DNA of 64,000 bases from Pseudomonadota bacterium (GTDB lineage: Bacteria; Pseudomonadota; Gammaproteobacteria; Steroidobacterales; MnTg04). A model generated the notes under the pieces. That model was not told the origin of the DNA, ran no database searches, and was given only the letters and a program-made list of their open reading frames with translations. This document shows positions 1 through 64,000 of this stretch, in pieces; the stretch's first letter is position 1; every line of letters begins with the position of its first letter. Location: assembly GCA_022572885.1 (NCBI GenBank), contig JACZVC010000007.1, positions 1 to 64,000 on the forward strand, given 5' to 3'. The position numbers and the translations under genes are program-made.

Positions 1-392
1 GGGATGCACCCCTCATCGATATCGCGGCTAAGTACCTCGGTATCGACAGCGGTAATGCAGGCCTTGCCGGGCACCGATTCGGTCCGAATCCCAATCTGGG
101 CGCCGGTATAGGAGCGCGCCGGACAACCGAGGCGCCGCAATATGATCGCCATGACCGATACCGCGACTTGCTCGCCAGTGGCCAGCAGAGCATCTAGTTC
201 CCTGGGATCGGGATCGGGACAGGCGCTATTGGCCAGATCGTTCAGCCGGTCGGTGCTGTCCCCCATCGCGGACAGGACCAGGACCACCTGGTGGCCTTGT
301 TCGCGCAGTTCCATGGCGCGCCGGGCGTGGTTTTCCATCAACGCCACCGATGCGACCGAGGTGCCGCCGTATTTCTGAACGATCAGTGACAT
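1..392 (-). CDS. lysC: Aspartate kinase, N-terminal part (cut by window edge)
   Basis: Aspartate kinase phosphorylates L-aspartate, the first step towards lysine, threonine, methionine and diaminopimelate for peptidoglycan. The visible 130 or so residues start MSLIVQKYGGTSVAS, the kinase signature that begins this family, followed by VVLVLSAMGDSTDRL and a region ending VSMAIILRRLG-like before the edge. The ATG at 392 puts the KYGGTS motif at the usual place. The C-terminal catalytic part and ACT domains lie outside the window. It sits 32 bases behind alaS on the same strand, the usual recA-recX-alaS-lysC order. Family assignment is firm; the isozyme type cannot be told from the fragment. Confidence 0.93.
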   Translation of the reverse strand, partial: MSLIVQKYGGTSVASVALMENHARRAMELREQGHQVVLVLSAMGDSTDRLNDLANSACPDPDPRELDALLATGEQVAVSVMAIILRRLGCPARSYTGAQIGIRTESVPGKACITAVDTEVLSRDIDEGCI

Positions 393-424
393 GTCACAGG
401 TTTGCTCAACTCAGCTCGACACGA

Positions 425-3025
425 TCAGTCGCTGAGCGCAGCCTCGACCAGCGAGGAAACACTGGCCAACGCCTCATCCAGCTTCGATGGATCGTTGCCA
501 CCGGCCTGGGCGAAGTCGGGCCGGCCGCCCCCTTTGCCGCCGACCGCCTTGGCAACAATGCCAATGATCTGGCCCGCATTGAGGACTTTGAGTTGATCCT
601 TGCTGACCCCGGCCGCCAGGCGAACCTTGCCGTTATCGGCCGCGCCCAGAACCACGACCGCGCTACCGAGCTGGTTCTTGAATTGATCGACCGCGTCCCT
701 GAGTGCTTTTGCATCTGCGCCATCGATACGCCGGGCCAGCACTTTGACCCCCCGCACATCCACTGCCTCGCTGACCGGGTCCGCGCCCTGCCCGCTGGCC
801 AGTTGCTTGCGCAGCGTGGCCAGCTCTTTTTCGAGCTGGCGGTTGCGTTCGACCAGGTTCCGCACCTTGCCGGGCAGTTCCCCGCGCGATGCCTTGAGCA
901 TTCCGCCCAGCGCATTGCTCGCATCCTCTTCCGCCTGCAACCAGGCCATGGCGCCCTCGCCGGTCAGCGCCTCGATCCGGCGGACACCGGAGGCCACGCC
1001 GGTTTCCTGGGTAATCTTGAAAAAACCGATATCGCCGGTGCGCCGAACGTGGGTGCCGCCACACAGCTCGGTCGAAAAATCGCCGATGCTCATGACCCGC
1101 ACCTGGTCGCCGTATTTCTCGCCGAACAAGGCCATGACGCCGGCGCCGATCGCATCGTCATAGCTCATCGTCCGGCTCTGTGCCTCGGTATTTTTCCGGA
1201 TTTCGAGGTTGACCCGGCTCTCGATCTCGACCAGCTTCTCCGCACTGAGTGGCTCGAAGTGCGAGAAATCGAAGCGCAGCCGGTCGGGTGCGACCAGCGA
1301 TCCTTTCTGGGTTACGTGATTACCGAGCAAAGTTCGCAATGCCGCATGCAACAGGTGGGTGGCCGAGTGATTCAAGACTATGTCATTGCGTCGCCCGGCA
1401 TCGACCGCGGCGGCAAGCTGGTCGCCTTTTTTGATGCTGCCTTTGGCGACCGTGCCGACATGCACGATGGCATCGCCGGATTTCCGGCAATCCTCGACCC
1501 GAAACTCGACGCCTTTCGCGCCCAGCACACCAGTATCGCCGACCTGGCCACCGCTTTCACCATAGAAAGGGGTGCTGTCGAGCACGATCTCGCCTGACTG
1601 GCCCTTGCCCAGCGTATCGGCCGGTCCGTTTTCATCGAAGAGCGCAACGACCCGACCGTCGTTGGCCAGTGATTCATGACCGGTGAATTCGCTTGTTACA
1701 TCCAATTCGATCGCCTGTTGCCGTTGCTGACCAAACTTGCTGGCCGCCCTCGCCCTGCTGCGCTGGCCGTCCATCGCCTGTTCGAAACCCTCGCGGTCGA
1801 TGCTCAGGCCTTTTTCCCTGGCGATATCGGCGGTCAGGTCCAGCGGAAAACCATAGGTATCATACAACTTGAACACCGTGTCGCCGGGAATCTCCTTGCC
1901 CTCGAGCCTGGCAATCACTGCTTCCAGCAAGCCCATGCCCTGGCTCAGGGTCTCGGCGAAACGCCGTTCTTCCTGGAGCAGCATTTTCTCGATGTGTGAC
2001 TGGGCTTTTTTGAGTTCCGGGTAGGCTTTACCCATTTCCTTGACCAGCGGTTTGACCAGTTTGTGGAAGAACGGCTCTTCCATGCCGAGCATGAAGCCGT
2101 GGCGGATCGCACGCCGGATGATCCGCCGCAATACATAGCCGCGGCCATCATTGGCCGGCAGTACGCCGTCGCAAATCAGGAAACTGCAGGCGCGGATATG
2201 ATCGGCGATCACCTGCAGCGAGTTGTTGCCCAAATCCTTGGTGCCGGTCAGTTTTGCCGCACACTCGATCAGGTTTTTAAACAGGTCGATTTCATAATTG
2301 TTGGTCGTGCCCTGCATGACCGCGGCCATGCGCTCGAGACCCATGCCGGTATCCACGGACGGTTTGGGTAATGGCGTCATTTCACCATCGGCGGAGCGGT
2401 CGAACTGCATGAACACGAGGTTCCAGATCTCGACATAGCGATCACCTTCTTCGTCCGCCGAGCCGGGCGCGCCGCCGCTCACATCCGGGCCATGATCATA
2501 AAAAATTTCACTGCAAGGCCCGCACGGCCCGGTTTCGCCCATCGCCCAGAAATTCTCCTTCATCCCCAGACGGGTAAATCGCGCCGGGTCGACGCCGATG
2601 TGCTGCAGCCAGATATCGGCCGCCTCGTCGTCTTCTTCATAAACGGTGACCCAAAGGCGCTCGGCCGGCAGTTGCATGTCTTTCGTCAGGAATTCCCAGG
2701 CGTATTCGATCGCTTCTTGCTTGAAGTAATCGCCGAAACTGAAATTGCCCAGCATTTCGAAAAAAGTGTGATGCCGGGTAGTATAACCGACGTTTTCCAG
2801 GTCGTTGTGCTTGCCGCCGGCACGCACGCAGCGCTGCGAACTGACCGCCGTTTTATAGCGACGTTTTTCCTTGCCGGTAAAGACGTCCTTGAACTGCACC
2901 ATGCCGGCATTGGTAAACAGCAGCGTCGGATCGTCGCCAGGCACCAATGAACTGCTGGCCACGATCTCGTGGCCCTTGCCGGCAAAAAAATCGAGGAACG
3001 CCTGTCTGAGTTGCGCGCTGTTCAT
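425..3025 (-). CDS. alaS: Alanine--tRNA ligase
   Basis: Charges tRNA-Ala with alanine in the cytoplasm and clears mischarged Ser/Gly. The 866 residues match the usual AlaRS length. The class II catalytic domain comes first ([19 protein letters not shown], then the motif region near [13 protein letters not shown]), followed by the tRNA-recognition region. The editing domain carries HSATHLLH and CGGTH zinc/editing motifs, and the C-terminal DHHA1-like C-Ala domain is glycine-rich ([16 protein letters not shown]). The start is 12 bases from the recX stop, so alaS is likely co-transcribed with recA and recX. Nothing unusual is seen. Confidence 0.98.
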
Positions 3026-3037
3026 TGCTGTCCTGGG

Positions 3038-3535
3038 CTAATCATCCTGTGGGTCGTCTGCCATGGCCGTCGCCGCGCGGATCTGCTCGTGGCTGAATCC
3101 GCGATGCTGGAGGAAACGCGACTGGCGTGCCTTGTCCTTATAACTGCCCGGTGCGCCGCTGCCAAATTTCCTGCACCGTACATCGCGGGCCAGATCCCGC
3201 CAGTTCACGGCCAACGCCGCGATCGCTGTTTCGATCAGTGCTGCCGACACGCCGCGTTGCCCCAGCTCCATACGAATCCGTACCGGCCCCTGGCCGCGTT
3301 GCATTCGGCTGTGAGAATAACTTTCCGCGAAGCGCCCGTCACTTTGCAGGCCCTCTGCGCTCAGCCGGTCGATGACCGACTCCAGCGTCCGCGGCTCGAT
3401 GTTTCGCCGGCCGAGTTTGTCGCTCAGTTCCTGCCGTGAATGTTCACGGCGCGCCAGCAGGTTCATTGCCAACCGCCGGGCGCTTGCTTCGTCCAGCGCT
3501 TCTGCCGCGGGCTCAGGCTTCCTTTGCCAGTTCAT
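3038..3535 (-). CDS. recX: RecA regulatory protein RecX
   Basis: RecX binds RecA filaments and limits recombination and SOS activity. The 165-residue product has the helical-repeat character of the family, with [23 protein letters not shown] at its start (first three-helix repeat) and [15 protein letters not shown] near its end. I chose the ATG at 3535 (MNWQRKPEP). A longer reading from a TTG at 3562 is possible but lacks support. The gene overlaps the end of recA by 23 bases, so translation is probably coupled. This keeps RecX low relative to RecA, as known in other bacteria. Confidence 0.92.
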
Positions 3536-4556
3536 TCGGCGCTTCGGTCTCGACCTCCACAACCTTGGTCGGCAACAGCTTGGTGCGCAGCGCTTTCTCG
3601 ATTTCGGCCGCCGCCTCGGGATTATCCATCAGGTAACGGCGGGCATTTTCCTTGCCCTGGCCAATCCGTTCGCCGTTGTAGCTGTACCAGGCCCCCGCTT
3701 TTTCGACCAAACCATTGGCCACGCCCATGACGATCAATTCGCCCTCACGGGAGATTCCCTTGCCATAGTGGATCTCGAATTCGGCGGTCCGAAACGGCGG
3801 CGCCACCTTGTTCTTGACGACCTTGACCCGGGTCTCGTTGCCGATGATTTCGTCGCCTTTCTTGATCGCGCCGATGCGGCGAATATCAAGACGGACCGAC
3901 GCATAGAATTTCAGCGCATTGCCACCGGTCGTGGTCTCCGGGTTGCCGAACATCACGCCGATCTTCATACGGATCTGGTTGATGAAAACGACGATTGTGT
4001 TCGAGCGGCTGATGTTGCCCGCCAGCTTGCGCAATGCCTGCGACATCAGGCGTGCGTGCAGGCCAACGTGATGGTCACCCATGTCGCCTTCGATCTCGGC
4101 CTTCGGGGTCAATGCCGCCACCGAGTCGATGACGATAATATCCACCGCGCCTGAGCGCACCAGCATGTCGGTGATCTCCAGCGCCTGCTCGCCGGTATCC
4201 GGTTGCGAGACCAGCAGCTCATCGATATCGACGCCGATATGGCCGGCGTAAACAGGGTCCAGTGCGTGCTCGGCGTCCACGAAGGCGGCCGTGCCGCCGA
4301 GTTTCTGGCATTCCGCGACGATTTGCAGCGCCAGCGTCGTTTTGCCGGACGCTTCTGGGCCGTAAATCTCAACCACCCGTCCCCGGGGAACGCCACCGAC
4401 ACCCAGCGCAACGTCCAGCGCGAGCGAACCGGTCGATACCACCTCAATGTCCCGTATCGCGCCGGCATCGCCTAGGCGCATGACCGAACCTTTACCAAAC
4501 TGCTTTTCGATTTGCCCGAGTGCCGCGGCCAGGGCTTTCTTCCTGTTGTCGTCCAT
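3513..4556 (-). CDS. recA: Recombinase RecA
   Basis: ATP-dependent DNA strand exchange and SOS co-protease. The 347 residues have the usual length. Walker A GPEASGKT is at about 66-73, Walker [13 protein letters not shown] follows, and the L2 loop region contains [17 protein letters not shown]. The acidic tail is intact ([15 protein letters not shown]). A ribosome site AGGTGA lies just ahead of the ATG. The leader holds a perfect 8-bp hairpin at 4578-4600. I looked for a CTG-N10-CAG LexA box between recA and thpR and saw no convincing one. recX overlaps its 3' end. Confidence 0.99.
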
Positions 4557-4577
4557 TACTCACCTGTCGTGTCGCCC

Positions 4578-4600
4578 CCGGGATCCAGAAGCGATCCCGG
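4578..4600 (-). other. Hairpin in the recA leader
   Basis: Perfect inverted repeat CCGGGATC - 7-nt loop - GATCCCGG between the thpR stop and the recA start, about 20 bases ahead of the recA ATG. It is not followed by a U-tract on the recA strand, so it does not look like a finished intrinsic terminator. It could stabilise or modulate the recA leader. The role is not known. Confidence 0.5.
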
Positions 4601-4630
4601 AAAAGACTCATTATTCCACATTATGCTCCG

Positions 4631-5227
4631 CTAAACAGCCGGGTTTGTCGGTCTATCCCACTGTTTGTGCGGGCCGTTCCCGCGGCCGGCGGCAATCAGG
4701 GGCCAGCGCTGCAGAACCCGGTACACGGGGCCGCCGGAACGGGTCTTGGACGACACCAGGACAAAATCGGCCGGCGTCCACAGGACGCCCTCGGGCGCAG
4801 GCAGATCGAGCCTCGCAGTGACTTTGCGCGCCAGCGTCAGGTGCGGCTGGTAAGGCCGCGGGTCTGGTTTGAGGCCGCAGGACTCGGCCACGTCCCATAA
4901 CCGGCCCACCAGCCGTTCGAGCTCGCCGGGCACCGCGGCCGACGTCAGGTAACACACCTGGGCCCGGCGGAAAAAGCCCCAGCGATCGAGCAGCAGATCG
5001 AAACGGCTTGCCTGGACGCGACCGGCGGACCTTGCCACGCACTGGTATTGCCCATCCGGCACATTACCAAGGAAAGCCAGCGTGATATGGATATTGGCGG
5101 TATCGACCGTTCGCGCGCCGGCTTCGCTGAGTTTCCGGCGTGCGTGGCGGGTCACTTCGGCAAGCCGGGAACGCTGGGCCTGGTCCGGCCACAGCGCGAA
5201 GAACAGCCGTTGGGCGGGTTCGCTCAC
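4631..5227 (-). CDS. thpR: RNA 2',3'-cyclic 3'-phosphodiesterase
   Basis: Member of the 2H phosphoesterase family (ThpR/LigT), which opens 2',3'-cyclic phosphates on RNA ends. Both signature tetrapeptides are present: HITL at 47-50 and HLTL at 129-132, and the N-terminal RLFFALWP is typical. The 198 residues fit the family (about 175-200). It lies 10 bases downstream of pncC on the same strand and upstream of recA. The physiological substrate in bacteria is poorly defined, so only the family activity is claimed. Confidence 0.93.
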   Translation of the reverse strand: MSEPAQRLFFALWPDQAQRSRLAEVTRHARRKLSEAGARTVDTANIHITLAFLGNVPDGQYQCVARSAGRVQASRFDLLLDRWGFFRRAQVCYLTSAAVPGELERLVGRLWDVAESCGLKPDPRPYQPHLTLARKVTARLDLPAPEGVLWTPADFVLVSSKTRSGGPVYRVLQRWPLIAAGRGNGPHKQWDRPTNPAV

Positions 5228-5237
5228 CGGCGGCGTT

Positions 5238-5732
5238 TCACAATTTGAGCAGACCCTTCAGTGCGTTGCCGACCGCGTAACGGCGAATCTGCTCACGATC
5301 GCCCTTGAAAAACTTGATCCTGGCGCTGCTCTCCACCGCCTGGCCGCGCCGCGACGACCAACACATCCAGACCGTGCCGATCGCCTTACCGTCTGGCGAG
5401 GCATCCGGGCCGGCGACGCCACTGACGGCTACCGCCACGTCGGCCTTGGCCCGGTCCAGCGCGCTTTCGGCCATTGCGGTCACGATCGGCTGGCTGACCG
5501 CGCCCTCGGCTTCAAGCGTGTTGATATCGATCCCCAGCAAATCGCGCTTGGCAATGTCGGCATAAACAGAAAAACCGTACTCGAACCATTGTGAACTGCC
5601 GGGCACATCGGTAATGGCCTTGGCGATCCAGCCACCGGTGCACGATTCAGCGATCGTCAGCTTGCGGCCGCTGCTTTTCAAATGCCGGCCAACCTTTTCG
5701 GCCAGTTCATAAAGCTCTTTGTCGTTGTACAT
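5238..5732 (-). CDS. pncC: Nicotinamide-nucleotide amidohydrolase (CinA C-terminal type)
   Basis: Converts nicotinamide mononucleotide to nicotinic acid mononucleotide in the pyridine nucleotide salvage cycle. The 164-residue stand-alone CinA C-terminal domain carries the ESCTGG motif at 29-34 (Ser30 region is the catalytic centre) and SGVAGPD further on. The location just upstream of recA is common in gammaproteobacteria, where this gene was once called a competence-damage gene. The ATG at 5732 is the only sensible start. Confidence 0.95.
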   Translation of the reverse strand: MYNDKELYELAEKVGRHLKSSGRKLTIAESCTGGWIAKAITDVPGSSQWFEYGFSVYADIAKRDLLGIDINTLEAEGAVSQPIVTAMAESALDRAKADVAVAVSGVAGPDASPDGKAIGTVWMCWSSRRGQAVESSARIKFFKGDREQIRRYAVGNALKGLLKL

Positions 5733-5759
5733 TTGCCATCCTTCATCCTCGGCCGGATC

Positions 5760-6845
5760 TCAATGCCGATTCAGAACTTCCCTGTAGACCTCCAGATTAC
5801 CCTGCACCATCGCGGAAATCGAAAACCGGTCCGCCACGTACCCGGGCCCCGCAGCTCCCAGCCGTTGCCGCAATACCCCGTCGTCGAGCAAGCGGCGTAT
5901 TGCGCGGCTCAACTGCTCCACGTCGCCGGCGCTAACCAGCAGACCGCTGATATCCTCGGCCACCGCTTCCGGCAAGCCCCCGACCCTGGTGGCAATGACC
6001 GGTACGCCGCAGCTTTGCGCCTGCAACGCCGCACCGCAAATCCCTTCGGTCAGCGCCGGGTGCAGCGCGATGGCGCAACACGGCAAAATTTTCTCCAGGT
6101 CGTCGCGAAATCCCAGCAGCCGGACATGCTCCGCCAAACCGCGCTTTTCGACTTGCTCTGCCAGCGCCTCCTTTTCCGGGCCACTGCCGCAACAAAGCAC
6201 CTGCAGATCGGGGTGTTTTTCAAGCACCGCTGGCAGGGCGTCGAGCATGATGTGATGACCCTTGCGATGGATGTATTGCGCGACCATGGCGATGACGATC
6301 GTCTCCTCGGCGATACCGAGATTCGCTGCCAGCCAGCCGCGATCGGGATCCGGCTTGAACCTGCGTTGGTCGACACCGCTATGTACCAGTCTCAGGTGGT
6401 CCTCGGGCACGCCTTCGGCCAGCAACACATCGCGGATACCATCGGCAACCACGATCACCTTCTGGTAAAGGCGGTATTTCAATCGTGCCAGCCAGCGATT
6501 TTCCGCATTGTCGACGCGCCGCGATACGATCACCGGGACGCCATGCAGGCGGGCCGCAATCGCGGCCAGGGGGTCGGCGCCGCGCCGGCTGTGGACATGA
6601 ACCAGGTCGGGTTGTTCTGCTTTCAAGACCGCCTTGAGCCTGCCGATGAAGGCCAGGTCCAGATCGCCGGCCATCGGCAGCGCAACCACCGAACAGTCTT
6701 TTGCGGCGTTATCGGAGACCGCGCTGTTTTCGGTGCAAACCAGCACATTGGCAATGCCCAGCCGCCCCAGGCCGTGGATCAGGTAGAGAACCTGCTGCGC
6801 GCCGCCCCACAGGTGCCGGCCGGTTTCTACATGCAGTATTTTCAT
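5760..6845 (-). CDS. Glycosyltransferase family 4
   Basis: A GT-B fold glycosyltransferase of 361 residues, probably acting on the cytoplasmic side in lipopolysaccharide core assembly. It begins [18 protein letters not shown] and has the nucleotide-sugar half near AGDVEQLSRAIRRLL. The usual E-x7-E donor motif is altered: EGICGAALQ has Gln where the second Glu is normal. The ATG at 6845 overlaps the stop of the upstream heptosyltransferase-like gene (ATGA), which fixes the start and suggests coupled translation. The acceptor and sugar cannot be told from sequence. Confidence 0.88.
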   Translation of the reverse strand: MKILHVETGRHLWGGAQQVLYLIHGLGRLGIANVLVCTENSAVSDNAAKDCSVVALPMAGDLDLAFIGRLKAVLKAEQPDLVHVHSRRGADPLAAIAARLHGVPVIVSRRVDNAENRWLARLKYRLYQKVIVVADGIRDVLLAEGVPEDHLRLVHSGVDQRRFKPDPDRGWLAANLGIAEETIVIAMVAQYIHRKGHHIMLDALPAVLEKHPDLQVLCCGSGPEKEALAEQVEKRGLAEHVRLLGFRDDLEKILPCCAIALHPALTEGICGAALQAQSCGVPVIATRVGGLPEAVAEDISGLLVSAGDVEQLSRAIRRLLDDGVLRQRLGAAGPGYVADRFSISAMVQGNLEVYREVLNRH

Positions 6846-7912
6846 GGCCGCGGCCTTGCGAGATCCGGCGCCAGTTCGCGACAATGCTGCAGCACATCAC
6901 CGACCGCCAGATTCTTCATACAGGTGTACGCTCCGTTACAGGTCGGCCGCCTGCGGCAAGGGGCGCAATGCATATCGCGATAAAGGACCTCGACATTGTC
7001 CTGGGTGGTCACGGTATAGGGCCGGGTCGAGCCAAACAGCATGACGGTCGGCCGGTTGAAGGCGACACCCATGTGCCCGAGACCCGTGTCGACGGCAACC
7101 ACCAGCTCGCTGCCGGCAACCAGCCCGGCCGCCTCCGCGATGGTGGTCCGGCCCGCCAGGTTCAACAACCGCCCGTTTCTGTTTGCGCCGGCCAGATCAA
7201 CGATGCGGCGAGCCGCGGCCTCATCCGCCTTGCCGCCGAGCAACAGCACCGGCCCCCCCGACTGCTGACACAATGCGCTCCCGAGTTCCGCCCAATACGC
7301 TTCCGGCCAGTGTTTTTGCGGCCGGGTGGTAAAAGGGCAAAGGGTGAGATACGGGCGAGACACGTCCAGGCTGGCGAGCAATCGCTTGCTCGCCGCGCGC
7401 TGCTCACCATCGAGCTCGAGCGTGGGCTCGAAAGACCCGGTGACCAGGCCAAGCGCCCTGGCCAGGCTCAGATACTCCGAACTGATCCGGCTGTTGTCGG
7501 GGTTGGCGGCCACCGCCTGGTCCAGTAGCCAGTGCGAGCGCTCCTTTGATTTGAGACCGATGCGATGCCGGGCGCCGGACAGCCTTAGCAACAAAGCGCT
7601 CTTCAACAGTCCCTGTGCATCGATTCCCAGGTCAAAAGCAAAGCTTTTAAGATACGCGCCAAAAGACCGTACCGCGCGCAGCAACGACCACAGTTTTTTC
7701 TCGCGCCAAAGCGCCGCCCACTCATTCCTGGGCCAGACCAGAACCTCGTCGACCGCCGGGTGGCCGGCCAGCAAATCGCGCCATTCCGGCTGCACCAGCC
7801 AGCAGATTTTCGCCATCGGGTAGGTTCTTTTCAGCGCCGAGGCAAGCGGCGTCGCCATCACGATATCGCCCATGGCGGATAAACGGACGATGAGTATGGA
7901 ATCGGGACGCAT
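6842..7912 (-). CDS. Glycosyltransferase family 9 (heptosyltransferase-like)
   Basis: Resembles ADP-heptose:LPS heptosyltransferases. The N-terminus [20 protein letters not shown] holds the conserved Asp of GT9, and the C-terminal half has [20 protein letters not shown] and [23 protein letters not shown], the donor-binding motif of the family. A C-terminal cysteine cluster ([16 protein letters not shown]) is a common feature of some GT9 members. I prefer the ATG at 7912 over a GTG at 7942. It is divergent from mutS, and its stop overlaps the following glycosyltransferase. It likely adds core sugars; the exact step is unknown. Confidence 0.88.
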
Positions 7913-8006
7913 CTGGTTTCGGCGCGGACGATCTTTCACCACGCCATCATCCCATATTTTTGCAAGTTATCCTTGCGATTTGCCAGCACGCGAGGCGCCG
8001 ACTAGC

Positions 8007-10619
8007 ATGCATTGCCTTGAAACCGACCAGCGACAATCACCCGTGAGCAGCGCCGCCGCCGAAAAACACACGCCGATGATGCAGCAGTATTTGCGCATCA
8101 AGGCCGAGCATCCCGATTTGCTGATGTTCTATCGCATGGGCGACTTTTACGAGTTGTTTTTCGATGACGCGCGCCGCGCATCGAGGCTGCTCGATATCGC
8201 CCTGACCTCACGCGGCAAGACCGCGGGACAGGCAATACCGATGGCCGGCGTGCCGGTACATGCCCTCGATAACTACCTGGCCCGCCTGGTCAGGCAGGGA
8301 GAATCGGTGGCCATTTGCGAGCAGATCGGCGACCCGGCCACGGCGAAAGGCCCGGTCGAAAGAAAAGTCGTGCGTATCGTGACGCCGGGTACCGTGACCG
8401 AGGATTCGCTGCTGGAATCGCGACGCGATACGCTGCTGGCCTCGGTATACCGTGACCAACGCGGCTACGGTCTGGCCTGGCTGGATATCAGCAGCGGCCG
8501 CTTTTGTGTTTGCGAACCGGTGGGCGAGAGCGAGCTGGCCGGCGACCTGGAACGTCTGCGACCGGCGGAACTGCTGATCCCGGAGGATCTGGAATTACCC
8601 GCCGTCGCCGGCAAGCAACCGGGTACCAGGCGGCGACCGCCCTGGCATTACGACCAGGAAACCGCGATCGATCTGCTCTGCAGGCAATTCGGCACCCGCG
8701 ATCTCAGTGGTTTTGGCGGCGACGTCCTCGGTCCGGCGCTGTGCGCGGCCGGGTGCCTGTTGCAGTACGTTGCCGACACCCAGCGCAGCGCGGTACCGCA
8801 CATCAGGAGTCTGCGCGTCGAAACGCGCGACCAGGCGCTGGTCATGGATGCCGCGACCCGGCGCAACCTCGAGCTCGAATTCAGCCTCAGTGGCGATCAC
8901 AAAAAAACCCTGGCCGGGATCATGGATCATTGCGCCGGCGCCATGGGCAGCCGCCTTTTGCGCCGCTGGATCAACCGGCCGCTGCGCGACCCGTCGATAC
9001 TGGAAGGCCGTTACCAGGCGGTGGCGGAACTGGCGGAAACCAACGCTCACCGCGACAGCCGCGAGTGTCTTGCCGGTGTCGGCGACCTGGAACGAATTCT
9101 TGCACGGATCGCGCTGAAATCGGCCAGACCCAGGGACCTGGCGCAACTGCGGGACAGCCTCGGGCGACTGCCCCGCCTCGGCGCGATCCTGGCGAACGCG
9201 AAAGCCGATCTGCTGCGCCGCTTGCGCGGCCTGGCCGGAGAACACCCCGAAACCCGCGACTTGCTGGAACGCGCCATCATTGAAACGCCGCCGGTACTGA
9301 TTCGCGATGGCGGCGTGATCGCCACCGGCTACGACGAAGAACTGGACGAACTACGCTCGCTGAGCGAAAACGCCGATCAGTTTCTGCTCGACCTCGAGGC
9401 CAGGGAGAAAGCAAGAACCGGTATCCGCGGACTCAAGGTCGGCTACAACCGCGTGCACGGTTATTACATCGAGATATCGCGTCTGTATTCGGACCAGGTA
9501 CCCGCCGAATACACGCGCCGGCAAACGCTGAAATCGGCCGAGCGATTCATCACCGGAGAACTCAAGGCCTTCGAGGAAAAAGTCCTGAGCGCCAGGGAAC
9601 GCTCACTGTCCAGGGAAAAACAGTTATACGAGGAATTGCTGGAGACGCTGGGCGAGGTGTTGCCTGCTTTGCAGGACAGCGCCAGTGCGCTGGCGCAGAT
9701 CGATGTGCTGGGCAACCTGGCGGAACGGTCGATCACACTGGACTTGTGCCGCCCCGAACTGCGCGATCAGCCAATATTGCAAATCACGGACGGCCGCCAC
9801 CCTGTCGTCGAACAGGTCCTCGATGACCCCTTTGTACCCAACAGCCTCGACCTCGGCGAACAACGCCGCACGCTGGTGATCACCGGACCCAACATGGGCG
9901 GCAAATCCACCTATATGCGGCAAACCGCGCTGATCGCGATCCTTGCCCACATCGGCAGTTTCGTGCCGGCCAAAAGAGCGGTCATCGGACCGCTGGATCG
10001 TATATTCACCCGCATTGGCGCGGCAGATGACCTGGCCGGTGGCCGCTCGACGTTCATGGTCGAGATGTCGGAAACGGCAAACATCCTGAACAACGCAACG
10101 CGTTGCAGCCTGATTTTGCTGGATGAAATAGGCCGCGGCACCAGCACCTTTGACGGCCTGTCGCTGGCCTGGGCGAGCGCCCATTATATTGCGGAACATA
10201 TTGGCGCGTTTACCCTGTTCGCCACCCACTACTTCGAACTGACCGACCTGGCCAAGGAATTGCCAAGCTGCCACAACGTGCACCTGGACGCGATCGAACA
10301 CAACGGCAAACTGGTCTTCCTGCACAGCGTCAGGGAAGGCCCGGCCAACCAAAGTTACGGACTGCAGGTCGCCGCGCTGGCCGGGATGCCGCAACGAGCG
10401 ATCCGCCATGCCCGGCAATACCTGGAAAGACTGGAACAACAGCAACTCAGGATGGCCGGGCGCGACGGCCAGGCCGAACTGGCGCTGGCGCCGCCGGCAA
10501 TGGACGAGCCCGAACCCGACCCGGCGACCGAGCTGTTGCAAACGATCGATGCGGATGGCCTGACCCCACGCCAGGCGCTGGACCTGGTTTATCGCCTGAA
10601 ACAGATGATCGAGAAATAA
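8007..10619 (+). CDS. mutS: DNA mismatch repair protein MutS
   Basis: Recognises mismatches and starts methyl-directed or general mismatch repair. The mismatch-binding domain shows the Phe-x-Glu element in [11 protein letters not shown] near the start. The ATPase domain has Walker [10 protein letters not shown], then [19 protein letters not shown] (Walker B) and the signature [12 protein letters not shown]-terminal tetramer segment follows. The ATG at 8007 has a GAGG 11 bases upstream. A GTG at 8043 would make the protein almost co-linear with E. coli MutS, so the start is uncertain by 12 codons. Confidence 0.97.
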
Positions 10620-10651
10620 TGCGGCTATCGCCCGGGCGATATGCAGACCCG

Positions 10652-11284
10652 TTAAAATTTTCCGTTGCGTAGAAAATCCGCGGCCCGGTCGGCGGCCTGA
10701 CGCGAGAAATAGGACGTCGTGTGGGTCTGGTCGGGCATCTCCAGGATTTCTTTTGCACCGGGCAAACGCGTTTCATCGGCAAATACGATGCCGTCGTGCG
10801 TCGCATCCATGCTGCCGAGGATTTTCCCCGGTCCCCGTGGCTTGGTGGCGATAATGACGCCGATCTCGCGCTCACCGCGGTAAGTCATCGGTTCCCGGCC
10901 ATGCGCCTGGGTGATGCTGCGCCCAAGAGCCATCCCGAGCAGAGGGATTCTAGCGAACCGTTTACCCGACTCGGAATGGGCAAATGGCGAGCCGATAGCC
11001 ACCACGCGCCCCGGTGGGTCGAAGTCGTGGCGATTCAGCATATTGACGACGACGAGGCCGCCCAGGCTATGTCCGACCAAGTGCACAGTGTGTTCATCGA
11101 GGGCCTGGCAGTAATCGAACAGCCGGTCCGAGTTATGATCGAGGGAGCTCAGCATAGACCAGTAGTCGAAGGTATAAACCGGGCAATGCATGTTTCGGCG
11201 CAGGTGCCCGGCCATCGGCAACGAGGTAAACCCGTGCATCCACAATCCATGGACAACAACAACACATTGGTCGGCAGGATTCAC
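10652..11284 (-). CDS. Alpha/beta hydrolase (PGAP1/esterase-like)
   Basis: A 210-residue serine hydrolase. The oxyanion stretch VVVVHGLWMHG is at 8-18, the nucleophile elbow GHSLGG puts the catalytic Ser at 73, and plausible acid and base are Asp164 (in HDG) and His188. There is no signal peptide, so it is probably cytoplasmic. It ends convergently with mutS, and its start is 15 bases behind the aspS stop, so it may ride on the aspS transcript. The substrate is unknown; lipase, esterase or thioesterase are all possible. Confidence 0.82.
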   Translation of the reverse strand: MNPADQCVVVVHGLWMHGFTSLPMAGHLRRNMHCPVYTFDYWSMLSSLDHNSDRLFDYCQALDEHTVHLVGHSLGGLVVVNMLNRHDFDPPGRVVAIGSPFAHSESGKRFARIPLLGMALGRSITQAHGREPMTYRGEREIGVIIATKPRGPGKILGSMDATHDGIVFADETRLPGAKEILEMPDQTHTTSYFSRQAADRAADFLRNGKF

Positions 11285-11299
11285 TCGACCGCCAACCCG

Positions 11300-13084
11300 T
11301 TACTGCGGTTTTTCCTCAGCCTGCGGGCGGCGAATGCGTATGCCCAGTTCGCGCAATTGCTGCTCATCGGCAACGCTTGGAGCGTTGGTCAGCGGACAAT
11401 GTGCGGATTGCGTTTTCGGGAAGGCAATCACTTCGCGAATACTGTCGGCACCGGCGAGCAGCATCACCAGCCGGTCGAGGCCAAAGGCGATGCCGCCGTG
11501 GGGCGGGCAGCCGTAGCGCAGAGCCTCCAGCAGGAAACCGAATTTTTCGCGGGCTTCGTCTGCGCCGATACCCAGCAACTCAAACACGGCTGTCTGCATC
11601 TCGCGATCATGAATACGCAACGAGCCGCCACCGACTTCAGATCCGTTCAACACCATGTCGTAAGCGCGTGACAGCGCGTTTTCGGGATCGGCTTTCAACG
11701 CCTCGGGGTCGGGGTTTGCGGGCGCGGTAAACGGATGATGCAATGCGTTCCAGCGCGCATTCTCCGAGTCGCGTTCAAACATCGGAAAATCGACAACCCA
11801 CAGCGGCCGCCAGCCTTCCTCGATCAGACCGAGGTCACGACCGAGTTTTTCGCGCAAAGCCCCCAGCGCATCGTTGACCACCTGTGCCTTGTCCGCGCCG
11901 AAAAACAGCAGGTCGCCATCTTCGGCGCCGGTCCGTTCGAGCAGATTGTCGACCACGGCGTCCGGCAGGAATTTGAGGATCGGCGACTGTAAACCCTCGC
12001 GGCCTTTGCCGGCCTCATTGACCTTGATATAGGCGAGCCCGCGAGCGCCATAGCGGCCGACAAAGGTGGTGTAGTCGTCAATCGCCTTGCGCGTCAGCTG
12101 GCTGCCGCCCGGGACCTTGAGTACCGCCACGCGGCTATTCGCATCCGCGGCAGGGCCTGCGAATACCTTGAATTCGACGCCAGCCATCAAGTCGGAGACT
12201 TCGACCAGTTCCAGCGGTATGCGCAGGTCCGGGCAATCGGTCCCGAAGCGCTGCACCACCTCGGCGTGGCTCATCCGCGGAAACGGATCGGCCAGATCGA
12301 CATCCAGAATTTCCTTGAACAACTCGCGAATCATCACTTCCATCAGGCCCATGATGCCCGCCTCGTCCATGAACGAAGTCTCGATATCGAGCTGGGTGAA
12401 CTCGGGCTGCCGGTCGGCGCGCAGGTCCTCGTCGCGGAAACAGCGCACGATCTGGTAGTAGCGATCCATGCCCGACATCATCAGTAGCTGCTTGAACAGT
12501 TGCGGCGACTGCGGCAAGGCAAAAAACTGCCCCGGGTGGGTCCGGCTGGGTACCAGGTAATCGCGGGCGCCTTCCGGCGTCGCGCGCGTCAGCATCGGGG
12601 TTTCAATGTCGATGAAGCCGTTGTCATCGAGATAACGGCGCAACGCGCGCGTGACCTGGTGACGCATGAAAAACCGGGCCTGCACCTTAGCCTTGCGCAG
12701 GTCGAGATAGCGATAGCGCAAGCGCAACTCTTCGTTGGCATGCTCGTCATGATGAAACGGCGGCGTGTCCGAGGTGTTCAGGATGGTCAGTTCTTCGGCC
12801 AGCAGTTCCACCTGGCCGGTCGGCATTTTCGGGTTGGCGGTACCCTCGGGACGCCGGCGTACCCGGCCTTTGACTTGGAGCACGTACTCCCCGCGCACGC
12901 GCTCGGCCAGTGTGAAAATCTCCGGCGCATCCGGATGGAAGACCACTTGCAGCAATCCTTCACGATCCCGCAAATCGATAAAAATGACGCCCCCATGGTC
13001 ACGACGGCGGTGGACCCAGCCCGAGACTTCCAGGGTCTGGTCTATATGGCTTTCATTGACCTGGCCACAATAATGGCTGCGCAT
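11300..13084 (-). CDS. aspS: Aspartate--tRNA ligase
   Basis: Charges tRNA-Asp. The 594 residues match the bacterial type. An OB-fold anticodon domain comes first ([32 protein letters not shown] in the sequence, with [10 protein letters not shown] diagnostic). The class II core follows ([39 protein letters not shown]), then the bacterial GAD insertion and C-terminal motif 3 ([20 protein letters not shown]). It follows fmdB on the same strand, the common fmdB-aspS order. The non-discriminating versus discriminating type cannot be settled here. Confidence 0.98.
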
Positions 13085-13221
13085 GCTGATTATCCGTTGC
13101 AGCGGCGTTTGCCGCCGTGTAAAAGACGCAAAATTCTAGGGTCTGGCCGGTTGGCTGGCAAGCCAAATCGGTTGATTGCAGGTCTGCCAGCGGCCGGCAA
13201 GATTTTCCGCCAGGGCGGTCT

Positions 13222-13554
13222 TCAGGCAGACGACTTGCCGGCGGTGGATTTTGCGGCGTCGCCGGCGCTTTTCCCCGCTGCCGATTTGCTGTCGCCGGAC
13301 TTTTCGGACGCGGCCTTTTTTTTGTCCGCAGGCGCACCCTTGTTGTCGTCACCCGCCAGGTTGCGTTGACCCCCTGTCTTGAAATCGGTTTCGTACCAGC
13401 CCTTGCCCTTGAGCCGGAATCGCGGCGCCGACACCAATCGTTTCAAACTCTGCTGGCCACACGATGGGCAAGTCAGCAACGGCTCGGCACCGATCTTCTG
13501 TAAGGCATCGAGACTGTGCGCGCACGCCTTACACTGGTATTCGTAAATTGGCAC
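13222..13554 (-). CDS. FmdB-family zinc ribbon protein with low-complexity tail
   Basis: Begins MPIYEYQCKAC (initiated at a GTG, 13554) with the two CxxC knuckles CKAC and CPSC of the FmdB zinc-ribbon family. The start is fixed by AGGAG six bases upstream; a longer reading from 13581 is unlikely. After about 60 residues the sequence turns into a tail of Ala, Lys, Ser, Gly and Asp (for example KKKAASEKSGDSKSAAGKS), typical of disordered or histone-H1-like tails. The function of the family is not established; a regulatory role has been proposed. It lies 137 bases upstream of aspS. Confidence 0.87.
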   Translation of the reverse strand: MPIYEYQCKACAHSLDALQKIGAEPLLTCPSCGQQSLKRLVSAPRFRLKGKGWYETDFKTGGQRNLAGDDNKGAPADKKKAASEKSGDSKSAAGKSAGDAAKSTAGKSSA

Positions 13555-13625
13555 TGACGGCTCCTTGAGGACCGAGGGCATCGAAAGATAAGGCCTTGGC
13601 GTCGTTTTTCAAGTGCTTAGCGCCA

Positions 13626-14465
13626 TCAGCCGATTCGCAGCATGAGCTGGTCCAGCCACCGGGTCGGCAACAAACGCTTTAAGACGGCCGTCAGCTTGGC
13701 CGGCGTAGTCACCCGGTAGCGAGCTTTCGGTTTTGTGCTGGTCATCGCCTTGAGCACGACCGCGGCCACTTTTTCCGGTCCCAGCGCAAATTTTGAAGTC
13801 GATTGCCCACGCTGGTAACGCTCATGCATTTTCTGGTATGCCTGCTGGTGGGCACTGCCGGCGGCCGTAATCTCCTCCGTGAACAGGCTGGTTGCGGTGT
13901 TCCGGAAATGGCTTTCAATCGGGCCGGGCTCGACCAGCGATACGAAAATTCCCGAGCCTATCAGTTCCAGGCGCAGCGTGTCGCTCAGCCCTTCAAGCGC
14001 GTATTTGCTGGCGTTGTATGCGCCGAAATACGGCAGCGCGACGAATCCCAGCATCGAGCTGATCTGCACGATTCGTCCGCTACCCTGTTCGCGCATCATG
14101 CGCAGGGCATGACGGGTCAACTGGTGGCAGCCGAACACATTGACCTGGAATTGCTTCTCCAGCGTTTCCCGGCTGATATCCTCCAAAGCGCCTGGCTGAC
14201 CGATGCCGGCATTGTTGACCAGGCCAAACAGTTTCCCGTCGCAAGCCTGGTCCACTTCCACCATACAATTGCGTACCGACTGAGCATCGCTGACATCCAG
14301 GCTGATCGTCTCAAAACCGGCATGCACAAGCTCTTCGATATCTTCGCGGGTACGCGCAGTGGCAAACACCCGAAACCCCTCATCCTTGAGCAAATCGGCG
14401 CTCGCCCGCCCAATACCGGAGGAGCAACCCGTCACCAGTACGCTTTTGTTATAGTCGCCTGCCAT
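13626..14465 (-). CDS. Short-chain dehydrogenase/reductase
   Basis: A 279-residue classical SDR. The cofactor motif VLVTGCSSGIGRAS has the TGxxxGIG pattern, NNAG follows in LVNNAGIGQPG, the catalytic Ser is in QISSMLG, and Tyr/Lys are in FGAYNASKYALEG (YxxxK). The cofactor preference is probably NADP(H), from Arg residues after beta-2 (ATARTRED); this is inference. I chose ATG 14465, preceded by GAGGAACGGAAAG. It is divergent, by 46 bases, from the TPR/oxygenase gene, so they may share control. The substrate is unknown. Confidence 0.88.
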   Translation of the reverse strand: MAGDYNKSVLVTGCSSGIGRASADLLKDEGFRVFATARTREDIEELVHAGFETISLDVSDAQSVRNCMVEVDQACDGKLFGLVNNAGIGQPGALEDISRETLEKQFQVNVFGCHQLTRHALRMMREQGSGRIVQISSMLGFVALPYFGAYNASKYALEGLSDTLRLELIGSGIFVSLVEPGPIESHFRNTATSLFTEEITAAGSAHQQAYQKMHERYQRGQSTSKFALGPEKVAAVVLKAMTSTKPKARYRVTTPAKLTAVLKRLLPTRWLDQLMLRIG

Positions 14466-14511
14466 TGCTTTCCGTTCCTCAGTCAATAAGCCCAAAAAGC
14501 CAGTAATCGCG

Positions 14512-16200
14512 ATGGATCCCACCGCCGAAGAGCGCCTGCAACAAGCCAACCGTCTGCAGCAACAAGGACGGCTGGAAGATGCCGCCGGATTGTATCAGGC
14601 TCTGGCGAGCGAATACCCCCGTGACCCACAAAGCCGGTTCGGGCTGGCCATGATAGAGGTGTCGCGAGCTAATCCATCGATCGCGGTCGGTCATCTCCAA
14701 TCGGTTTTGCAGATTGCGCCGGAGATGGCTGCTGCGCGGCGCTGGATGGGGCGCTGCTTGCGTGTCCTGGGCAAAAACGATGAAGCCGTCAGGTGTTTCG
14801 AAGCCTGTACCGACGAGGCAAGTTGCGATCCACGAGAACTGCTTGAGCTGGGCGAGGCCCGGCTGGCAGCGGGACACACGGACCGGGGACGCGCCACCTT
14901 GGAAAATTTTGTCGATCAGTCCGAAGATCATCCCGAAGCTATGCTCGACGCCGGCCTGAGCTACCACCAGGCCGGTCTGCTCGATGAAGCCGCGGCGCAA
15001 TACCGGATGGCTTTGGACCGGGAGCCGAAGTTGCAACTGGCGCGACGCAACCTGGCGGCCGTTTTCCAGGCCCAGGGTCGTTTGGATGAAGCCGAATCAC
15101 TGTACCGGCAGGTGCTCGAGACGGAGACCGGCAACCACGAAGTCTGGCAAAACCTGGGCACTTTGCTAAAAGACAAGGACCAGCTTGCCGATGCACTGAA
15201 CTGCTACGAGCGAGCCATGCGCTTGTATCGGTTGCCCTGTCCCGGCGATCTGGCGAAAGTGCTGCAGCAAAATCCCGAGGCCAGGCTGACATCCTTACAT
15301 CATCTGAAGTTGCAGGCCGAACAACTGGAATACCTGGGCGCCCGGGGCCGGCTGTCTCCGGCCAATGCCGGTCTGGCCGGCCGCTACCGCGAAGTTATTG
15401 CGGAAATCGAGGCAACCAGACCTACTTCACACCGAATCGTCATGAACGAAGAGCAATTCAAACGCATCGGCCCGACCAATGGCCGCCTGATGCACCTGAC
15501 CCCGGCCAACACCGTGCCCGGGGGGGCGCTCAATCCTGATCTGGACTTTGCGGGCATCGACGGAAGCTATCGCGCACAAAGCCCCGGTCTGGTGGTTATC
15601 GACAATTTCCTGAAAGCCGATGCGCTCAAGCGGTTGCGCGATTACTGCCTGGAATCCACGGTCTGGTTTGATTTCCGCAAAGCCGGCGGCTATTGCGGCA
15701 GTTACATGCAGGACGGCTTTGGCAATGACCTGTTGATGCAACTGGCCGGTGAACTGCGCGAGAAACTGCCGGAAATCCTGGGGCAACACCCGCTGAACCA
15801 GATGTGGGGTTACATTTATGACAGCGAGATGAGCGGGATCACGGCCCATGCCGATGCCGCCGCCGTCAATCTCAATTTCTGGATCACGCCCGATGAGGCC
15901 AACGAGGACCCCGCAAGCGGCGGCTTGATTGTCTACACGAAAGAGGCGCCAGTGGAATGGGATTTTGACAAGTACAATAATGAGTACGACGCGATCGAGG
16001 CTTTTGCCAAAGGATCAGATTCGGTGGTCGTGACTCATCGCTGCAACCGCGCGGTACTGTTTCATTCCAACCTGATCCACAAGACCGACAACATCCGTTT
16101 CAAAACCGGCCTGGAAAATCGTCGAATCAACATCACAATGTTATTCGGCCAGCGCGCCCGAGTGCCATCGATACTGGGGGAAATCAATCTAGAAACCTGA
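14512..16200 (+). CDS. TPR-repeat protein with C-terminal 2-oxoglutarate/Fe(II) dioxygenase domain
   Basis: 562 residues. The N-terminal half (about 1-270) is a row of tetratricopeptide repeats, for example QQGRLEDAAGLYQALASEYP and QAGLLDEAAAQYRMALDREP. The C-terminal half resembles 2-oxoglutarate-dependent prolyl-hydroxylase-like folds: HAD at 446-448 supplies the His and Asp iron ligands, and the distal His is H518 or H523 (FHSNLIHKTDN). Arg in the following NRRINITMLFG would hold 2-oxoglutarate. Such fusions suggest hydroxylation of a protein or peptide substrate bound by the repeats, but no substrate is known. Its end overlaps the lipoprotein gene tail by 12 bases. Confidence 0.85.
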   Translation: MDPTAEERLQQANRLQQQGRLEDAAGLYQALASEYPRDPQSRFGLAMIEVSRANPSIAVGHLQSVLQIAPEMAAARRWMGRCLRVLGKNDEAVRCFEACTDEASCDPRELLELGEARLAAGHTDRGRATLENFVDQSEDHPEAMLDAGLSYHQAGLLDEAAAQYRMALDREPKLQLARRNLAAVFQAQGRLDEAESLYRQVLETETGNHEVWQNLGTLLKDKDQLADALNCYERAMRLYRLPCPGDLAKVLQQNPEARLTSLHHLKLQAEQLEYLGARGRLSPANAGLAGRYREVIAEIEATRPTSHRIVMNEEQFKRIGPTNGRLMHLTPANTVPGGALNPDLDFAGIDGSYRAQSPGLVVIDNFLKADALKRLRDYCLESTVWFDFRKAGGYCGSYMQDGFGNDLLMQLAGELREKLPEILGQHPLNQMWGYIYDSEMSGITAHADAAAVNLNFWITPDEANEDPASGGLIVYTKEAPVEWDFDKYNNEYDAIEAFAKGSDSVVVTHRCNRAVLFHSNLIHKTDNIRFKTGLENRRINITMLFGQRARVPSILGEINLET

Positions 16201-16425
16201 GCCGTTCTTTTGTCGCGGGAAATACAAGCGGCAACCGTAACTGTGAGATTTCGCCCGCCTGTGCGTCCAAGCATTACAATCGCCCGTGAGCTCGCAATAT
16301 TCGAGACAGGTCATGTGGTTTTTTACTTCGGGGACGTTAGGGTGGTAGCCCTGTTTCTGCGGATTAAAGGGATACTGTGACGTACAAGCGGCAAGAAATA
16401 GAATTATACCGATTAACGATTTCAT
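16189..16425 (-). CDS. Small cysteine-rich lipoprotein
   Basis: 78 residues with a lipoprotein signal (MKSLIGIILFLAAC, lipobox LAAC, lipidated Cys14) and four further cysteines at 40, 44, 50 and 65. The spacing CLEYCELTGDCNAW...YGCRLYF recalls a short PAN/apple-type motif, which is only a resemblance. GGAGG lies seven bases upstream of the ATG, so it is clearly a translated gene. The upstream DNA is AT-rich compared with its surroundings. It probably sits on the periplasmic face of the inner or outer membrane. The function is unknown. Confidence 0.8.
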   Translation of the reverse strand: MKSLIGIILFLAACTSQYPFNPQKQGYHPNVPEVKNHMTCLEYCELTGDCNAWTHRRAKSHSYGCRLYFPRQKNGSGF

Positions 16426-16611
16426 AGCATCCTCCGAATATTTACCCCCTTATGGTTGCCATCTGGATAAAAGGGTGTTCCCGATTACCCAATTCGATAT
16501 TAAATACTTTTGAGAAATGAAGTCGTTGAGCTGCGTCACAAACCCACTATTTTTTTGCGCATATGAGCAATGCACAATCAATGATTGAAACGTGAATTTT
16601 GCGTAATGGTC

Positions 16612-16670
16612 GGATTCTACCCCGTTGCCACCGGCGGTTGAGTTAAGGCCGTGGATTCCCCCGGCGGTTT
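16612..16670. repeat. Short direct repeats downstream of the 38-residue gene
   Basis: CCGGCGGTT occurs at 16632-16640 and again at 16662-16670, exactly 30 bases apart, and GGATTC occurs ahead of each copy (16612 and 16654). The rest of 16426-16686 is AT-rich non-coding DNA that must hold the lipoprotein promoter; I see no clear -35/-10 pair in it. Confidence 0.4.
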
Positions 16671-16686
16671 CGTCGCGGACAGAGCT

Positions 16687-16803
16687 TCAGCGGAGCTGAG
16701 ACTTCATAGCCTCTTTCTTGGCCCTCTTCGCTGCCTTCCTTTCTTTAGGCGTCATCGTCGGTTGCTTCTTGCCTTCTTTATTCGGGCTGCGGTCTTTGGA
16801 CAT
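16687..16803 (-). CDS. Small basic protein, 38 residues
   Basis: An unusually well supported short gene. It has ATG at 16803, AGGAG eight bases upstream and stop TGA at 16687. The product starts MSKDRSPNKEGKKQPTMTP and continues through KERKAAKRAKKEAMK to end SQLR. It is rich in Lys, Arg and Glu, has no hydrophobic segment, and probably forms a single charged helix. That composition suggests RNA, ribosome or DNA binding, but this is inference and I do not recognise a named family. It lies between the exported dehydrogenase and the lipoprotein gene on the same strand, with its own spacing on both sides. Confidence 0.7.
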   Translation of the reverse strand: MSKDRSPNKEGKKQPTMTPKERKAAKRAKKEAMKSQLR

Positions 16804-16951
16804 ACTGTTCGCTCCTTATCCATACCACTTCAGACCCATTATACGTTGGAATGGCTACTGGTCGCATCGGGCCTGAAGGCCCTCCTGCACCTTAATCTCA
16901 GAGCGTCTCCATCGGTTTGAAAGTGGGATTTTGGCTTGTCTTCGCAAATGA

Positions 16952-18073
16952 TCAGTACCCCCTCTCCAGGTCAACCACCGACAACATCGGTTCGCCGGCG
17001 ATGTAGCGGCGCAGGTTTTCCTTGACCAGGATCCAGCGGCGGTCGGAAGACTTGTCGGAACTCGCCGATACGTGCGGCGTGATAATGACCCTCGGCAGGG
17101 TCCACAATTCATGATCCGAGGGCAGCGGCTCGGGGTCGGTCACATCGAGCCCGGCGCCCGCCAGTTCGCCATTTTTGATCGCCGCGACCAGGTCGTCGGT
17201 CACCACGCTGCGGCCGCGGCCGATATTGATGAAATAGGCGGTCGGTTTCATCGCCTTGAAAAATGCGGCATCGAACAGACCGGTCGTCGCCGGCGTCAGC
17301 GGCGTCACATTGACGATCGCATCGGCTTTGGGTACCAGCCCCATCAGTTCATCGGCCAGCCCGACATACTCGACAAACTCCGGTCCTTCGCGACGGCTGT
17401 TGCGGGTCGCGATCACGCGCATACCCAAAGCGTGGGCTTTCCTCGCCACCGCGGTGCCGATGCCGCCCAGCCCGACCACCAGCATGGTCCGGCCCGGCAG
17501 CTCCCAGCGGCTCGGGTCGGAGCGGTCCCGGCCGCAACCCCAGCACGACTGCGCCCGCTGCATCGCGGAACTGTCAAGGCGCCGGTTCAACGCCAGCAAC
17601 AAGGCGATCGTGTGTTCCGACATGGCCGGCCCGTAAAGGCTTCGCGCGTTGGTCAGCAGCACGCCCCGCTCCTGCAAAGTATTGTCCGCGACACATCGGC
17701 CAACGCCGGCGGACATGGACTGCACCCAGGTCAGCCCGATACCGGCCTTGATCGCGGGCAGCAAACAAAAACCCACGAAAACCTGGGCATCGGCAATCTC
17801 CCGCATGATCGCATCAGGGTTTGCCGCGGCAACCAGTTCGACTCCGGGTGCGGCCTCGGCCAGCCAGTCGATGCGCTGCTGCGAGTCGGTCAGCACGACG
17901 ATTTTTGCCGGCATCCGCCAGTTGGGCAGGTCGCGGCTCGCGGTATTGCTTGCCCGCAGTCCGAGGCTGGCAATCAGTTCGGCGGCATCGGCGCTTTGTG
18001 CGTGCGCATCGTCAGCGGATACACAATGAATGGCGAGCAGGATGGCCAGCAGGCCCGGGAGTTTCAAATGCAT
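16952..18073 (-). CDS. Exported D-2-hydroxyacid dehydrogenase-like protein
   Basis: 373 residues. The N-terminus (MHLKLPGLLAILLAIHC to AHA) looks like a Sec signal peptide cut near residue 25. The body is a D-isomer 2-hydroxyacid dehydrogenase: nucleotide motif GLGGIG at 201-206, NIGRG with catalytic Arg286, Glu315 in DPEPLP and His334 in TPHVS. All three catalytic residues are present. An NAD(P)-dependent enzyme in the periplasm is odd, since free cofactor is not expected there. Either it binds cofactor tightly before export or the signal is not cleaved. The substrate is unknown. Confidence 0.86.
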   Translation of the reverse strand: MHLKLPGLLAILLAIHCVSADDAHAQSADAAELIASLGLRASNTASRDLPNWRMPAKIVVLTDSQQRIDWLAEAAPGVELVAAANPDAIMREIADAQVFVGFCLLPAIKAGIGLTWVQSMSAGVGRCVADNTLQERGVLLTNARSLYGPAMSEHTIALLLALNRRLDSSAMQRAQSCWGCGRDRSDPSRWELPGRTMLVVGLGGIGTAVARKAHALGMRVIATRNSRREGPEFVEYVGLADELMGLVPKADAIVNVTPLTPATTGLFDAAFFKAMKPTAYFINIGRGRSVVTDDLVAAIKNGELAGAGLDVTDPEPLPSDHELWTLPRVIITPHVSASSDKSSDRRWILVKENLRRYIAGEPMLSVVDLERGY

Positions 18074-18133
18074 GGACGGCTACCTCCAGTGGCTAACCGG
18101 ATTTAAGCACACTCCGCTCAGTTTAGCGGCGTA

Positions 18134-20707
18134 TCAACTGCTGAAGCTTAATCCGTCCTTGCCGGCATCGACCTTGATCGTGGTACCTGGACCGAAATCT
18201 CCGGCGAGAATCCGCTGCGCGAGCGGATTTTCCAGTTGCTGCTGGATCGCACGCTTTAGCGGCCGGGCCCCGTAAACCGGGTCGAAGCCGGCGTCGGCGA
18301 TCCGGTCGCTGGCTGCATCGCTCAGCTGCAGACCGATATCGCGCTCGTGAAGCCTCTTGGCCAGGTGAGCGACCTGGATATCCACGATGGCGCGAATATT
18401 CTCTCGCGACAGCGGATGGAACACGACGATATCGTCCACCCGGTTGATGAACTCCGGCCGGAAGTGCTGGCCGAGGATTTCGAGCACCTCGGTTTTCATC
18501 TGCGCGTAATTCGCCTCGCCGCTGAGTTCCTGGATGCGCTGCGAACCAAGATTGGAGGTCATCACGATCACGGCGTTGCGAAAATCGACGGTGCGTCCCT
18601 GGCCATCGGTCAGCCGGCCGTCGTCGAGTACCTGCAGCAGGATATTGAAGACATCCGGATGCGCTTTTTCGATTTCGTCCAGCAGGATCACCGAATACGG
18701 CCGGCGCCGGATCGCTTCGGTCAGGTAACCGCCTTCTTCATAACCGACATAGCCTGGCGGCGCGCCGATCAGCCTGGCAACCGAGTGCTTTTCCATGAAC
18801 TCGGACATGTCGATGCGCACCATGGCGTCTTCGGTATCGAACAGGAACGCAGCGAGCGCCTTGGTGAGTTCGGTCTTGCCTACGCCGGTCGGCCCTAGAA
18901 ACAGGAAGGAACCATTGGGCCGGTTCGGGTCTGACAGCCCCGCGCGCGATCGTCTGATCGCATCGGCCACCGCGGTCACCGCTTCCTTCTGCCCGACCAC
19001 CCGCCTGGCGATCTCCGCCTCCATCCGCAGCAGCTTGTCTTTTTCTCCTTCCAGCATCTTGCTGACCGGGATCCCGGTCCACTTGGACACGACATCGGCC
19101 ACTTCGTCTTCGGTGACCTTGTTGCGCAACAACTGGAGTTCCCGGGACTCGGCTTCAGCCGCCTGTTCGAGCTCGGCTTCGAGTTGGGGGATCCGCCCGT
19201 ACTGCAGTTCGGATGCCCGCGCCAGGTCCTGCGCACGATGCGCTGTTTCCAATTCCGTGCGCGCGCGTTCCAGTTCTTCCTTGATGTGCGAAGCGCCCTG
19301 CACGAGCGCCTTCTCCGCCTTCCAGATTTCCTCCAGATCGGAATACTCGACTGCCTTCTCTGCGATCTCCTTTTCCAGGTCTGCAAGCCGCTTTTTCGAT
19401 GCTTTGTCGGTTTCCTTTTTCAGTGCCTCGCGCTGAATTTTCAACTGGATCAGCCACCGTTCCCTGCGATCCAGTTCTTCGGGCTTGGAATCTATTTCCA
19501 TGCGGATCAAAGAGGCGGCCTCGTCGATCAGGTCGATCGCCTTGTCCGGTAGCTGCCGGTCGCTGATATAACGGTGCGACAACGTCGCGGCGGCGACGAT
19601 AGCCGGGTCGGTAATCTCGACGCCATGGTGTACTTCGTATTTCTCTTTCAGGCCCCTGAGTATCGCAATGGTATCTTCCACGCTCGGCTCATCGACCAGC
19701 ACTTTCTGGAAACGCCGTTCCAGCGCCGCGTCTTTCTCGACATGCTTGCGATACTCGTCCAGCGTCGTGGCGCCGACGCAATGCAGTTCGCCGCGCGCGA
19801 GCGCCGGCTTGAGCATATTGCCGGCATCCATCGATCCTTCCGCCTTGCCGGCGCCGACCATCGTGTGCATCTCATCGATAAACAAGATGATCCGGCCTTC
19901 CTGTTTGGCCAGGTCATTGAGAACGGCTTTCAATCGTTCTTCGAATTCTCCGCGAAATTTCGCACCGGCGATCAGCGCGCCCATGTCCAGCGACAGCAGG
20001 CGTTTGTCACGCAGGCTCTCGGGAATCTCGCCGTTGACGATGCGCTGGGCCAGGCCCTCGACGATCGCGGTCTTGCCGACACCGGGTTCGCCGATCAGGA
20101 CCGGGTTGTTCTTGGTCCGTCGCTGCAATACCTGGATGGTGCGGCGAATTTCGTCGTCGCGGCCGATCACCGGGTCCAGCTTGCCTTGTTCGGCCAGTTC
20201 GGTCAGATCGATGGTGTATTTTTGCAGCGCCTGACGAGTATCTTCTGCATTGGGGTCACTGATGGTCTGACCACCGCGCAGATCGTCGATCGCTTTTTCC
20301 ACGGCGCCCTTGACCACACCGCAATCGCCCAGCAGTTTGGCAAGTCCGCTTTTCCCGCCCAGCGCCGCGAGGACAAACATCTCGCTGGTAATAAACTGGT
20401 CGCCGCGGTCCTGAGCGAGCTTGTCCATGACATTGAGCAAGCGATTCAGCTCATTGGAAATATGCACCTCGCCGGGCGTCCCTTCGACCTGCGGCAGCCT
20501 GTCGACCGCCTCGCCCAACTGAGACCGCAGCAGGTTGACATTGGCGCCTGCCTTGGTGAGCAGGTGCCGTACGCTGCCGCCTTGCTGATTAAGCAACGCG
20601 ATCATCAGATGCACCGGTTCGATAAACTGGTTGTCGCGACCCAATGCCAGTGACTGGGCATCGGCCAGCGCAATCTGCAGCTTGCTGGTTAATTTGTCCA
20701 TTCGCAT
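18134..20707 (-). CDS. clpB: Disaggregase ClpB
   Basis: Hexameric AAA+ chaperone that, with DnaK, pulls proteins out of aggregates. The 857 residues have the full ClpB layout: N-domain from [11 protein letters not shown], first AAA+ module with [13 protein letters not shown], the long coiled-coil middle domain (about 400-530, heptad-rich and charged), second AAA+ module with [13 protein letters not shown], and a C-terminal D2 small domain. The start at 20707 matches the usual MRxDxLT N-terminus. A sigma32-type promoter and a leader hairpin lie upstream, as expected for a heat-shock gene. Confidence 0.98.
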
Positions 20708-20722
20708 AGTGGATACCCCGGC

Positions 20723-20758
20723 AAAAAGCGGCCTGGCGCAAAGCTCTCAGCGCCAGGC
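20723..20758 (-). terminator. Terminator-like hairpin within the clpB leader
   Basis: GCCTGGCGC - 10-nt loop - GCGCCAGGC, a perfect 9-bp stem, followed on the clpB strand by CGC and five T. It ends 15 bases ahead of the clpB ATG and lies downstream of the sigma32-type promoter, so clpB transcripts would carry it. It may end read-through from the upstream ZIP gene, or act as an attenuator or thermosensor in the leader. Confidence 0.55.
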
Positions 20759-20772
20759 TCTGATTGCCTGTT

Positions 20773-20801
20773 AAATGGGGGTTCTGACGAACTAAATCAA
20801 G
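20773..20801 (-). promoter_or_regulatory. Sigma32 (heat-shock) type promoter of clpB
   Basis: On the minus strand CTTGAT (20801-20796) and CCCCATTT (20780-20773) are separated by 15 bases. These are close to the sigma32 consensus CTTGAA / CCCCATnT. The predicted transcript would begin near 20766, giving a leader of about 60 bases before clpB. The promoter sits just after the ZIP transporter stop codon. Confidence 0.8.
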
Positions 20802-20817
20802 TTATTGGCGGCGAGCC

Positions 20818-21597
20818 CTAATGGACCACCTGGTGGGTCGTGGCGACGACAAACACGCCGACACCGATCAACAATGCCTGCAGCAAGCTGGCCCTGACTT
20901 CGACATTGCGGTGCAAGCCGGGGATCAGATCGGCAACGGCGATATACAGAAAACTCGATGTGGCGATGGCCAGGACATAGGGCAACAATTCCGTGGCCTG
21001 ATCGAGCAAAACCCAGCCGGCGATGCCTCCGAGGACCGAGGTCAGGCTGGCCAGCAAATTCAGGGTGAATGCCTTGCCTCTCTTCAAGCCGGCATTAAGC
21101 AGGACCGCGAGATCGCCCACTTCCTGCGGAATTTCATGTGCGATCACCGCAATTGAGGTTACGACACCGAGGTGAATATCCGTCAGAAAAGCGGCGGCAA
21201 TCAACAATCCATCGAGAAAATTATGAATCCCGTCGCCGACCAGGATCATCACCCCGGATGCGCTCGCCCGGTGCTGGTCGCTGGGCCCGTGCGCTTCGCA
21301 GTCGTCGTGGTGACAGTGACGCCAAAGCACCAGCTTTTCGAGCAGGAAAAATACCAGGATACCGGTCAGTACGGTCGCACCGATTCGATGGTAACTGTCG
21401 ACGCCGGCGCCATCCAGCGCATGGGGCAGCAGGCCGAGTAATGCCGCTGCAAGCAAGGCGCCGGTCGCGAAACTCACGAGGTGAGGTAAAAGGCCGGTGC
21501 GCCGCCGACTCGAAAACATCAACAGGACGCTGGCCGCCAGTGCGCTCAGCACACCGCCGAGGAAGGTAAAAAAGACTATCCAGGCCAGCACCGGCAT
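20818..21597 (-). CDS. ZIP-family divalent metal transporter
   Basis: 259-residue inner membrane protein with about eight hydrophobic helices, which brings zinc or related divalent metals into the cytoplasm. The metal path motifs are clear: HNFLDG at 125-130 (helix IV) and HEIPQE at 154-159 (helix V). A His/Asp-rich loop (HCHHDDCEAHG, about 94-103) between helices III and IV is the typical cytoplasmic metal-sensing loop. It lies upstream of clpB on the same strand. The exact metal cannot be told. Confidence 0.9.
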   Translation of the reverse strand: MPVLAWIVFFTFLGGVLSALAASVLLMFSSRRRTGLLPHLVSFATGALLAAALLGLLPHALDGAGVDSYHRIGATVLTGILVFFLLEKLVLWRHCHHDDCEAHGPSDQHRASASGVMILVGDGIHNFLDGLLIAAAFLTDIHLGVVTSIAVIAHEIPQEVGDLAVLLNAGLKRGKAFTLNLLASLTSVLGGIAGWVLLDQATELLPYVLAIATSSFLYIAVADLIPGLHRNVEVRASLLQALLIGVGVFVVATTHQVVH

Positions 21598-21685
21598 TTA
21601 ACCCAATCCCCCAAAAGTTTTATTGATTACGGACCGGCTGATTGTAACGATGTATGGCCGGCAAGGCACAACGCATATCTTGTTG

Positions 21686-22420
21686 TCACTGCAGCCAGAT
21701 CATGCACGCCTGGCGCCCGCAGCGGTCTTCGCGCCGGTAAGAAAAAAACCGCTGCACATCGGTGAACGTGCAAAAAGTTCCGCCAAACACGCTAACCCCC
21801 CGCGCTTCCAGGATATGGCGCGCCAGGCCATACAGGTCCATCTTCCAGTGACTGGTATCGTCCTCGGCGAAGGAAGTCGCGCTGGCCTGGCTTTTCTCGA
21901 CAAACGCCTGCCTGACCTTCGCGCCGACCTGGTAGGCAGCCGGCCCGATCGCCGGCCCCAGCCAGGCGAGCAGTTGTGGTCCGTCGCGGGACATTTTTTT
22001 CAATGCCGCTTCGATAACGCCACCGGCCAGGCCCTGCCAGCCAGCATGTACCGCGGCGACCTGCTTGCCGTCGTCGCTACACAGCAAAATGGGCAGACAA
22101 TCGGCGCTCAGAATCGCACAAACCTGGCCTGGCCTGCTGCTAACCGATGCATCGGCGGCAACCGGCATTGACTCTGACGCAAGATCGACAACGCGGTTAC
22201 CGTGCGCCTGTGGCAACCACCGAGGCTCTGCCGGCAAACCGGCAAAGGCGCGCAAGCGCTTCCTGTTTTCGGCGACATTGTCATCGCGGTCACCAACGTG
22301 GCCCGCCAGATTCAGGCTGGAAAATTCTCCCCGGCTGACGCCGCCGATGCGTGTAGTCGCGAAGGCACGGATATTCCCTGGCGCCGGCCAGTCCGGAATA
22401 ATCAGCTCGATTCCGATCAC
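21686..22420 (-). CDS. pgeF: Peptidoglycan editing factor PgeF (YfiH/LACC1 family)
   Basis: Laccase-domain protein of 244 residues. Members have purine nucleoside phosphorylase/deaminase activity, and in E. coli PgeF keeps UDP-MurNAc-L-Ser from entering peptidoglycan. The sequence shows the family's zinc and active-site region: LSADCLPILL, HAGWQGLAGG and the conserved ending with FFSYRR. The ATG overlaps the rluD stop (ATGA), the classic rluD-pgeF pair, so translation is likely coupled. Confidence 0.93.
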   Translation of the reverse strand: MIGIELIIPDWPAPGNIRAFATTRIGGVSRGEFSSLNLAGHVGDRDDNVAENRKRLRAFAGLPAEPRWLPQAHGNRVVDLASESMPVAADASVSSRPGQVCAILSADCLPILLCSDDGKQVAAVHAGWQGLAGGVIEAALKKMSRDGPQLLAWLGPAIGPAAYQVGAKVRQAFVEKSQASATSFAEDDTSHWKMDLYGLARHILEARGVSVFGGTFCTFTDVQRFFSYRREDRCGRQACMIWLQ

Positions 22421-23388
22421 GTTCGCGCTCCGTCCTTGTTGGCCGCGTCCTTGCGCAGTACCTGGATCAATGCAGCTAAATCGCCGGGGATTTCAGCACT
22501 CCAATCCAGCGCTTTCCCGCTGCGCGGGTGGGATAAAGCCAGGCGACCTGCGTGCAGGGCCTGGTGGCTGAATTTACGCAGGATATCTGCGAGTTCTGCA
22601 CTGGCGCCTGCCGGTATGGCCAGTCGGCCGCCATAGACAGGATCGCCGATCAGGGGATGGCGCAGGTAAGCGAAATGCACACGAATCTGGTGGGTGCGCC
22701 CGGTTTCGAGGCTGACCCGAACATGGCTGTGCCCGCGAAATCGTTCGATCACGCGATAATGGGTGACTGCATTCCGGCCTGCGGGTCTAACGGCCATCTT
22801 CCGGCGGTCATTCGGGTGGCGATCGAGCGGCTGATCCACGGTCCCGCCCGCGGTCAGCACACCCAGGCAAACCGCCTGATATTCACGGGTAATCTCCCGG
22901 AGCGCCAGCATATCGCTGAACTGTTGCTGGATTTCGGCATCGCGCGCAACCAGCAGCAAGCCGCTGGTACCCTTGTCCAGCCGGTGGACGATCCCCGCCC
23001 GCGGCATTGCTTCCAGCCGCGCGTCAAAATTCAGCAAGGCATTGACCAAGGTGCCATCCGGGTTGCCGGCGCCTGGGTGCACGACCAGCCCGACCGGCTT
23101 GTTGATCACCAGAAAATCATCGCCCTGATCCACGATCTCCAGCCGGATGTCCTGTGGCCGATCGACAGTTCGTGGCTCCAGAGACTCGCGAATCAGCACC
23201 TGCTCGCCACCGGTCAGCTTCTGTCTCGGGCGGGTCGTCTTGCCATCCAGGAGAATATCGCCGCTTTCTATCCATTGCTTGATGCGGCTCCGCGAAAACT
23301 GCGGAAACAATCGGGCCAGGACCTGGTCTAAACGAAAACCTGCCTGATCCGACGGTATTACCAGATTGTGTTCACGGCTTCCTGTCAC
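22417..23388 (-). CDS. rluD: 23S rRNA pseudouridine synthase RluD
   Basis: Makes pseudouridines 1911, 1915 and 1917 in helix 69 of 23S rRNA. From the GTG at 23388 the product is 323 residues: S4 RNA-binding domain (FRLDQVLARLFPQFSRSRIKQWI) followed by the RluA-type catalytic domain with HRLDKGTSGLLLVAR, where Asp is the catalytic residue. The open frame runs much further upstream, but that part lies antisense to bamD and lacks RluD similarity. The GTG start aligns with the usual E. coli start. Divergent from bamD. Confidence 0.94.
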   Translation of the reverse strand: MTGSREHNLVIPSDQAGFRLDQVLARLFPQFSRSRIKQWIESGDILLDGKTTRPRQKLTGGEQVLIRESLEPRTVDRPQDIRLEIVDQGDDFLVINKPVGLVVHPGAGNPDGTLVNALLNFDARLEAMPRAGIVHRLDKGTSGLLLVARDAEIQQQFSDMLALREITREYQAVCLGVLTAGGTVDQPLDRHPNDRRKMAVRPAGRNAVTHYRVIERFRGHSHVRVSLETGRTHQIRVHFAYLRHPLIGDPVYGGRLAIPAGASAELADILRKFSHQALHAGRLALSHPRSGKALDWSAEIPGDLAALIQVLRKDAANKDGART

Positions 23389-23466
23389 TGCATCCCGACC
23401 GACGTGGCTGAACCCCGCGCAGTTTACGGTATACTCCGTGCCCCCGCTAAGCACGTAGGAAAAAAT

Positions 23467-24249
23467 GTGGCTGATTTGAACAACATAGTTCGCTGGTTGA
23501 TCGTCTTGTTGCTGGCCGCAACGCTGAGCGGCTGCGGCGGCAGCCCGCAGGAAGTCGACCCGAACCTGGGCGCAATAAAGCTGTACGAAAAAGCAAGACA
23601 AAGCATGATTACCGGAAATTTCAGCAATGCAATCATGCGATTTGAGCGACTGGAAGGCCGTTTTCCTTTCTCTAACCAAACCAAACAAGCCCAGCTCGAC
23701 ATCATTTTTTGCTATTACATGAACCGCGAACCCGACGCGGCGGTCGACGCGGCCGATCAGTTCATCCTGGAGAATCCGACCCACCCGCGTGTCGATTACG
23801 CCAATTACATCAAGGGCATGGTCTTTTTCCCCAAGAAAACCAACAAGTTTTTCCGGTTGTTCAAGGTTGACCCGACCGAACGTCCGCCGAGCTCCGCACG
23901 AACTTCTTTCGAAAATTTTCATTACTTGGTGACGAATTTTCCGGATAGTCCTTACACGGCCAATGCCCGGCAAAGGATGATTTATCTGCGCAACTACCTG
24001 GCCAAATACGAGTTGCACGTTGCGAATTACTACATGGATCGCGGTGCGTATGTCGCGGCGCTAAAACGTGCGCAGAACGTAATGGTCGAATACCAGGGCA
24101 CGACGTCGGTAGCCGATGCGCTTGGCGTGATGATCGATGCTTACGAAAAGCTCGACCTGCACGAGATGGCGCAACAGACGCGCCAAGTTTTGCAACTGAA
24201 CTCCGGCCGGTTGTCCGGCGCGATGTCGAGCACCACCAGCCCAGACTAG
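23467..24249 (+). CDS. bamD: Outer membrane assembly lipoprotein BamD
   Basis: Component of the BAM complex that inserts beta-barrels in the outer membrane. The GTG at 23467 gives 260 residues with a lipoprotein signal ending LSGC. It is preceded by AGGA six bases away, and an out-of-frame ATG just before it is not the start. The body is a set of TPR-like helical repeats (YEKARQSMITGNFSNAI, FILENPTHPRVDYA) as in BamD. A TATACT at 23430-23435 could be its -10 box, but no good -35 is seen. It is divergent from rluD, and its stop overlaps nadE by four bases. Confidence 0.95.
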   Translation: MADLNNIVRWLIVLLLAATLSGCGGSPQEVDPNLGAIKLYEKARQSMITGNFSNAIMRFERLEGRFPFSNQTKQAQLDIIFCYYMNREPDAAVDAADQFILENPTHPRVDYANYIKGMVFFPKKTNKFFRLFKVDPTERPPSSARTSFENFHYLVTNFPDSPYTANARQRMIYLRNYLAKYELHVANYYMDRGAYVAALKRAQNVMVEYQGTTSVADALGVMIDAYEKLDLHEMAQQTRQVLQLNSGRLSGAMSSTTSPD

Positions 24250-25904
24250 CTGGCCTTGTACCCCGATGTGATCGGATAACGCCAGTCGCGTCCAAAAGCG
24301 CGGCTGCTGATGCGCACACCCGGCGGAGCCTGGCGTCTCTTGTATTCGTTGCGCTGGACCATTGCCAGCACCTTGCCGACTATGGCGCGCTCAAAACCTC
24401 GTTCGCAAATCTCGTCCACCGACAGGTTTTCCTCGACCAGCGCCTCGAGTATTGGATCGAGAATATCGTAGGGCGGCAGATTGTCGCTGTCTTTCTGACC
24501 TGCGCGCAGTTCCGCAGAAGGTTCGCGGGTCAGCGCGCGCTCCGGTATGACCGGGCCCAGCGAATTGCGATATCTGGCCAGTTCATAAACCAGGGTTTTT
24601 GAGCAATCCTTGATCGGCGCAAACCCACCGGCCATGTCGCCGTACAAAGTGGCATAGCCGACCGCCATTTCGCTCTTGTTGCCGGTGGTCAGGAGCATTT
24701 TCCCGGTTTTGTTCGATATCGCCATCAGGATGATGCCCCGGCTGCGAGCCTGGATGTTTTCCTCGGTCGTATCCTCCGGCAAACCCGCAAACAATGGCCC
24801 GAGAGTATCGAGGACGCTGCCGAAAATATCCTCGATCGGCAATACGTCATACTGAACTTCCATCGTTCGCGCCTGTTCGGCGGCATCCTCGATGCTGATA
24901 TCGGCGGTGAAGCGCGATGGCATCATGACTGTCTGCACCCGGTCGGCACCCAGCGCGTCAACGGCGATGGCAAGAGTCAATGCCGAGTCGATCCCACCGG
25001 AAAGACCGATGACCACGCCGGGGAAACCGTGGTTAATCACATAGTCGCGAACGCCCAGGACGATGGCTCGGTATGCGCTTTCGGTTGGCCCCAGGTCCGC
25101 GCAAATTTCCGCCGGCGCCACTTCCACCCCGTCCGCTCTGGCGCGCAGTTCCAGCGGATAGACGCCTTCTTCAAACTGGGGAGCCTGAAACACGGTCTCG
25201 CCCTTTGCGTCGAGGGCCATGGAACCGCCGTCAAACACCAGTTCATCCTGGCCACCGACCAGGTTCAGGTAAATCATGGGAATCCCGCTGCCGCTGCTTC
25301 GTTCCGCCAGCAACGCCCGCCTCCTGGACTGGCTGCGAATCTCGTACGGAGAGCCATTGGTGATGATCAGGGCCTCAGCGCCGATATCACGGGCAGCTTC
25401 GGCGGTACCGTCGTGCCAGATGTCCTCGCACAACGCCAGACCCAGCCTGATACCGCCAATATCGATGATCTTTGCTTCGTCCCCGGCCAGGAAATAGCGT
25501 TCTTCATCGAACACCGCGAAATTGGGCAGATATCGTTTCCGGTAATTCACGCTCTGCTTGCCTTCGCCGATCAGGGTCAGCGAATTGTAGATGCCGTCTT
25601 CGGTGTACTCGGGATAGCCGATCAGGACCTGGACGCCTGCCAGTTCCGCCACCAGCTTAGCCAGGCCGTTGGCGACCTGTCGCCTCAGCCCCTTGTGGAA
25701 CAGCAGGTCCTCCGGCGGGTAACCGGTCAGCGTGCATTCGGGAAATACCACGAGCTGTGCGTGCAACTGGTCGCGAGCACGGTGGGCGGTCTCGATGACC
25801 CGCCGGGTATTGCCCGGCACATCGCCCACGGTCATGCTGATCTGCGCCAGCGCAATCGTTATTTGCCTGGACCCGGAACCTTTATCGTTGGAGGGTTTAT
25901 TCAT
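24246..25904 (-). CDS. nadE: Glutamine-dependent NAD+ synthetase
   Basis: Makes NAD from nicotinic acid adenine dinucleotide with glutamine as ammonia donor. The 552 residues hold an N-terminal nitrilase-fold glutaminase, with Glu in VVFPECTLTGYPPEDLL, Lys in KRYLPNF and Cys in LCEDIWH. A C-terminal ATP-pyrophosphatase synthetase domain follows with VIGLSGGIDSALT. The pair is the long form of NadE, with both domains fused. It ends against bamD and follows sucD by 42 bases on the same strand. Confidence 0.96.
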   Translation of the reverse strand: MNKPSNDKGSGSRQITIALAQISMTVGDVPGNTRRVIETAHRARDQLHAQLVVFPECTLTGYPPEDLLFHKGLRRQVANGLAKLVAELAGVQVLIGYPEYTEDGIYNSLTLIGEGKQSVNYRKRYLPNFAVFDEERYFLAGDEAKIIDIGGIRLGLALCEDIWHDGTAEAARDIGAEALIITNGSPYEIRSQSRRRALLAERSSGSGIPMIYLNLVGGQDELVFDGGSMALDAKGETVFQAPQFEEGVYPLELRARADGVEVAPAEICADLGPTESAYRAIVLGVRDYVINHGFPGVVIGLSGGIDSALTLAIAVDALGADRVQTVMMPSRFTADISIEDAAEQARTMEVQYDVLPIEDIFGSVLDTLGPLFAGLPEDTTEENIQARSRGIILMAISNKTGKMLLTTGNKSEMAVGYATLYGDMAGGFAPIKDCSKTLVYELARYRNSLGPVIPERALTREPSAELRAGQKDSDNLPPYDILDPILEALVEENLSVDEICERGFERAIVGKVLAMVQRNEYKRRQAPPGVRISSRAFGRDWRYPITSGYKAS

Positions 25905-25946
25905 TGCTCGCCGATTGTTGTTTCCGCAGACAGCGGCGCAAGTCTG

Positions 25947-26819
25947 TCAGCCACCCAGTCGCTGCAACATGGCGCTGCCCATCTCCGCAGGCGAACGCAC
26001 CGTGGTAACGCCAGCCGCATTCAGCGCCTTGAATTTTTCCTCCGCGGTACCGGTCCCGCCGGAGATGATTGCCCCGGCATGACCCATGCGTTTGTCTGGA
26101 GGCGCTGTCACACCAGCAATGTAAGCGACCACCGGCTTGCTGACATGTTGTTTGATGTAAGCGGCCGCGGCTTCTTCGTCGGTGCCACCGATCTCACCCA
26201 CCATGATAATACCTAAGGTCGCCGGGTCCGCCTCAAACAGTTCGAGACAGTCGATGAAATTCATCCCCCGAACCGGGTCGCCGCCGATACCGATGCAGGT
26301 CGTCTGGCCAAGCCCGTTGCAGGTGGTCTGATAAACCGCTTCGTAGGTCAGCGTTCCGGATCGCGACACCACGCCAACCTTGCCCGGCTGATGAATAAAG
26401 CCCGGCATGATGCCTATCTTGCACTCGCCCGGCGTAATGATGCCCGGGCAATTTGGCCCGATCAGCCGGCAGTCATAATCGTTCAGCGTGGCCTTGACCC
26501 GCACCATGTCCAGGACGGGAATGCCCTCGGTGATGCAAACCACCAGCTTGATGCCGCCATCGGCAGCTTCCAGGATCGCATCGGCGGCACAAGGCGCCGG
26601 CACATAGATCATGCTGACCTCAGCTCCTGTTTCCGCAACGGCCTGGTGTACCGTATCGAAAACCGGCAGGTCCAGGTGAGTCTCGCCGCCACGGCCGGGC
26701 GTTACCCCACCGACCATGCTAGTCCCGTATTCGATGCTCTGACGGGAATGAAAGCTGCCCTGGCGCCCGGTAAACCCCTGGCAAATGACCTTGCTGTCTT
26801 TATTAACGAGTATGCCCAT
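25947..26819 (-). CDS. sucD: Succinate--CoA ligase (ADP-forming), alpha subunit
   Basis: TCA cycle enzyme that makes ATP from succinyl-CoA. The 290 residues match the family. They start with the CoA-binding domain ([24 protein letters not shown]), and [10 protein letters not shown] supplies the phosphohistidine. It follows sucC by 24 bases, so the two subunits form one operon. Their order and spacing are as usual. Confidence 0.97.
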
Positions 26820-26843
26820 TGCTGGCTGGTGTTTACTGTTTGC

Positions 26844-28004
26844 TCAGGCGACGACGGCCGCGACTTTTTTCGCCGCATCGGTCAAGTCATCGGCGGCGAT
26901 AATATCCAGTCCGCTGCCGGCCAGCAGTTCCCTGCCCTCGTTTACATTGGTGCCCTCCAGTCTCACAACCACAGGCACTTCGACGCCCACTTCTTTCACC
27001 GCAGCAATAATTCCCTCGGCAATCAGGTCGCAGCGAACGATGCCACCGAATATGTTCACCAGGATCGCCTTGACCCGGTCGTTCGACAAAATCAGCTTGA
27101 ACGCCTCAGCCACGCGCTCGGCTGTCGCGCCGCCACCGACATCCAGGAAATTCGCCGGGTCGCCGCCGTGCAGTTTGATCAGGTCCATCGTCGCCATCGC
27201 CAATCCGGCGCCGTTGACCATGCAGGCGATATTGCCGTCAAGGGACACATAATTGAGATCGTGGGCACTGGCCTCGTTTTCCTTTTCGTCTTCCTGCGTC
27301 GGGTCGCGCCATTCCAACATCTGCGACTGGCGAAACAGCGCGTTGTCTTCGATATTGATTTTCGCGTCCAGCGCGACCACATCGCCATCGGCGGTCACGA
27401 TCAACGGGTTGATTTCGATCATCGAAGCGTCGCGTTCGACAAATAACTTGTACAACTGCATCGTTATCCTGGTGAACTGAGCGACCTGTTCCTTGTCGAG
27501 TCCCAGCGAGAATCCCATCTGGCGGGCCTGGTACGGCTGCAGACCGGCCGCCGGGTGGACCGACAGCGTTTGAATCTTGCCCGGCTCCGCCGCTGCGACT
27601 GCCTCGATATCCATGCCGCCCGCCGCGGACACCATAAAACTGATGCGCTCGCTGGCACGGTCCACCAGCAGGCTCAGATAAAGTTCGCGCGCAATTTCGG
27701 AACCCACCTCCACGATTACCGTGTGAATTGGCAACCCCTCGGGTCCGGTCTGTTTGGTGACCAGGGTGCTCCCCAACATTTCCAGCGCGGCTTTTTTGAC
27801 TTCATCGACGCTGGTGACCAACCTGACGCCTCCTGCCTTGCCACGACCACCCGCGTGTACCTGGGCCTTGACCACCCAGACATTACCGCCCAGCTCCCTG
27901 GCAGCGCTGGCTGCATCATCGGGCGTGTGCGCCGGCAGCCCTTTTGGTACGGGAATGTCGTACTGCCTGAACAAGCGCTTCGACTGGTATTCGTGGAGAT
28001 TCAT
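26844..28004 (-). CDS. sucC: Succinate--CoA ligase (ADP-forming), beta subunit
   Basis: ATP-grasp subunit paired with SucD. The 386 residues start [15 protein letters not shown], the conserved N-terminus, so I chose 28004 over an upstream ATG at 28046. ATP-grasp motifs [16 protein letters not shown] and EINPL are present, and [14 protein letters not shown] lies in the CoA ligase domain. It is the first gene of sucCD. It diverges from pilS across about 130 bases; a weak promoter-like TTGCAC...CACAAT on this strand lies in that gap. Confidence 0.97.
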
Positions 28005-28069
28005 CTGGCGGACCCGGGATTTCAGAAGGCGCGTATTGTGGAGCAAATACTCAGCCGGTGCAAAGCTGT

Positions 28070-28098
28070 TTGGGCCTGGCGGCCTTTGCTTCTACAAT
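28070..28098 (+). promoter_or_regulatory. Possible sigma70 promoter of pilS
   Basis: TTGGGC (28070-28075) and TACAAT (28093-28098) are 17 bases apart, 38 bases ahead of the pilS ATG. The -10 is good and the -35 only half matches. Confidence 0.35.
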
Positions 28099-28135
28099 GG
28101 TCACGGCAAAATGCCAGCCACGGAATGAGGCACCC

Positions 28136-29812
28136 ATGCAGGCAAGCTCGAGCACCGGCGAAGTGAGTCGTCCGGCCCTGACAAAAGTTGCCCCGGCAAC
28201 CCAGGCGCCCCGTCAGGCCGCCGACGACCTCAGTTGGAGAATACTGCAGCTACTGAATGTATTTCGGGTCCTGGCCGCAATATTGCTGTTGATGCTTTTT
28301 GCCAGCGCCGATCAACCGAGGATTTTCGGCGCCCAGCAACCGACGCTGTTCGTTGCGATCTGCGGCTTGTACCTGGGAATTGGCGTTAGCAACATGGCTG
28401 CGGTTGCGCGCCGCTGGCCATCGCGAATCACCCAGATATCGTGGTCGGTGGCGTTGGATATAGCCGTCATTACGACGTTGAGTCATGCCAGCGGCGGCAT
28501 CAGTTCTGGCCTGGCAAACCTGCTGATCATTGTCATCGGCGCCAGCGCGCTGGTCCTGCCGAGGAAAAGGACCCTGCTGGCCGGGTCTTTGGCGGTGCTG
28601 GCAATACTCGGGGACCAAGCGTGGCTGCTCATGGATACGCCGCCGATCGCCAAGGACTTTACCGCGGCGGGGCTACTCAGCGGCATTATCCTGACCATGG
28701 CGTTGTTGATGGCTCCGGTTGCGCGCCGGATACAGGAAACGGAAGCATTGGCAAGACAACGCGGGGTGGACCTGGCGAACCTCGCGGAACTGAATCAATA
28801 CATCGTCCAACATTTGCGGGAAAGCATCGTCGTCGTGGACAAGGATAACCAGGTTCGGTTGATGAATGCCTCAGCCGCCAGCATCCTGGGCTCACCGCGC
28901 CGCCAGCCTGCCAGGCACCTGTCCGAAGTCTCGCCGAGGCTGTACATGTTGCTAAAAGCCTGGCGGCGGAACCCGGAAGAATTCCGCCAGGCGCAGCCTT
29001 CGTTTATTGCCGCCGATGGAGATCGCGTGATCAACCCCCAGTTTGCGCCGTTGCGGGAAAGCGGGGGCGACGCGATGCTGGTTTTCCTCGAAGACACCAG
29101 CATGCTGGCGGAAAAAGTTCAGCAATCGAAACTCGCTGCACTGGGCCGGCTGACCGCCAGCATCGCCCATGAAGTCCGTAACCCGGTTGGCGCGATGAGC
29201 CATGCGGCCCAGTTGCTCAGGGAATCCGCGGTCATGACCAGCACCGAGCGGCGGCTGACCGATATCATCCATACCAATGGACAGCGAGTCAGCCAGATCA
29301 TCGAGAACATACTGCAATTGTCCAGCCGCAATACCACGGCGCCGGAACGGTTGCAACTCGAACCCTGGGTGGCCGATTTTGCCGATGAGTTCAGCCAGAC
29401 CCAGCAGGTGGATCGCAGCCGGCTCCGGGTTGCCAGCGCCGGCCCGGCCCCCGAAGTGCAGATCGATCCCGGCCATTTGCACCAGGTGCTGTGGAACCTG
29501 TGCGAAAACGCAATCAAGTACGCCTGTCCCGACGATGGGTCGATCGACCTGAAGATCGGCCGCTTGCGCGGCTCCGAACGTCCATACCTGGAAGTCGGCG
29601 ACCGGGGAAAAGGCATATCAGAAGCCGATGCCGAGCGTATCTTCGAACCGTTTTTTACCGGCGAACAAGGCGGCACCGGCCTCGGTTTGTTTATTTGCCG
29701 TGAACTTTGCGAATGCAACCGGGCTACACTGATCTACCAGCCGCGACCCGATGGCGGCAGTATCTTCAGAATTACTTTTTCCGATCCGCAACGCTGGGAG
29801 AATAACGCATGA
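28136..29812 (+). CDS. pilS: Sensor histidine kinase PilS
   Basis: Inner membrane kinase of the pilus two-component system. From ATG 28136 (GAGG six bases ahead) it has several membrane helices in about residues 25-210, a cytoplasmic PAS-like sensor part (VVDKDNQVRLMNASAASILG), then HisKA with SIAHEVRNPVGAMSHA (phospho-acceptor His) and a HATPase_c domain with NLCENAIKYA and GTGLGLFICRELC. It overlaps pilR (ATGA). It likely responds to pilin in the membrane and controls pilA, as in Pseudomonas. Confidence 0.93.
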   Translation: MQASSSTGEVSRPALTKVAPATQAPRQAADDLSWRILQLLNVFRVLAAILLLMLFASADQPRIFGAQQPTLFVAICGLYLGIGVSNMAAVARRWPSRITQISWSVALDIAVITTLSHASGGISSGLANLLIIVIGASALVLPRKRTLLAGSLAVLAILGDQAWLLMDTPPIAKDFTAAGLLSGIILTMALLMAPVARRIQETEALARQRGVDLANLAELNQYIVQHLRESIVVVDKDNQVRLMNASAASILGSPRRQPARHLSEVSPRLYMLLKAWRRNPEEFRQAQPSFIAADGDRVINPQFAPLRESGGDAMLVFLEDTSMLAEKVQQSKLAALGRLTASIAHEVRNPVGAMSHAAQLLRESAVMTSTERRLTDIIHTNGQRVSQIIENILQLSSRNTTAPERLQLEPWVADFADEFSQTQQVDRSRLRVASAGPAPEVQIDPGHLHQVLWNLCENAIKYACPDDGSIDLKIGRLRGSERPYLEVGDRGKGISEADAERIFEPFFTGEQGGTGLGLFICRELCECNRATLIYQPRPDGGSIFRITFSDPQRWENNA

Positions 29813-31137
29813 ATCAGCCAACCGCGCTGGTCATCGACGACGAACCCGATATCCGCGAATTGCTGAGCCTGACTTTGCAACAGATGGATATCCAGACCCG
29901 GACCGCGGCCGACCTGGCCGAAGCGCGGGCATTGTTGCTGAAAAAATCCTTCGATCTGTGTTTTACCGACATGAAATTACCCGACGGCAGCGGCCTGGAC
30001 CTGGTCGAATGGATGCAGGAACAAACGCCGAATACACCGGTGGCGGTAATCACGGCGCACGGCAATGTCGAGACCGCGGTCAGGGCGCTCAAGGCGGGCG
30101 CATTCGATTTCGTATCGAAGCCGCTGGATCTCGATGGCCTGCGCAAAATGGTCAAAACAGCGCTGCGCCTGCGCAACGACCGAACGGCGGGCGATGAAGA
30201 CCCCGACACCACCCTGATCGGCGATTCCACGGCCATGCAGCGCGTCCGCGACCTGGTTGCCAAGGTCGCCCGCAGCCAGGCGCCGGTCCATATATGCGGC
30301 GAGTCGGGGACCGGCAAGGAATTGGTCGCGGTCATGATCCACGATTCCGGGCCGCGGCGTGACGGTCCGTTCGTGCCGGTCAATTGCGGCGCCATACCGA
30401 GCGAGTTGATGGAGAGCGAGTTCTTCGGGCACAAGAAAGGTTCGTTTACCGGCGCGGTTGCCGACAAACCCGGCCTTTTCCAAAGCGCGGAAGGCGGCAC
30501 GCTGTTTCTCGACGAAGTGGCGGAGTTGCCGCTGCACATGCAGGTCAAACTGCTGCGGGTGATCCAGGAAAAATCCGTGCGCCCGGTTGGCAGCGAACGC
30601 GAAGTGCCGGTGGATGTGCGCGTGCTCAGTTCAACCCACCGCAACCTGGCGGAACTGGTGGCGACGGGGGAATTCCGGGAAGATCTTTTTTACCGCATCC
30701 ATGTCATCGAGCTGCATGTCCCGCCGCTGAGAGAGCGTGACGGCGATATTCTGCAGCTGGCCGGTTTTATCCTGGCGCGGCTATCGGAGCAGATGGGCTT
30801 GCCGGTACCGGCGCTCGATCCCGATGCCGAGTCGGCCTTGTTGGCGCATCCGTTCCCAGGCAACGTGCGTGAGCTGGAAAATCTGCTGGAAAGAGCGCTG
30901 ACCCTGAACAGCGGCAACATCATCGGCGCGGCAGATCTGCAGCTTGAACCCGGCAGCGCGAAGCCGGCCAAAGTATCCGATAGCAGCAAGCTTGGCAGTC
31001 AGCTCGAGGGCATCGAGCGCGAGGCGATCGTGACAGCGCTGGAACAAACCCGTTACAACAAGACCCAGGCCGCAAAACTGCTCGGCATCAGTTTCCGGGC
31101 ACTGCGCTACCGGATCAAGAAGCTGAAAATCGAATAG
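29809..31137 (+). CDS. pilR: Sigma54-dependent response regulator PilR
   Basis: 442-residue NtrC-type activator. The receiver domain is at 1-120, with Asp-bearing VIDDEPDIREL and FTDMKLPDGSG (phospho-acceptor in FTDM). The AAA+ domain has GESGTGKELVA and the sigma54-contact GSFTGAV, and a Fis-type helix-turn-helix is at the C-terminus (NKTQAAKLLGISFRALRYRI). It is translated in an ATGA overlap with pilS. Its target is expected to be the sigma54 promoter 200 bases downstream at pilA. Confidence 0.95.
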   Translation: MNQPTALVIDDEPDIRELLSLTLQQMDIQTRTAADLAEARALLLKKSFDLCFTDMKLPDGSGLDLVEWMQEQTPNTPVAVITAHGNVETAVRALKAGAFDFVSKPLDLDGLRKMVKTALRLRNDRTAGDEDPDTTLIGDSTAMQRVRDLVAKVARSQAPVHICGESGTGKELVAVMIHDSGPRRDGPFVPVNCGAIPSELMESEFFGHKKGSFTGAVADKPGLFQSAEGGTLFLDEVAELPLHMQVKLLRVIQEKSVRPVGSEREVPVDVRVLSSTHRNLAELVATGEFREDLFYRIHVIELHVPPLRERDGDILQLAGFILARLSEQMGLPVPALDPDAESALLAHPFPGNVRELENLLERALTLNSGNIIGAADLQLEPGSAKPAKVSDSSKLGSQLEGIEREAIVTALEQTRYNKTQAAKLLGISFRALRYRIKKLKIE

Positions 31138-31166
31138 CAAAAACAGCCGGCGAACCACCTGCTATT

Positions 31167-31249
31167 TGACAGAATCACCGTCTGCAAAAACCGACCGGGT
31201 GACAGAATTTGTCAGCTTCTGACGCGCGGCGGCCACCGATTGGGACAGC
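31167..31249 (+). promoter_or_regulatory. Probable PilR-binding sites upstream of pilA
   Basis: TGACA or TGTCA elements occur at 31167-31171, 31201-31205 and 31211-31215, and GGACAG lies near 31244. The middle two form a perfect palindrome, TGACA-GAATT-TGTCA (31201-31215). PilR sites in Pseudomonas are built on TGTC-type elements at a similar distance from the sigma54 promoter. Confidence 0.5.
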
Positions 31250-31333
31250 TAGCCCAGCCCTCTACGCCTGTTTCTGGCCAAATAATTCTTTTTTTCTTTT
31301 TAAATCAGTTGCTTAATGAAAAATAGAGTTTTT

Positions 31334-31349
31334 TGGCACGGGGGTTGCA
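31334..31349 (+). promoter_or_regulatory. Sigma54 promoter of pilA
   Basis: TGGCAC-GGGGG-TTGCA: the -24 GG (31335-31336) and -12 GC (31347-31348) are separated by 10 bases, matching the sigma54 consensus TGGCAC-N5-TTGCW. It lies about 50 bases ahead of the pilA ATG. Confidence 0.92.
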
Positions 31350-31401
31350 CTTATTAAGGTAGCCAAATGGCCTTTATATATACCTCTCCAAGGAGATAGA
31401 A

Positions 31402-31887
31402 ATGAAAAAGATCCAACAGGGTTTTACCCTTATCGAACTGATGATCGTGGTCGCGATTATCGGCATCCTGGCCGCGATTGCTATCCCGGCGTATCAGGAT
31501 TACACCATTCGCGCGCAGGTGACCGAAGGTCTGAACTTATCGGCCGCTTTGAAGGCGTCTGTATCTGAAGAATTTGCAGATTCAGGCCTTTGGCCGCCCG
31601 CCCTGATTGACCTTGGCATCACCGCCTCGCCGTCCGGCAGGTATGTTGCCAACCTGATTTTGACCAATGGTACGATCAGCGTTACTTATGGTAACGACGC
31701 CAACGCGACACTGGTTCTGTTCCCGTTGCTGACAATCAAGCCGTGGGTCAGCGCAAACCTGGATGTGGTATGGGCGTGCGGCAACTCCGGTCAGCCGGCC
31801 GGTACTGCTGAAGCACCCACGGGTGCCTCCGCCGTAATCGCAACATCTGTTCTGAACAAGTACATGCCGTCTGCTTGCCGTCCATAA
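31402..31887 (+). CDS. pilA: Type IV pilin PilA (major pilin)
   Basis: 161-residue prepilin. Leader MKKIQQG is followed by [22 protein letters not shown], with cleavage by PilD after Gly7 and Glu at position 5 of the mature protein. The globular part has Cys126 (VWACGN) and Cys159 (PSACRP), the D-loop disulfide of group IVa pilins. AAGGAG lies ahead of the start. It has its own sigma54 promoter and a strong terminator, as for a highly expressed structural pilin. Confidence 0.95.
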
Positions 31888-31902
31888 TACTTGTCTGAAC
31901 AC

Positions 31903-31956
31903 GATCTGGTTTTACACCAGATCAAGGAAACCCCTCTTGCGAGGGGTTTTCTTTTT
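31903..31956 (+). terminator. Rho-independent terminator after pilA
   Basis: The stem AAACCCCTC-TTGC-GAGGGGTTT is followed by TCTTTTT (31928-31956). A second 8-bp hairpin, GATCTGGT-TTTAC-ACCAGATC, lies just before it (31903-31923). The pair probably protects and ends the pilA message. Confidence 0.92.
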
Positions 31957-32066
31957 CGGTCCTATTAATCTCAAAGGTCAGACATAGGCAAAATCAGCTG
32001 ATTTCTGTTTTCGCCAACGCGCTAATTGAGGTAGCTTTAACGGTCTCCATTTTTGCCGGAGGCTGA

Positions 32067-32561
32067 ATGCTCGAAAATCGCCAACAGGGTTTCACCGCCA
32101 TCGAACTGGTCCTGGTTTTCATCGTGCTGGCTGTAGTCGCGGGCCTGCTTGCGCTGGCGGTGGATGTATACCGGGTTCGCGGTCAGGTCGACCACAGCCT
32201 GAAGGCGGCGCAACCCGCCCGCGAAGTGCTGGAGCGATTCTTCGCGGATACGGGCCGCGCGCCGCTGGCCGAGGAAGAACTGGCCCGTCAGGGCCTGGCC
32301 ATGCCGCGCGTACCTGATTACCTTTCGGCCCTCAGGCTGGAAGGCGGGCGGCTGGAACTGGTGTTCGGCAACCGGGCCAGCGCGCGCCTGGCCGGGCATA
32401 CGCTGGCGCTCAGTCCTTATGTATCGATCGATGGCGAGATGATCTGGCATTGCGGCGATGCGCCCTTGCCAGCCGGGCTTACCGGCCTGGCTGTTCATGC
32501 CGGGCCCAGGGCGCCGGCGATGGTGCCACGGCAGTTTTTACCGTCTGCGTGCCGGAACTGA
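32067..32561 (+). CDS. Diverged second type IV pilin
   Basis: 164-residue prepilin-like protein with leader MLENRQQG, processing site before Phe9 and FTAIELVLVFIVLAVVAG as the helix, with Glu13 at mature +5. The body has Cys129 in WHCGD and Cys162 in LPSACRN. These are 33 residues apart, exactly as in the adjacent PilA, so the two are paralogs. It starts with GGAGG eight bases upstream. It lacks PilA's middle sequence. It could be a minor pilin, an alternative pilin or a pseudopilin-like subunit. Confidence 0.85.
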   Translation: MLENRQQGFTAIELVLVFIVLAVVAGLLALAVDVYRVRGQVDHSLKAAQPAREVLERFFADTGRAPLAEEELARQGLAMPRVPDYLSALRLEGGRLELVFGNRASARLAGHTLALSPYVSIDGEMIWHCGDAPLPAGLTGLAVHAGPRAPAMVPRQFLPSACRN

Positions 32562-32840
32562 GCCGCGCAGACGAACCGGGAAAAAACGATCTGGACTCAT
32601 TCCAGGTGCAGTTCCAATGCCTGCCCGGAGAGCTTTATCTGAAAACTTGGCAAACGTATCTGAAAATCAGTAAGTTATAGGGCTAGCCTGTGCGATCAGG
32701 CAGGGATGGAAGCAAGCGAGGCGGCGGGCATATATTTCCAAAAATGCTGCCTGTGTCACTTTATTTTTGAACATAAGTCAGTAAAGTCTGGCTTATTCGG
32801 TGGGGTTTGCTGCCCCGCCGCAGGCTCAGGGGCCTTATAA
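32562..32840 (+). other. Intergenic leader before pilB, no gene seen
   Basis: 279 bases with no convincing gene. Short hairpins can be drawn: GCCTG-CAGGC near 32686-32700 and GGTGGGG-TTTGCT-GCCCCGCC at 32799-32819. None is followed by a U-tract. Some words (GGCAAAC...GAAA near 32649) recall c-di-GMP aptamers, but the diagnostic GGGACGCAAA segment is absent. It probably carries the pilB promoter, which I cannot place. Confidence 0.4.
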
Positions 32841-34562
32841 ATGGCGGTAGCTGCGAAGAAAACCCATCTGACTGGTCTGCCCAGACGCCTGGTGCAGGAA
32901 GAAATCTGCACCGAGGAAGTCGTGCAGCAGGCCATTGCGGCCGCCAAGAAAGAAAAAACCACGCTGGTTAACCACCTGATCAACAACCGTCTTGCCGACG
33001 CGCAAGACGTAGCTCAGGCGGCTTCCCATGAATTCGGCGTGCCGACGCTGAATCTCGAAGCGCTGACTGTCGACATCGATGTCTGCAAACTGGTCAACCA
33101 GGACCTGCTGGCCAAGCACAAGGTCTTGCCGCTGGTCAAACGCGGCAAACGTATTTTCATCGCGGTATCCGACCCGACCAACTTGCACGCGCTGGACGAG
33201 ATCCGTTTTCAGACCGCGCTCAGCGTCGAAGCGATCGTCGTCGAACAAGACAAGCTCGACGAAGCGATTGGCAAGGCCATGGAAGCCATGGATACCAGCA
33301 TGGATGCCTACGACGACGAAGATTTCGACCTGGAAAACCTCGAAATCGGCGCCGCCGAGGATTTTCAACCCGATGAGGTCAGCAGCGCCGACGTAGACGA
33401 CGCCCCGGTCGTCCGTTTCGTCAACAAAATCCTGCTCGACGCCATCAGGAAGGGGGCATCCGATGTCCATTTCGAGCCCTTCGAGAAATTTTTCCGGGTG
33501 CGCGTGCGTCTGGACGGGGTTCTGCGCGAAGTGGCCAAACCACCAGTCGCACTGGCCGGCAAAGTCTGTGCGCGCCTGAAGGTCATGTCGCGACTCGATA
33601 TCGCCGAGCGGCGGGTGCCGCAGGATGGCCGCATCAAGATGCGGATTTCGAAAAACCGGTCGATCGATTTCCGGATGAATACCTGCCCGACGTTGTTCGG
33701 GGAAAAAGTCGTCCTGCGTATCCTCGATCCCACCAGCGCCCAGATGGGCATCCAAAATCTGGGGTACGAAGATTTTCAGCAAAAACTGTTCGAAGACCAG
33801 CTCGCCAAACCTTATGGCATGATCCTGGTCACCGGACCCACCGGCAGCGGCAAGACCGTTTCGCTTTATACCGGTCTGAACATTCTGAACAGTATCGACC
33901 GCAATATATCCACCGCGGAGGACCCGGTGGAAATCAACATGCCGGGCGTAAACCAGGTCAACGTGAACTTCAAAGTCGGCCTGAATTTCGCGACCGCAAT
34001 GAAAGCCTTCCTGCGACAGGATCCCGATGTCATCATGGTCGGCGAAATCCGCGACCTGGAAACCGCCGATATCGCTATCAAGGCGGCGCAGACCGGTCAC
34101 CTGGTCCTGTCCACGCTGCATACCAACGATGCGCCGAATACCCTGACCCGAATGGTCGACATGGGCGTCAAACCCTATGCGATCGCGAGTTCGGTCAGCC
34201 TGATTATCGCGCAGCGCCTAGCCAGGGTTCTTTGCAACGACTGCAAGGAGGCCCGGGACATTCCGCCAGAAGCGCTGCTGGCAGAAGGCTTCACCCGCGA
34301 AGACATCAAGAAGGGGCTGACCATCTACGGGCCCGTTGGCTGTTCGCGTTGCACCGATGGCTACAAGGGCCGGACTGGCATATACCAGGTCATGCCGGTG
34401 ACCCACGAGATAGGCCAGATCATCCTGCAGGGCGGCAACGCGACCCAGGTGGCCGATCAGGCCGCTCTCGAGGGCGTCTGGGACCTCCGCCGCTCGGCGC
34501 TCGAAAAAGCCAGGAAGGGCATTACCGGGCTGGAAGAAATCAACCGGATCACGATAGATTAG
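32841..34562 (+). CDS. pilB: Type IV pilus extension ATPase PilB
   Basis: 573-residue GspE/PilB-type hexameric ATPase that powers pilus assembly at the inner membrane. The MshE-like N-domain covers about 1-150, followed by a GspE core with Walker A GPTGSGKT at 332-339, the Asp box GEIRDLETADIA, the His box LSTLHTNDAPNTLTRM and a four-cysteine zinc site (CNDCKEAR, CSRCTDGYKG). The N-domain resembles c-di-GMP-binding MshEN domains of some PilB proteins; whether it binds c-di-GMP is inference. It precedes pilC by 45 bases. Confidence 0.96.
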   Translation: MAVAAKKTHLTGLPRRLVQEEICTEEVVQQAIAAAKKEKTTLVNHLINNRLADAQDVAQAASHEFGVPTLNLEALTVDIDVCKLVNQDLLAKHKVLPLVKRGKRIFIAVSDPTNLHALDEIRFQTALSVEAIVVEQDKLDEAIGKAMEAMDTSMDAYDDEDFDLENLEIGAAEDFQPDEVSSADVDDAPVVRFVNKILLDAIRKGASDVHFEPFEKFFRVRVRLDGVLREVAKPPVALAGKVCARLKVMSRLDIAERRVPQDGRIKMRISKNRSIDFRMNTCPTLFGEKVVLRILDPTSAQMGIQNLGYEDFQQKLFEDQLAKPYGMILVTGPTGSGKTVSLYTGLNILNSIDRNISTAEDPVEINMPGVNQVNVNFKVGLNFATAMKAFLRQDPDVIMVGEIRDLETADIAIKAAQTGHLVLSTLHTNDAPNTLTRMVDMGVKPYAIASSVSLIIAQRLARVLCNDCKEARDIPPEALLAEGFTREDIKKGLTIYGPVGCSRCTDGYKGRTGIYQVMPVTHEIGQIILQGGNATQVADQAALEGVWDLRRSALEKARKGITGLEEINRITID

Positions 34563-34607
34563 GCAGTGAGAACCAGGCCGCCTTAAGGAACAGAGGACCA
34601 CCTAGCC

Positions 34608-35822
34608 ATGGCAAACGCAGCAATCAAACAAATCCCCTTTATCTGGGAAGGAACGGATCGCAAGGGCAAGCGCATCAAGGGCAAATCCCTGGCCAGCAGC
34701 GAAGCCGCACTGCGCTCGACACTGCGCCGCCAGGGCCTGGTGCCGATCAAGGTGCGCAAGGAAAGAACGCTGTTTTCGTCCCAGGGCACGGTCACGCCAG
34801 CGGATATTGCCATTTTCAGCCGCCAGCTTGCGACCATGCTGACCGCCGGCATCCCGCTGGTGCAGGCCTTCGAGATCGTCGCCGCCGGCCACGATGTGCC
34901 GGCCGTGCGCAAACTGATCCTGAACATCAAGACCGATGTCGAGGGAGGTACGACGCTTGCCGACGCACTGGCGAGACACCCGCTGTATTTTGACGATCTT
35001 TTCGTCAACCTGGTCCGGGCGGGCGAACAGGCCGGCGCGCTGGAATCGCTGCTCGACAAGATCGCCACCTACAAGGAAAAGACCGAGGAGCTCAAGAAAA
35101 AAATCAAGAAAGCGCTCACTTATCCGACCGCGGTCCTGGTTGTCGCCCTGGTCGTGACCGTAATTTTGCTGATCTTCGTGATCCCGCAGTTTGAGGATCT
35201 GTTCAAGGGTTTTGGCGCCGATCTGCCGGCCTTCACGCAGATGGTTATCAATCTTTCCGAATTCGTGCAAGCCAAGGGCTGGTTCATGGCCATTGTCGCC
35301 GGCGGCGGCATGTGGGCATTCCTGGAATGGAAAAAACGCTCGCGCAAACTGCGCCACGTGCTCGACAGGATTTCCCTGAAACTGCCGATTATAGGCACGA
35401 TCCTCAACAAGGCGGCGATCGCCCGATTCGCCAGGACGCTGTCGACGATGTTTAACGCGGGCGTGCCGCTGGTCGAAGCCCTCGAGTCGGTCGCCGGCGC
35501 CACCGGCAATATCGTCTATGAGGTTGCGGTCCTGCAGCTACGCGAAGAAGTGGCCACCGGTCAGCGCCTGGCGGCTTCCATGGAGAATGTCAACCTGTTC
35601 CCCAACATGGTCATCCAGATGATAGCGGTCGGCGAGGAGTCGGGTGCGCTGGATGACATGGCCTCGAAGGTTGCGGATTTTTATGAAGCAGAGGTCGACA
35701 ATGCAGTGGACAGCATGAGCAGTCTGCTCGAACCGATGATCATGGCCATCCTGGGCGTGCTGGTTGGCGGACTGGTTATCGCCATGTACCTGCCGATATT
35801 CAAGATGGGTGCGGTCATCTGA
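34608..35822 (+). CDS. pilC: Type IV pilus inner membrane platform protein PilC
   Basis: 404 residues with two tandem GspF domains and three to four membrane helices (for example AVLVVALVVTVILLIFVIPQF; IMAILGVLVGGLVIAMYLP). The family motif TMLTAGIPLVQAFEI and its second copy TMFNAGVPLVEALESV mark the duplicated domains. It works with PilB in pilus assembly. A terminator follows before pilD. Confidence 0.95.
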   Translation: MANAAIKQIPFIWEGTDRKGKRIKGKSLASSEAALRSTLRRQGLVPIKVRKERTLFSSQGTVTPADIAIFSRQLATMLTAGIPLVQAFEIVAAGHDVPAVRKLILNIKTDVEGGTTLADALARHPLYFDDLFVNLVRAGEQAGALESLLDKIATYKEKTEELKKKIKKALTYPTAVLVVALVVTVILLIFVIPQFEDLFKGFGADLPAFTQMVINLSEFVQAKGWFMAIVAGGGMWAFLEWKKRSRKLRHVLDRISLKLPIIGTILNKAAIARFARTLSTMFNAGVPLVEALESVAGATGNIVYEVAVLQLREEVATGQRLAASMENVNLFPNMVIQMIAVGEESGALDDMASKVADFYEAEVDNAVDSMSSLLEPMIMAILGVLVGGLVIAMYLPIFKMGAVI

Positions 35823-35880
35823 TCCCACCGGCCATACGTGGTTTTCGGTATTGCCATACGAAGCCGCTGGTGAAGAAAAC

Positions 35881-35911
35881 AAAACGCTGCACGCGATGCG
35901 GCGTTTTTTTT
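35881..35911 (+). terminator. Rho-independent terminator after pilC
   Basis: AACGCTGCA-CGCGA-TGCGGCGTT (one G-T pair) followed by a run of T, 58 bases after the pilC stop. It separates pilBC from pilD, though some read-through is likely. Confidence 0.75.
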
Positions 35912-35983
35912 CTCGTCCTGCAACTGGGCCCGCATGTCACCAAAGCGGACTAGACGGAATATGAAGAGAATTACCAAAAGAAA

Positions 35984-36877
35984 ATGGATGTAATCAACTT
36001 TATTGCCGGCAATCCAATGTTGTACCTGGTTCTGGCTTTTCTGACCGGGCTGATGGTGGGCAGCTTCCTGAATGTCGTTATCTATCGTTTGCCGGTGATG
36101 CTTGAACGGGAGTGGAAACAACAATGTTCTGAGATCATGGACCTGGAGCCGGTGGCAGAAAAAGCCAGGTTCAACCTGCTGACGCCGAGCTCCAGCTGTC
36201 CGTCGTGCGGCCACCGGATAACCGCCTGGCAAAACATCCCGATATTGAGCTACCTGTTGCTGCGTGGAAAATGCGCCGCCTGCGCAACCCGGATATCTCC
36301 ACGCTACCCCGCGGTCGAACTATTGACCAGCATGGTCTCGGTTCTGGTCGTCTGGCGTTTTGGCTTTACGCTGGAAGCACTGGCGGCCCTGTTCCTGAGC
36401 TGGACCCTTATCGCGTTGAGCGGGATCGACCTTGATCACAAGTTGCTGCCCGACTCGCTGACCTTGCCGTTGCTGTGGACGGGTTTGCTGATCAGCCTCG
36501 CCGGCAAACTGGTCTCTGCGGAAACACTGTTCATCGATCCCGCGGACAGCATTGCCGGCGCCGTCATCGGTTACCTGGCGCTGTGGTCGGTTTACCAGCT
36601 CTTTCTCCTAATCACCGGCAAGGAAGGCATGGGCTATGGTGATTTCAAGCTACTGGCGGCACTCGGCGCCTGGCTTGGCTTACAGCAGCTGCCGCTGGTC
36701 ATTTTTTTCTCGGCCCTGGTCGGGGCGGCGGCCGGGATTGTCATGATCGTCGCGCTGGGACGAGACCGGCAGATACCGATCCCGTACGGCCCGTATCTTG
36801 CTGCCGCGGGCTGGGTGGCATTGATGTGGGGCAGCGACATCAGCGCCTTTTATTTTCGTATTGCCGGTCTGGCATGA
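35984..36877 (+). CDS. pilD: Prepilin peptidase/N-methyltransferase PilD
   Basis: Removes prepilin leaders and methylates the new N-terminus. It has 297 residues with about eight membrane helices. The N-terminal methylase zinc site has Cys72, Cys75, Cys97 and Cys100 (CPSCGH, CAAC). The catalytic aspartates are Asp149 in GIDLDHKLLPD and Asp220 in GYGDFKLLAALG, as in the PilD/TFPP family. It would process both pilins upstream. coaE follows, the usual pilD-coaE order. Confidence 0.97.
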   Translation: MDVINFIAGNPMLYLVLAFLTGLMVGSFLNVVIYRLPVMLEREWKQQCSEIMDLEPVAEKARFNLLTPSSSCPSCGHRITAWQNIPILSYLLLRGKCAACATRISPRYPAVELLTSMVSVLVVWRFGFTLEALAALFLSWTLIALSGIDLDHKLLPDSLTLPLLWTGLLISLAGKLVSAETLFIDPADSIAGAVIGYLALWSVYQLFLLITGKEGMGYGDFKLLAALGAWLGLQQLPLVIFFSALVGAAAGIVMIVALGRDRQIPIPYGPYLAAAGWVALMWGSDISAFYFRIAGLA

Positions 36878-36933
36878 TGCCGGGGACCGGACACACTGTG
36901 CAACAATAATGAGAGTTTGATACGAGCAGCAAA

Positions 36934-37584
36934 ATGGACCAATCTGACTTGCCAACCGCTGCCACCAACATGTTCAGAGTCGGTCTGACCGGCGGTATCG
37001 CCTGTGGCAAGACGACGGTTGCCGACCTGTTTGCGGCACTGGGCGCCCATATCATCGACACCGACGAACTGGCTCGTGATGTGGTGGAACCCGGTGAGCC
37101 AGCGCTGGAATCTGTAATCGAGCATTTCGGCAGTTCGATCCTCAATGACGATGGTCGGCTCAATCGTCGCGCGCTAAGGCGCCTGGTGTTCTCGGATCCG
37201 GAGAAAAGACACCTCCTGGAGCAAATTCTCCATCCCGCCATTCGCCAGCGAATGATCGAATCCAGCGCCATCGTGCGCGGGCCCTACCAGGTTCTGGTGA
37301 TCCCGCTGCTGGTGGAGAGCCACAGCGACGGCCATGTCGACCGGGTCCTGGTCGTGGATTGCGACGAGGAAGTACAAATCCGGCGCCTGATGAACCGCGA
37401 CCATGAATCCAGGGAGAATGCCGAAAATATGCTGGCGGCCCAGATATCCCGTCAAGACAGACTGGACCACGCAGACGACATCATTGACGGCGGAAGCAGC
37501 CTGGAGGCACTGCAAAAAAGGGTAAAACAACTCGATCAATACTATCGCGAACTCGCGACAAGTTTGCCGCATACCGGCCCGTAG
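36934..37584 (+). CDS. coaE: Dephospho-CoA kinase
   Basis: Last step of coenzyme A synthesis, phosphorylating the ribose 3'-OH of dephospho-CoA. It has 216 residues, with the P-loop GGIACGKTT near the start and the CoaE signature around DTDELARDVVEPGEPAL. The ATG at 36934 is assumed; a start at 36970 (MFRVGLTGG) would be co-linear with shorter homologs, and neither has a strong ribosome site. It lies in the conserved pilD-coaE-zapD run. Confidence 0.93.
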   Translation: MDQSDLPTAATNMFRVGLTGGIACGKTTVADLFAALGAHIIDTDELARDVVEPGEPALESVIEHFGSSILNDDGRLNRRALRRLVFSDPEKRHLLEQILHPAIRQRMIESSAIVRGPYQVLVIPLLVESHSDGHVDRVLVVDCDEEVQIRRLMNRDHESRENAENMLAAQISRQDRLDHADDIIDGGSSLEALQKRVKQLDQYYRELATSLPHTGP

Positions 37585-37598
37585 TAGAGAATACCCGC

Positions 37599-38396
37599 AT
37601 GTATAATCCTGCCAGCCAGCATTCACAGCCAGCGGACGATTACCTGGTCTATGAGCAGCCCCTGGCGGAGCGCATGCGCACCTTTCTGCGTATAGAATTT
37701 CTCTACCAGCAATCTCTTTATCATTCGGAAATGGATGCGCCGTGGAGCAGCCGTGCAGCTGTCGACAGCCTGCTGGGGATTATGGCCATCCTGACCCGTG
37801 GCGATGTACGTGGCGATGTACTGAAAGAACTCGAGCGCCACACTGTTGAGCTAAACCGTTACCAGGCGAAATCGGGTGTGGACGGCGGTCGCCTGCAGGC
37901 GCTCTTGACCAACCTCAGCAGCCTGCGTGATCAGCTAATCGGGCAGCAAAGCCGTTTTTTGCAACGCCTCAAGGAATCGGACTTTCTTTCCGCAGTCAAG
38001 CATCGTAGCGCAATACCCGGCGGCACCTGCGAATTCGATTTGCCGGACTACAACCATTGGCTCCATCGCGACATGCAGGACCGCCGCAAGGACTACGAAA
38101 ATTGGATAGCGGATTTGCGGCCGCTTTGCGATGGCGTTGCCGAGCTGTTATGGCTGACTCGGGAAAGTATTTCCGCCACTGAATCGACCGCCAAGGCCGG
38201 CATGTTTCAGCAGGCCCTGGAGAAAGGATCGTCAGTTCAGATGGTGCGGGTTGCAGTCCCGAGAAGCGCCAATGTTTTTCCCGAGATCAGTGGCAGCCAG
38301 CAGCGTTTTACCGTGCGTTTCCTCGAATGGCAGGACACCGATCATCGGCCAACCCAGACATCGGATGATATCGACTTCCTGCTTTATCTTTGCTGA
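37599..38396 (+). CDS. zapD: Cell division protein ZapD
   Basis: FtsZ-bundling factor of the ZapD (YacF/DUF1342) family, 265 residues. It is mostly helical, starting with YEQPLAERMRTFLRIEFLYQQ (the FtsZ-bundling N-region). The zinc protein YacG, which often follows in this order, is missing here; the next gene is the Nudix protein on the other strand, whose end overlaps zapD by 13 bases. A start at 37599 is the only good one. Confidence 0.93.
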   Translation: MYNPASQHSQPADDYLVYEQPLAERMRTFLRIEFLYQQSLYHSEMDAPWSSRAAVDSLLGIMAILTRGDVRGDVLKELERHTVELNRYQAKSGVDGGRLQALLTNLSSLRDQLIGQQSRFLQRLKESDFLSAVKHRSAIPGGTCEFDLPDYNHWLHRDMQDRRKDYENWIADLRPLCDGVAELLWLTRESISATESTAKAGMFQQALEKGSSVQMVRVAVPRSANVFPEISGSQQRFTVRFLEWQDTDHRPTQTSDDIDFLLYLC

Positions 38397-39382
38397 TTCC
38401 CTGCCGCCGCACAGGCTCCTGCCTTTTGGCACCAGAACCCGCTGATTCCGGCTACCCCCTGGGCGCCGTGGCGCCAGGCCGTTTCCAGGTCATTGGGCAC
38501 CAGGCCGCCGAGCGCAAAAACCGGCATGGAAACTTTTCTTAGCAAGGCGCTAAAACCCGGCCAGCCCAATGCCGCGCGATCCCGCTGACCGACGGCAGGC
38601 AAGACCGGCCCGAGTACGCAGAAATCCGCATTGGCGCGTTCCGCCGCAGCCAGCTCCGCAGCGGAATGACAGGACGCGCCAACCACCAGTCCAACGGGTT
38701 TTTGCAGGTTGCCCAGTTGCTCCAGGAAGCGCGCGGGAACATGGCAACCTGCCGCTCCCAGCCGCTCACTCAGCGGCAGGACCTGTAATGGAGCGCCATT
38801 GAGCAGCAGGCGTGTCGCGGAGGCCTCGCAGCGGCGCGCAACAGTTTTTGCCAGCCGGCCGTAGCTGCTCGCCGACCACCCCGGGCAATGGAGTTGCAAC
38901 AGCGAAATGCCGAGATCCAGAGTTTGCTCGAGCTGGTCCAGCCATTTGGCCGAGGCATTTTTATCGTCGATCGGCGGGGATGGCGTAATGACATAGGTGG
39001 CGGGCAGTTCCAGGCTGGTGACGATAGGCCGGTCGGCATCGAGCAACCCGATGCGTCTTAATTCAGCGGGCTCCACCCAGCACAACCTATGCCCTTCAGT
39101 ATTGCGCGGCTGGCCGGTGAAATGGGTGACTTGCCAGACTTCGAGAAGCACGGTCTTTTCCGGGTATGCATGCCGCAGTGTAATGCGGCGCCGCGCACCG
39201 CTTACCTCGATCCCCAGTTCTTCGTGCAGCTCCCGTGCCAGGGCGCTGCGGGAATTCTCACCGGATTCGATCTTGCCGCCGGGAAATTCCCACTGCCCTT
39301 CGCGGAAAGTGCCAGGCAGACGCTGCATCAGCAACGTCCTGCCATCCTCGCGCTGCAAAATTCCCACGGCCACCCTGATCAT
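38384..39382 (-). CDS. Nudix hydrolase fused to a thiamine-phosphate-synthase-like domain
   Basis: 332 residues. The N-terminal MutT-like Nudix domain has the box GGKIESGENSRSALARELHE continuing EELGI, which fits G-x5-E-x7-REUXEE. The C-terminal half is a ThiE/TenI-type TIM-barrel (TYVITPSPP, HVPARFLEQL, ANADFCVLGPVLP, VFALGG). The MutT-ThiE fusion is known in gammaproteobacteria. Its use is unclear: sanitation of 8-oxo-dGTP or thiamine-related nucleotides by the Nudix part is possible, while the barrel may lack TMP synthase activity. Confidence 0.87.
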   Translation of the reverse strand: MIRVAVGILQREDGRTLLMQRLPGTFREGQWEFPGGKIESGENSRSALARELHEELGIEVSGARRRITLRHAYPEKTVLLEVWQVTHFTGQPRNTEGHRLCWVEPAELRRIGLLDADRPIVTSLELPATYVITPSPPIDDKNASAKWLDQLEQTLDLGISLLQLHCPGWSASSYGRLAKTVARRCEASATRLLLNGAPLQVLPLSERLGAAGCHVPARFLEQLGNLQKPVGLVVGASCHSAAELAAAERANADFCVLGPVLPAVGQRDRAALGWPGFSALLRKVSMPVFALGGLVPNDLETAWRHGAQGVAGISGFWCQKAGACAAAGNQQR

Positions 39383-39391
39383 TCGGGCTCT

Positions 39392-42136
39392 CTACTTGAG
39401 GCGGCCGTGGCAATGCTTGTATTTTTTGCCCGAACCACACGGGCAAGGTACGTTACGACCGACTTTTGGCTGAACCCGGACAAACGGCACGGCCGGTTCG
39501 GAATCCTGCGCGGGCCGCCCCTGAGCGGTCGCGCCGGGCGCAGCAGGACTGCTGGCCTGGGCATGTTCAAATTTCATCCCGCTGGTATCCCGGCGCTGGC
39601 TTTCAACCGCGGCAACATCTTCTTCGCTGCGCACCTGTACGCGCGACAGTATGCTGATCGAATCATGCTTGATCGAGTCAAGCATGGACGTAAACATCCC
39701 AAAGGCTTCGCGTTTATATTCCTGCTCGGGGTTTTTCTGTGCGTAACCTCGCAGATGAATCCCCTGGCGGAGATAATCCAGCGCGGCCAAATGTTCGCGC
39801 CACTGTGAATCCAGCTGCTGCAACATCACGGCTTTTTCAAAATGGCGCATGACGGGTTCACCAATGGATTTCACTTTTTCTTCATAGGCTTCTTCCACGG
39901 CATCACAAATTTTCCCGCGCAGGTCTTCTTCGACCAGGTCGTCATCGGCGACCAGCCAGCCCTGGATATCGACCCGCGTCACGAAGTCGTTTTCCAGTGC
40001 CTGCGACAAGCCGGGAACGTCCCATTGCTCTTCGACGCTGCCGGGCGGCACGAATTTATCAATGACCTGGTCGACAACATCGCGCCGGATGGCGCGAATA
40101 TCTTCTTCCATGTCGGCGGCTTCCATCAGGCCGTCGCGCTGGTAGTAAATCGCGCGCCGCTGATCGTTGGCGACGTCATCGTATTTCAGCAGTTGCTTGC
40201 GGATATCGAAGTTGTGCGTCTCGACTTTTCTCTGCGCCCTCTCGATCTGGCGGCTCAACATCTTGCTTTCGATCGCTTCACCCTCGCGCATACCGACGCG
40301 TGACAGCAATCTCTTGACCCGCTCGGGATCGCCAAAAATGCGCATCAAGTTGTCTTCGAGCGACAGGTAGAAACGGCTGGATCCGGGATCCCCCTGGCGT
40401 CCGCTGCGACCGCGCAGCTGGTTATCGATACGCCGTGATTCGTGGCGCTCGGTACCGATAATCCGCAGACCCCCGGCATCGATAACGGTCCGATGTCTTG
40501 CTTGCCAATTCTCGGTGTGCAGGTTCTTCTGCGGCTCTTCGATCTCGCCCAGCGCCTGCAATTCACCCGCCAGGTTACCGCCCAGCACGATATCGGTACC
40601 GCGCCCGGCCATGTTGGTAGCGATCGTAACCTGGCCCGGCCGGCCGGCCTGGATGATCATTACTGCCTCGCGAGTGTGATGCTTGGCATTCAGGACCTGG
40701 TGATCGATATTTGTCTTTTTCAGAATACTCGATAAATATTCAGACGTTTCTATAGACGTAGTGCCAACCAGCACCGGCTGCGAACGTTTCTGACAATCCT
40801 GTATATCCTCGATAATCGCCTTGAATTTATCGTCGCGGGTCAGAAAAACCAGGTCCGGCTCGTCGTCACGGATCATCTCCATATGGGTCGGAATAACCAC
40901 GACTTCCAGCCCGTAAATCTGTTGAAACTCAAATGCTTCCGTATCGGCCGTTCCGGTCATGCCGGCCAGTTTGTCGTACATCCTGAAATAGTTCTGGAAA
41001 GTGATTGAGGCAACAGTCTGATTCTCCTCCTTGATCGCCACGCCCTCCTTTGCCTCGACGGCCTGATGGAGCCCGTCCGACCAGCGGCGCCCCGGCATGG
41101 TCCTGCCGGTAAATTCGTCGACGATGACGATCTCGCCCTGGTTGACGATGTAGTCCACATCTCTCTGGAACAAAGTGTGTGCACGCAAAGCGGCGGTCAG
41201 ATGGTGCATCAGGCGAATATTGGCGACGTCATAAAGGCTGTCGCCTTCCTTGATCAGGCCGGCCTGGGCCAGCAATTTCTCCACTTTCTGGTGACCCGCC
41301 TCGGTCAGGTGAGCCTGCTTGCTTTTCTCGTCGACACTGTAATCGCCCGGCGCTTCGATCTCGGGCGACGATTGCTCCCCCGGCACCATTTCCTGGCGTT
41401 CCAATTTCGGGACCAGCGCATTGATGCGCTGGTACAGGTCGCTGCTTCCTTCCGCGGGACCGGAAATGATCAGCGGCGTACGGGCTTCGTCGATGAGAAT
41501 CGAGTCGACCTCGTCGACGATCGCAAAGCTCTGGTCGCGTTGTGCCTTGTCGGCCAGCCGGAATGCCAGGTTGTCCCGCAAATAGTCGAAGCCAAATTCG
41601 TTGTTGGTGCCATAAATAACATCACAGGCGTAAACCGCGATTTTGTCGTCGGGATTCATCCCGCTTTTGATCACCCCGACCGTCAGACCCAGAAATTCGT
41701 AAATCGGCCTCATCCAGTCCGCGTCACGCTGTGCCAGGTATTCGTTAACGGTGACGATCTGGACGCTGTCGCCGCCGAGCGCGTTCAGGTAAGCGGGCAA
41801 GGTAGCGACGAGGGTCTTGCCTTCTCCGGTGCGCATTTCCGCAATTTTGCCTTCATGCAAAACCAGGCCCCCGATCAACTGCACATCGAAATGACGCAGG
41901 CCCAGGGTCCTGACCGACGCTTCACGAACAACGGCAAAGGCTTCCGGGAGCACCTCCTCCAGTGTTTTTCCGCTGGTTACCGCGGCCTTCAGCTGGTCGG
42001 TCCTGGCCCGCAGTTCGCTGTCACTCAGGGCCTGAAGATCCGCTTCATACGTCCCGGCTTTGGCTACGTCTTTTGAATAGTGCCTGAGCAGGCGCTGGTT
42101 GCGGCTGCCAAAGATTCGGGTAACGAAATTCTCCAT
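39392..42136 (-). CDS. secA: Protein translocase ATPase SecA
   Basis: Motor of Sec protein export at the inner membrane. It has 914 residues from ATG 42136, with GAGGAA eight bases ahead. It has two ATPase folds with the nucleotide motif [21 protein letters not shown], the [19 protein letters not shown] Walker B region, the helical scaffold, and the C-terminal zinc SEC-C motif [15 protein letters not shown]. No secM-like gene lies upstream; the M23 gene takes that place. A TAAAAT near 42240-42245 may be a -10 box, with no clear -35. Confidence 0.98.
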
Positions 42137-42300
42137 CAATGTTCCTCGTGGCACGCCCGGGTCAAACTGGTGGCAAAAGACCCCGTTTCAAGACCTGTAC
42201 GCAGCCAAGCGACCCACAGGCGCGGGGGCAAAGGGCAGTATTTTACGGATAAGCCGAGACTTTAGGTAGCTTGTTGTGGAGGTTTTTCAGGCCTGGAGAA

Positions 42301-43224
42301 TCAACGCGTGCCGCGAATGTATTCCAGCGGGTCGACCTTTCTCCCGCCACGCATCACTTCGAAATGAAGGTTTGGTCCGGTTGCCCGCCCGGTTCGGCCC
42401 ATCAGCGATACGACCTGACCCTTGCTGACTTGATCGCCGACCGCGACCAGGTTTTTGGAGTTGTGGGCGTAGCGTGTGGAAAATCCGTTGCCGTGATTGA
42501 TTTCCACCATCTCGCCATAGCCGAAGCGATCGCCGGACCAGGTGACCACCCCGGCGGCGACGGCGATTACCTCCGCGCCTTCCTTGCCGGCGAAATCCAC
42601 CCCTTTGTGCCTGGTAGCCTTGCCGGTAAACGGGTCGGTGCGCATTCCATAATAGGATGAAATCCAGCCTGCGGTAACCGGCCGGCCCTCGGGATGAACT
42701 TCGTCGCTGAGGGTGCGGTTAAGCATCAAGTCTTCGAGTATGTCGAGTTGCCGGTGGCGATCCTGGATCTGCATGGCCAGCGTATCCAGCAAGAACTCCA
42801 TATCCGGCATTGCGACTGATCGGCCCGGCGCCTCCGGTTCGGGGCCGCCCAGGGCCGGCGAGGAGTCGAAATCGAACTCGCCGTCGTCCAGATCCGCCAT
42901 TTGCGTCAGACGCCTGCCCAGGGCCTCCAACCGAATCACCTGGGCGTTCATCTGTGCCAGTTTTACGGAAAGAGCGTCGATCTTCTCCCGGCTCACCTTG
43001 CGGGTTTCTTCGAGCAATTGTTCTTGCGTATCCAGTTCGGCCCGCCAGGCCGCGAGTTGCTCCTCAGGACCACCGGCGCTGATCAGACCGCTGACCCGGC
43101 CCAGGGAAAAGGCCGCGGCAAGGACCAAGCCAAGGCCCAGGACCACTAGCAGCAAATTGACCGGATGCTGCAGATTGACCTGCCGCGCCACGCCGTGGCG
43201 ACGAGTGACCAATATCAGGTTCAT
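42301..43224 (-). CDS. Membrane-anchored LytM/M23 peptidase-like protein
   Basis: 307 residues with one membrane segment at about 22-42, then a coiled-coil region (about 55-105) and a C-terminal LytM/M23 domain in the periplasm. Zinc ligands are likely His206, Asp210 (HKGVD) and His287 (LHFEV). His254 (YAHNS) fits one catalytic His, but the other catalytic position is Asn285 (GPNLHFE, usually GPHLHFE). It may be a weak or altered endopeptidase, or an EnvC/NlpD-like amidase activator. Its leader carries a c-di-GMP-I aptamer-like structure. Neighbours are secA, lpxC and the dcw cluster. Confidence 0.87.
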   Translation of the reverse strand: MNLILVTRRHGVARQVNLQHPVNLLLVVLGLGLVLAAAFSLGRVSGLISAGGPEEQLAAWRAELDTQEQLLEETRKVSREKIDALSVKLAQMNAQVIRLEALGRRLTQMADLDDGEFDFDSSPALGGPEPEAPGRSVAMPDMEFLLDTLAMQIQDRHRQLDILEDLMLNRTLSDEVHPEGRPVTAGWISSYYGMRTDPFTGKATRHKGVDFAGKEGAEVIAVAAGVVTWSGDRFGYGEMVEINHGNGFSTRYAHNSKNLVAVGDQVSKGQVVSLMGRTGRATGPNLHFEVMRGGRKVDPLEYIRGTR

Positions 43225-43337
43225 GCCGCGCCCCGCTGTTTCAGATTCGATTGCAAGGCGGGCATAGCCTGGCGAACAGGCATCGACCCCCGGCAGGAAA
43301 CCGGCGGTACAAATCTGTAATGTTCAACTATCCTCAC

Positions 43338-43419
43338 ACTGGCAACCCCGCTATCCTAGGTATTCCCGTAGATCGGTGGTTTTGCGTCCCCGTCTTTCGG
43401 TGGGTTTGCTCTTTTCAGT
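43338..43419 (-). ncRNA. Cyclic-di-GMP-I (GEMM-I) riboswitch-like aptamer in the LytM gene leader
   Basis: On the minus strand an ACTG (43419-43416) pairs with CAGT (43341-43338) as P1. Inside, the GEMM-I core words appear in order: GCAAACC, a GAAA-containing hairpin, GGGACGCAAA, a second stem with ATCTA...TAGGAT, and TAGCGGGGTTGCC. The leader continues about 110 bases to the start at 43224. A CCCGC segment there can pair with the GCGGG around the ribosome site. The P2 stem has two mismatches as drawn. No U-tract terminator is seen, so control may be translational. Confidence 0.8.
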
Positions 43420-43489
43420 TCCACCAATATGCCGAGAAAATTTAAGTAAAACAAGCGATTAACCCAAATTTTGTGACCTGGTCCTCATT

Positions 43490-43822
43490 ATGAAAAAACC
43501 CTCGTTCCGATCGCTGGACAAAGTCCTGCGAGACAATAGCAGCGGGCTCTCCCGGGTAATCCACCAAGCCAGCCTAATGGCTGCCTTGCGCGAATCGGTC
43601 GCAGAACTGCTGCCGCAGGACCACCGCGCACATTTACACGGCGTCTCGCTGCAAGAAGATCAGAGCCTGACCTTGCTAACTGAATCTGCGGCCTGGGCCA
43701 GTCGTTTTCGTTATCTCGAGTCTACCGTTCGCCAGGGCTTGAAAACGAAAACCGGTCTGGCGATCGGTAGAATCATCATTAAAGTGCGGCCCCCAGCAAA
43801 TAATTCTCTTCCTGGCTCCTAG
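43490..43822 (+). CDS. DciA-family protein (DUF721)
   Basis: 110-residue DUF721/DciA domain protein. DciA is the ancestral loader of the replicative helicase DnaB in bacteria without DnaC, so it probably acts at replication initiation; that role is from family knowledge. The sequence fits with [13 protein letters not shown] at its start and [21 protein letters not shown] as the conserved core. It ends convergently with lpxC, overlapping four bases. It diverges from the riboswitch-led M23 gene. Confidence 0.85.
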
Positions 43823-44739
43823 ATTGCCATCACCGGCGTTGCATAGGAAATCGGCGATTCCGCGGCATCCTCAAAAGTCACTTCCTCCCATGCTTCCTGA
43901 TCGGCAATTAACGCTCTGAGTAATGCATTGTTTAGTGCGTGCCCTGACTTGTACCCGCTGAACTCGCCAATCAGGCTATGGCCAAGAAGATAAAGATCGC
44001 CGATTACGTCAAGAATTTTATGCTTGACGAACTCATCCTCGCAACGCAGACCGTCTTCGTTCAGCACCCTGAAATCGTCCAGCACGATGGCATTGCTCAT
44101 GCTGCCGCCCAAAGTTAGTTTCCTGGCACGTAAAGCTTCAATATCGCGCATAAAACCAAATGTTCTGGCGCGGCTTACTTCCTTGAGGAAGGAAGAGGTA
44201 GAAAAATCGATTGTCGATTCCTGCACATGGCTCTTGAAAACCGGATGGTCGAACTCGATCCGGAATTTGACCTTGAATCCTTCAAACGGAACGATCTGCG
44301 CCCATTTATCGTCCTCTACCACGCGCACCGGGCGCTTGATACGAATGAGCTTTTTCGCGCTTTTTTGTTCCTGGATGCCTGCCGATTGAATCAGAAACAC
44401 AAATGGCCCGGCGCTGCCATCCATGATCGGTACTTCGGGTGCGCTGACGTCGACGATCGCATTGTCGATGCCCAGGCCCGCAAACGCTGACAACAGGTGC
44501 TCCACGGTCGCGACGCGGGTATCTCCACTGACCAGGGTAGTACCCAGCATCGTATCGCCGACATATTCAGCCCGGGCGGGAATATTGACAACCGGATCCA
44601 GATCGACCCGCCGAAACACCACACCAGTGTTTTCCGCAGCCGGGCGCAGCGTCATAAAGACTTTCTTGCCGGTGTGCAGACCCACACCGGTGGCCCGGAT
44701 CGAATTTTTGAGCGTTCTTTGCCGCAATGAACTTACCAA
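43819..44739 (-). CDS. lpxC: UDP-3-O-acyl-N-acetylglucosamine deacetylase LpxC
   Basis: Committed step of lipid A synthesis. The 306 residues (from a TTG at 44739, or 302 from a TTG at 44727) start [20 protein letters not shown]. Zinc ligands are in [10 protein letters not shown] and [19 protein letters not shown], and the [15 protein letters not shown] stretch is typical. There is no ATG in frame before the domain, so the TTG start is likely. It is the last gene of the cluster, 200 bases behind ftsZ, as in most gammaproteobacteria. Confidence 0.97.
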
Positions 44740-44913
44740 ATAAATCTTTCAAATCAGTCGTTTGGGCGAAAAAAAATGGCCAGGACACGCACCCGCACCG
44801 ACCCGTTGATATCCGTGCCGGTCCATCAACTCGTCCGCCAAACCCAGCTGAATAATCCTGCCATATGTTCCAGACCGCGGAAAATACCACAGTCGCGAAA
44901 ATCGCGCCATCAA

Positions 44914-44939
44914 CTGGCGGCGGCGGCTCACGCCGCCAG
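44914..44939 (-). terminator. Possible hairpin downstream of ftsZ
   Basis: CTGGCGGCG - 8-nt loop - CGCCGCCAG, a perfect 9-bp stem starting 15 bases after the ftsZ stop. It has no U-tract, so it may only slow or process the message between ftsZ and lpxC. Confidence 0.35.
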
Positions 44940-44953
44940 CGACGCCGGCGCTG

Positions 44954-46093
44954 CTAATCCGCCTGTCGGCGCAGGAACGCGGGTATATCCAGTACTTCTT
45001 CGCTGGGCATCGCCCGGCTGCCGGATTCATACATTTTGTTGCGCCGGGCCGCAGTCGGTGTCTCCAGGTACGAGTAATTGGGATCGCCGTTCGCGGCTTT
45101 CTTGACGACCTCCATTTGCGGCCGCGCTGCCTGGGCGGTTTCTCCCAACCCGGTCGCAACGACCGTCACCCGGATACTGTCCTTCATTTTCGGATCAATC
45201 ACCGTGCCAATCACGACCGTCGCATTTTCCGAGGCATATTCCTTCACCGTATTGCCGACTTCCTGAAATTCGCCGATTGACAGGTTTTCGCCCGCGGTGA
45301 CGTTGACCAGAATACCGTTTGCACCGGCAAGGTTGACATCCTCAAGCAACGGGCTGGATGCGGCAGCCTCGGCCGCTTCCCTGGCGCGGTCAGGGCCCGA
45401 GGCCGTTCCCGAACCCATCATCGCCATACCCATTTCAGACATCACTGTTCTGACATCCGCGAAATCGACGTTGATCAGGCCGGGTCGCGTGATCAGTTCG
45501 GCGATTCCCTGGACCGCTCCTTGCAAGACATCGTTGGCTGCTCTGAATGCATCCAGCAAAGTGGTTTCACTGCCAAGTACAGACAGCAATTTTTCGTTGG
45601 GAATCGTGATCAGCGAATCGACATAGCGGCTGAGTTCGGTGATACCCTGATCAGCAACCGCGCGCCGCTTCACGCCTTCCATTTCGAATGGCCTGGTCAC
45701 CACGGCGACGGTCAGAATCCCCATCTCCTTGGCGGTTTGCGCGACCACGGGCGCAGCACCGGTACCGGTTCCGCCACCCATGCCGGCGGTGATAAAAAGC
45801 ATGTCACTGCCTTCGATCACTTCCTGAATACGGTCACGGTCCTCCATCGCGGCCTGCCGGCCGACTTCAGGATTGGCGCCCGCTCCAAGCCCCTTGGTGA
45901 TGTTGCAACCAATCTGCAACGATGTTTTCACCCTTGAATGTTTCAACGCCTGTGCATCGGTATTGGCACAAATAAAGTCCACGCCGTCGATTCCCGCCGC
46001 GACCATGTGCATGACCGCATTGCCACCCCCGCCACCGACTCCGATGACCTTGATAACCGCGGTTTGGCTGTACGAATCCATTAACTCAAACAT
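44954..46093 (-). CDS. ftsZ: Cell division GTPase FtsZ
   Basis: Tubulin-like GTPase that forms the Z-ring. The 379 residues from ATG 46093 (AGGAGG seven bases upstream) have the GTP signature GGGTGTGAAPVVAQ, the T7 loop region NVDFADVRTVM, a short linker rich in small residues, and the C-terminal peptide DIPAFLRRQAD that binds FtsA and ZipA. An upstream ATG at 46117 is less likely. Confidence 0.99.
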   Translation of the reverse strand: MFELMDSYSQTAVIKVIGVGGGGGNAVMHMVAAGIDGVDFICANTDAQALKHSRVKTSLQIGCNITKGLGAGANPEVGRQAAMEDRDRIQEVIEGSDMLFITAGMGGGTGTGAAPVVAQTAKEMGILTVAVVTRPFEMEGVKRRAVADQGITELSRYVDSLITIPNEKLLSVLGSETTLLDAFRAANDVLQGAVQGIAELITRPGLINVDFADVRTVMSEMGMAMMGSGTASGPDRAREAAEAAASSPLLEDVNLAGANGILVNVTAGENLSIGEFQEVGNTVKEYASENATVVIGTVIDPKMKDSIRVTVVATGLGETAQAARPQMEVVKKAANGDPNYSYLETPTAARRNKMYESGSRAMPSEEVLDIPAFLRRQAD

Positions 46094-46136
46094 CACTCCC
46101 CTCCTTAGCATCAGCACTTAACACAACAAATACCCT

Positions 46137-47372
46137 TTAGAAATTTCCGTGAAACCATGTTTTCATACGCTCCCAGACATCCCTGAGATCGCCACCGAGT
46201 GGCGTAGAAGCCGCCTTGTCGGCCAGCGCCTCCTGTCCGTAGAGCAGCAGGCCCACGCCGGTTGCGTAAATCGGGTTACGAACCACATCGGATAATCCTT
46301 GAACGAATTGCGGAACGCCTAGGCGCACCGGCATGTGAAAAACTTCTTCGGCAAGTTCGATCGCACCTTCCATTTTCGCGCTGCCACCGGTCAGGACAAT
46401 GCCGCCGGCAACCAGCTCCTCGAAACCGCTGCGTCGCAGTTCGTCCTGGACCAGCATGAATAATTCCTCGTAGCGCGGCTCGACGACTTCGGCCAGCGTC
46501 TGCCGCGCCAGTCTCCTCGGTGGCCGGTCGCCCACGCTGGGAACTTCGATCGTTTCGTCCGGGTTGGCCAGTTGCGACAAGGCACAGGCGTAGCGGATCT
46601 TGAGCTCCTCCGCATACTGGGTGGGCGTGCGCAGGGAGATCGCTATATCGTTCGTCGCCTGGTCTCCCGCAATTGGGATCACCGCCGTATGGCGAATGGC
46701 GCCGCCGCTGAAAACCGCAATATCGGTGGTGCCGCCGCCGATATCCACGAGGCAGGCGCCCAGCTCTTTTTCGTCCTGGGTCAGTACCGCGTAACTCGAT
46801 GCCAGCTGCTCGAGAACCACGTCCTCGACCTGTAGTCCGCAGCGCTGCACGCACTTGATGATATTTTGCGCCGCGCTGACGGCGCCGGTCACCATGTGAA
46901 CCTTGGCCTCAAGCCTGACCCCGGACATGCCTATCGGTTCGCGTATGCCTTCCTGGTGATCGATGATGAATTCTTGCGGCAAAACGTGAATCGTTCTCTG
47001 GTCCGCCGGTATCGCGACGGCCTGCGCAGCTTCAATCACGCGCTCGACATCGCCGCGGGTCACTTCCTTGTCGCGTATCGCGACGATGCCGTGGGAATTC
47101 AGACTGCGGATATGGCTACCGGCGATTCCCGCATGGACGGTGTGGATTTCGCAGCCGGCCATCAGCTCGGCCTCTTCCACCGCACGCTGAATCGACTGGA
47201 CTGTGGACTCGATGTTCACGACCACACCCTTCTTCAGTCCGCGGGACGGGTGACTGCCAAGACCAATAACCTCAACCCCGCCTTCGTCGGTAATTTCACC
47301 GACTATCGCGACCACCTTTGAGGTGCCGATATCCAGCGCCACAATCAGATTTCTGTCACCTTTTCTCGACAT
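46137..47372 (-). CDS. ftsA: Cell division protein FtsA
   Basis: Actin-like ATPase that tethers FtsZ to the membrane. The 411 residues have phosphate-1 LIVALDIGTSKVVAIVGE, phosphate-2 LVDIGGGTTDIAVF and GGIVLTGGSAKMEG (adenosine motif), and a C-terminal amphipathic tail (WERMKTWFHGNF) for membrane binding. It lies between ftsQ and ftsZ with short gaps. Confidence 0.98.
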   Translation of the reverse strand: MSRKGDRNLIVALDIGTSKVVAIVGEITDEGGVEVIGLGSHPSRGLKKGVVVNIESTVQSIQRAVEEAELMAGCEIHTVHAGIAGSHIRSLNSHGIVAIRDKEVTRGDVERVIEAAQAVAIPADQRTIHVLPQEFIIDHQEGIREPIGMSGVRLEAKVHMVTGAVSAAQNIIKCVQRCGLQVEDVVLEQLASSYAVLTQDEKELGACLVDIGGGTTDIAVFSGGAIRHTAVIPIAGDQATNDIAISLRTPTQYAEELKIRYACALSQLANPDETIEVPSVGDRPPRRLARQTLAEVVEPRYEELFMLVQDELRRSGFEELVAGGIVLTGGSAKMEGAIELAEEVFHMPVRLGVPQFVQGLSDVVRNPIYATGVGLLLYGQEALADKAASTPLGGDLRDVWERMKTWFHGNF

Positions 47373-47381
47373 TCTTTTTCC

Positions 47382-48161
47382 TTAGCCGCTGTGTGCGGTT
47401 AACCGGGCGGCAACTGCCGCCTCATCCTGTTTCCGCCAGCCGATAGCGAACCCGTTGCTATAGCGCATATCGACGTATTCAACCCTTCCCGGATCCGCGC
47501 CAACAATCTCCAGCACCAGGTCGCCGTAGCGCCTGATCCGCTGGTCGACGCGATGCCGCCCCAACCTGATGACTACACCACTGCTGAGCGTCATGTCCCA
47601 TGCGCCGCGCGGATCGCGCACCAGTCCCACGACATCCAGTCCATGCGGCAATAAATATGAACGCGCCGCCAGAAAAACTTTGACGACTTCAGCTTCCGTT
47701 CCTGGCGGTCCGGCCAGCAAGGGCAAGCCAGCCGGCACATGACGGCTGTCAGCTATAAACAACTCGCCGCGAACATTGAGCAGGCCCGATGCACCCCAGC
47801 GAGCCGCCGGGCGTTGCTCGATCAGCGTAATGTGCAAACCGTTCGGCCATTGCCGGCTGATGCGAACCTGGTCCACCCACGGCAATCGCCTTATGGTCGT
47901 CGACAATCTATCGAGATCCAGCGATATGAAGCCGCCATGCAGGTTGGCGAGAACCTCGGCCTCGATCTGGCTGGCATTGACCCTTGCGAACGGGCCATCC
48001 ACCTGGATGGTTGCGACCGGCCGGTCCAGCAGCAAGAACACGAAGATCACCGAGGCAGTGATAGCCAGCAAGGTCCCGCCAGCCAGCGCAAACCGCCTGA
48101 TCGCAACCCAGTCGAACAGCGGTTCCTGCTGCGGGCGTTTGCGATTGCGTCTGTTAAGCAT
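47382..48161 (-). CDS. ftsQ: Cell division protein FtsQ
   Basis: Bitopic divisome protein that links early and late division proteins. It has 259 residues: a short cytoplasmic part, one membrane helix (ALAGGTLLAITASVIFVFLL), the POTRA domain (VDGPFARVNASQIEAEV) and the beta domain. The ATG at 48161 sits behind AGGGGG; a GTG at 48167 is an alternative. The start overlaps the ddlB stop. Confidence 0.95.
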   Translation of the reverse strand: MLNRRNRKRPQQEPLFDWVAIRRFALAGGTLLAITASVIFVFLLLDRPVATIQVDGPFARVNASQIEAEVLANLHGGFISLDLDRLSTTIRRLPWVDQVRISRQWPNGLHITLIEQRPAARWGASGLLNVRGELFIADSRHVPAGLPLLAGPPGTEAEVVKVFLAARSYLLPHGLDVVGLVRDPRGAWDMTLSSGVVIRLGRHRVDQRIRRYGDLVLEIVGADPGRVEYVDMRYSNGFAIGWRKQDEAAVAARLTAHSG

Positions 48162-49125
48162 GGCCACCCCCTGCCGGCTGGCGGGCGATGAAGCTGGTTT
48201 CGAGTATGCGCCAGCACAACTCGGGAAAATCGATCCCCTGCCGCTGTGCCGCCATTGGCACGAGACTGTGGCTGGTCATGCCCGGCACGGTGTTGATTTC
48301 CAGGATCTGCGGCTCGCCCCGATCATCGAGTACGAAATCGACACGCCCCCATCCTTCGCCGCCGATATCGGCAAAGACCTGCAAGGACATCTTGCGGAAA
48401 CGAAGCTCCTGCTCAGCGGACAGGCCTGCCGGGCAGTGATACCGGGTACTGTCGCTGAAGTACTTGGCCTGGTAATCGTAATAACTGCGGGGTGTTTCAA
48501 TGCGAATGATCGGCAGGGCTTCGCCTTGCAATATGCCGGTCGTGTACTCGCCGCCATCCAGCCAAAGCTCCGCGATGACGCAATCGTCATGCCGGCAAGC
48601 CAACTCGTATGCCGCCTCGAGATCCGCGGCATCGGTGACTTTGGCCATCCCCAGGCTGGAGCCTTCGCAGGCCGGTTTGATTGCCAGCGGCAAACCGAGT
48701 TCGTCTGCCAGGCCAGCCAGATCGGCCACGCCCGCCAACACCCGAAACGGTGGCGTCGGCAGGCCGCAACCGATCATCAGCAGCTTGCTGCGGTATTTGT
48801 CCATCCCCAGCGCCGATCCTTGTATGCCGCTTCCGGTATACGGCAGACCCATGAGCTGCAGCGCGCCCTGCAGACTGCCGTCTTCACCGCCGCGCCCGTG
48901 CAACGCGATCCAGGCCCGATCAAAACGGCCGTTCGCCAGCACCTCGAGCAAATCGACGCCGGCATCGATACCGTGAGCGTCCACGCCTTTCTCCTGCAAC
49001 GCCGCGAGCACGGGCTTGCCGGTCAACAAGGAAATTTCCCGCTCGGGCGAGAGTCCGCCATAGACCACGGCGACGCGGCCAAAGGCGTCTGCATCGCTAA
49101 TCCTGGTACGCGATTCAGTCTGCAA
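48154..49125 (-). CDS. ddlB: D-alanine--D-alanine ligase
   Basis: ATP-grasp enzyme making D-Ala-D-Ala for the peptidoglycan stem. From a TTG at 49125 it has 323 residues, starting [24 protein letters not shown]. The catalytic region has VYGGLSPEREISL, ALHGRGGEDGSLQG, KPACEGSSLGMAKV and EINTVPGMTSHSL. There is no ATG in frame near the start, and GGGAGAGAG precedes the TTG; it overlaps the end of murB by 11 bases. Confidence 0.95.
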   Translation of the reverse strand: MQTESRTRISDADAFGRVAVVYGGLSPEREISLLTGKPVLAALQEKGVDAHGIDAGVDLLEVLANGRFDRAWIALHGRGGEDGSLQGALQLMGLPYTGSGIQGSALGMDKYRSKLLMIGCGLPTPPFRVLAGVADLAGLADELGLPLAIKPACEGSSLGMAKVTDAADLEAAYELACRHDDCVIAELWLDGGEYTTGILQGEALPIIRIETPRSYYDYQAKYFSDSTRYHCPAGLSAEQELRFRKMSLQVFADIGGEGWGRVDFVLDDRGEPQILEINTVPGMTSHSLVPMAAQRQGIDFPELCWRILETSFIARQPAGGGHA

Positions 49126-50014
49126 GACTCTCTCCCACAATCCTGACCTCGGCGACCAGCTCCACGCCCTGCTCCTGGCGCACCTGCTCCTGTATTTTTT
49201 CAATCAGGCGTTCAACATCGGCCGCTGTCGCATCGCCGGTGTTAATAATGAAATTGGCGTGCTTGCCGGAAACCTCCGCACCGCCAAGGCGCATGCCCTT
49301 CATCCCACAGGCTTCGATCAGGCGTGCCGCATGATCGTCCAGCGGGTTGCGGAAAACGGAGCCGCAGCTGGGCAGTCCGATCGGCTGGCTCTCCTTGCGC
49401 CGCGCGAGCAATCTGCGAATTCCGGCTACGCTGGCATCCGCCTGTTCGTCGAATTCGAACAAGCCGGCGACAAACCATTCAACGGCTGGCATTTTAACTT
49501 CGCGGTAGGACACCTCGAATTCAAGCCGTTGCCGGGTCCGAATCCGGCCGGCCCGGTCAACCGTCTCGACCGCGGCAACCTGTTGCCAGGTCTCGCCGTC
49601 GAAGGCCCCGGCATTCATCGCCAGCGCTCCGCCAACGGTGCCCGGTATCCCAGCGAAGAATTCGGCCGGCCCGAGTTTCCAGCGGGCGCATTGTCTGGCT
49701 AGTTTGGCGCAGGCAACGCCGGCCTCGGCCCGCACCAACCCGTTGTCGAGCCGCTGCAGATTTGACAGGCCGGGGTGGGTCGCGATTACGACCCCGCGCA
49801 ATCCGCCATCGCGAACCAGCAAATTACTGCCGAGGCCGAGCCAATGAATTTCGGTGCCGCTGTCCAGCCCGACCAGAAAATCGGCCAGGTCCTGCGCATC
49901 GGCCGGCTGGAAATAAATATCGGCGGGACCGCCCACACGCCAGGATGTATGTCGGCTCATCGGCTCGTCGTACCGTATCCGCCCGCGGATCGAGATGCCG
50001 GCCAGTGCATTCAT
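49115..50014 (-). CDS. murB: UDP-N-acetylenolpyruvoylglucosamine reductase
   Basis: Flavoprotein that reduces UDP-GlcNAc-enolpyruvate to UDP-MurNAc with NADPH. It has 299 residues. The FAD domain carries [19 protein letters not shown] and [19 protein letters not shown], and [20 protein letters not shown] follows. The active-site Ser is in SCGSVFRNP, and a C-terminal Glu region ends the protein. Its start overlaps the murC stop (ATGA). Confidence 0.97.
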
Positions 50015-51432
50015 GATCCGGTTTCCGCGGTCGGCAGGTCGTTGGGCGACTGCTTTTGCAGATTTGCAGCGAGTATGCCGATATCGCCTGCGCCCAGCAG
50101 GGCAAGAATGTCATCCTCGGCGAGGATTTCGGTCAACATCCCGGGCAAGTCATCGAGTTCGCCCAACAATATCGGCTCTAGCTCTCCGCGCGAGCGTATG
50201 GCTTCGGCCAGCGCCTTGCTGTCGGCACCAGCTATCGGCTCTTCACCGGCGGGATAGACCGGGCACAACAGCAATACGTCGGCGCCGGACAAGACTTCGG
50301 CAAACCGGGCGAACAAATCCCGGGTCCGGGTATACCGGTGTGGCTGGTAGGCGAGCACCAGGCGCCGGCCCGGCCAGCCGGTGCGGATAGTTTCCAATAC
50401 TGCGCTCACTTCGGTCGGATGGTGGCCGTAGTCGTCAATCAGCAGAACCTGACGACCGCCCAACTGAATTTCCTGGACCTGGAAGCGCCGGTCGATGCCG
50501 GCGAATTCCCGCAATGCCCGCGCTACGGCATCGTCGGCGATATCGAGTTCATGGGCCACGCTGATCGCCGCCAGGGCGTTTCTGACGTTATGCACACCGG
50601 GAAGATTCAGGGTAATCGCCAGCGGCTCACGGTCCGGCCGAAGCGCAGTGAAACTGCAAATCGCACCCTGTTGCCGGACATTCTCCGCCCGCACATCGGC
50701 AGCCGCGCTCAGGCCATAAGTCGTCACCGGTCGCGCGATCTCATCGAGCACATCGGCAACGCCCTCGTCGTCCAGGCAGAGTACGGCGAGCCCGTAAAAA
50801 GGCAGGTTATGGATGAATTCGATAAAGCTCTGCCGCAGCCTGGAGAAATCGCCGCCATAGGATTCCAGGTGGTCGGCGTCGATGTTGGTCAGCACAGCGA
50901 GCATCGGCTGCAGATGCATAAAAGACGCGTCGCTCTCGTCGGCTTCGGCAACCAGGTAGCGGCCGGTACCCAGGCGCGCATTGGTGCCGGCGCTCTTGAG
51001 CAATCCACCGACGACAAATGTCGGGTCCTCGCCGCCTTCGGCCAGCACTGACGCGATCAGGCTGGTCGTCGTGGTCTTGCCGTGGGTGCCGGCGACCGCG
51101 ATCGCATAGCGGAAGCGCATCAACTCAGCCAGCATTTCCGCACGCTGTACGACCGGCAGACGCCGCTGTCTGGCCGCTTCGATCTCGGGGTTGTTTTCGC
51201 TAACCGCACTGGACACGACAATCACATCCGCAGCACCGACATTCTCAGCCGCATGACCGATCGCAATACTCGCGCCCAGCGACGCGAGCCGCCTGGTAAC
51301 CCGACCGTGGCGCAGATCCGAGCCTTGAACCTGGTAACCCAGGTTGATCATCACCTCGGCGATCCCGCCCATGCCGACCCCACCGATACCGACAAAGTGA
51401 ATCCGGTTAATCTGCCGCATACGAGTGTTCAT
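50011..51432 (-). CDS. murC: UDP-N-acetylmuramate--L-alanine ligase
   Basis: Adds L-Ala to UDP-MurNAc. The 473 residues from ATG 51432 have the N-domain [20 protein letters not shown], the P-loop [14 protein letters not shown] and [10 protein letters not shown] in the C-domain. A longer frame from 51492 is antisense-free but not needed: the ATG at 51432 overlaps the murG stop (ATGA) and has a GGGGG ribosome site. Confidence 0.97.
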
Positions 51433-52559
51433 GACACCCCCTTGTGCCGGTCCGGGGAAAAACCCGGCCCATCGGCCATGGCGCCAAGGCACGCCCGCAC
51501 GACCTTGCCACAGGCGCCGGGAGCAGCCAGCGACCTGGCCCGGCCAGCCATCTCAAGCAGGCTTTGCCGGTCGCCGGCAAATCTCAGAATTATGGCGGCC
51601 AGCGAATCTGCCGACAGATTCGCTTCGGGCAGCAGTACCGCGGCCCCCGCGCGAACCAGCCAATTGGCATTGAGATTCTGGTGATCATCGACGGCTGACG
51701 GAAACGGTATCAGCACCGCTGCCAGCCCGGCGGCCGCCAGCTCGAATACGGTCAGTGCACCGGCACGGCAAACCACCAGGTCCGCCCAGCCATAGGCATC
51801 GGCCATTTGTTCGATAAACGGTTCCACGCGCGCATCGATGTCATGCTGCCGGTAGGCGGCCTTTGCCTGCGCCAGGGTCCTCTCGCCGGCCTGATGCCAG
51901 ACTTGCGGCCGCTGGCCGCTATCTATCTGCGCCAGCGCCAGCGGCACCATCGTGTTGAGACGCAACGCACCCTGACTGCCGCCCAGCACCAGCAGGCGCA
52001 GGCTGCCGCTCCGGCCCGCCATTCTCAGGACCGGTTCGGGCAGCGAAAGGATTTCATCGCGAACCGGATTGCCGACCGTCTCGACCCCGGAGCTGATGCG
52101 CTCCGGGTTTGGAAAGCTACTCGGAAAAGCTTCCAGAACACGATCCGCAATTCGTGCGAGCGAGCGGTTGGTCAGACCGGCGACAGCGTTTTGCTCATGT
52201 ATAACCAGCCTGCGACCTAGCAGGCGCGCCGCCAGCCCACCGGGGCCAGAAACAAAACCACCCATGCCGAGCACCACCGCCGGCCTGATTTTTCGCAGAA
52301 TGGATAGCGACTGAAAAAGCGCTCTTAGCAATCGAAACGGCGCCAGTAACCAGCTGACCACGCCTTTGCCGCGCAAAGCGGAGACCGAAATCCATTCGAT
52401 CGGTATTTGCTGCTGCGGGATGACCCTGCCTTCCAGCCCGCGCCGCGTACCCAGCCAAACGACATCCCTGCCCATGGCGGCAAGGCCGCGGGCAACGGCC
52501 AGCGCCGGGTACACGTGTCCTCCCGTCCCCCCCGCCATGATCATGACCGGGCCGCTCAT
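51429..52559 (-). CDS. murG: N-acetylglucosaminyl transferase MurG
   Basis: Adds GlcNAc to lipid I, giving lipid II at the inner face of the membrane. It has 376 residues and a GT-B fold. The N-terminus [18 protein letters not shown] is the glycine-rich lipid-facing loop. The second domain holds [17 protein letters not shown] and [24 protein letters not shown], the UDP-GlcNAc site. It overlaps ftsW (ATGA). Confidence 0.97.
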
Positions 52560-53758
52560 CGGCGAGGCCTCCGGCTGCGGACCACCTGCCGTTTTCGGGC
52601 GCCACCCTGGCTACCGACCTGGCCCAGTTCCAGGCGAATCCTCAGCAACAATCCGAGCGCGATAAAGGTCACCAGGAGGCTGCTGCCACCGTAACTGAGG
52701 ATGGGTAAAGTCAGGCCCTTGGTGGGCAGCAGGCCCAGGTTGACGCCCATATGGATGAACGCCTGCAGCCCCAGCCAGATACCGAGGCCGGCAGCCAGGT
52801 AGGCCTGGTAATAGCGGCCGGCCTCGGCCGAATATCGTGCCAGCCAGAAAGCGCGCCAGACCACCAGCAGGTACAGACAGACAATCAGCAGCACACCGGC
52901 AAGACCCAGTTCCTCGGCAATCACCGCAAACACGAAATCGGTGTGCGCCTCAGGCAGGTAGAACATTTTCTGCACGCTGTTCCCCAGCCCGACACCCAGC
53001 CATTCGCCGCGACCCACAGCGATAAGCGACTGGGTAAGCTGAAAGCCGGAATCGAACGGATCTGCCCAAGGATCAAGAAATCCGGTGAGTCTTTTGAGCC
53101 GGTATGGCGCAGAGATTGCGAGGACTGCCAGGGCGCCCGTCACAGCGACAAACAGCATCAGAAAATCGCGCAAGCGCACGCCACCGAGAAACAACAGGCC
53201 CAGGGTCGTTCCCATCAGCACCGTCGCCGCGCCAAAGTCCGGTTGCGCCAGTAACAGGGCACAGGCCAGGCCAACCAGGAATACCGGCCCGGCCAAACCC
53301 GTAAAACTCGTCTGCAGGGCCTCGCGCCGCCGTACCAGGTACCCGCACAGGTACATCAGGATCAACAAACGGGCCGGTTCAGAAACCTGCAGCGAAGCAG
53401 GCCCGAAACTTATCCAGCGAGTCGCCCCATTGACCGTGTTGCCGACACCAGGCAACAAAACCAGGACCAGCAACGCCAGCCCGGACAACAGCAACAACGG
53501 GCCCGTCCGCTGCCAGACCTGGGTCGGGATCAACATGGCCATGAAGCCGCCGGTGAGAGCGAGCAAAAGGAACATTGCCTGTTTTTGCAGGTAATAAAAC
53601 GCATTGCCGGTTTCACTTTCGGCAATGCTTATCGAGGCCGAGGTCATCATGACCAGGCCCAGCAGTAAAAGGGTTGCCGCCAGCCCAACCAGCACTGGGT
53701 CCAGGCTGGTTCGCCGCGGTAGTCCGGCGTTATGCAGGGTGATCGCCGGCGTGTTCAC
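52556..53758 (-). CDS. ftsW: Lipid II polymerase FtsW
   Basis: SEDS-family glycosyltransferase of the divisome, working with FtsI. It has 400 residues with about ten membrane helices. The large periplasmic loop and following helices include QKMFYLPEAHTDFVFAVIAEELG, the SEDS signature, and LLPTKGLTLPILSYGGSSLL. Its start overlaps the murD stop (ATGA). Confidence 0.96.
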   Translation of the reverse strand: MNTPAITLHNAGLPRRTSLDPVLVGLAATLLLLGLVMMTSASISIAESETGNAFYYLQKQAMFLLLALTGGFMAMLIPTQVWQRTGPLLLLSGLALLVLVLLPGVGNTVNGATRWISFGPASLQVSEPARLLILMYLCGYLVRRREALQTSFTGLAGPVFLVGLACALLLAQPDFGAATVLMGTTLGLLFLGGVRLRDFLMLFVAVTGALAVLAISAPYRLKRLTGFLDPWADPFDSGFQLTQSLIAVGRGEWLGVGLGNSVQKMFYLPEAHTDFVFAVIAEELGLAGVLLIVCLYLLVVWRAFWLARYSAEAGRYYQAYLAAGLGIWLGLQAFIHMGVNLGLLPTKGLTLPILSYGGSSLLVTFIALGLLLRIRLELGQVGSQGGARKRQVVRSRRPRR

Positions 53759-55158
53759 GAAAGCGCCTTTGCCACCGCAGCGGAGAAAACCCGGCCGCGA
53801 TCGCGGAAATCGTCAAACATGTCCTGGCTGCCGCAAGCCGGCGACAGCAGCACCGTGTCCCCGCGACGCGCCTGCGCGTGGGCGATCTCAACCGCTTCAC
53901 GCATACTGCCGGCATGACTGACCGGGCAAATCGGCAGCAGCGCCTCGGCGAGTACCTGAGCGTCCTGGCCAAGCAGGATCGCAGACCTCGCTTTGCCGGC
54001 CAGCGCCGCCGCCAGCGGGGCAAAATCCTGGGCCTTGGCCTGACCCCCGGCGATCAGCAGCAACGGACCTTGCAAGCCTTCGACCGCGGCGACCGCAGCA
54101 CCCACATTGGTTCCCTTGGAATCATCGACCCAGCGAACGCCATCTTGTTCGGCAACAAGATGGGTTCGGTGGGGCAGGCCGGTGTACATGCGTAGCGCGC
54201 GCGCACAGGTATCCATGGGCACGGACAAGACATCGGCCATCGCCAGTGCCGCCAGCGCGTTGGCCAGGTTGTGCCGGCCGCTAAGCGGTAACTCGGCTAC
54301 GGCGAGCAGCTCTTCATTGCCGCGCGCAAGAAAACAATCCGCGCCATTCAATCCATTGCCAAGCAATCCAAAATTATTTCCGGCGGGTGCATCCAGGCCA
54401 AAACTCAGGTACTCGCAGCCAGGCGGCAGCAGCGACATCACTGTGGCATCGTCGCGATTGACGATGGCTTTTTCGCAGCGTTCGAAAATCCTCGCCTTGC
54501 TGGCCGCATAGGCGGCAAAGTCCGCATAGCGATCCAGGTGGTCTGCCGACACATTGAGCAACGTCGCGACTTTTGCCTGCAGGCCGGACACCAGGTCAAG
54601 CTGAAAGCTGGACAATTCCAGCAAGTACAGCTCGGGCGTGTCTCCGCCCAGCAACTCGAGCGCGGGCGGGCCCAGGTTGCCACCGGTCCTTACCCGGACC
54701 GCGGCCCTCTCGAGCATCGTGGCCAGCATGGTGGTGACCGTGCTTTTGCCGTTGGAGCCGGTGATGGCGGCCAACGGCACGCCCGTATCGCGGGCGCGCT
54801 GCGCCAACAGCCCGATGTCGTTACCCAGCGGCAGGCCGCGGGCCTTCGCCTCCAGTAACACGGGGTGGTCGAGGGAAACGCCCGGCGAAACCCAAATACG
54901 ATCGACCCGATCCAGCCAGCCTGCCGGGTATGCCCCCAGCGCCAGTTCTACATCCAGGCCTTCTTTTTGCAAAGCCTCCAGTCCCGGCGGTTTCTCCCGG
55001 GTATCGGCGATCAGCACCGCATCGCCCCGCGCCGACAGGAAACGGGCAAGCGACAAACCGGTGGCGCCGAGCCCGATCACCAGGCTGCGGCAACGCACGC
55101 CATTACCGCCCGGCTCGGCGCCTGCCATCAAGTTATTTTTTTGCCCGCTACCTAGCAT
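53755..55158 (-). CDS. murD: UDP-N-acetylmuramoylalanine--D-glutamate ligase
   Basis: Adds D-Glu to UDP-MurNAc-L-Ala. It has 467 residues: a Rossmann N-domain with SLVIGLGATGLSLARFL, the P-loop LAAITGSNGKSTVTTML, and a C-domain with HRTHLVAEQDGVRWVDDSKGTN. The ATG at 55158 is 12 bases behind the mraY stop; a start at 55128 would also keep the whole domain. Confidence 0.97.
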   Translation of the reverse strand: MLGSGQKNNLMAGAEPGGNGVRCRSLVIGLGATGLSLARFLSARGDAVLIADTREKPPGLEALQKEGLDVELALGAYPAGWLDRVDRIWVSPGVSLDHPVLLEAKARGLPLGNDIGLLAQRARDTGVPLAAITGSNGKSTVTTMLATMLERAAVRVRTGGNLGPPALELLGGDTPELYLLELSSFQLDLVSGLQAKVATLLNVSADHLDRYADFAAYAASKARIFERCEKAIVNRDDATVMSLLPPGCEYLSFGLDAPAGNNFGLLGNGLNGADCFLARGNEELLAVAELPLSGRHNLANALAALAMADVLSVPMDTCARALRMYTGLPHRTHLVAEQDGVRWVDDSKGTNVGAAVAAVEGLQGPLLLIAGGQAKAQDFAPLAAALAGKARSAILLGQDAQVLAEALLPICPVSHAGSMREAVEIAHAQARRGDTVLLSPACGSQDMFDDFRDRGRVFSAAVAKALS

Positions 55159-55170
55159 TGGAAAAACCTG

Positions 55171-56256
55171 TCAGCGAATCTTCAACGACGACAAACCGAC
55201 CAGCACCAGGATCACCGTAATAATCCAGAACCGGACAATAACCTTGGGCTCCGCCCATCCCTTGAGCTCATAGTGATGATGCAAAGGCGCCATGCGAAAA
55301 ATTCTCTTGCCGGTAAGCTTGAACGAAGCCACTTGCAACATGACCGAGACCGTTTCAATGACGAATACACCGCCCATCACCAGCAGGATTAATTCCTGGC
55401 GCACAATGACGGCAACAACACCGATGGCGGCGCCCAGCGCAAGCGCACCGATATCGCCCATAAAAACCTGTGCCGGATAAGTGTTAAACCAAAGGAAGCC
55501 CAGCCCGGCGCCGGCCAGCGAGGCACAGAACACCATCATTTCACCCGAACCGGCGATGTATGGGATACCGAGGTACTCGGCGATGACGATATTGCCCGAT
55601 GCATAAGCGAAAATTCCCAGCGCACCGCAAACCAGCACGCAAGGCATGATCGCCAGGCCATCCAGGCCATCGGTGAGATTGACCGCGTTGCTGGTGCCGA
55701 CGATGACGAAATAGGTGAACACCAGGTAAAAGCCGCCCAGCGGAATGAGCCAATCCTTGAAAAAGGGGATCAGCAAAGCATGCTCGATGGCCGGGTCCTG
55801 CGCGTTGTAATAAAGGATCAGCGCGGCCGAGATCGCGGCCACCGACTGCCAGAACAATTTCGCCCTGACCGACAGGCCCTGCGAGTCTTTCAAAATCAAT
55901 TTACGGTAGTCATCGACGAAACCGATGGTGCCGAATGCAAGCGTCACCCCGAGTACGACCCAGACATAATAATTATCGAGCCTGGACCACAGCAGCGTAC
56001 TCAGCACGATCGCGATCAGAATCAGGGCGCCGCCCATGGTCGGCGTGCCCGCCTTGAGCAAGTGGGTTTCCGGGCCGATCTCGCGAACCTGCTGACCGAT
56101 TTGGCGAATACTCAGGTGGCGTATCATCAAAGGGCCCACCAACAAAGAAATGCTAAGCGCGGTCAACGCACTGAGAATCGCCCGCAAGGTCAGGTAACCG
56201 AATACATTGAAGCCCGAATAAAGCTGGCTGAGATAATCCGTTAAATACAGCAGCAC
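55171..56256 (-). CDS. mraY: Phospho-N-acetylmuramoyl-pentapeptide transferase
   Basis: Makes lipid I from UDP-MurNAc-pentapeptide and undecaprenyl phosphate. It has 361 residues with ten membrane helices, starting [23 protein letters not shown]. Catalytic motifs are [22 protein letters not shown] (Asp motif) and [16 protein letters not shown]. There are three bases between the murF stop and its start. Confidence 0.98.
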
Positions 56257-56259
56257 CTT

Positions 56260-57669
56260 TTAATCCCCCAGAGAGTCGTCGCTTGCCGTTGCGTTCTTGC
56301 AAAGCGCATCGACGACCTTGTCAAAACGCATGCTCCTCGATGCCTTGAGCAAAGGAATAACCTGTGCGCCGCCGCCATTTTCCGGCACCACCGGCAAATC
56401 CTTTTTGAGTGCATCGATCAATGCGTCAAGCCCGTCGAAGCACCGGCTCTCGCCCGGGAAAGCTGCCGCCGCCCTGGCCGCCAACTCACCGCAGCTGTAA
56501 ATCCGATCGAAGCCGAGTTCGCCGGCTGCCAGCCCCAGCTCGTGATGCATGAGCTCGGAATCGGGCCCGAGTTCGCCCATATCCCCAAGGATCAGCCAGT
56601 GCCGCCCGCCAAGACTGGCTGCGAATTCCATTGCGGCGCGGGCGGATACCGGGTTGGCGTTATAAGAATCGTCGATCAACCAACCGCCGCCTTTTCGACT
56701 GAGTAATTGCAGGCGTCCGCCCATTTGCCGGGCAGCCTGCAGACCATCACGAATATCATCGATTCCCGCACCCGCCGCGGATGCCGCTGCCGCCGCGGCC
56801 AGCGCATTCATCACGTTATGGGTACCGGCAAAATTCAATTCAAGCGGAAAACTGCCAAGCGGTGTGGTCATGGAAAAACTGAGCCAGGGTTGTCCATTGC
56901 GAACGCCCTGGGACACGTCGCCGGCGGTGAACCGGGCGTCCCTGCCCAGTCCAAAACTGATGATCTCCCGCGTGCCGGCCAGTTGCTTCCAGAGCCCGGT
57001 GTATTCCTGATCCGTGTTGATGATCGCAGTGCCGTCGGCCGGCAACCCCTCGAACAACTCACCTTTCGCCCGGGCTATTCCTTCCGGGCTACCAAAACCC
57101 TCGAGGTGTGCGCTGTCTGCGTTGTTGACCACGCCGATCGTCGGGCAGGCAAGCGCGGTCAGTCCAGCTATCTCGCCGGCATGGTTCGCGCCCATCTCGA
57201 TCACCGCGGAGCGATCCTCCTTCGCCAGCCGCAGCAATGTCAGCGGCACGCCGATATCGTTATTCAGGTTGCCGCGCGTACTGAGTACCGGTCCGCGCCG
57301 CCCCATGATCGACGCCAGCATTTCCTTGACCGTGGTCTTGCCGTTGCTGCCGGTTACGGCGATCACCGGAATGTCGAATTCCTGCCGCCACGCAGCCGCC
57401 AGCTGGCCCAGCGCCAGCCGCGTATCACCGACGCCGACCTGAGGCAGGTCAACCTGCTGCAACCGATGAACGAGCGCGCCAGCCGCCCCTGTACCAGCGG
57501 CGGCAAGTACGAAATCGTGGCCATCGAAATGTTCTCCCTGGATTGCGATAAACAGCTCTCCGGCAGACACCTTGCGGCTGTCGATAGACACGCCGGCGAA
57601 TTTTGCGTCATTGCCATGCAACTGGCCGGCGAGGTGTGCGCTGATCTTTTGCAAGCTTCCGCCAATCAT
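56260..57669 (-). CDS. murF: UDP-N-acetylmuramoyl-tripeptide--D-alanyl-D-alanine ligase
   Basis: Adds D-Ala-D-Ala to UDP-MurNAc-tripeptide. It has 469 residues: an N-domain with SIDSRKVSAGELFIAIQGE, the P-loop VIAVTGSNGKTTVKEML, and a C-domain with LIDDSYNANPVSARAA. Its ATG overlaps the murE stop (ATGA). Confidence 0.97.
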   Translation of the reverse strand: MIGGSLQKISAHLAGQLHGNDAKFAGVSIDSRKVSAGELFIAIQGEHFDGHDFVLAAAGTGAAGALVHRLQQVDLPQVGVGDTRLALGQLAAAWRQEFDIPVIAVTGSNGKTTVKEMLASIMGRRGPVLSTRGNLNNDIGVPLTLLRLAKEDRSAVIEMGANHAGEIAGLTALACPTIGVVNNADSAHLEGFGSPEGIARAKGELFEGLPADGTAIINTDQEYTGLWKQLAGTREIISFGLGRDARFTAGDVSQGVRNGQPWLSFSMTTPLGSFPLELNFAGTHNVMNALAAAAAASAAGAGIDDIRDGLQAARQMGGRLQLLSRKGGGWLIDDSYNANPVSARAAMEFAASLGGRHWLILGDMGELGPDSELMHHELGLAAGELGFDRIYSCGELAARAAAAFPGESRCFDGLDALIDALKKDLPVVPENGGGAQVIPLLKASRSMRFDKVVDALCKNATASDDSLGD

Positions 57670-59177
57670 CGAGGCTCCTCCAGGACCTGGAGAATTTCCT
57701 GAATATCTGAAAATGGCAGCTTCTGCCCGGCAATTTCCTGGCAGGACTCGTGGCCTTTGCCTGCAACCAGCACGATGTCATCGGGTCCGGCCTGTTCCAG
57801 TGCCGTGGCAATGGCCTCGCGGCGATCCGCAATCGTGATCACATGGTCGGCGTCAGCGGTACCCGACCTTATGTCGTCGATGATGGCAAGCGGATCTTCG
57901 CCTCGGGGATTGTCGCTGGTGACGATGACCCGATCCGCGGACCTGGCGGCAATTTCACCCATCAAGGCCCGCTTCCCCTGGTCGCGTTCTCCACCGCAAC
58001 CGAACACGCACCAGAGTTGTCCCGTCACATGCCGGCGCAACGCGGACAGGGCTTTCTCTAGCGCGTCCGGGGTATGCGAATAGTCGATAATGGCAGTCGG
58101 CCATCGGTCGCCTCCGCTCACGACCTCCATGCGCCCTGGTGGCGCGGACACCCCGGCCAACGCCTGGATGGCATCTTCCGCCGCAACCCCGTCGGCCAGC
58201 AGGGCCGCCAGGACCAGCGCCAGGTTGCTGGCATTGAAATCGCAGAGCAGACCGCTGCTCAGGCTCAGTTCGCCCCAGCTGCTGTTAAAATCCAGTTCCA
58301 GCCCGCCGGTCGTTTCTCTGACTTGCTCGAGGCGAAGAAATTCGCCACGCGCGTGTGCATCCGCAGTCCGTCCAACACGCAGCAATCTGATCCGCTGTTG
58401 CAATTGCTCAATGATGGTTTCGGCGTAGGCGTCGTCTACATTGATGACGGCGCGATTCAACTCCGGGTTCAGAAACAGCCTGGCCTTGGCGGCCCCATAG
58501 CTCGCGAGGTCACCGTGGTAATCGAGATGATCGCGACTGAGGTTGGTAAACATTGCGGCGCTGAAATGAACCCCGTCGACGCGGCCTTGGTCCAGTGCGT
58601 GCGAGGACACTTCCATCGCCACATGAGCGGCTCCGAGTCCGCGCAGCTCAGCCAGCCGCCGGTGTATACCGATGCAGTCCGGTGTGGTCAGCTCTCCCGC
58701 CGACAGGGCGACCGGAAAACCATGCCCCAGGGTGCCGATGATTCCGGTGGACTGGCCACTGGCATCCAGCGCGCCAGCCAGCAACCACGCGCAAGTGGTC
58801 TTGCCGTTGGTCCCGGTAATGCCGGTAACCTCGATTTTCTTCGATGGAGCATCGAAAAACAGGTCTGCCATACGGCCCAGGCGGCGCCTCAATTGGGGCA
58901 CCTCCAGCAAAGGCACGCTGGTGTCGACCGATGGCGGCCCGGTACCGATCGAGGATTCCCAGGCAACCGCGACTGCCCCTTGCGCAAGCGCCTGCTCGAG
59001 ATAATCCAGGCCATGAGATTGAGTGCCGGCACAAGCCAGGAACAGACTCCCCGCGACCACCTCGCGGCTGTCCAGCGTGATATCGGTGATCACCGGGTTG
59101 CCTGCCAGTCTGTCCTCCGGGATGCCAAGCAACCGGGCCAGCGAGATTCCGGCTTTTGCGGGCGTCGCAATCATCAT
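57666..59177 (-). CDS. murE: UDP-N-acetylmuramoyl-tripeptide synthetase (MurE)
   Basis: Adds the third residue, expected to be meso-diaminopimelate, to UDP-MurNAc-L-Ala-D-Glu. It has 503 residues, with the P-loop EVTGITGTNGKTTCAWLLAGA. The C-domain has the selectivity region TSDNPRGEDPLAIIDDI; the DNPR motif marks diaminopimelate-type enzymes, so meso-DAP is well supported. The first of two ATGs overlaps the ftsI stop. Confidence 0.97.
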   Translation of the reverse strand: MMIATPAKAGISLARLLGIPEDRLAGNPVITDITLDSREVVAGSLFLACAGTQSHGLDYLEQALAQGAVAVAWESSIGTGPPSVDTSVPLLEVPQLRRRLGRMADLFFDAPSKKIEVTGITGTNGKTTCAWLLAGALDASGQSTGIIGTLGHGFPVALSAGELTTPDCIGIHRRLAELRGLGAAHVAMEVSSHALDQGRVDGVHFSAAMFTNLSRDHLDYHGDLASYGAAKARLFLNPELNRAVINVDDAYAETIIEQLQQRIRLLRVGRTADAHARGEFLRLEQVRETTGGLELDFNSSWGELSLSSGLLCDFNASNLALVLAALLADGVAAEDAIQALAGVSAPPGRMEVVSGGDRWPTAIIDYSHTPDALEKALSALRRHVTGQLWCVFGCGGERDQGKRALMGEIAARSADRVIVTSDNPRGEDPLAIIDDIRSGTADADHVITIADRREAIATALEQAGPDDIVLVAGKGHESCQEIAGQKLPFSDIQEILQVLEEPR

Positions 59178-60928
59178 CGGGCTCTCACCGCCGCGGCAGC
59201 GGGCTGAACTCGAGCCTGTACGATCGCACTCGGTTCCAGCCGGTATGGCGTCAGCGCATCGGGCGGTACCGCCAGGTAGCGCAACGCACCGGACATGACC
59301 GCGGAAAAAACCGGCGCGGCCACATCACCGCCATAATATTTTTCACCACCGGGCTCGTCGATCAGGATGACGATAACCAGCCGCGGATCGGTGGCCGGTG
59401 CAAGGCCGACGAACACGGCAATGTAACGGTCGGTCGAATACCCACCCGCCTGGAATTTCCAGGAGGTGCCGGTCTTGCCGGCGACCCGGTAACCGGGCAC
59501 GGCCGCTTTCCTGCCGGTACCGCCGGAACTGACCACCCGTTCCAGCATATCGACCACAGCGATCGCGGTTGCCGCCCTAATCACTCGTTCACCGGCTTCG
59601 GGCCGATCGGTTCGCAACAAGGACACCGGCCGGCGGATACCGTCCGCCGCCAAAACTGCGTACGCTTGCGCCAGTTGCAGCGGCGTCAGCGACAAGCCAT
59701 AACCATAGGCCAGCGTCGCCTGGCCGATCTCGCGCCAGTGGCTGTAATGATTCAGCAGGCCCGCCGATTCACCGGGGAAACCACTGGTCGTGAGCCGACC
59801 GATACCGAATCGGCTGATGATCCCGAACAAATACTCGCTATCCAGCGACAAGGCTACCTTGGTCGCGCCCACGTTGCTCGATTTCGCAAGGATCGTCCCG
59901 ATCGGAATGATTCCCAGATTCTTCGTGTCCTCGATGGTCTTGCCGGGTACCGTGACATAACCGGGCGATGTATCGATCCGTGAGTGCGGCGTGTACTGCC
60001 CGCTTTCCAGCGCCGCGGCAATAACCAGGGGTTTGAAGCTGGATCCAGGTTCGAAAATATCGGTTACCGCGCGGTTGCGGTAACGCGCGGCAGAAAACTG
60101 CGCACGGTCGTTCGGGTTATAACCGGGCTGATTCACCATGGCGAGGACTTCGCCGCTGGTGATGTCCAAGACGACCACGGACCCCGATCTTGCCTGGTGG
60201 TGCTGGACTGCCGCTTTCAGTTCGCGATAGGCCAGGTACTGGATGCGCAAATCTATACTGCTGACCAGGTCCTTGCCGGGTCGCGCCGGCCGGATGCTTT
60301 CGACATCGCCGATCACGCGCCCCAGCCGATCCTTGATGACGCGTTTGGCGCCCGGTTCGCCGACCAGCCACTGGTCGTATGCCAGCTCCAGGCCCTCCTG
60401 ACCGCGGTCGTCAATGTCGGTAAAACCGAGCAGGTGCCCGGTCACTTCTCCGGCCGGATAATAGCGGCGATATTCGCGTTGCAAATAGACCCCGGGAATT
60501 TCCAGGTCCATGACGGCAGCGGCGCGGTCAGGCGACAGGTGGCGGCGCAGAAAAATAAACTCGCGCTCCAGGTTGCTGGTGATCTGGCGCAAAAGATTTT
60601 CCGGGCTGCGCTCGAGTATTTTTGCCAGTTCACCAATGCGATCGCTGGACCGCGCCAGGGCGGGCGGGTCTGCCCAGACCGAATCCACCGGCGTGCTCGC
60701 CGCCAGGGTTTCACCGTTACGATCGAGAATTGACCCACGATGGGCGCTCAGCGCGATCACCCTGAGATGGCGCGCATCCGCTTGTCGTTCAATGAACTCT
60801 TTGTCCAACACCTGCAATTGCAGGGCGCGACCGATAATCACCAGCGAGACCATCGCGAACACGGCCATGACCAGCCAGGCACGCCAGCGGAACTGCCGAT
60901 ACAATTCCTGCTTGCTGTTGCGCTTCAT
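59174..60928 (-). CDS. ftsI: Division transpeptidase FtsI (PBP3)
   Basis: Septal peptidoglycan transpeptidase. It has 584 residues from ATG 60928, with one membrane helix (about 20-38), a PBP dimer domain and a transpeptidase domain. Nucleophile Ser296 is in SSFK (296-299), the second motif SSN is near 350, and KTGT is at 485-488. The upstream part of the open frame is not needed; the ATG overlaps the ftsL stop (ATGA). Confidence 0.97.
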   Translation of the reverse strand: MKRNSKQELYRQFRWRAWLVMAVFAMVSLVIIGRALQLQVLDKEFIERQADARHLRVIALSAHRGSILDRNGETLAASTPVDSVWADPPALARSSDRIGELAKILERSPENLLRQITSNLEREFIFLRRHLSPDRAAAVMDLEIPGVYLQREYRRYYPAGEVTGHLLGFTDIDDRGQEGLELAYDQWLVGEPGAKRVIKDRLGRVIGDVESIRPARPGKDLVSSIDLRIQYLAYRELKAAVQHHQARSGSVVVLDITSGEVLAMVNQPGYNPNDRAQFSAARYRNRAVTDIFEPGSSFKPLVIAAALESGQYTPHSRIDTSPGYVTVPGKTIEDTKNLGIIPIGTILAKSSNVGATKVALSLDSEYLFGIISRFGIGRLTTSGFPGESAGLLNHYSHWREIGQATLAYGYGLSLTPLQLAQAYAVLAADGIRRPVSLLRTDRPEAGERVIRAATAIAVVDMLERVVSSGGTGRKAAVPGYRVAGKTGTSWKFQAGGYSTDRYIAVFVGLAPATDPRLVIVILIDEPGGEKYYGGDVAAPVFSAVMSGALRYLAVPPDALTPYRLEPSAIVQARVQPAAAAVRAR

Positions 60929-61209
60929 GGCTTGACCACCAGCAATTGTTCCGGGCTCGGCACAACCATGCCCAGTTCCTCGCGCGCCATACGCTCGATT
61001 CGCGCATGTGTCGCCCAGGTGCTTTGTTCGAGTTGCAGCCGTCCCCAATCGATATTGAGCAAATCGCGTGCAGCTTCCTGTTTCTGCAGTTCCGAAAACG
61101 ACAGTCTAGATTCGTGCCGCGCATATACGGCGACAATGGCCGAGAAACCGATGGCCAGCCACAGAATGAACACCATCAGGGAGTTGAACCTGCGGTCGGC
61201 CAGCATCAT
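60925..61209 (-). CDS. ftsL: Cell division protein FtsL
   Basis: Small bitopic divisome protein of 94 residues that binds FtsB and FtsQ. It has a membrane helix (FNSLMVFILWLAIGFSAIVAVYA) followed by a periplasmic coiled coil (SFSELQKQEAARDLLNIDWGR) and the LEQSTWATHARIERMAREELGM stretch. Weak conservation makes position the main evidence: it lies between rsmH and ftsI with overlaps at both ends. Confidence 0.92.
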   Translation of the reverse strand: MMLADRRFNSLMVFILWLAIGFSAIVAVYARHESRLSFSELQKQEAARDLLNIDWGRLQLEQSTWATHARIERMAREELGMVVPSPEQLLVVKP

Positions 61210-62138
61210 AGCCTCACCGCGATGCGCAGCACTGCGCTCCTTGCCCTGGGGTTATCCGCAACTTCTTCCGGCTGCGCCTTGACCGGCCTGCCAACCCGCG
61301 TCAATTTTGGCTGCGCCCGTGACGGGATATCAGGTAGGCCGGCATAAACCGGATCGGGCCTGGACTGGTCCCGCATGAACCGCTTGACGATGCGGTCCTC
61401 CAGCGAATGGAAACTGATCACGCAAAGCCGGCCGTCCCTGGCCAGCAAATCGATGCTCTGCGTGAGGCACTTTTCGAGTTCCTGCAATTCCTTATTAATA
61501 AAAATCCGGATCGCCTGAAAGGTTTTTGTCGCCGGGTGACGCTTGCGTCTGTGCGCCGGCACCAGCGGCTCGATGATCGCCGCCAAGCGGCCGGTCGTTC
61601 GTATCGGCGCGTCCAGACGAGCTTCGACGATTGCGCGGGCAATGCGTTTTGCCTGCCGCTCTTCGCCGTAACGAAACAACACCCGCCTGATTTCCCCCTC
61701 TGCCGCCCGCGCTAGCCAGTCCGCGGCGCTTATCCCTTCATCGGGCGACATCCGCATATCCAGCGGACCGTCCGAGCTGAAACTGAACCCGCGCGCCGGG
61801 TCGTCAAGCTGTGGCGACGAAACACCCAGGTCCATCAGGACTCCATCCACCAAACCAGTCATGCCATGCCGCCGGACAATGTCGGTTATCTCTCCAAAAG
61901 TTCCCCGGCAAATGCTGAACCGGGAATCACGCCCCAAGCCGGACTGGGCTTCTGCCACCGCTTCCGGATCCCGGTCGATCGCGATCAGGCGGCCTTTTTT
62001 GTCCAATTTCCCGAGGATCGCCTTGCTATGCCCGCCCCGGCCAAAAGTACAATCCAGGTAGGTCCCGGATGGCTTTATTGCCAGCCCCTCCAGCGCTTCA
62101 TCCAGAAGCACCGGTTTGTGCAAATTCATTTGTGCCAC
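61206..62138 (-). CDS. rsmH: 16S rRNA C1402 methyltransferase RsmH
   Basis: N4-methylates C1402 of 16S rRNA. It has 310 residues, with the SAM motif YLDCTFGRGGHSKAIL, VDGVLMDLGVSSPQLDDPARGFSF and ICVISFHSLEDRIVKRF-like ending. It may start at 62138 or 62129 (MNLHKPVLL). It sits six bases behind mraZ, the typical mraZ-rsmH pair. Confidence 0.97.
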   Translation of the reverse strand: MAQMNLHKPVLLDEALEGLAIKPSGTYLDCTFGRGGHSKAILGKLDKKGRLIAIDRDPEAVAEAQSGLGRDSRFSICRGTFGEITDIVRRHGMTGLVDGVLMDLGVSSPQLDDPARGFSFSSDGPLDMRMSPDEGISAADWLARAAEGEIRRVLFRYGEERQAKRIARAIVEARLDAPIRTTGRLAAIIEPLVPAHRRKRHPATKTFQAIRIFINKELQELEKCLTQSIDLLARDGRLCVISFHSLEDRIVKRFMRDQSRPDPVYAGLPDIPSRAQPKLTRVGRPVKAQPEEVADNPRARSAVLRIAVRL

Positions 62139-62144
62139 AGATCG

Positions 62145-62597
62145 TTACAACGAAAGTGATTCGAGCTCAGGCGACAAACCGGATTCACCGGTCTGGTCAT
62201 CCTTGAGCCATTCATCGATCCGCTCGTTCCAACGCGCTTCATCCCATAATTCGAATTTGTTCCCCTGGCCAATCAGCAATGCCTGCCGATCGATCGCGGC
62301 AAATTCCCGGAGTTCTTTGGCCAAAAGAACACGGCCATGTGAATCCAGCGTCACGTCGCTGGCATAACCGACCATGAATTGCTGAAGACGGCGAGCTTGC
62401 GGATGAAGACTGGGCAGTCGAATCAGTTTTCTTTCGATTTCTTCCCAGTCCGGCAACGGGTAAATCAGCAGGCATTGCCGGTCTACGGTGATCACCAGCT
62501 GGCCGTCGCTGCGCTGGCCGATCCGCTCTCGATAGCGGGTCGGTATCGCCAGGCGACCCTTGCTATCAACGGTGACTTTGTTTGCCCCTCGAAACAT
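62145..62597 (-). CDS. mraZ: Transcriptional regulator MraZ
   Basis: 150-residue MraZ with two SpoVT/AbrB-like swapped-hairpin domains: MFRGANKVTVDSKGRLAIP and SDVTLDSHGRVLLAKELREF. It forms oligomeric rings that bind repeated TGGGA boxes in its own promoter. Three such boxes lie 29-45 bases ahead of the start. AGGGA lies about eight bases upstream of the ATG. It is the first gene of the dcw cluster. Confidence 0.96.
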   Translation of the reverse strand: MFRGANKVTVDSKGRLAIPTRYRERIGQRSDGQLVITVDRQCLLIYPLPDWEEIERKLIRLPSLHPQARRLQQFMVGYASDVTLDSHGRVLLAKELREFAAIDRQALLIGQGNKFELWDEARWNERIDEWLKDDQTGESGLSPELESLSL

Positions 62598-62625
62598 CCG
62601 AAATCCCTGTTACCGCGGCTGGAAA

Positions 62626-62689
62626 TCCCTAGATTTCCCACTTTTTCCCACTCTGAGACACTATAGGGAGCGCATCGATTGCCTGTCAA
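62626..62689 (-). promoter_or_regulatory. mraZ promoter and MraZ operator
   Basis: On the minus strand TTGACA (62689-62684) and TATAGT (62665-62660) have an 18-base spacer. Downstream, TGGGA at 62650-62646 and 62640-62636 and the related AGGGA at 62630-62626 repeat every 10 bases. The layout fits the known MraZ autorepression site of tandem TGGGN boxes at the start of dcw clusters. Confidence 0.85.
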
Positions 62690-62868
62690 CAGTGGAAAGT
62701 GATGTTTTTTTAGCTAAGACAGTAACTTAGGAGCGACAGTTCATGCTTGCGGTGGCGTCTAGACAGGCCAAAAATCAATAGCTTGCGAATGCTTTGTCAG
62801 GCTAAATCTACGCATTTTGCTGGTTTTTCTTTTCTTTCAGATCGGTAGATTTCCTGATGCTTGCAAAA

Positions 62869-63232
62869 AACAGCGGGGAGCCGGCCGATAAGCCGGGTTC
62901 TGTCTTGGGCAACCATTCATCTGGGATCTGCGTCGCCGCAGACCTCGAGCAACCTACCCGGGAACCCACGCGGGCCGCGCGTGGCAAAAAGCCTGTTCCC
63001 CTATTTGGTCTTGCTCCAGGTGGGGTTTGCCGTGCCGCGGAATGTTGCCACCCGCGCGGTGCGCTCTTACCGCACCGTTTCACCCTTGCCGGCGCCGTAG
63101 CGCTTAGGCGGTCTACTCTCTGTTGCACTTTCCGTAGGCTCACGCCCCCCAGGCGTTACCTGGCACCTCGCCCTTTGGAGCCCGGACTTTCCTCTGCACA
63201 AAAGTACAGCGATTGCCTGGCCGACTCCCCGC
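62869..63232 (-). ncRNA. rnpB: RNase P RNA (type A)
   Basis: Catalytic RNA that matures tRNA 5' ends. On the minus strand the 5' arm (63232-63219) and the 3' arm (62886-62873) form a 14-bp P1 helix with one G-T pair. Between them are the universal segments GAGGAAAGTCCGGGCTCC at about 63195 and the 3' run AGAACCCGGCTTATCGGCC. A run of T (about 62870-62865) follows the P1 arm, acting as the terminator. The ends are estimates from P1. Confidence 0.95.
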
Positions 63233-63236
63233 AACA

Positions 63237-63265
63237 AAGGTAAGGCCACGCGGCTAATTTCTCAA
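63237..63265 (-). promoter_or_regulatory. Probable rnpB promoter
   Basis: TTGAGA (63265-63260) and TACCTT (63242-63237) are 17 bases apart, and the P1 helix of the RNA begins about five bases after the -10. The -35 is good and the -10 is poor. Confidence 0.45.
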
Positions 63266-63297
63266 GCGTTTATCCGGGGAGGCTGGCGTCTAACCCC

Positions 63298-63315
63298 CAT
63301 TATTCATGAATAATG
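63298..63315. repeat. Perfect 18-bp palindrome between rsmI and rnpB
   Basis: CATTATTCATGAATAATG, identical on both strands, with imperfectly matched C/G-rich flanks (AACCCCC and GCGGGCTAA). It starts five bases after the rsmI stop. There is no U-tract, so it is not a normal terminator. It could be a REP-like unit or a transcript-stabilising hairpin. Confidence 0.6.
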
Positions 63316-63319
63316 CGGG

Positions 63320-64000
63320 CTAACGTTTCCCGGCGAGCCTCGTGGCCAGCGCATATACCTCCTGACGCGGCAGACCACATGCCCGGCTGGCAATCCTGGC
63401 GGCCTTGGCTGGTGGTAATTCGGTCAGCAACTCGTTGAGCAGTGCGCTGACATCCAGCGCCCCGGCGGTCACGGAGCTGTCCGCGCCCGAGATCACGATG
63501 ACGAGTTCACCACGCCCCATATCGCTTTCGCGTTGCGCCCGCGTGGCCAGTTCAGCCAGCGTACCGTAATAGACAGTTTCAAATTTCTTGGTCAGTTCCC
63601 TGGCCACACAGGCGAGCCGATCGCCGCCGAGAATCTGCGCCATGTCATCCAGGACTTTCTTTAACCGGTGCGGGGCTTCGTAAAAAACCATCGTCCTCGG
63701 CTCGGCAAGCAATGATTTCAGATGCCTCGTGCGGGCACCGCTTTTGGCCGGCAGAAAGCCCTCGAAAACGAACCGGTCGGTCGGCAGACCCGCGATGCTG
63801 AGCGCAGCCGTAAGCGCGCTAGGGCCTGGCACCGGCACCGCTCGCAGCCCTTGCTCACGCACCGCTTTTAGCAGGCGATATCCCGGGTCGCTGAGTAGCG
63901 GCGTGCCAGCGTCGCTGATCAGCGCAACGCAATGGCCAGCCGCCAGCAACCGGATAATCTCCGGCGTGCGGGCTATTTCATTGTGTTCGTGCAATGAAAT
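63320..64000 (-). CDS. rsmI: 16S rRNA 2'-O-methyltransferase RsmI, C-terminal part (cut by window edge)
   Basis: 2'-O-methylates C1402 of 16S rRNA, next to the RsmH site. The visible 226 or so residues begin SLHEHN (middle of the N-terminal domain) and include ISDAGTPLLSDPGYRLL, VPVPGPSALTAAL and FEGFLPAKSGARTRHL. The family is about 280 residues long, so about 55 are missing at the start. The TTG at 63994 is not taken as the real start. Confidence 0.95.
   Translation of the reverse strand: MSLHEHNEIARTPEIIRLLAAGHCVALISDAGTPLLSDPGYRLLKAVREQGLRAVPVPGPSALTAALSIAGLPTDRFVFEGFLPAKSGARTRHLKSLLAEPRTMVFYEAPHRLKKVLDDMAQILGGDRLACVARELTKKFETVYYGTLAELATRAQRESDMGRGELVIVISGADSSVTAGALDVSALLNELLTELPPAKAARIASRACGLPRQEVYALATRLAGKR

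Follow-up and report, generated by a model that had tools for sequence, protein, structure and literature searches.

A GEMM-I riboswitch with a recurrent change at its ligand-reading base upstream of an M23 cell-wall gene in Woeseiaceae and relatives

The lpxC-dciA-M23-secA locus and its leader

The window, a 64,000-nt stretch of contig JACZVC010000007.1 of a gammaproteobacterial assembly (GCA_022572885.1), contains the gene order lpxC-dciA-M23-secA (Table 1). On the minus strand, lpxC is followed by the divergent dciA, a GEMM-I (c-di-GMP-I) aptamer, the M23 gene and secA. The gap of about 150 nt between the M23 gene and secA was found by a simple scan to hold no terminator-like site, and read-through into secA is therefore possible.

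Table 1. Features of the window discussed in the text
Feature	Position	Strand	Basis
M23/LytM-domain membrane protein, 307 aa	42301-43224	-	PF01551 (112 bits), ortholog alignment, solved M23 relatives
secA, next gene downstream	39392-42154	-	PF07517 and others
dciA, divergent, other side of the leader	43490-43822	+	PF05258 (33 bits)
lpxC, end of the dcw cluster	43819-44739	-	PF03331
GEMM-I (c-di-GMP-I, RF01051) aptamer	43338-43420	-	Rfam 71.6 bits, low variation among five species, covariation
Ligand-contacting position 20 (Vc2 numbering; Rfam column 11)	43410	-	A, consensus G; Rfam alignment, orthologs, order-wide scans
Promoter-like element TTGTTT-17-CATATT (GCATATT at 43426-43432)	43426-43454	-	Conserved GCATANT
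Expression platform, 113 nt	43225-43337	-	One of several strong hairpins pairs with the ATG/SD region; U-run absent; folds of five species
RNase P RNA, bacterial class A	62873-63228	-	327.5 bits

The M23 protein is predicted, from reading of its sequence, to have a membrane segment at its N-terminus as well as a coiled region. Its zinc ligands (H206, D210 and H287) are those of the M23 family and are invariant in the ortholog alignment. A sequence-only reading of this DNA had proposed a peptidoglycan factor as the target; the M23 domain would make the protein a peptidoglycan hydrolase, and a catalytic position, the first His of the HxH motif, is Asn (Asn285) in this protein and in most aligned orthologs, so that the motif lacks one of its two His residues. 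The protein could therefore be an altered hydrolase or an activator. His is kept at this position in two M23 orthologs. No NCBIfam equivalog cut-off was reached by the protein, the nearest models being MepM, Pgp3 and ShyA.

The same reading had placed a GEMM-I element on the minus strand of the leader, from core words occurring in order and an ACTG/CAGT P1. These words and the P1 are present, and the RF01051 covariance model (Infernal/Rfam) matched the aptamer end to end (model positions 1-87 of 87), scoring 71.6 bits where the gathering threshold is 35, with E=4.6e-12 for the window as a whole; no other member of the clan outscored it. Two mismatches noticed in P2 were confirmed as AxC and CxA, and one or both are mended in the genus-mates. 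A47 (at 43383) and C92 (at 43342) are kept. The pair of bases by which both guanines would be read, G20 and C92, is represented by C92 only: position 20 is A in the M23 aptamers of all five species of the genus (the window and four genus-mates), a change from the consensus G that had escaped the sequence-only reading.

Upstream of the aptamer, GCATANT was found at a distance of 10-25 nt in 25 of 31 leaders, as compared with 0.6% of background 45-mers. It is likely to be a -10 region, in which case transcription would be expected to start at the 5' end of the aptamer; the TTGTTT-17-CATATT element does not pass a simple sigma-70 scan. Downstream, 113 nt separate the aptamer from the ATG of the M23 gene. 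The earlier report of no terminator was upheld, as no intrinsic terminator lies on the minus strand between aptamer and ATG, and a U-run of 5 is absent from all 15 leaders examined. Control is for this reason probably exerted at translation or through Rho. Folds of the five genus species showed a strong hairpin covering the start region, and modelling of the bound and free states revealed no consistent change in accessibility there. Pairing of the 3' strand of P1 with the start region was considered as a switching device and rejected: long duplexes occur in 5/5 genus members, mostly no better than those of shuffled controls.

Conservation of the element and variation at position 20

The neighbourhood of lpxC, M23 and secA is common to the relatives. 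When RF01051 match coordinates were crossed with M23 orthologs, roughly half of 59 relatives proved to have a GEMM-I lying 60-270 nt upstream of the gene. With a model built from 27 orthologous M23-leader aptamers, the element was recovered in 80 of 123 leaders or loci, two of the 80 probably being named copies of genomes already counted (identical M23 proteins), and the families concerned, by GTDB, number nine or more within a single order (Woeseiaceae and relatives). A Woeseia sp. and an uncultured Woeseiaceae bacterium are among the named relatives, and the order is on this ground tentatively assigned to Woeseiales. The presence of the same element upstream of orthologs and intact pairing across homologs, both named beforehand as checks on the sequence-only reading, were thus obtained: in the 27 aptamers, 10 of 21 pairs have changed on both sides and 93.1% of cells pair, whereas none of 500 shuffles reached any of the measures and slid controls fell to 36-50%. 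Among the five species of the genus, the share of variable columns is 8% in the aptamer, rising to 35% in the leader downstream of it and to 55% at third codon positions. The link between GEMM-I and M23 is old and under selection. Several lineages were found to carry M23 with no element in the searched leader, as were more distant Cellvibrionales and Halieaceae-like loci; the M23 riboswitch is dispensable, since these lineages keep the gene without it. Degenerate remains of the aptamer were seen upstream of M23 at three loci (L051, L335 and L363), and one M23 ortholog leader was called as c-di-GMP-I-GGC. A literature search retrieved no paper joining a c-di-GMP-I riboswitch with peptidase M23, or Woeseiales with a riboswitch, and M23 is a conserved GEMM-I target, apparently undescribed.

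Of the 80 M23 elements, 65 have G at position 20, 10 have A and 5 have C, the last group including two degenerate copies. An exact-core scan of 396 genomes showed A20 to be rare in the order, with 17 A20 and 2 C20 sites as compared with 411 G20 sites in 227 genomes. Ten of the 17 A20 sites are M23 leaders, five in the window's genus, four in genus g30 and one in genus g27. On the M23 tree, A20 must have arisen three or more times at this locus, even when strongly supported branches alone are considered. Among exact-core sites in the genomes whose M23 leaders were read, A20 accounts for 10 of 40 at M23 and 7 of about 184 elsewhere (Fisher p ~9e-5), a comparison in which sites are not independent and A20 genomes were deliberately among those chosen; counted by origins, there are about three at M23 and about four elsewhere. 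The enrichment at the M23 locus is suggestive. A scan of viral contigs with the A20 core gave no match. C20 occurs in the M23-leader GEMM-I of three genomes of g27 and at two non-M23 sites. A further genus, g48, has A20 elements upstream of other genes, two in each of two genomes, and in one of these genomes the two share a contig, with 1.26 kb between them.

The window's genome (2.76 Mb, 66 contigs) gave 15 matches, 12 of them above cut-off. Four are classic GEMM-I: that of the window and one each upstream of pilM, a secreted lipoprotein-like gene and a membrane protein. The pilM copy supplies the second link to pili that the sequence-only reading had drawn from nearby pilus genes; it has G20, points towards pilM, and is flanked on its other side by a divergent gene for a class A penicillin-binding protein. 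All other classic GEMM-I read in the five genus genomes, three in the window's genome and the rest in the mates, have G20 (counted by hand). The remaining matches belong, or come close, to the longer c-di-GMP-I-GGC type. Eight are long GGC-type elements spread over seven contigs, five of them above the RF03167 cut-off, and three are partial GGC-like elements, two of which (C14:2966 and C19:64236) are flanked by almost the same sequence, as though duplicated. Many of the eight long elements precede predicted secreted proteins, making up a second large riboswitch regulon in this genome.

Ligand of the A20 element and competing explanations

The element is a real riboswitch of a known class with a natural, recurrent change at its ligand-reading base. 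The explanation that we favour, with somewhat better than even confidence, is that it works as a GEMM-I-class cyclic-dinucleotide riboswitch, a c-di-GMP sensor loosened or re-tuned by A20, and sets expression of M23. A promoter of its own, lying between dciA and the M23 gene, would drive the riboswitch, which would set how much of the M23 cell-wall protein is made, probably by acting on translation or through Rho. In the genus, G would have been replaced by A at the ligand-reading base while the aptamer stayed under selection. Most likely, the A20 sensor would still recognise c-di-GMP supplied by the GGDEF proteins of the genome, but less tightly and less strictly, and the M23 gene would then respond at a different level than the G20 switch of pilM. 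In favour of this, the base has been described as governing selectivity without being a hard filter (PMC9262584), and weaker binding of c-di-GMP has been reported for mutants of the binding pocket (PMC9049102). Counting against this explanation, the model shows no change in start-region accessibility, P2 is weakened in the genus, and several lineages keep the M23 gene without the element; A20 might also stand for a change of ligand. The ligand, c-di-GMP, is what we infer, as are the mechanism of the platform, the direction of control (on or off) and the role of the M23 protein. Of the c-di-GMP control first proposed for this gene, the GEMM-I element itself stands on synteny, covariation and the conserved promoter-like element, but ordinary c-di-GMP sensing is insecure with A at the ligand-reading base.

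Rare GEMM-I variants sense c-AMP-GMP (PMC7266159), and G20A GEMM-I takes cGAMP, the engineered form being used as a cGAMP sensor (PMC7288161, PMC6274999, PMC11352751). It is conceivable, though unlikely, that the A20 copies now respond to 3',3'-cGAMP, or to a different mixed dinucleotide, from an unrecognised enzyme, the M23 gene having left the c-di-GMP regulon; the altered position is the one that is changed in cGAMP-taking GEMM-I, and A20 recurs at the M23 locus in at least three lineages. However, pair 21-46, beside A20, is G-C in 27 of 27 aligned aptamers, as in Vc2, and not C-G as in the solved cGAMP switch (C15-G40 at the equivalent pair; PMC6274999). A known cGAMP synthase, whether a Hypr GGDEF or another, was also sought in the genomes. 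GacA-type Hypr enzymes have Ser in place of the Asp of ordinary GGDEF domains (PMC6456294). Nine intact GGDEF domains with GHxxGD were found in the window's genome. The last residue of this motif (PleD numbering), which we take to be the position concerned, is Asp in all nine. No Ser-type GGDEF was read in the five genus genomes and three other A20 genomes, a survey of intact domains with a readable motif in which some assemblies were incomplete, and no SMODS cyclase was found in the 13 genomes searched. Since neither a Hypr GGDEF among the domains read nor a SMODS cyclase was found, a re-tuned c-di-GMP sensor is preferred over a change of ligand. The more specific proposal, that the M23-locus GEMM-I has on three or more occasions exchanged c-di-GMP for 3',3'-cGAMP, or for some other mixed dinucleotide, as its ligand, is held to be a little less probable still; if true, it would imply an unrecognised cyclase tuning cell-wall remodelling beside the division cluster.

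About as improbable as that proposal is an ordinary c-di-GMP-I riboswitch whose function is unaffected by a neutral A20. A G11 mutant of Cd1 retained binding (PMC9262584), and G20 is described as less conserved than A47 (PMC9049102). Nearly all other members of the order nevertheless keep G20: of 60 additional GEMM-I from the order in which this position was read, 58 have G and one C, and a single apparent A comes from an alignment offset and is really G. The concentration of A20 at one locus likewise argues against neutrality. Decay of the riboswitch towards loss, with M23 expression independent of it, appears very improbable. The P2 mismatches and A20 in the genus would fit decay, as would the lost or remnant elements of related lineages (L051, L335 and L363), but the aptamer varies far less than the adjacent leader and third codon positions, and its pairing is partly restored in genus-mates.

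The locus connects a cell-wall gene on the dcw/secA border with a riboswitch of the cyclic-dinucleotide kind, within a gammaproteobacterial order (Woeseiaceae and relatives). Because its orthologous riboswitches naturally have G, A or C at the ligand-reading base, they provide matched same-locus pairs on which the evolution of ligand choice can be tested.

Comparison with known systems

EagA/MepM-type M23 proteins of Erwinia (PMC7705223) are M23 cell-wall proteins tied to c-di-GMP phenotypes, as is proposed here; the accessible part of that report describes no riboswitch leader, unlike that of the window's M23 gene. The Geobacter GEMM-Ib 3',3'-cGAMP riboswitches share with the window element the A at the ligand-reading position, whereas pair 21-46 is C-G in the solved cGAMP switch and G-C in the window element, and the target genes differ. 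Geobacter encodes the Hypr GGDEF GacA, of which no counterpart was found in the genomes surveyed here. Vc2 of Vibrio cholerae (RF01051) is alike in fold, conserved words, A47, C92, G21-C46 and position in a 5' leader, and the window element differs from it by A20 in place of G20 and by its M23 target at the dcw/secA border. The c-di-GMP-I-GGC riboswitches (RF03167) belong to the same clan and are present in several copies in the window's genome. In these copies P3 is long and pair 21-46 is C-G, and the window element is closer to RF01051.
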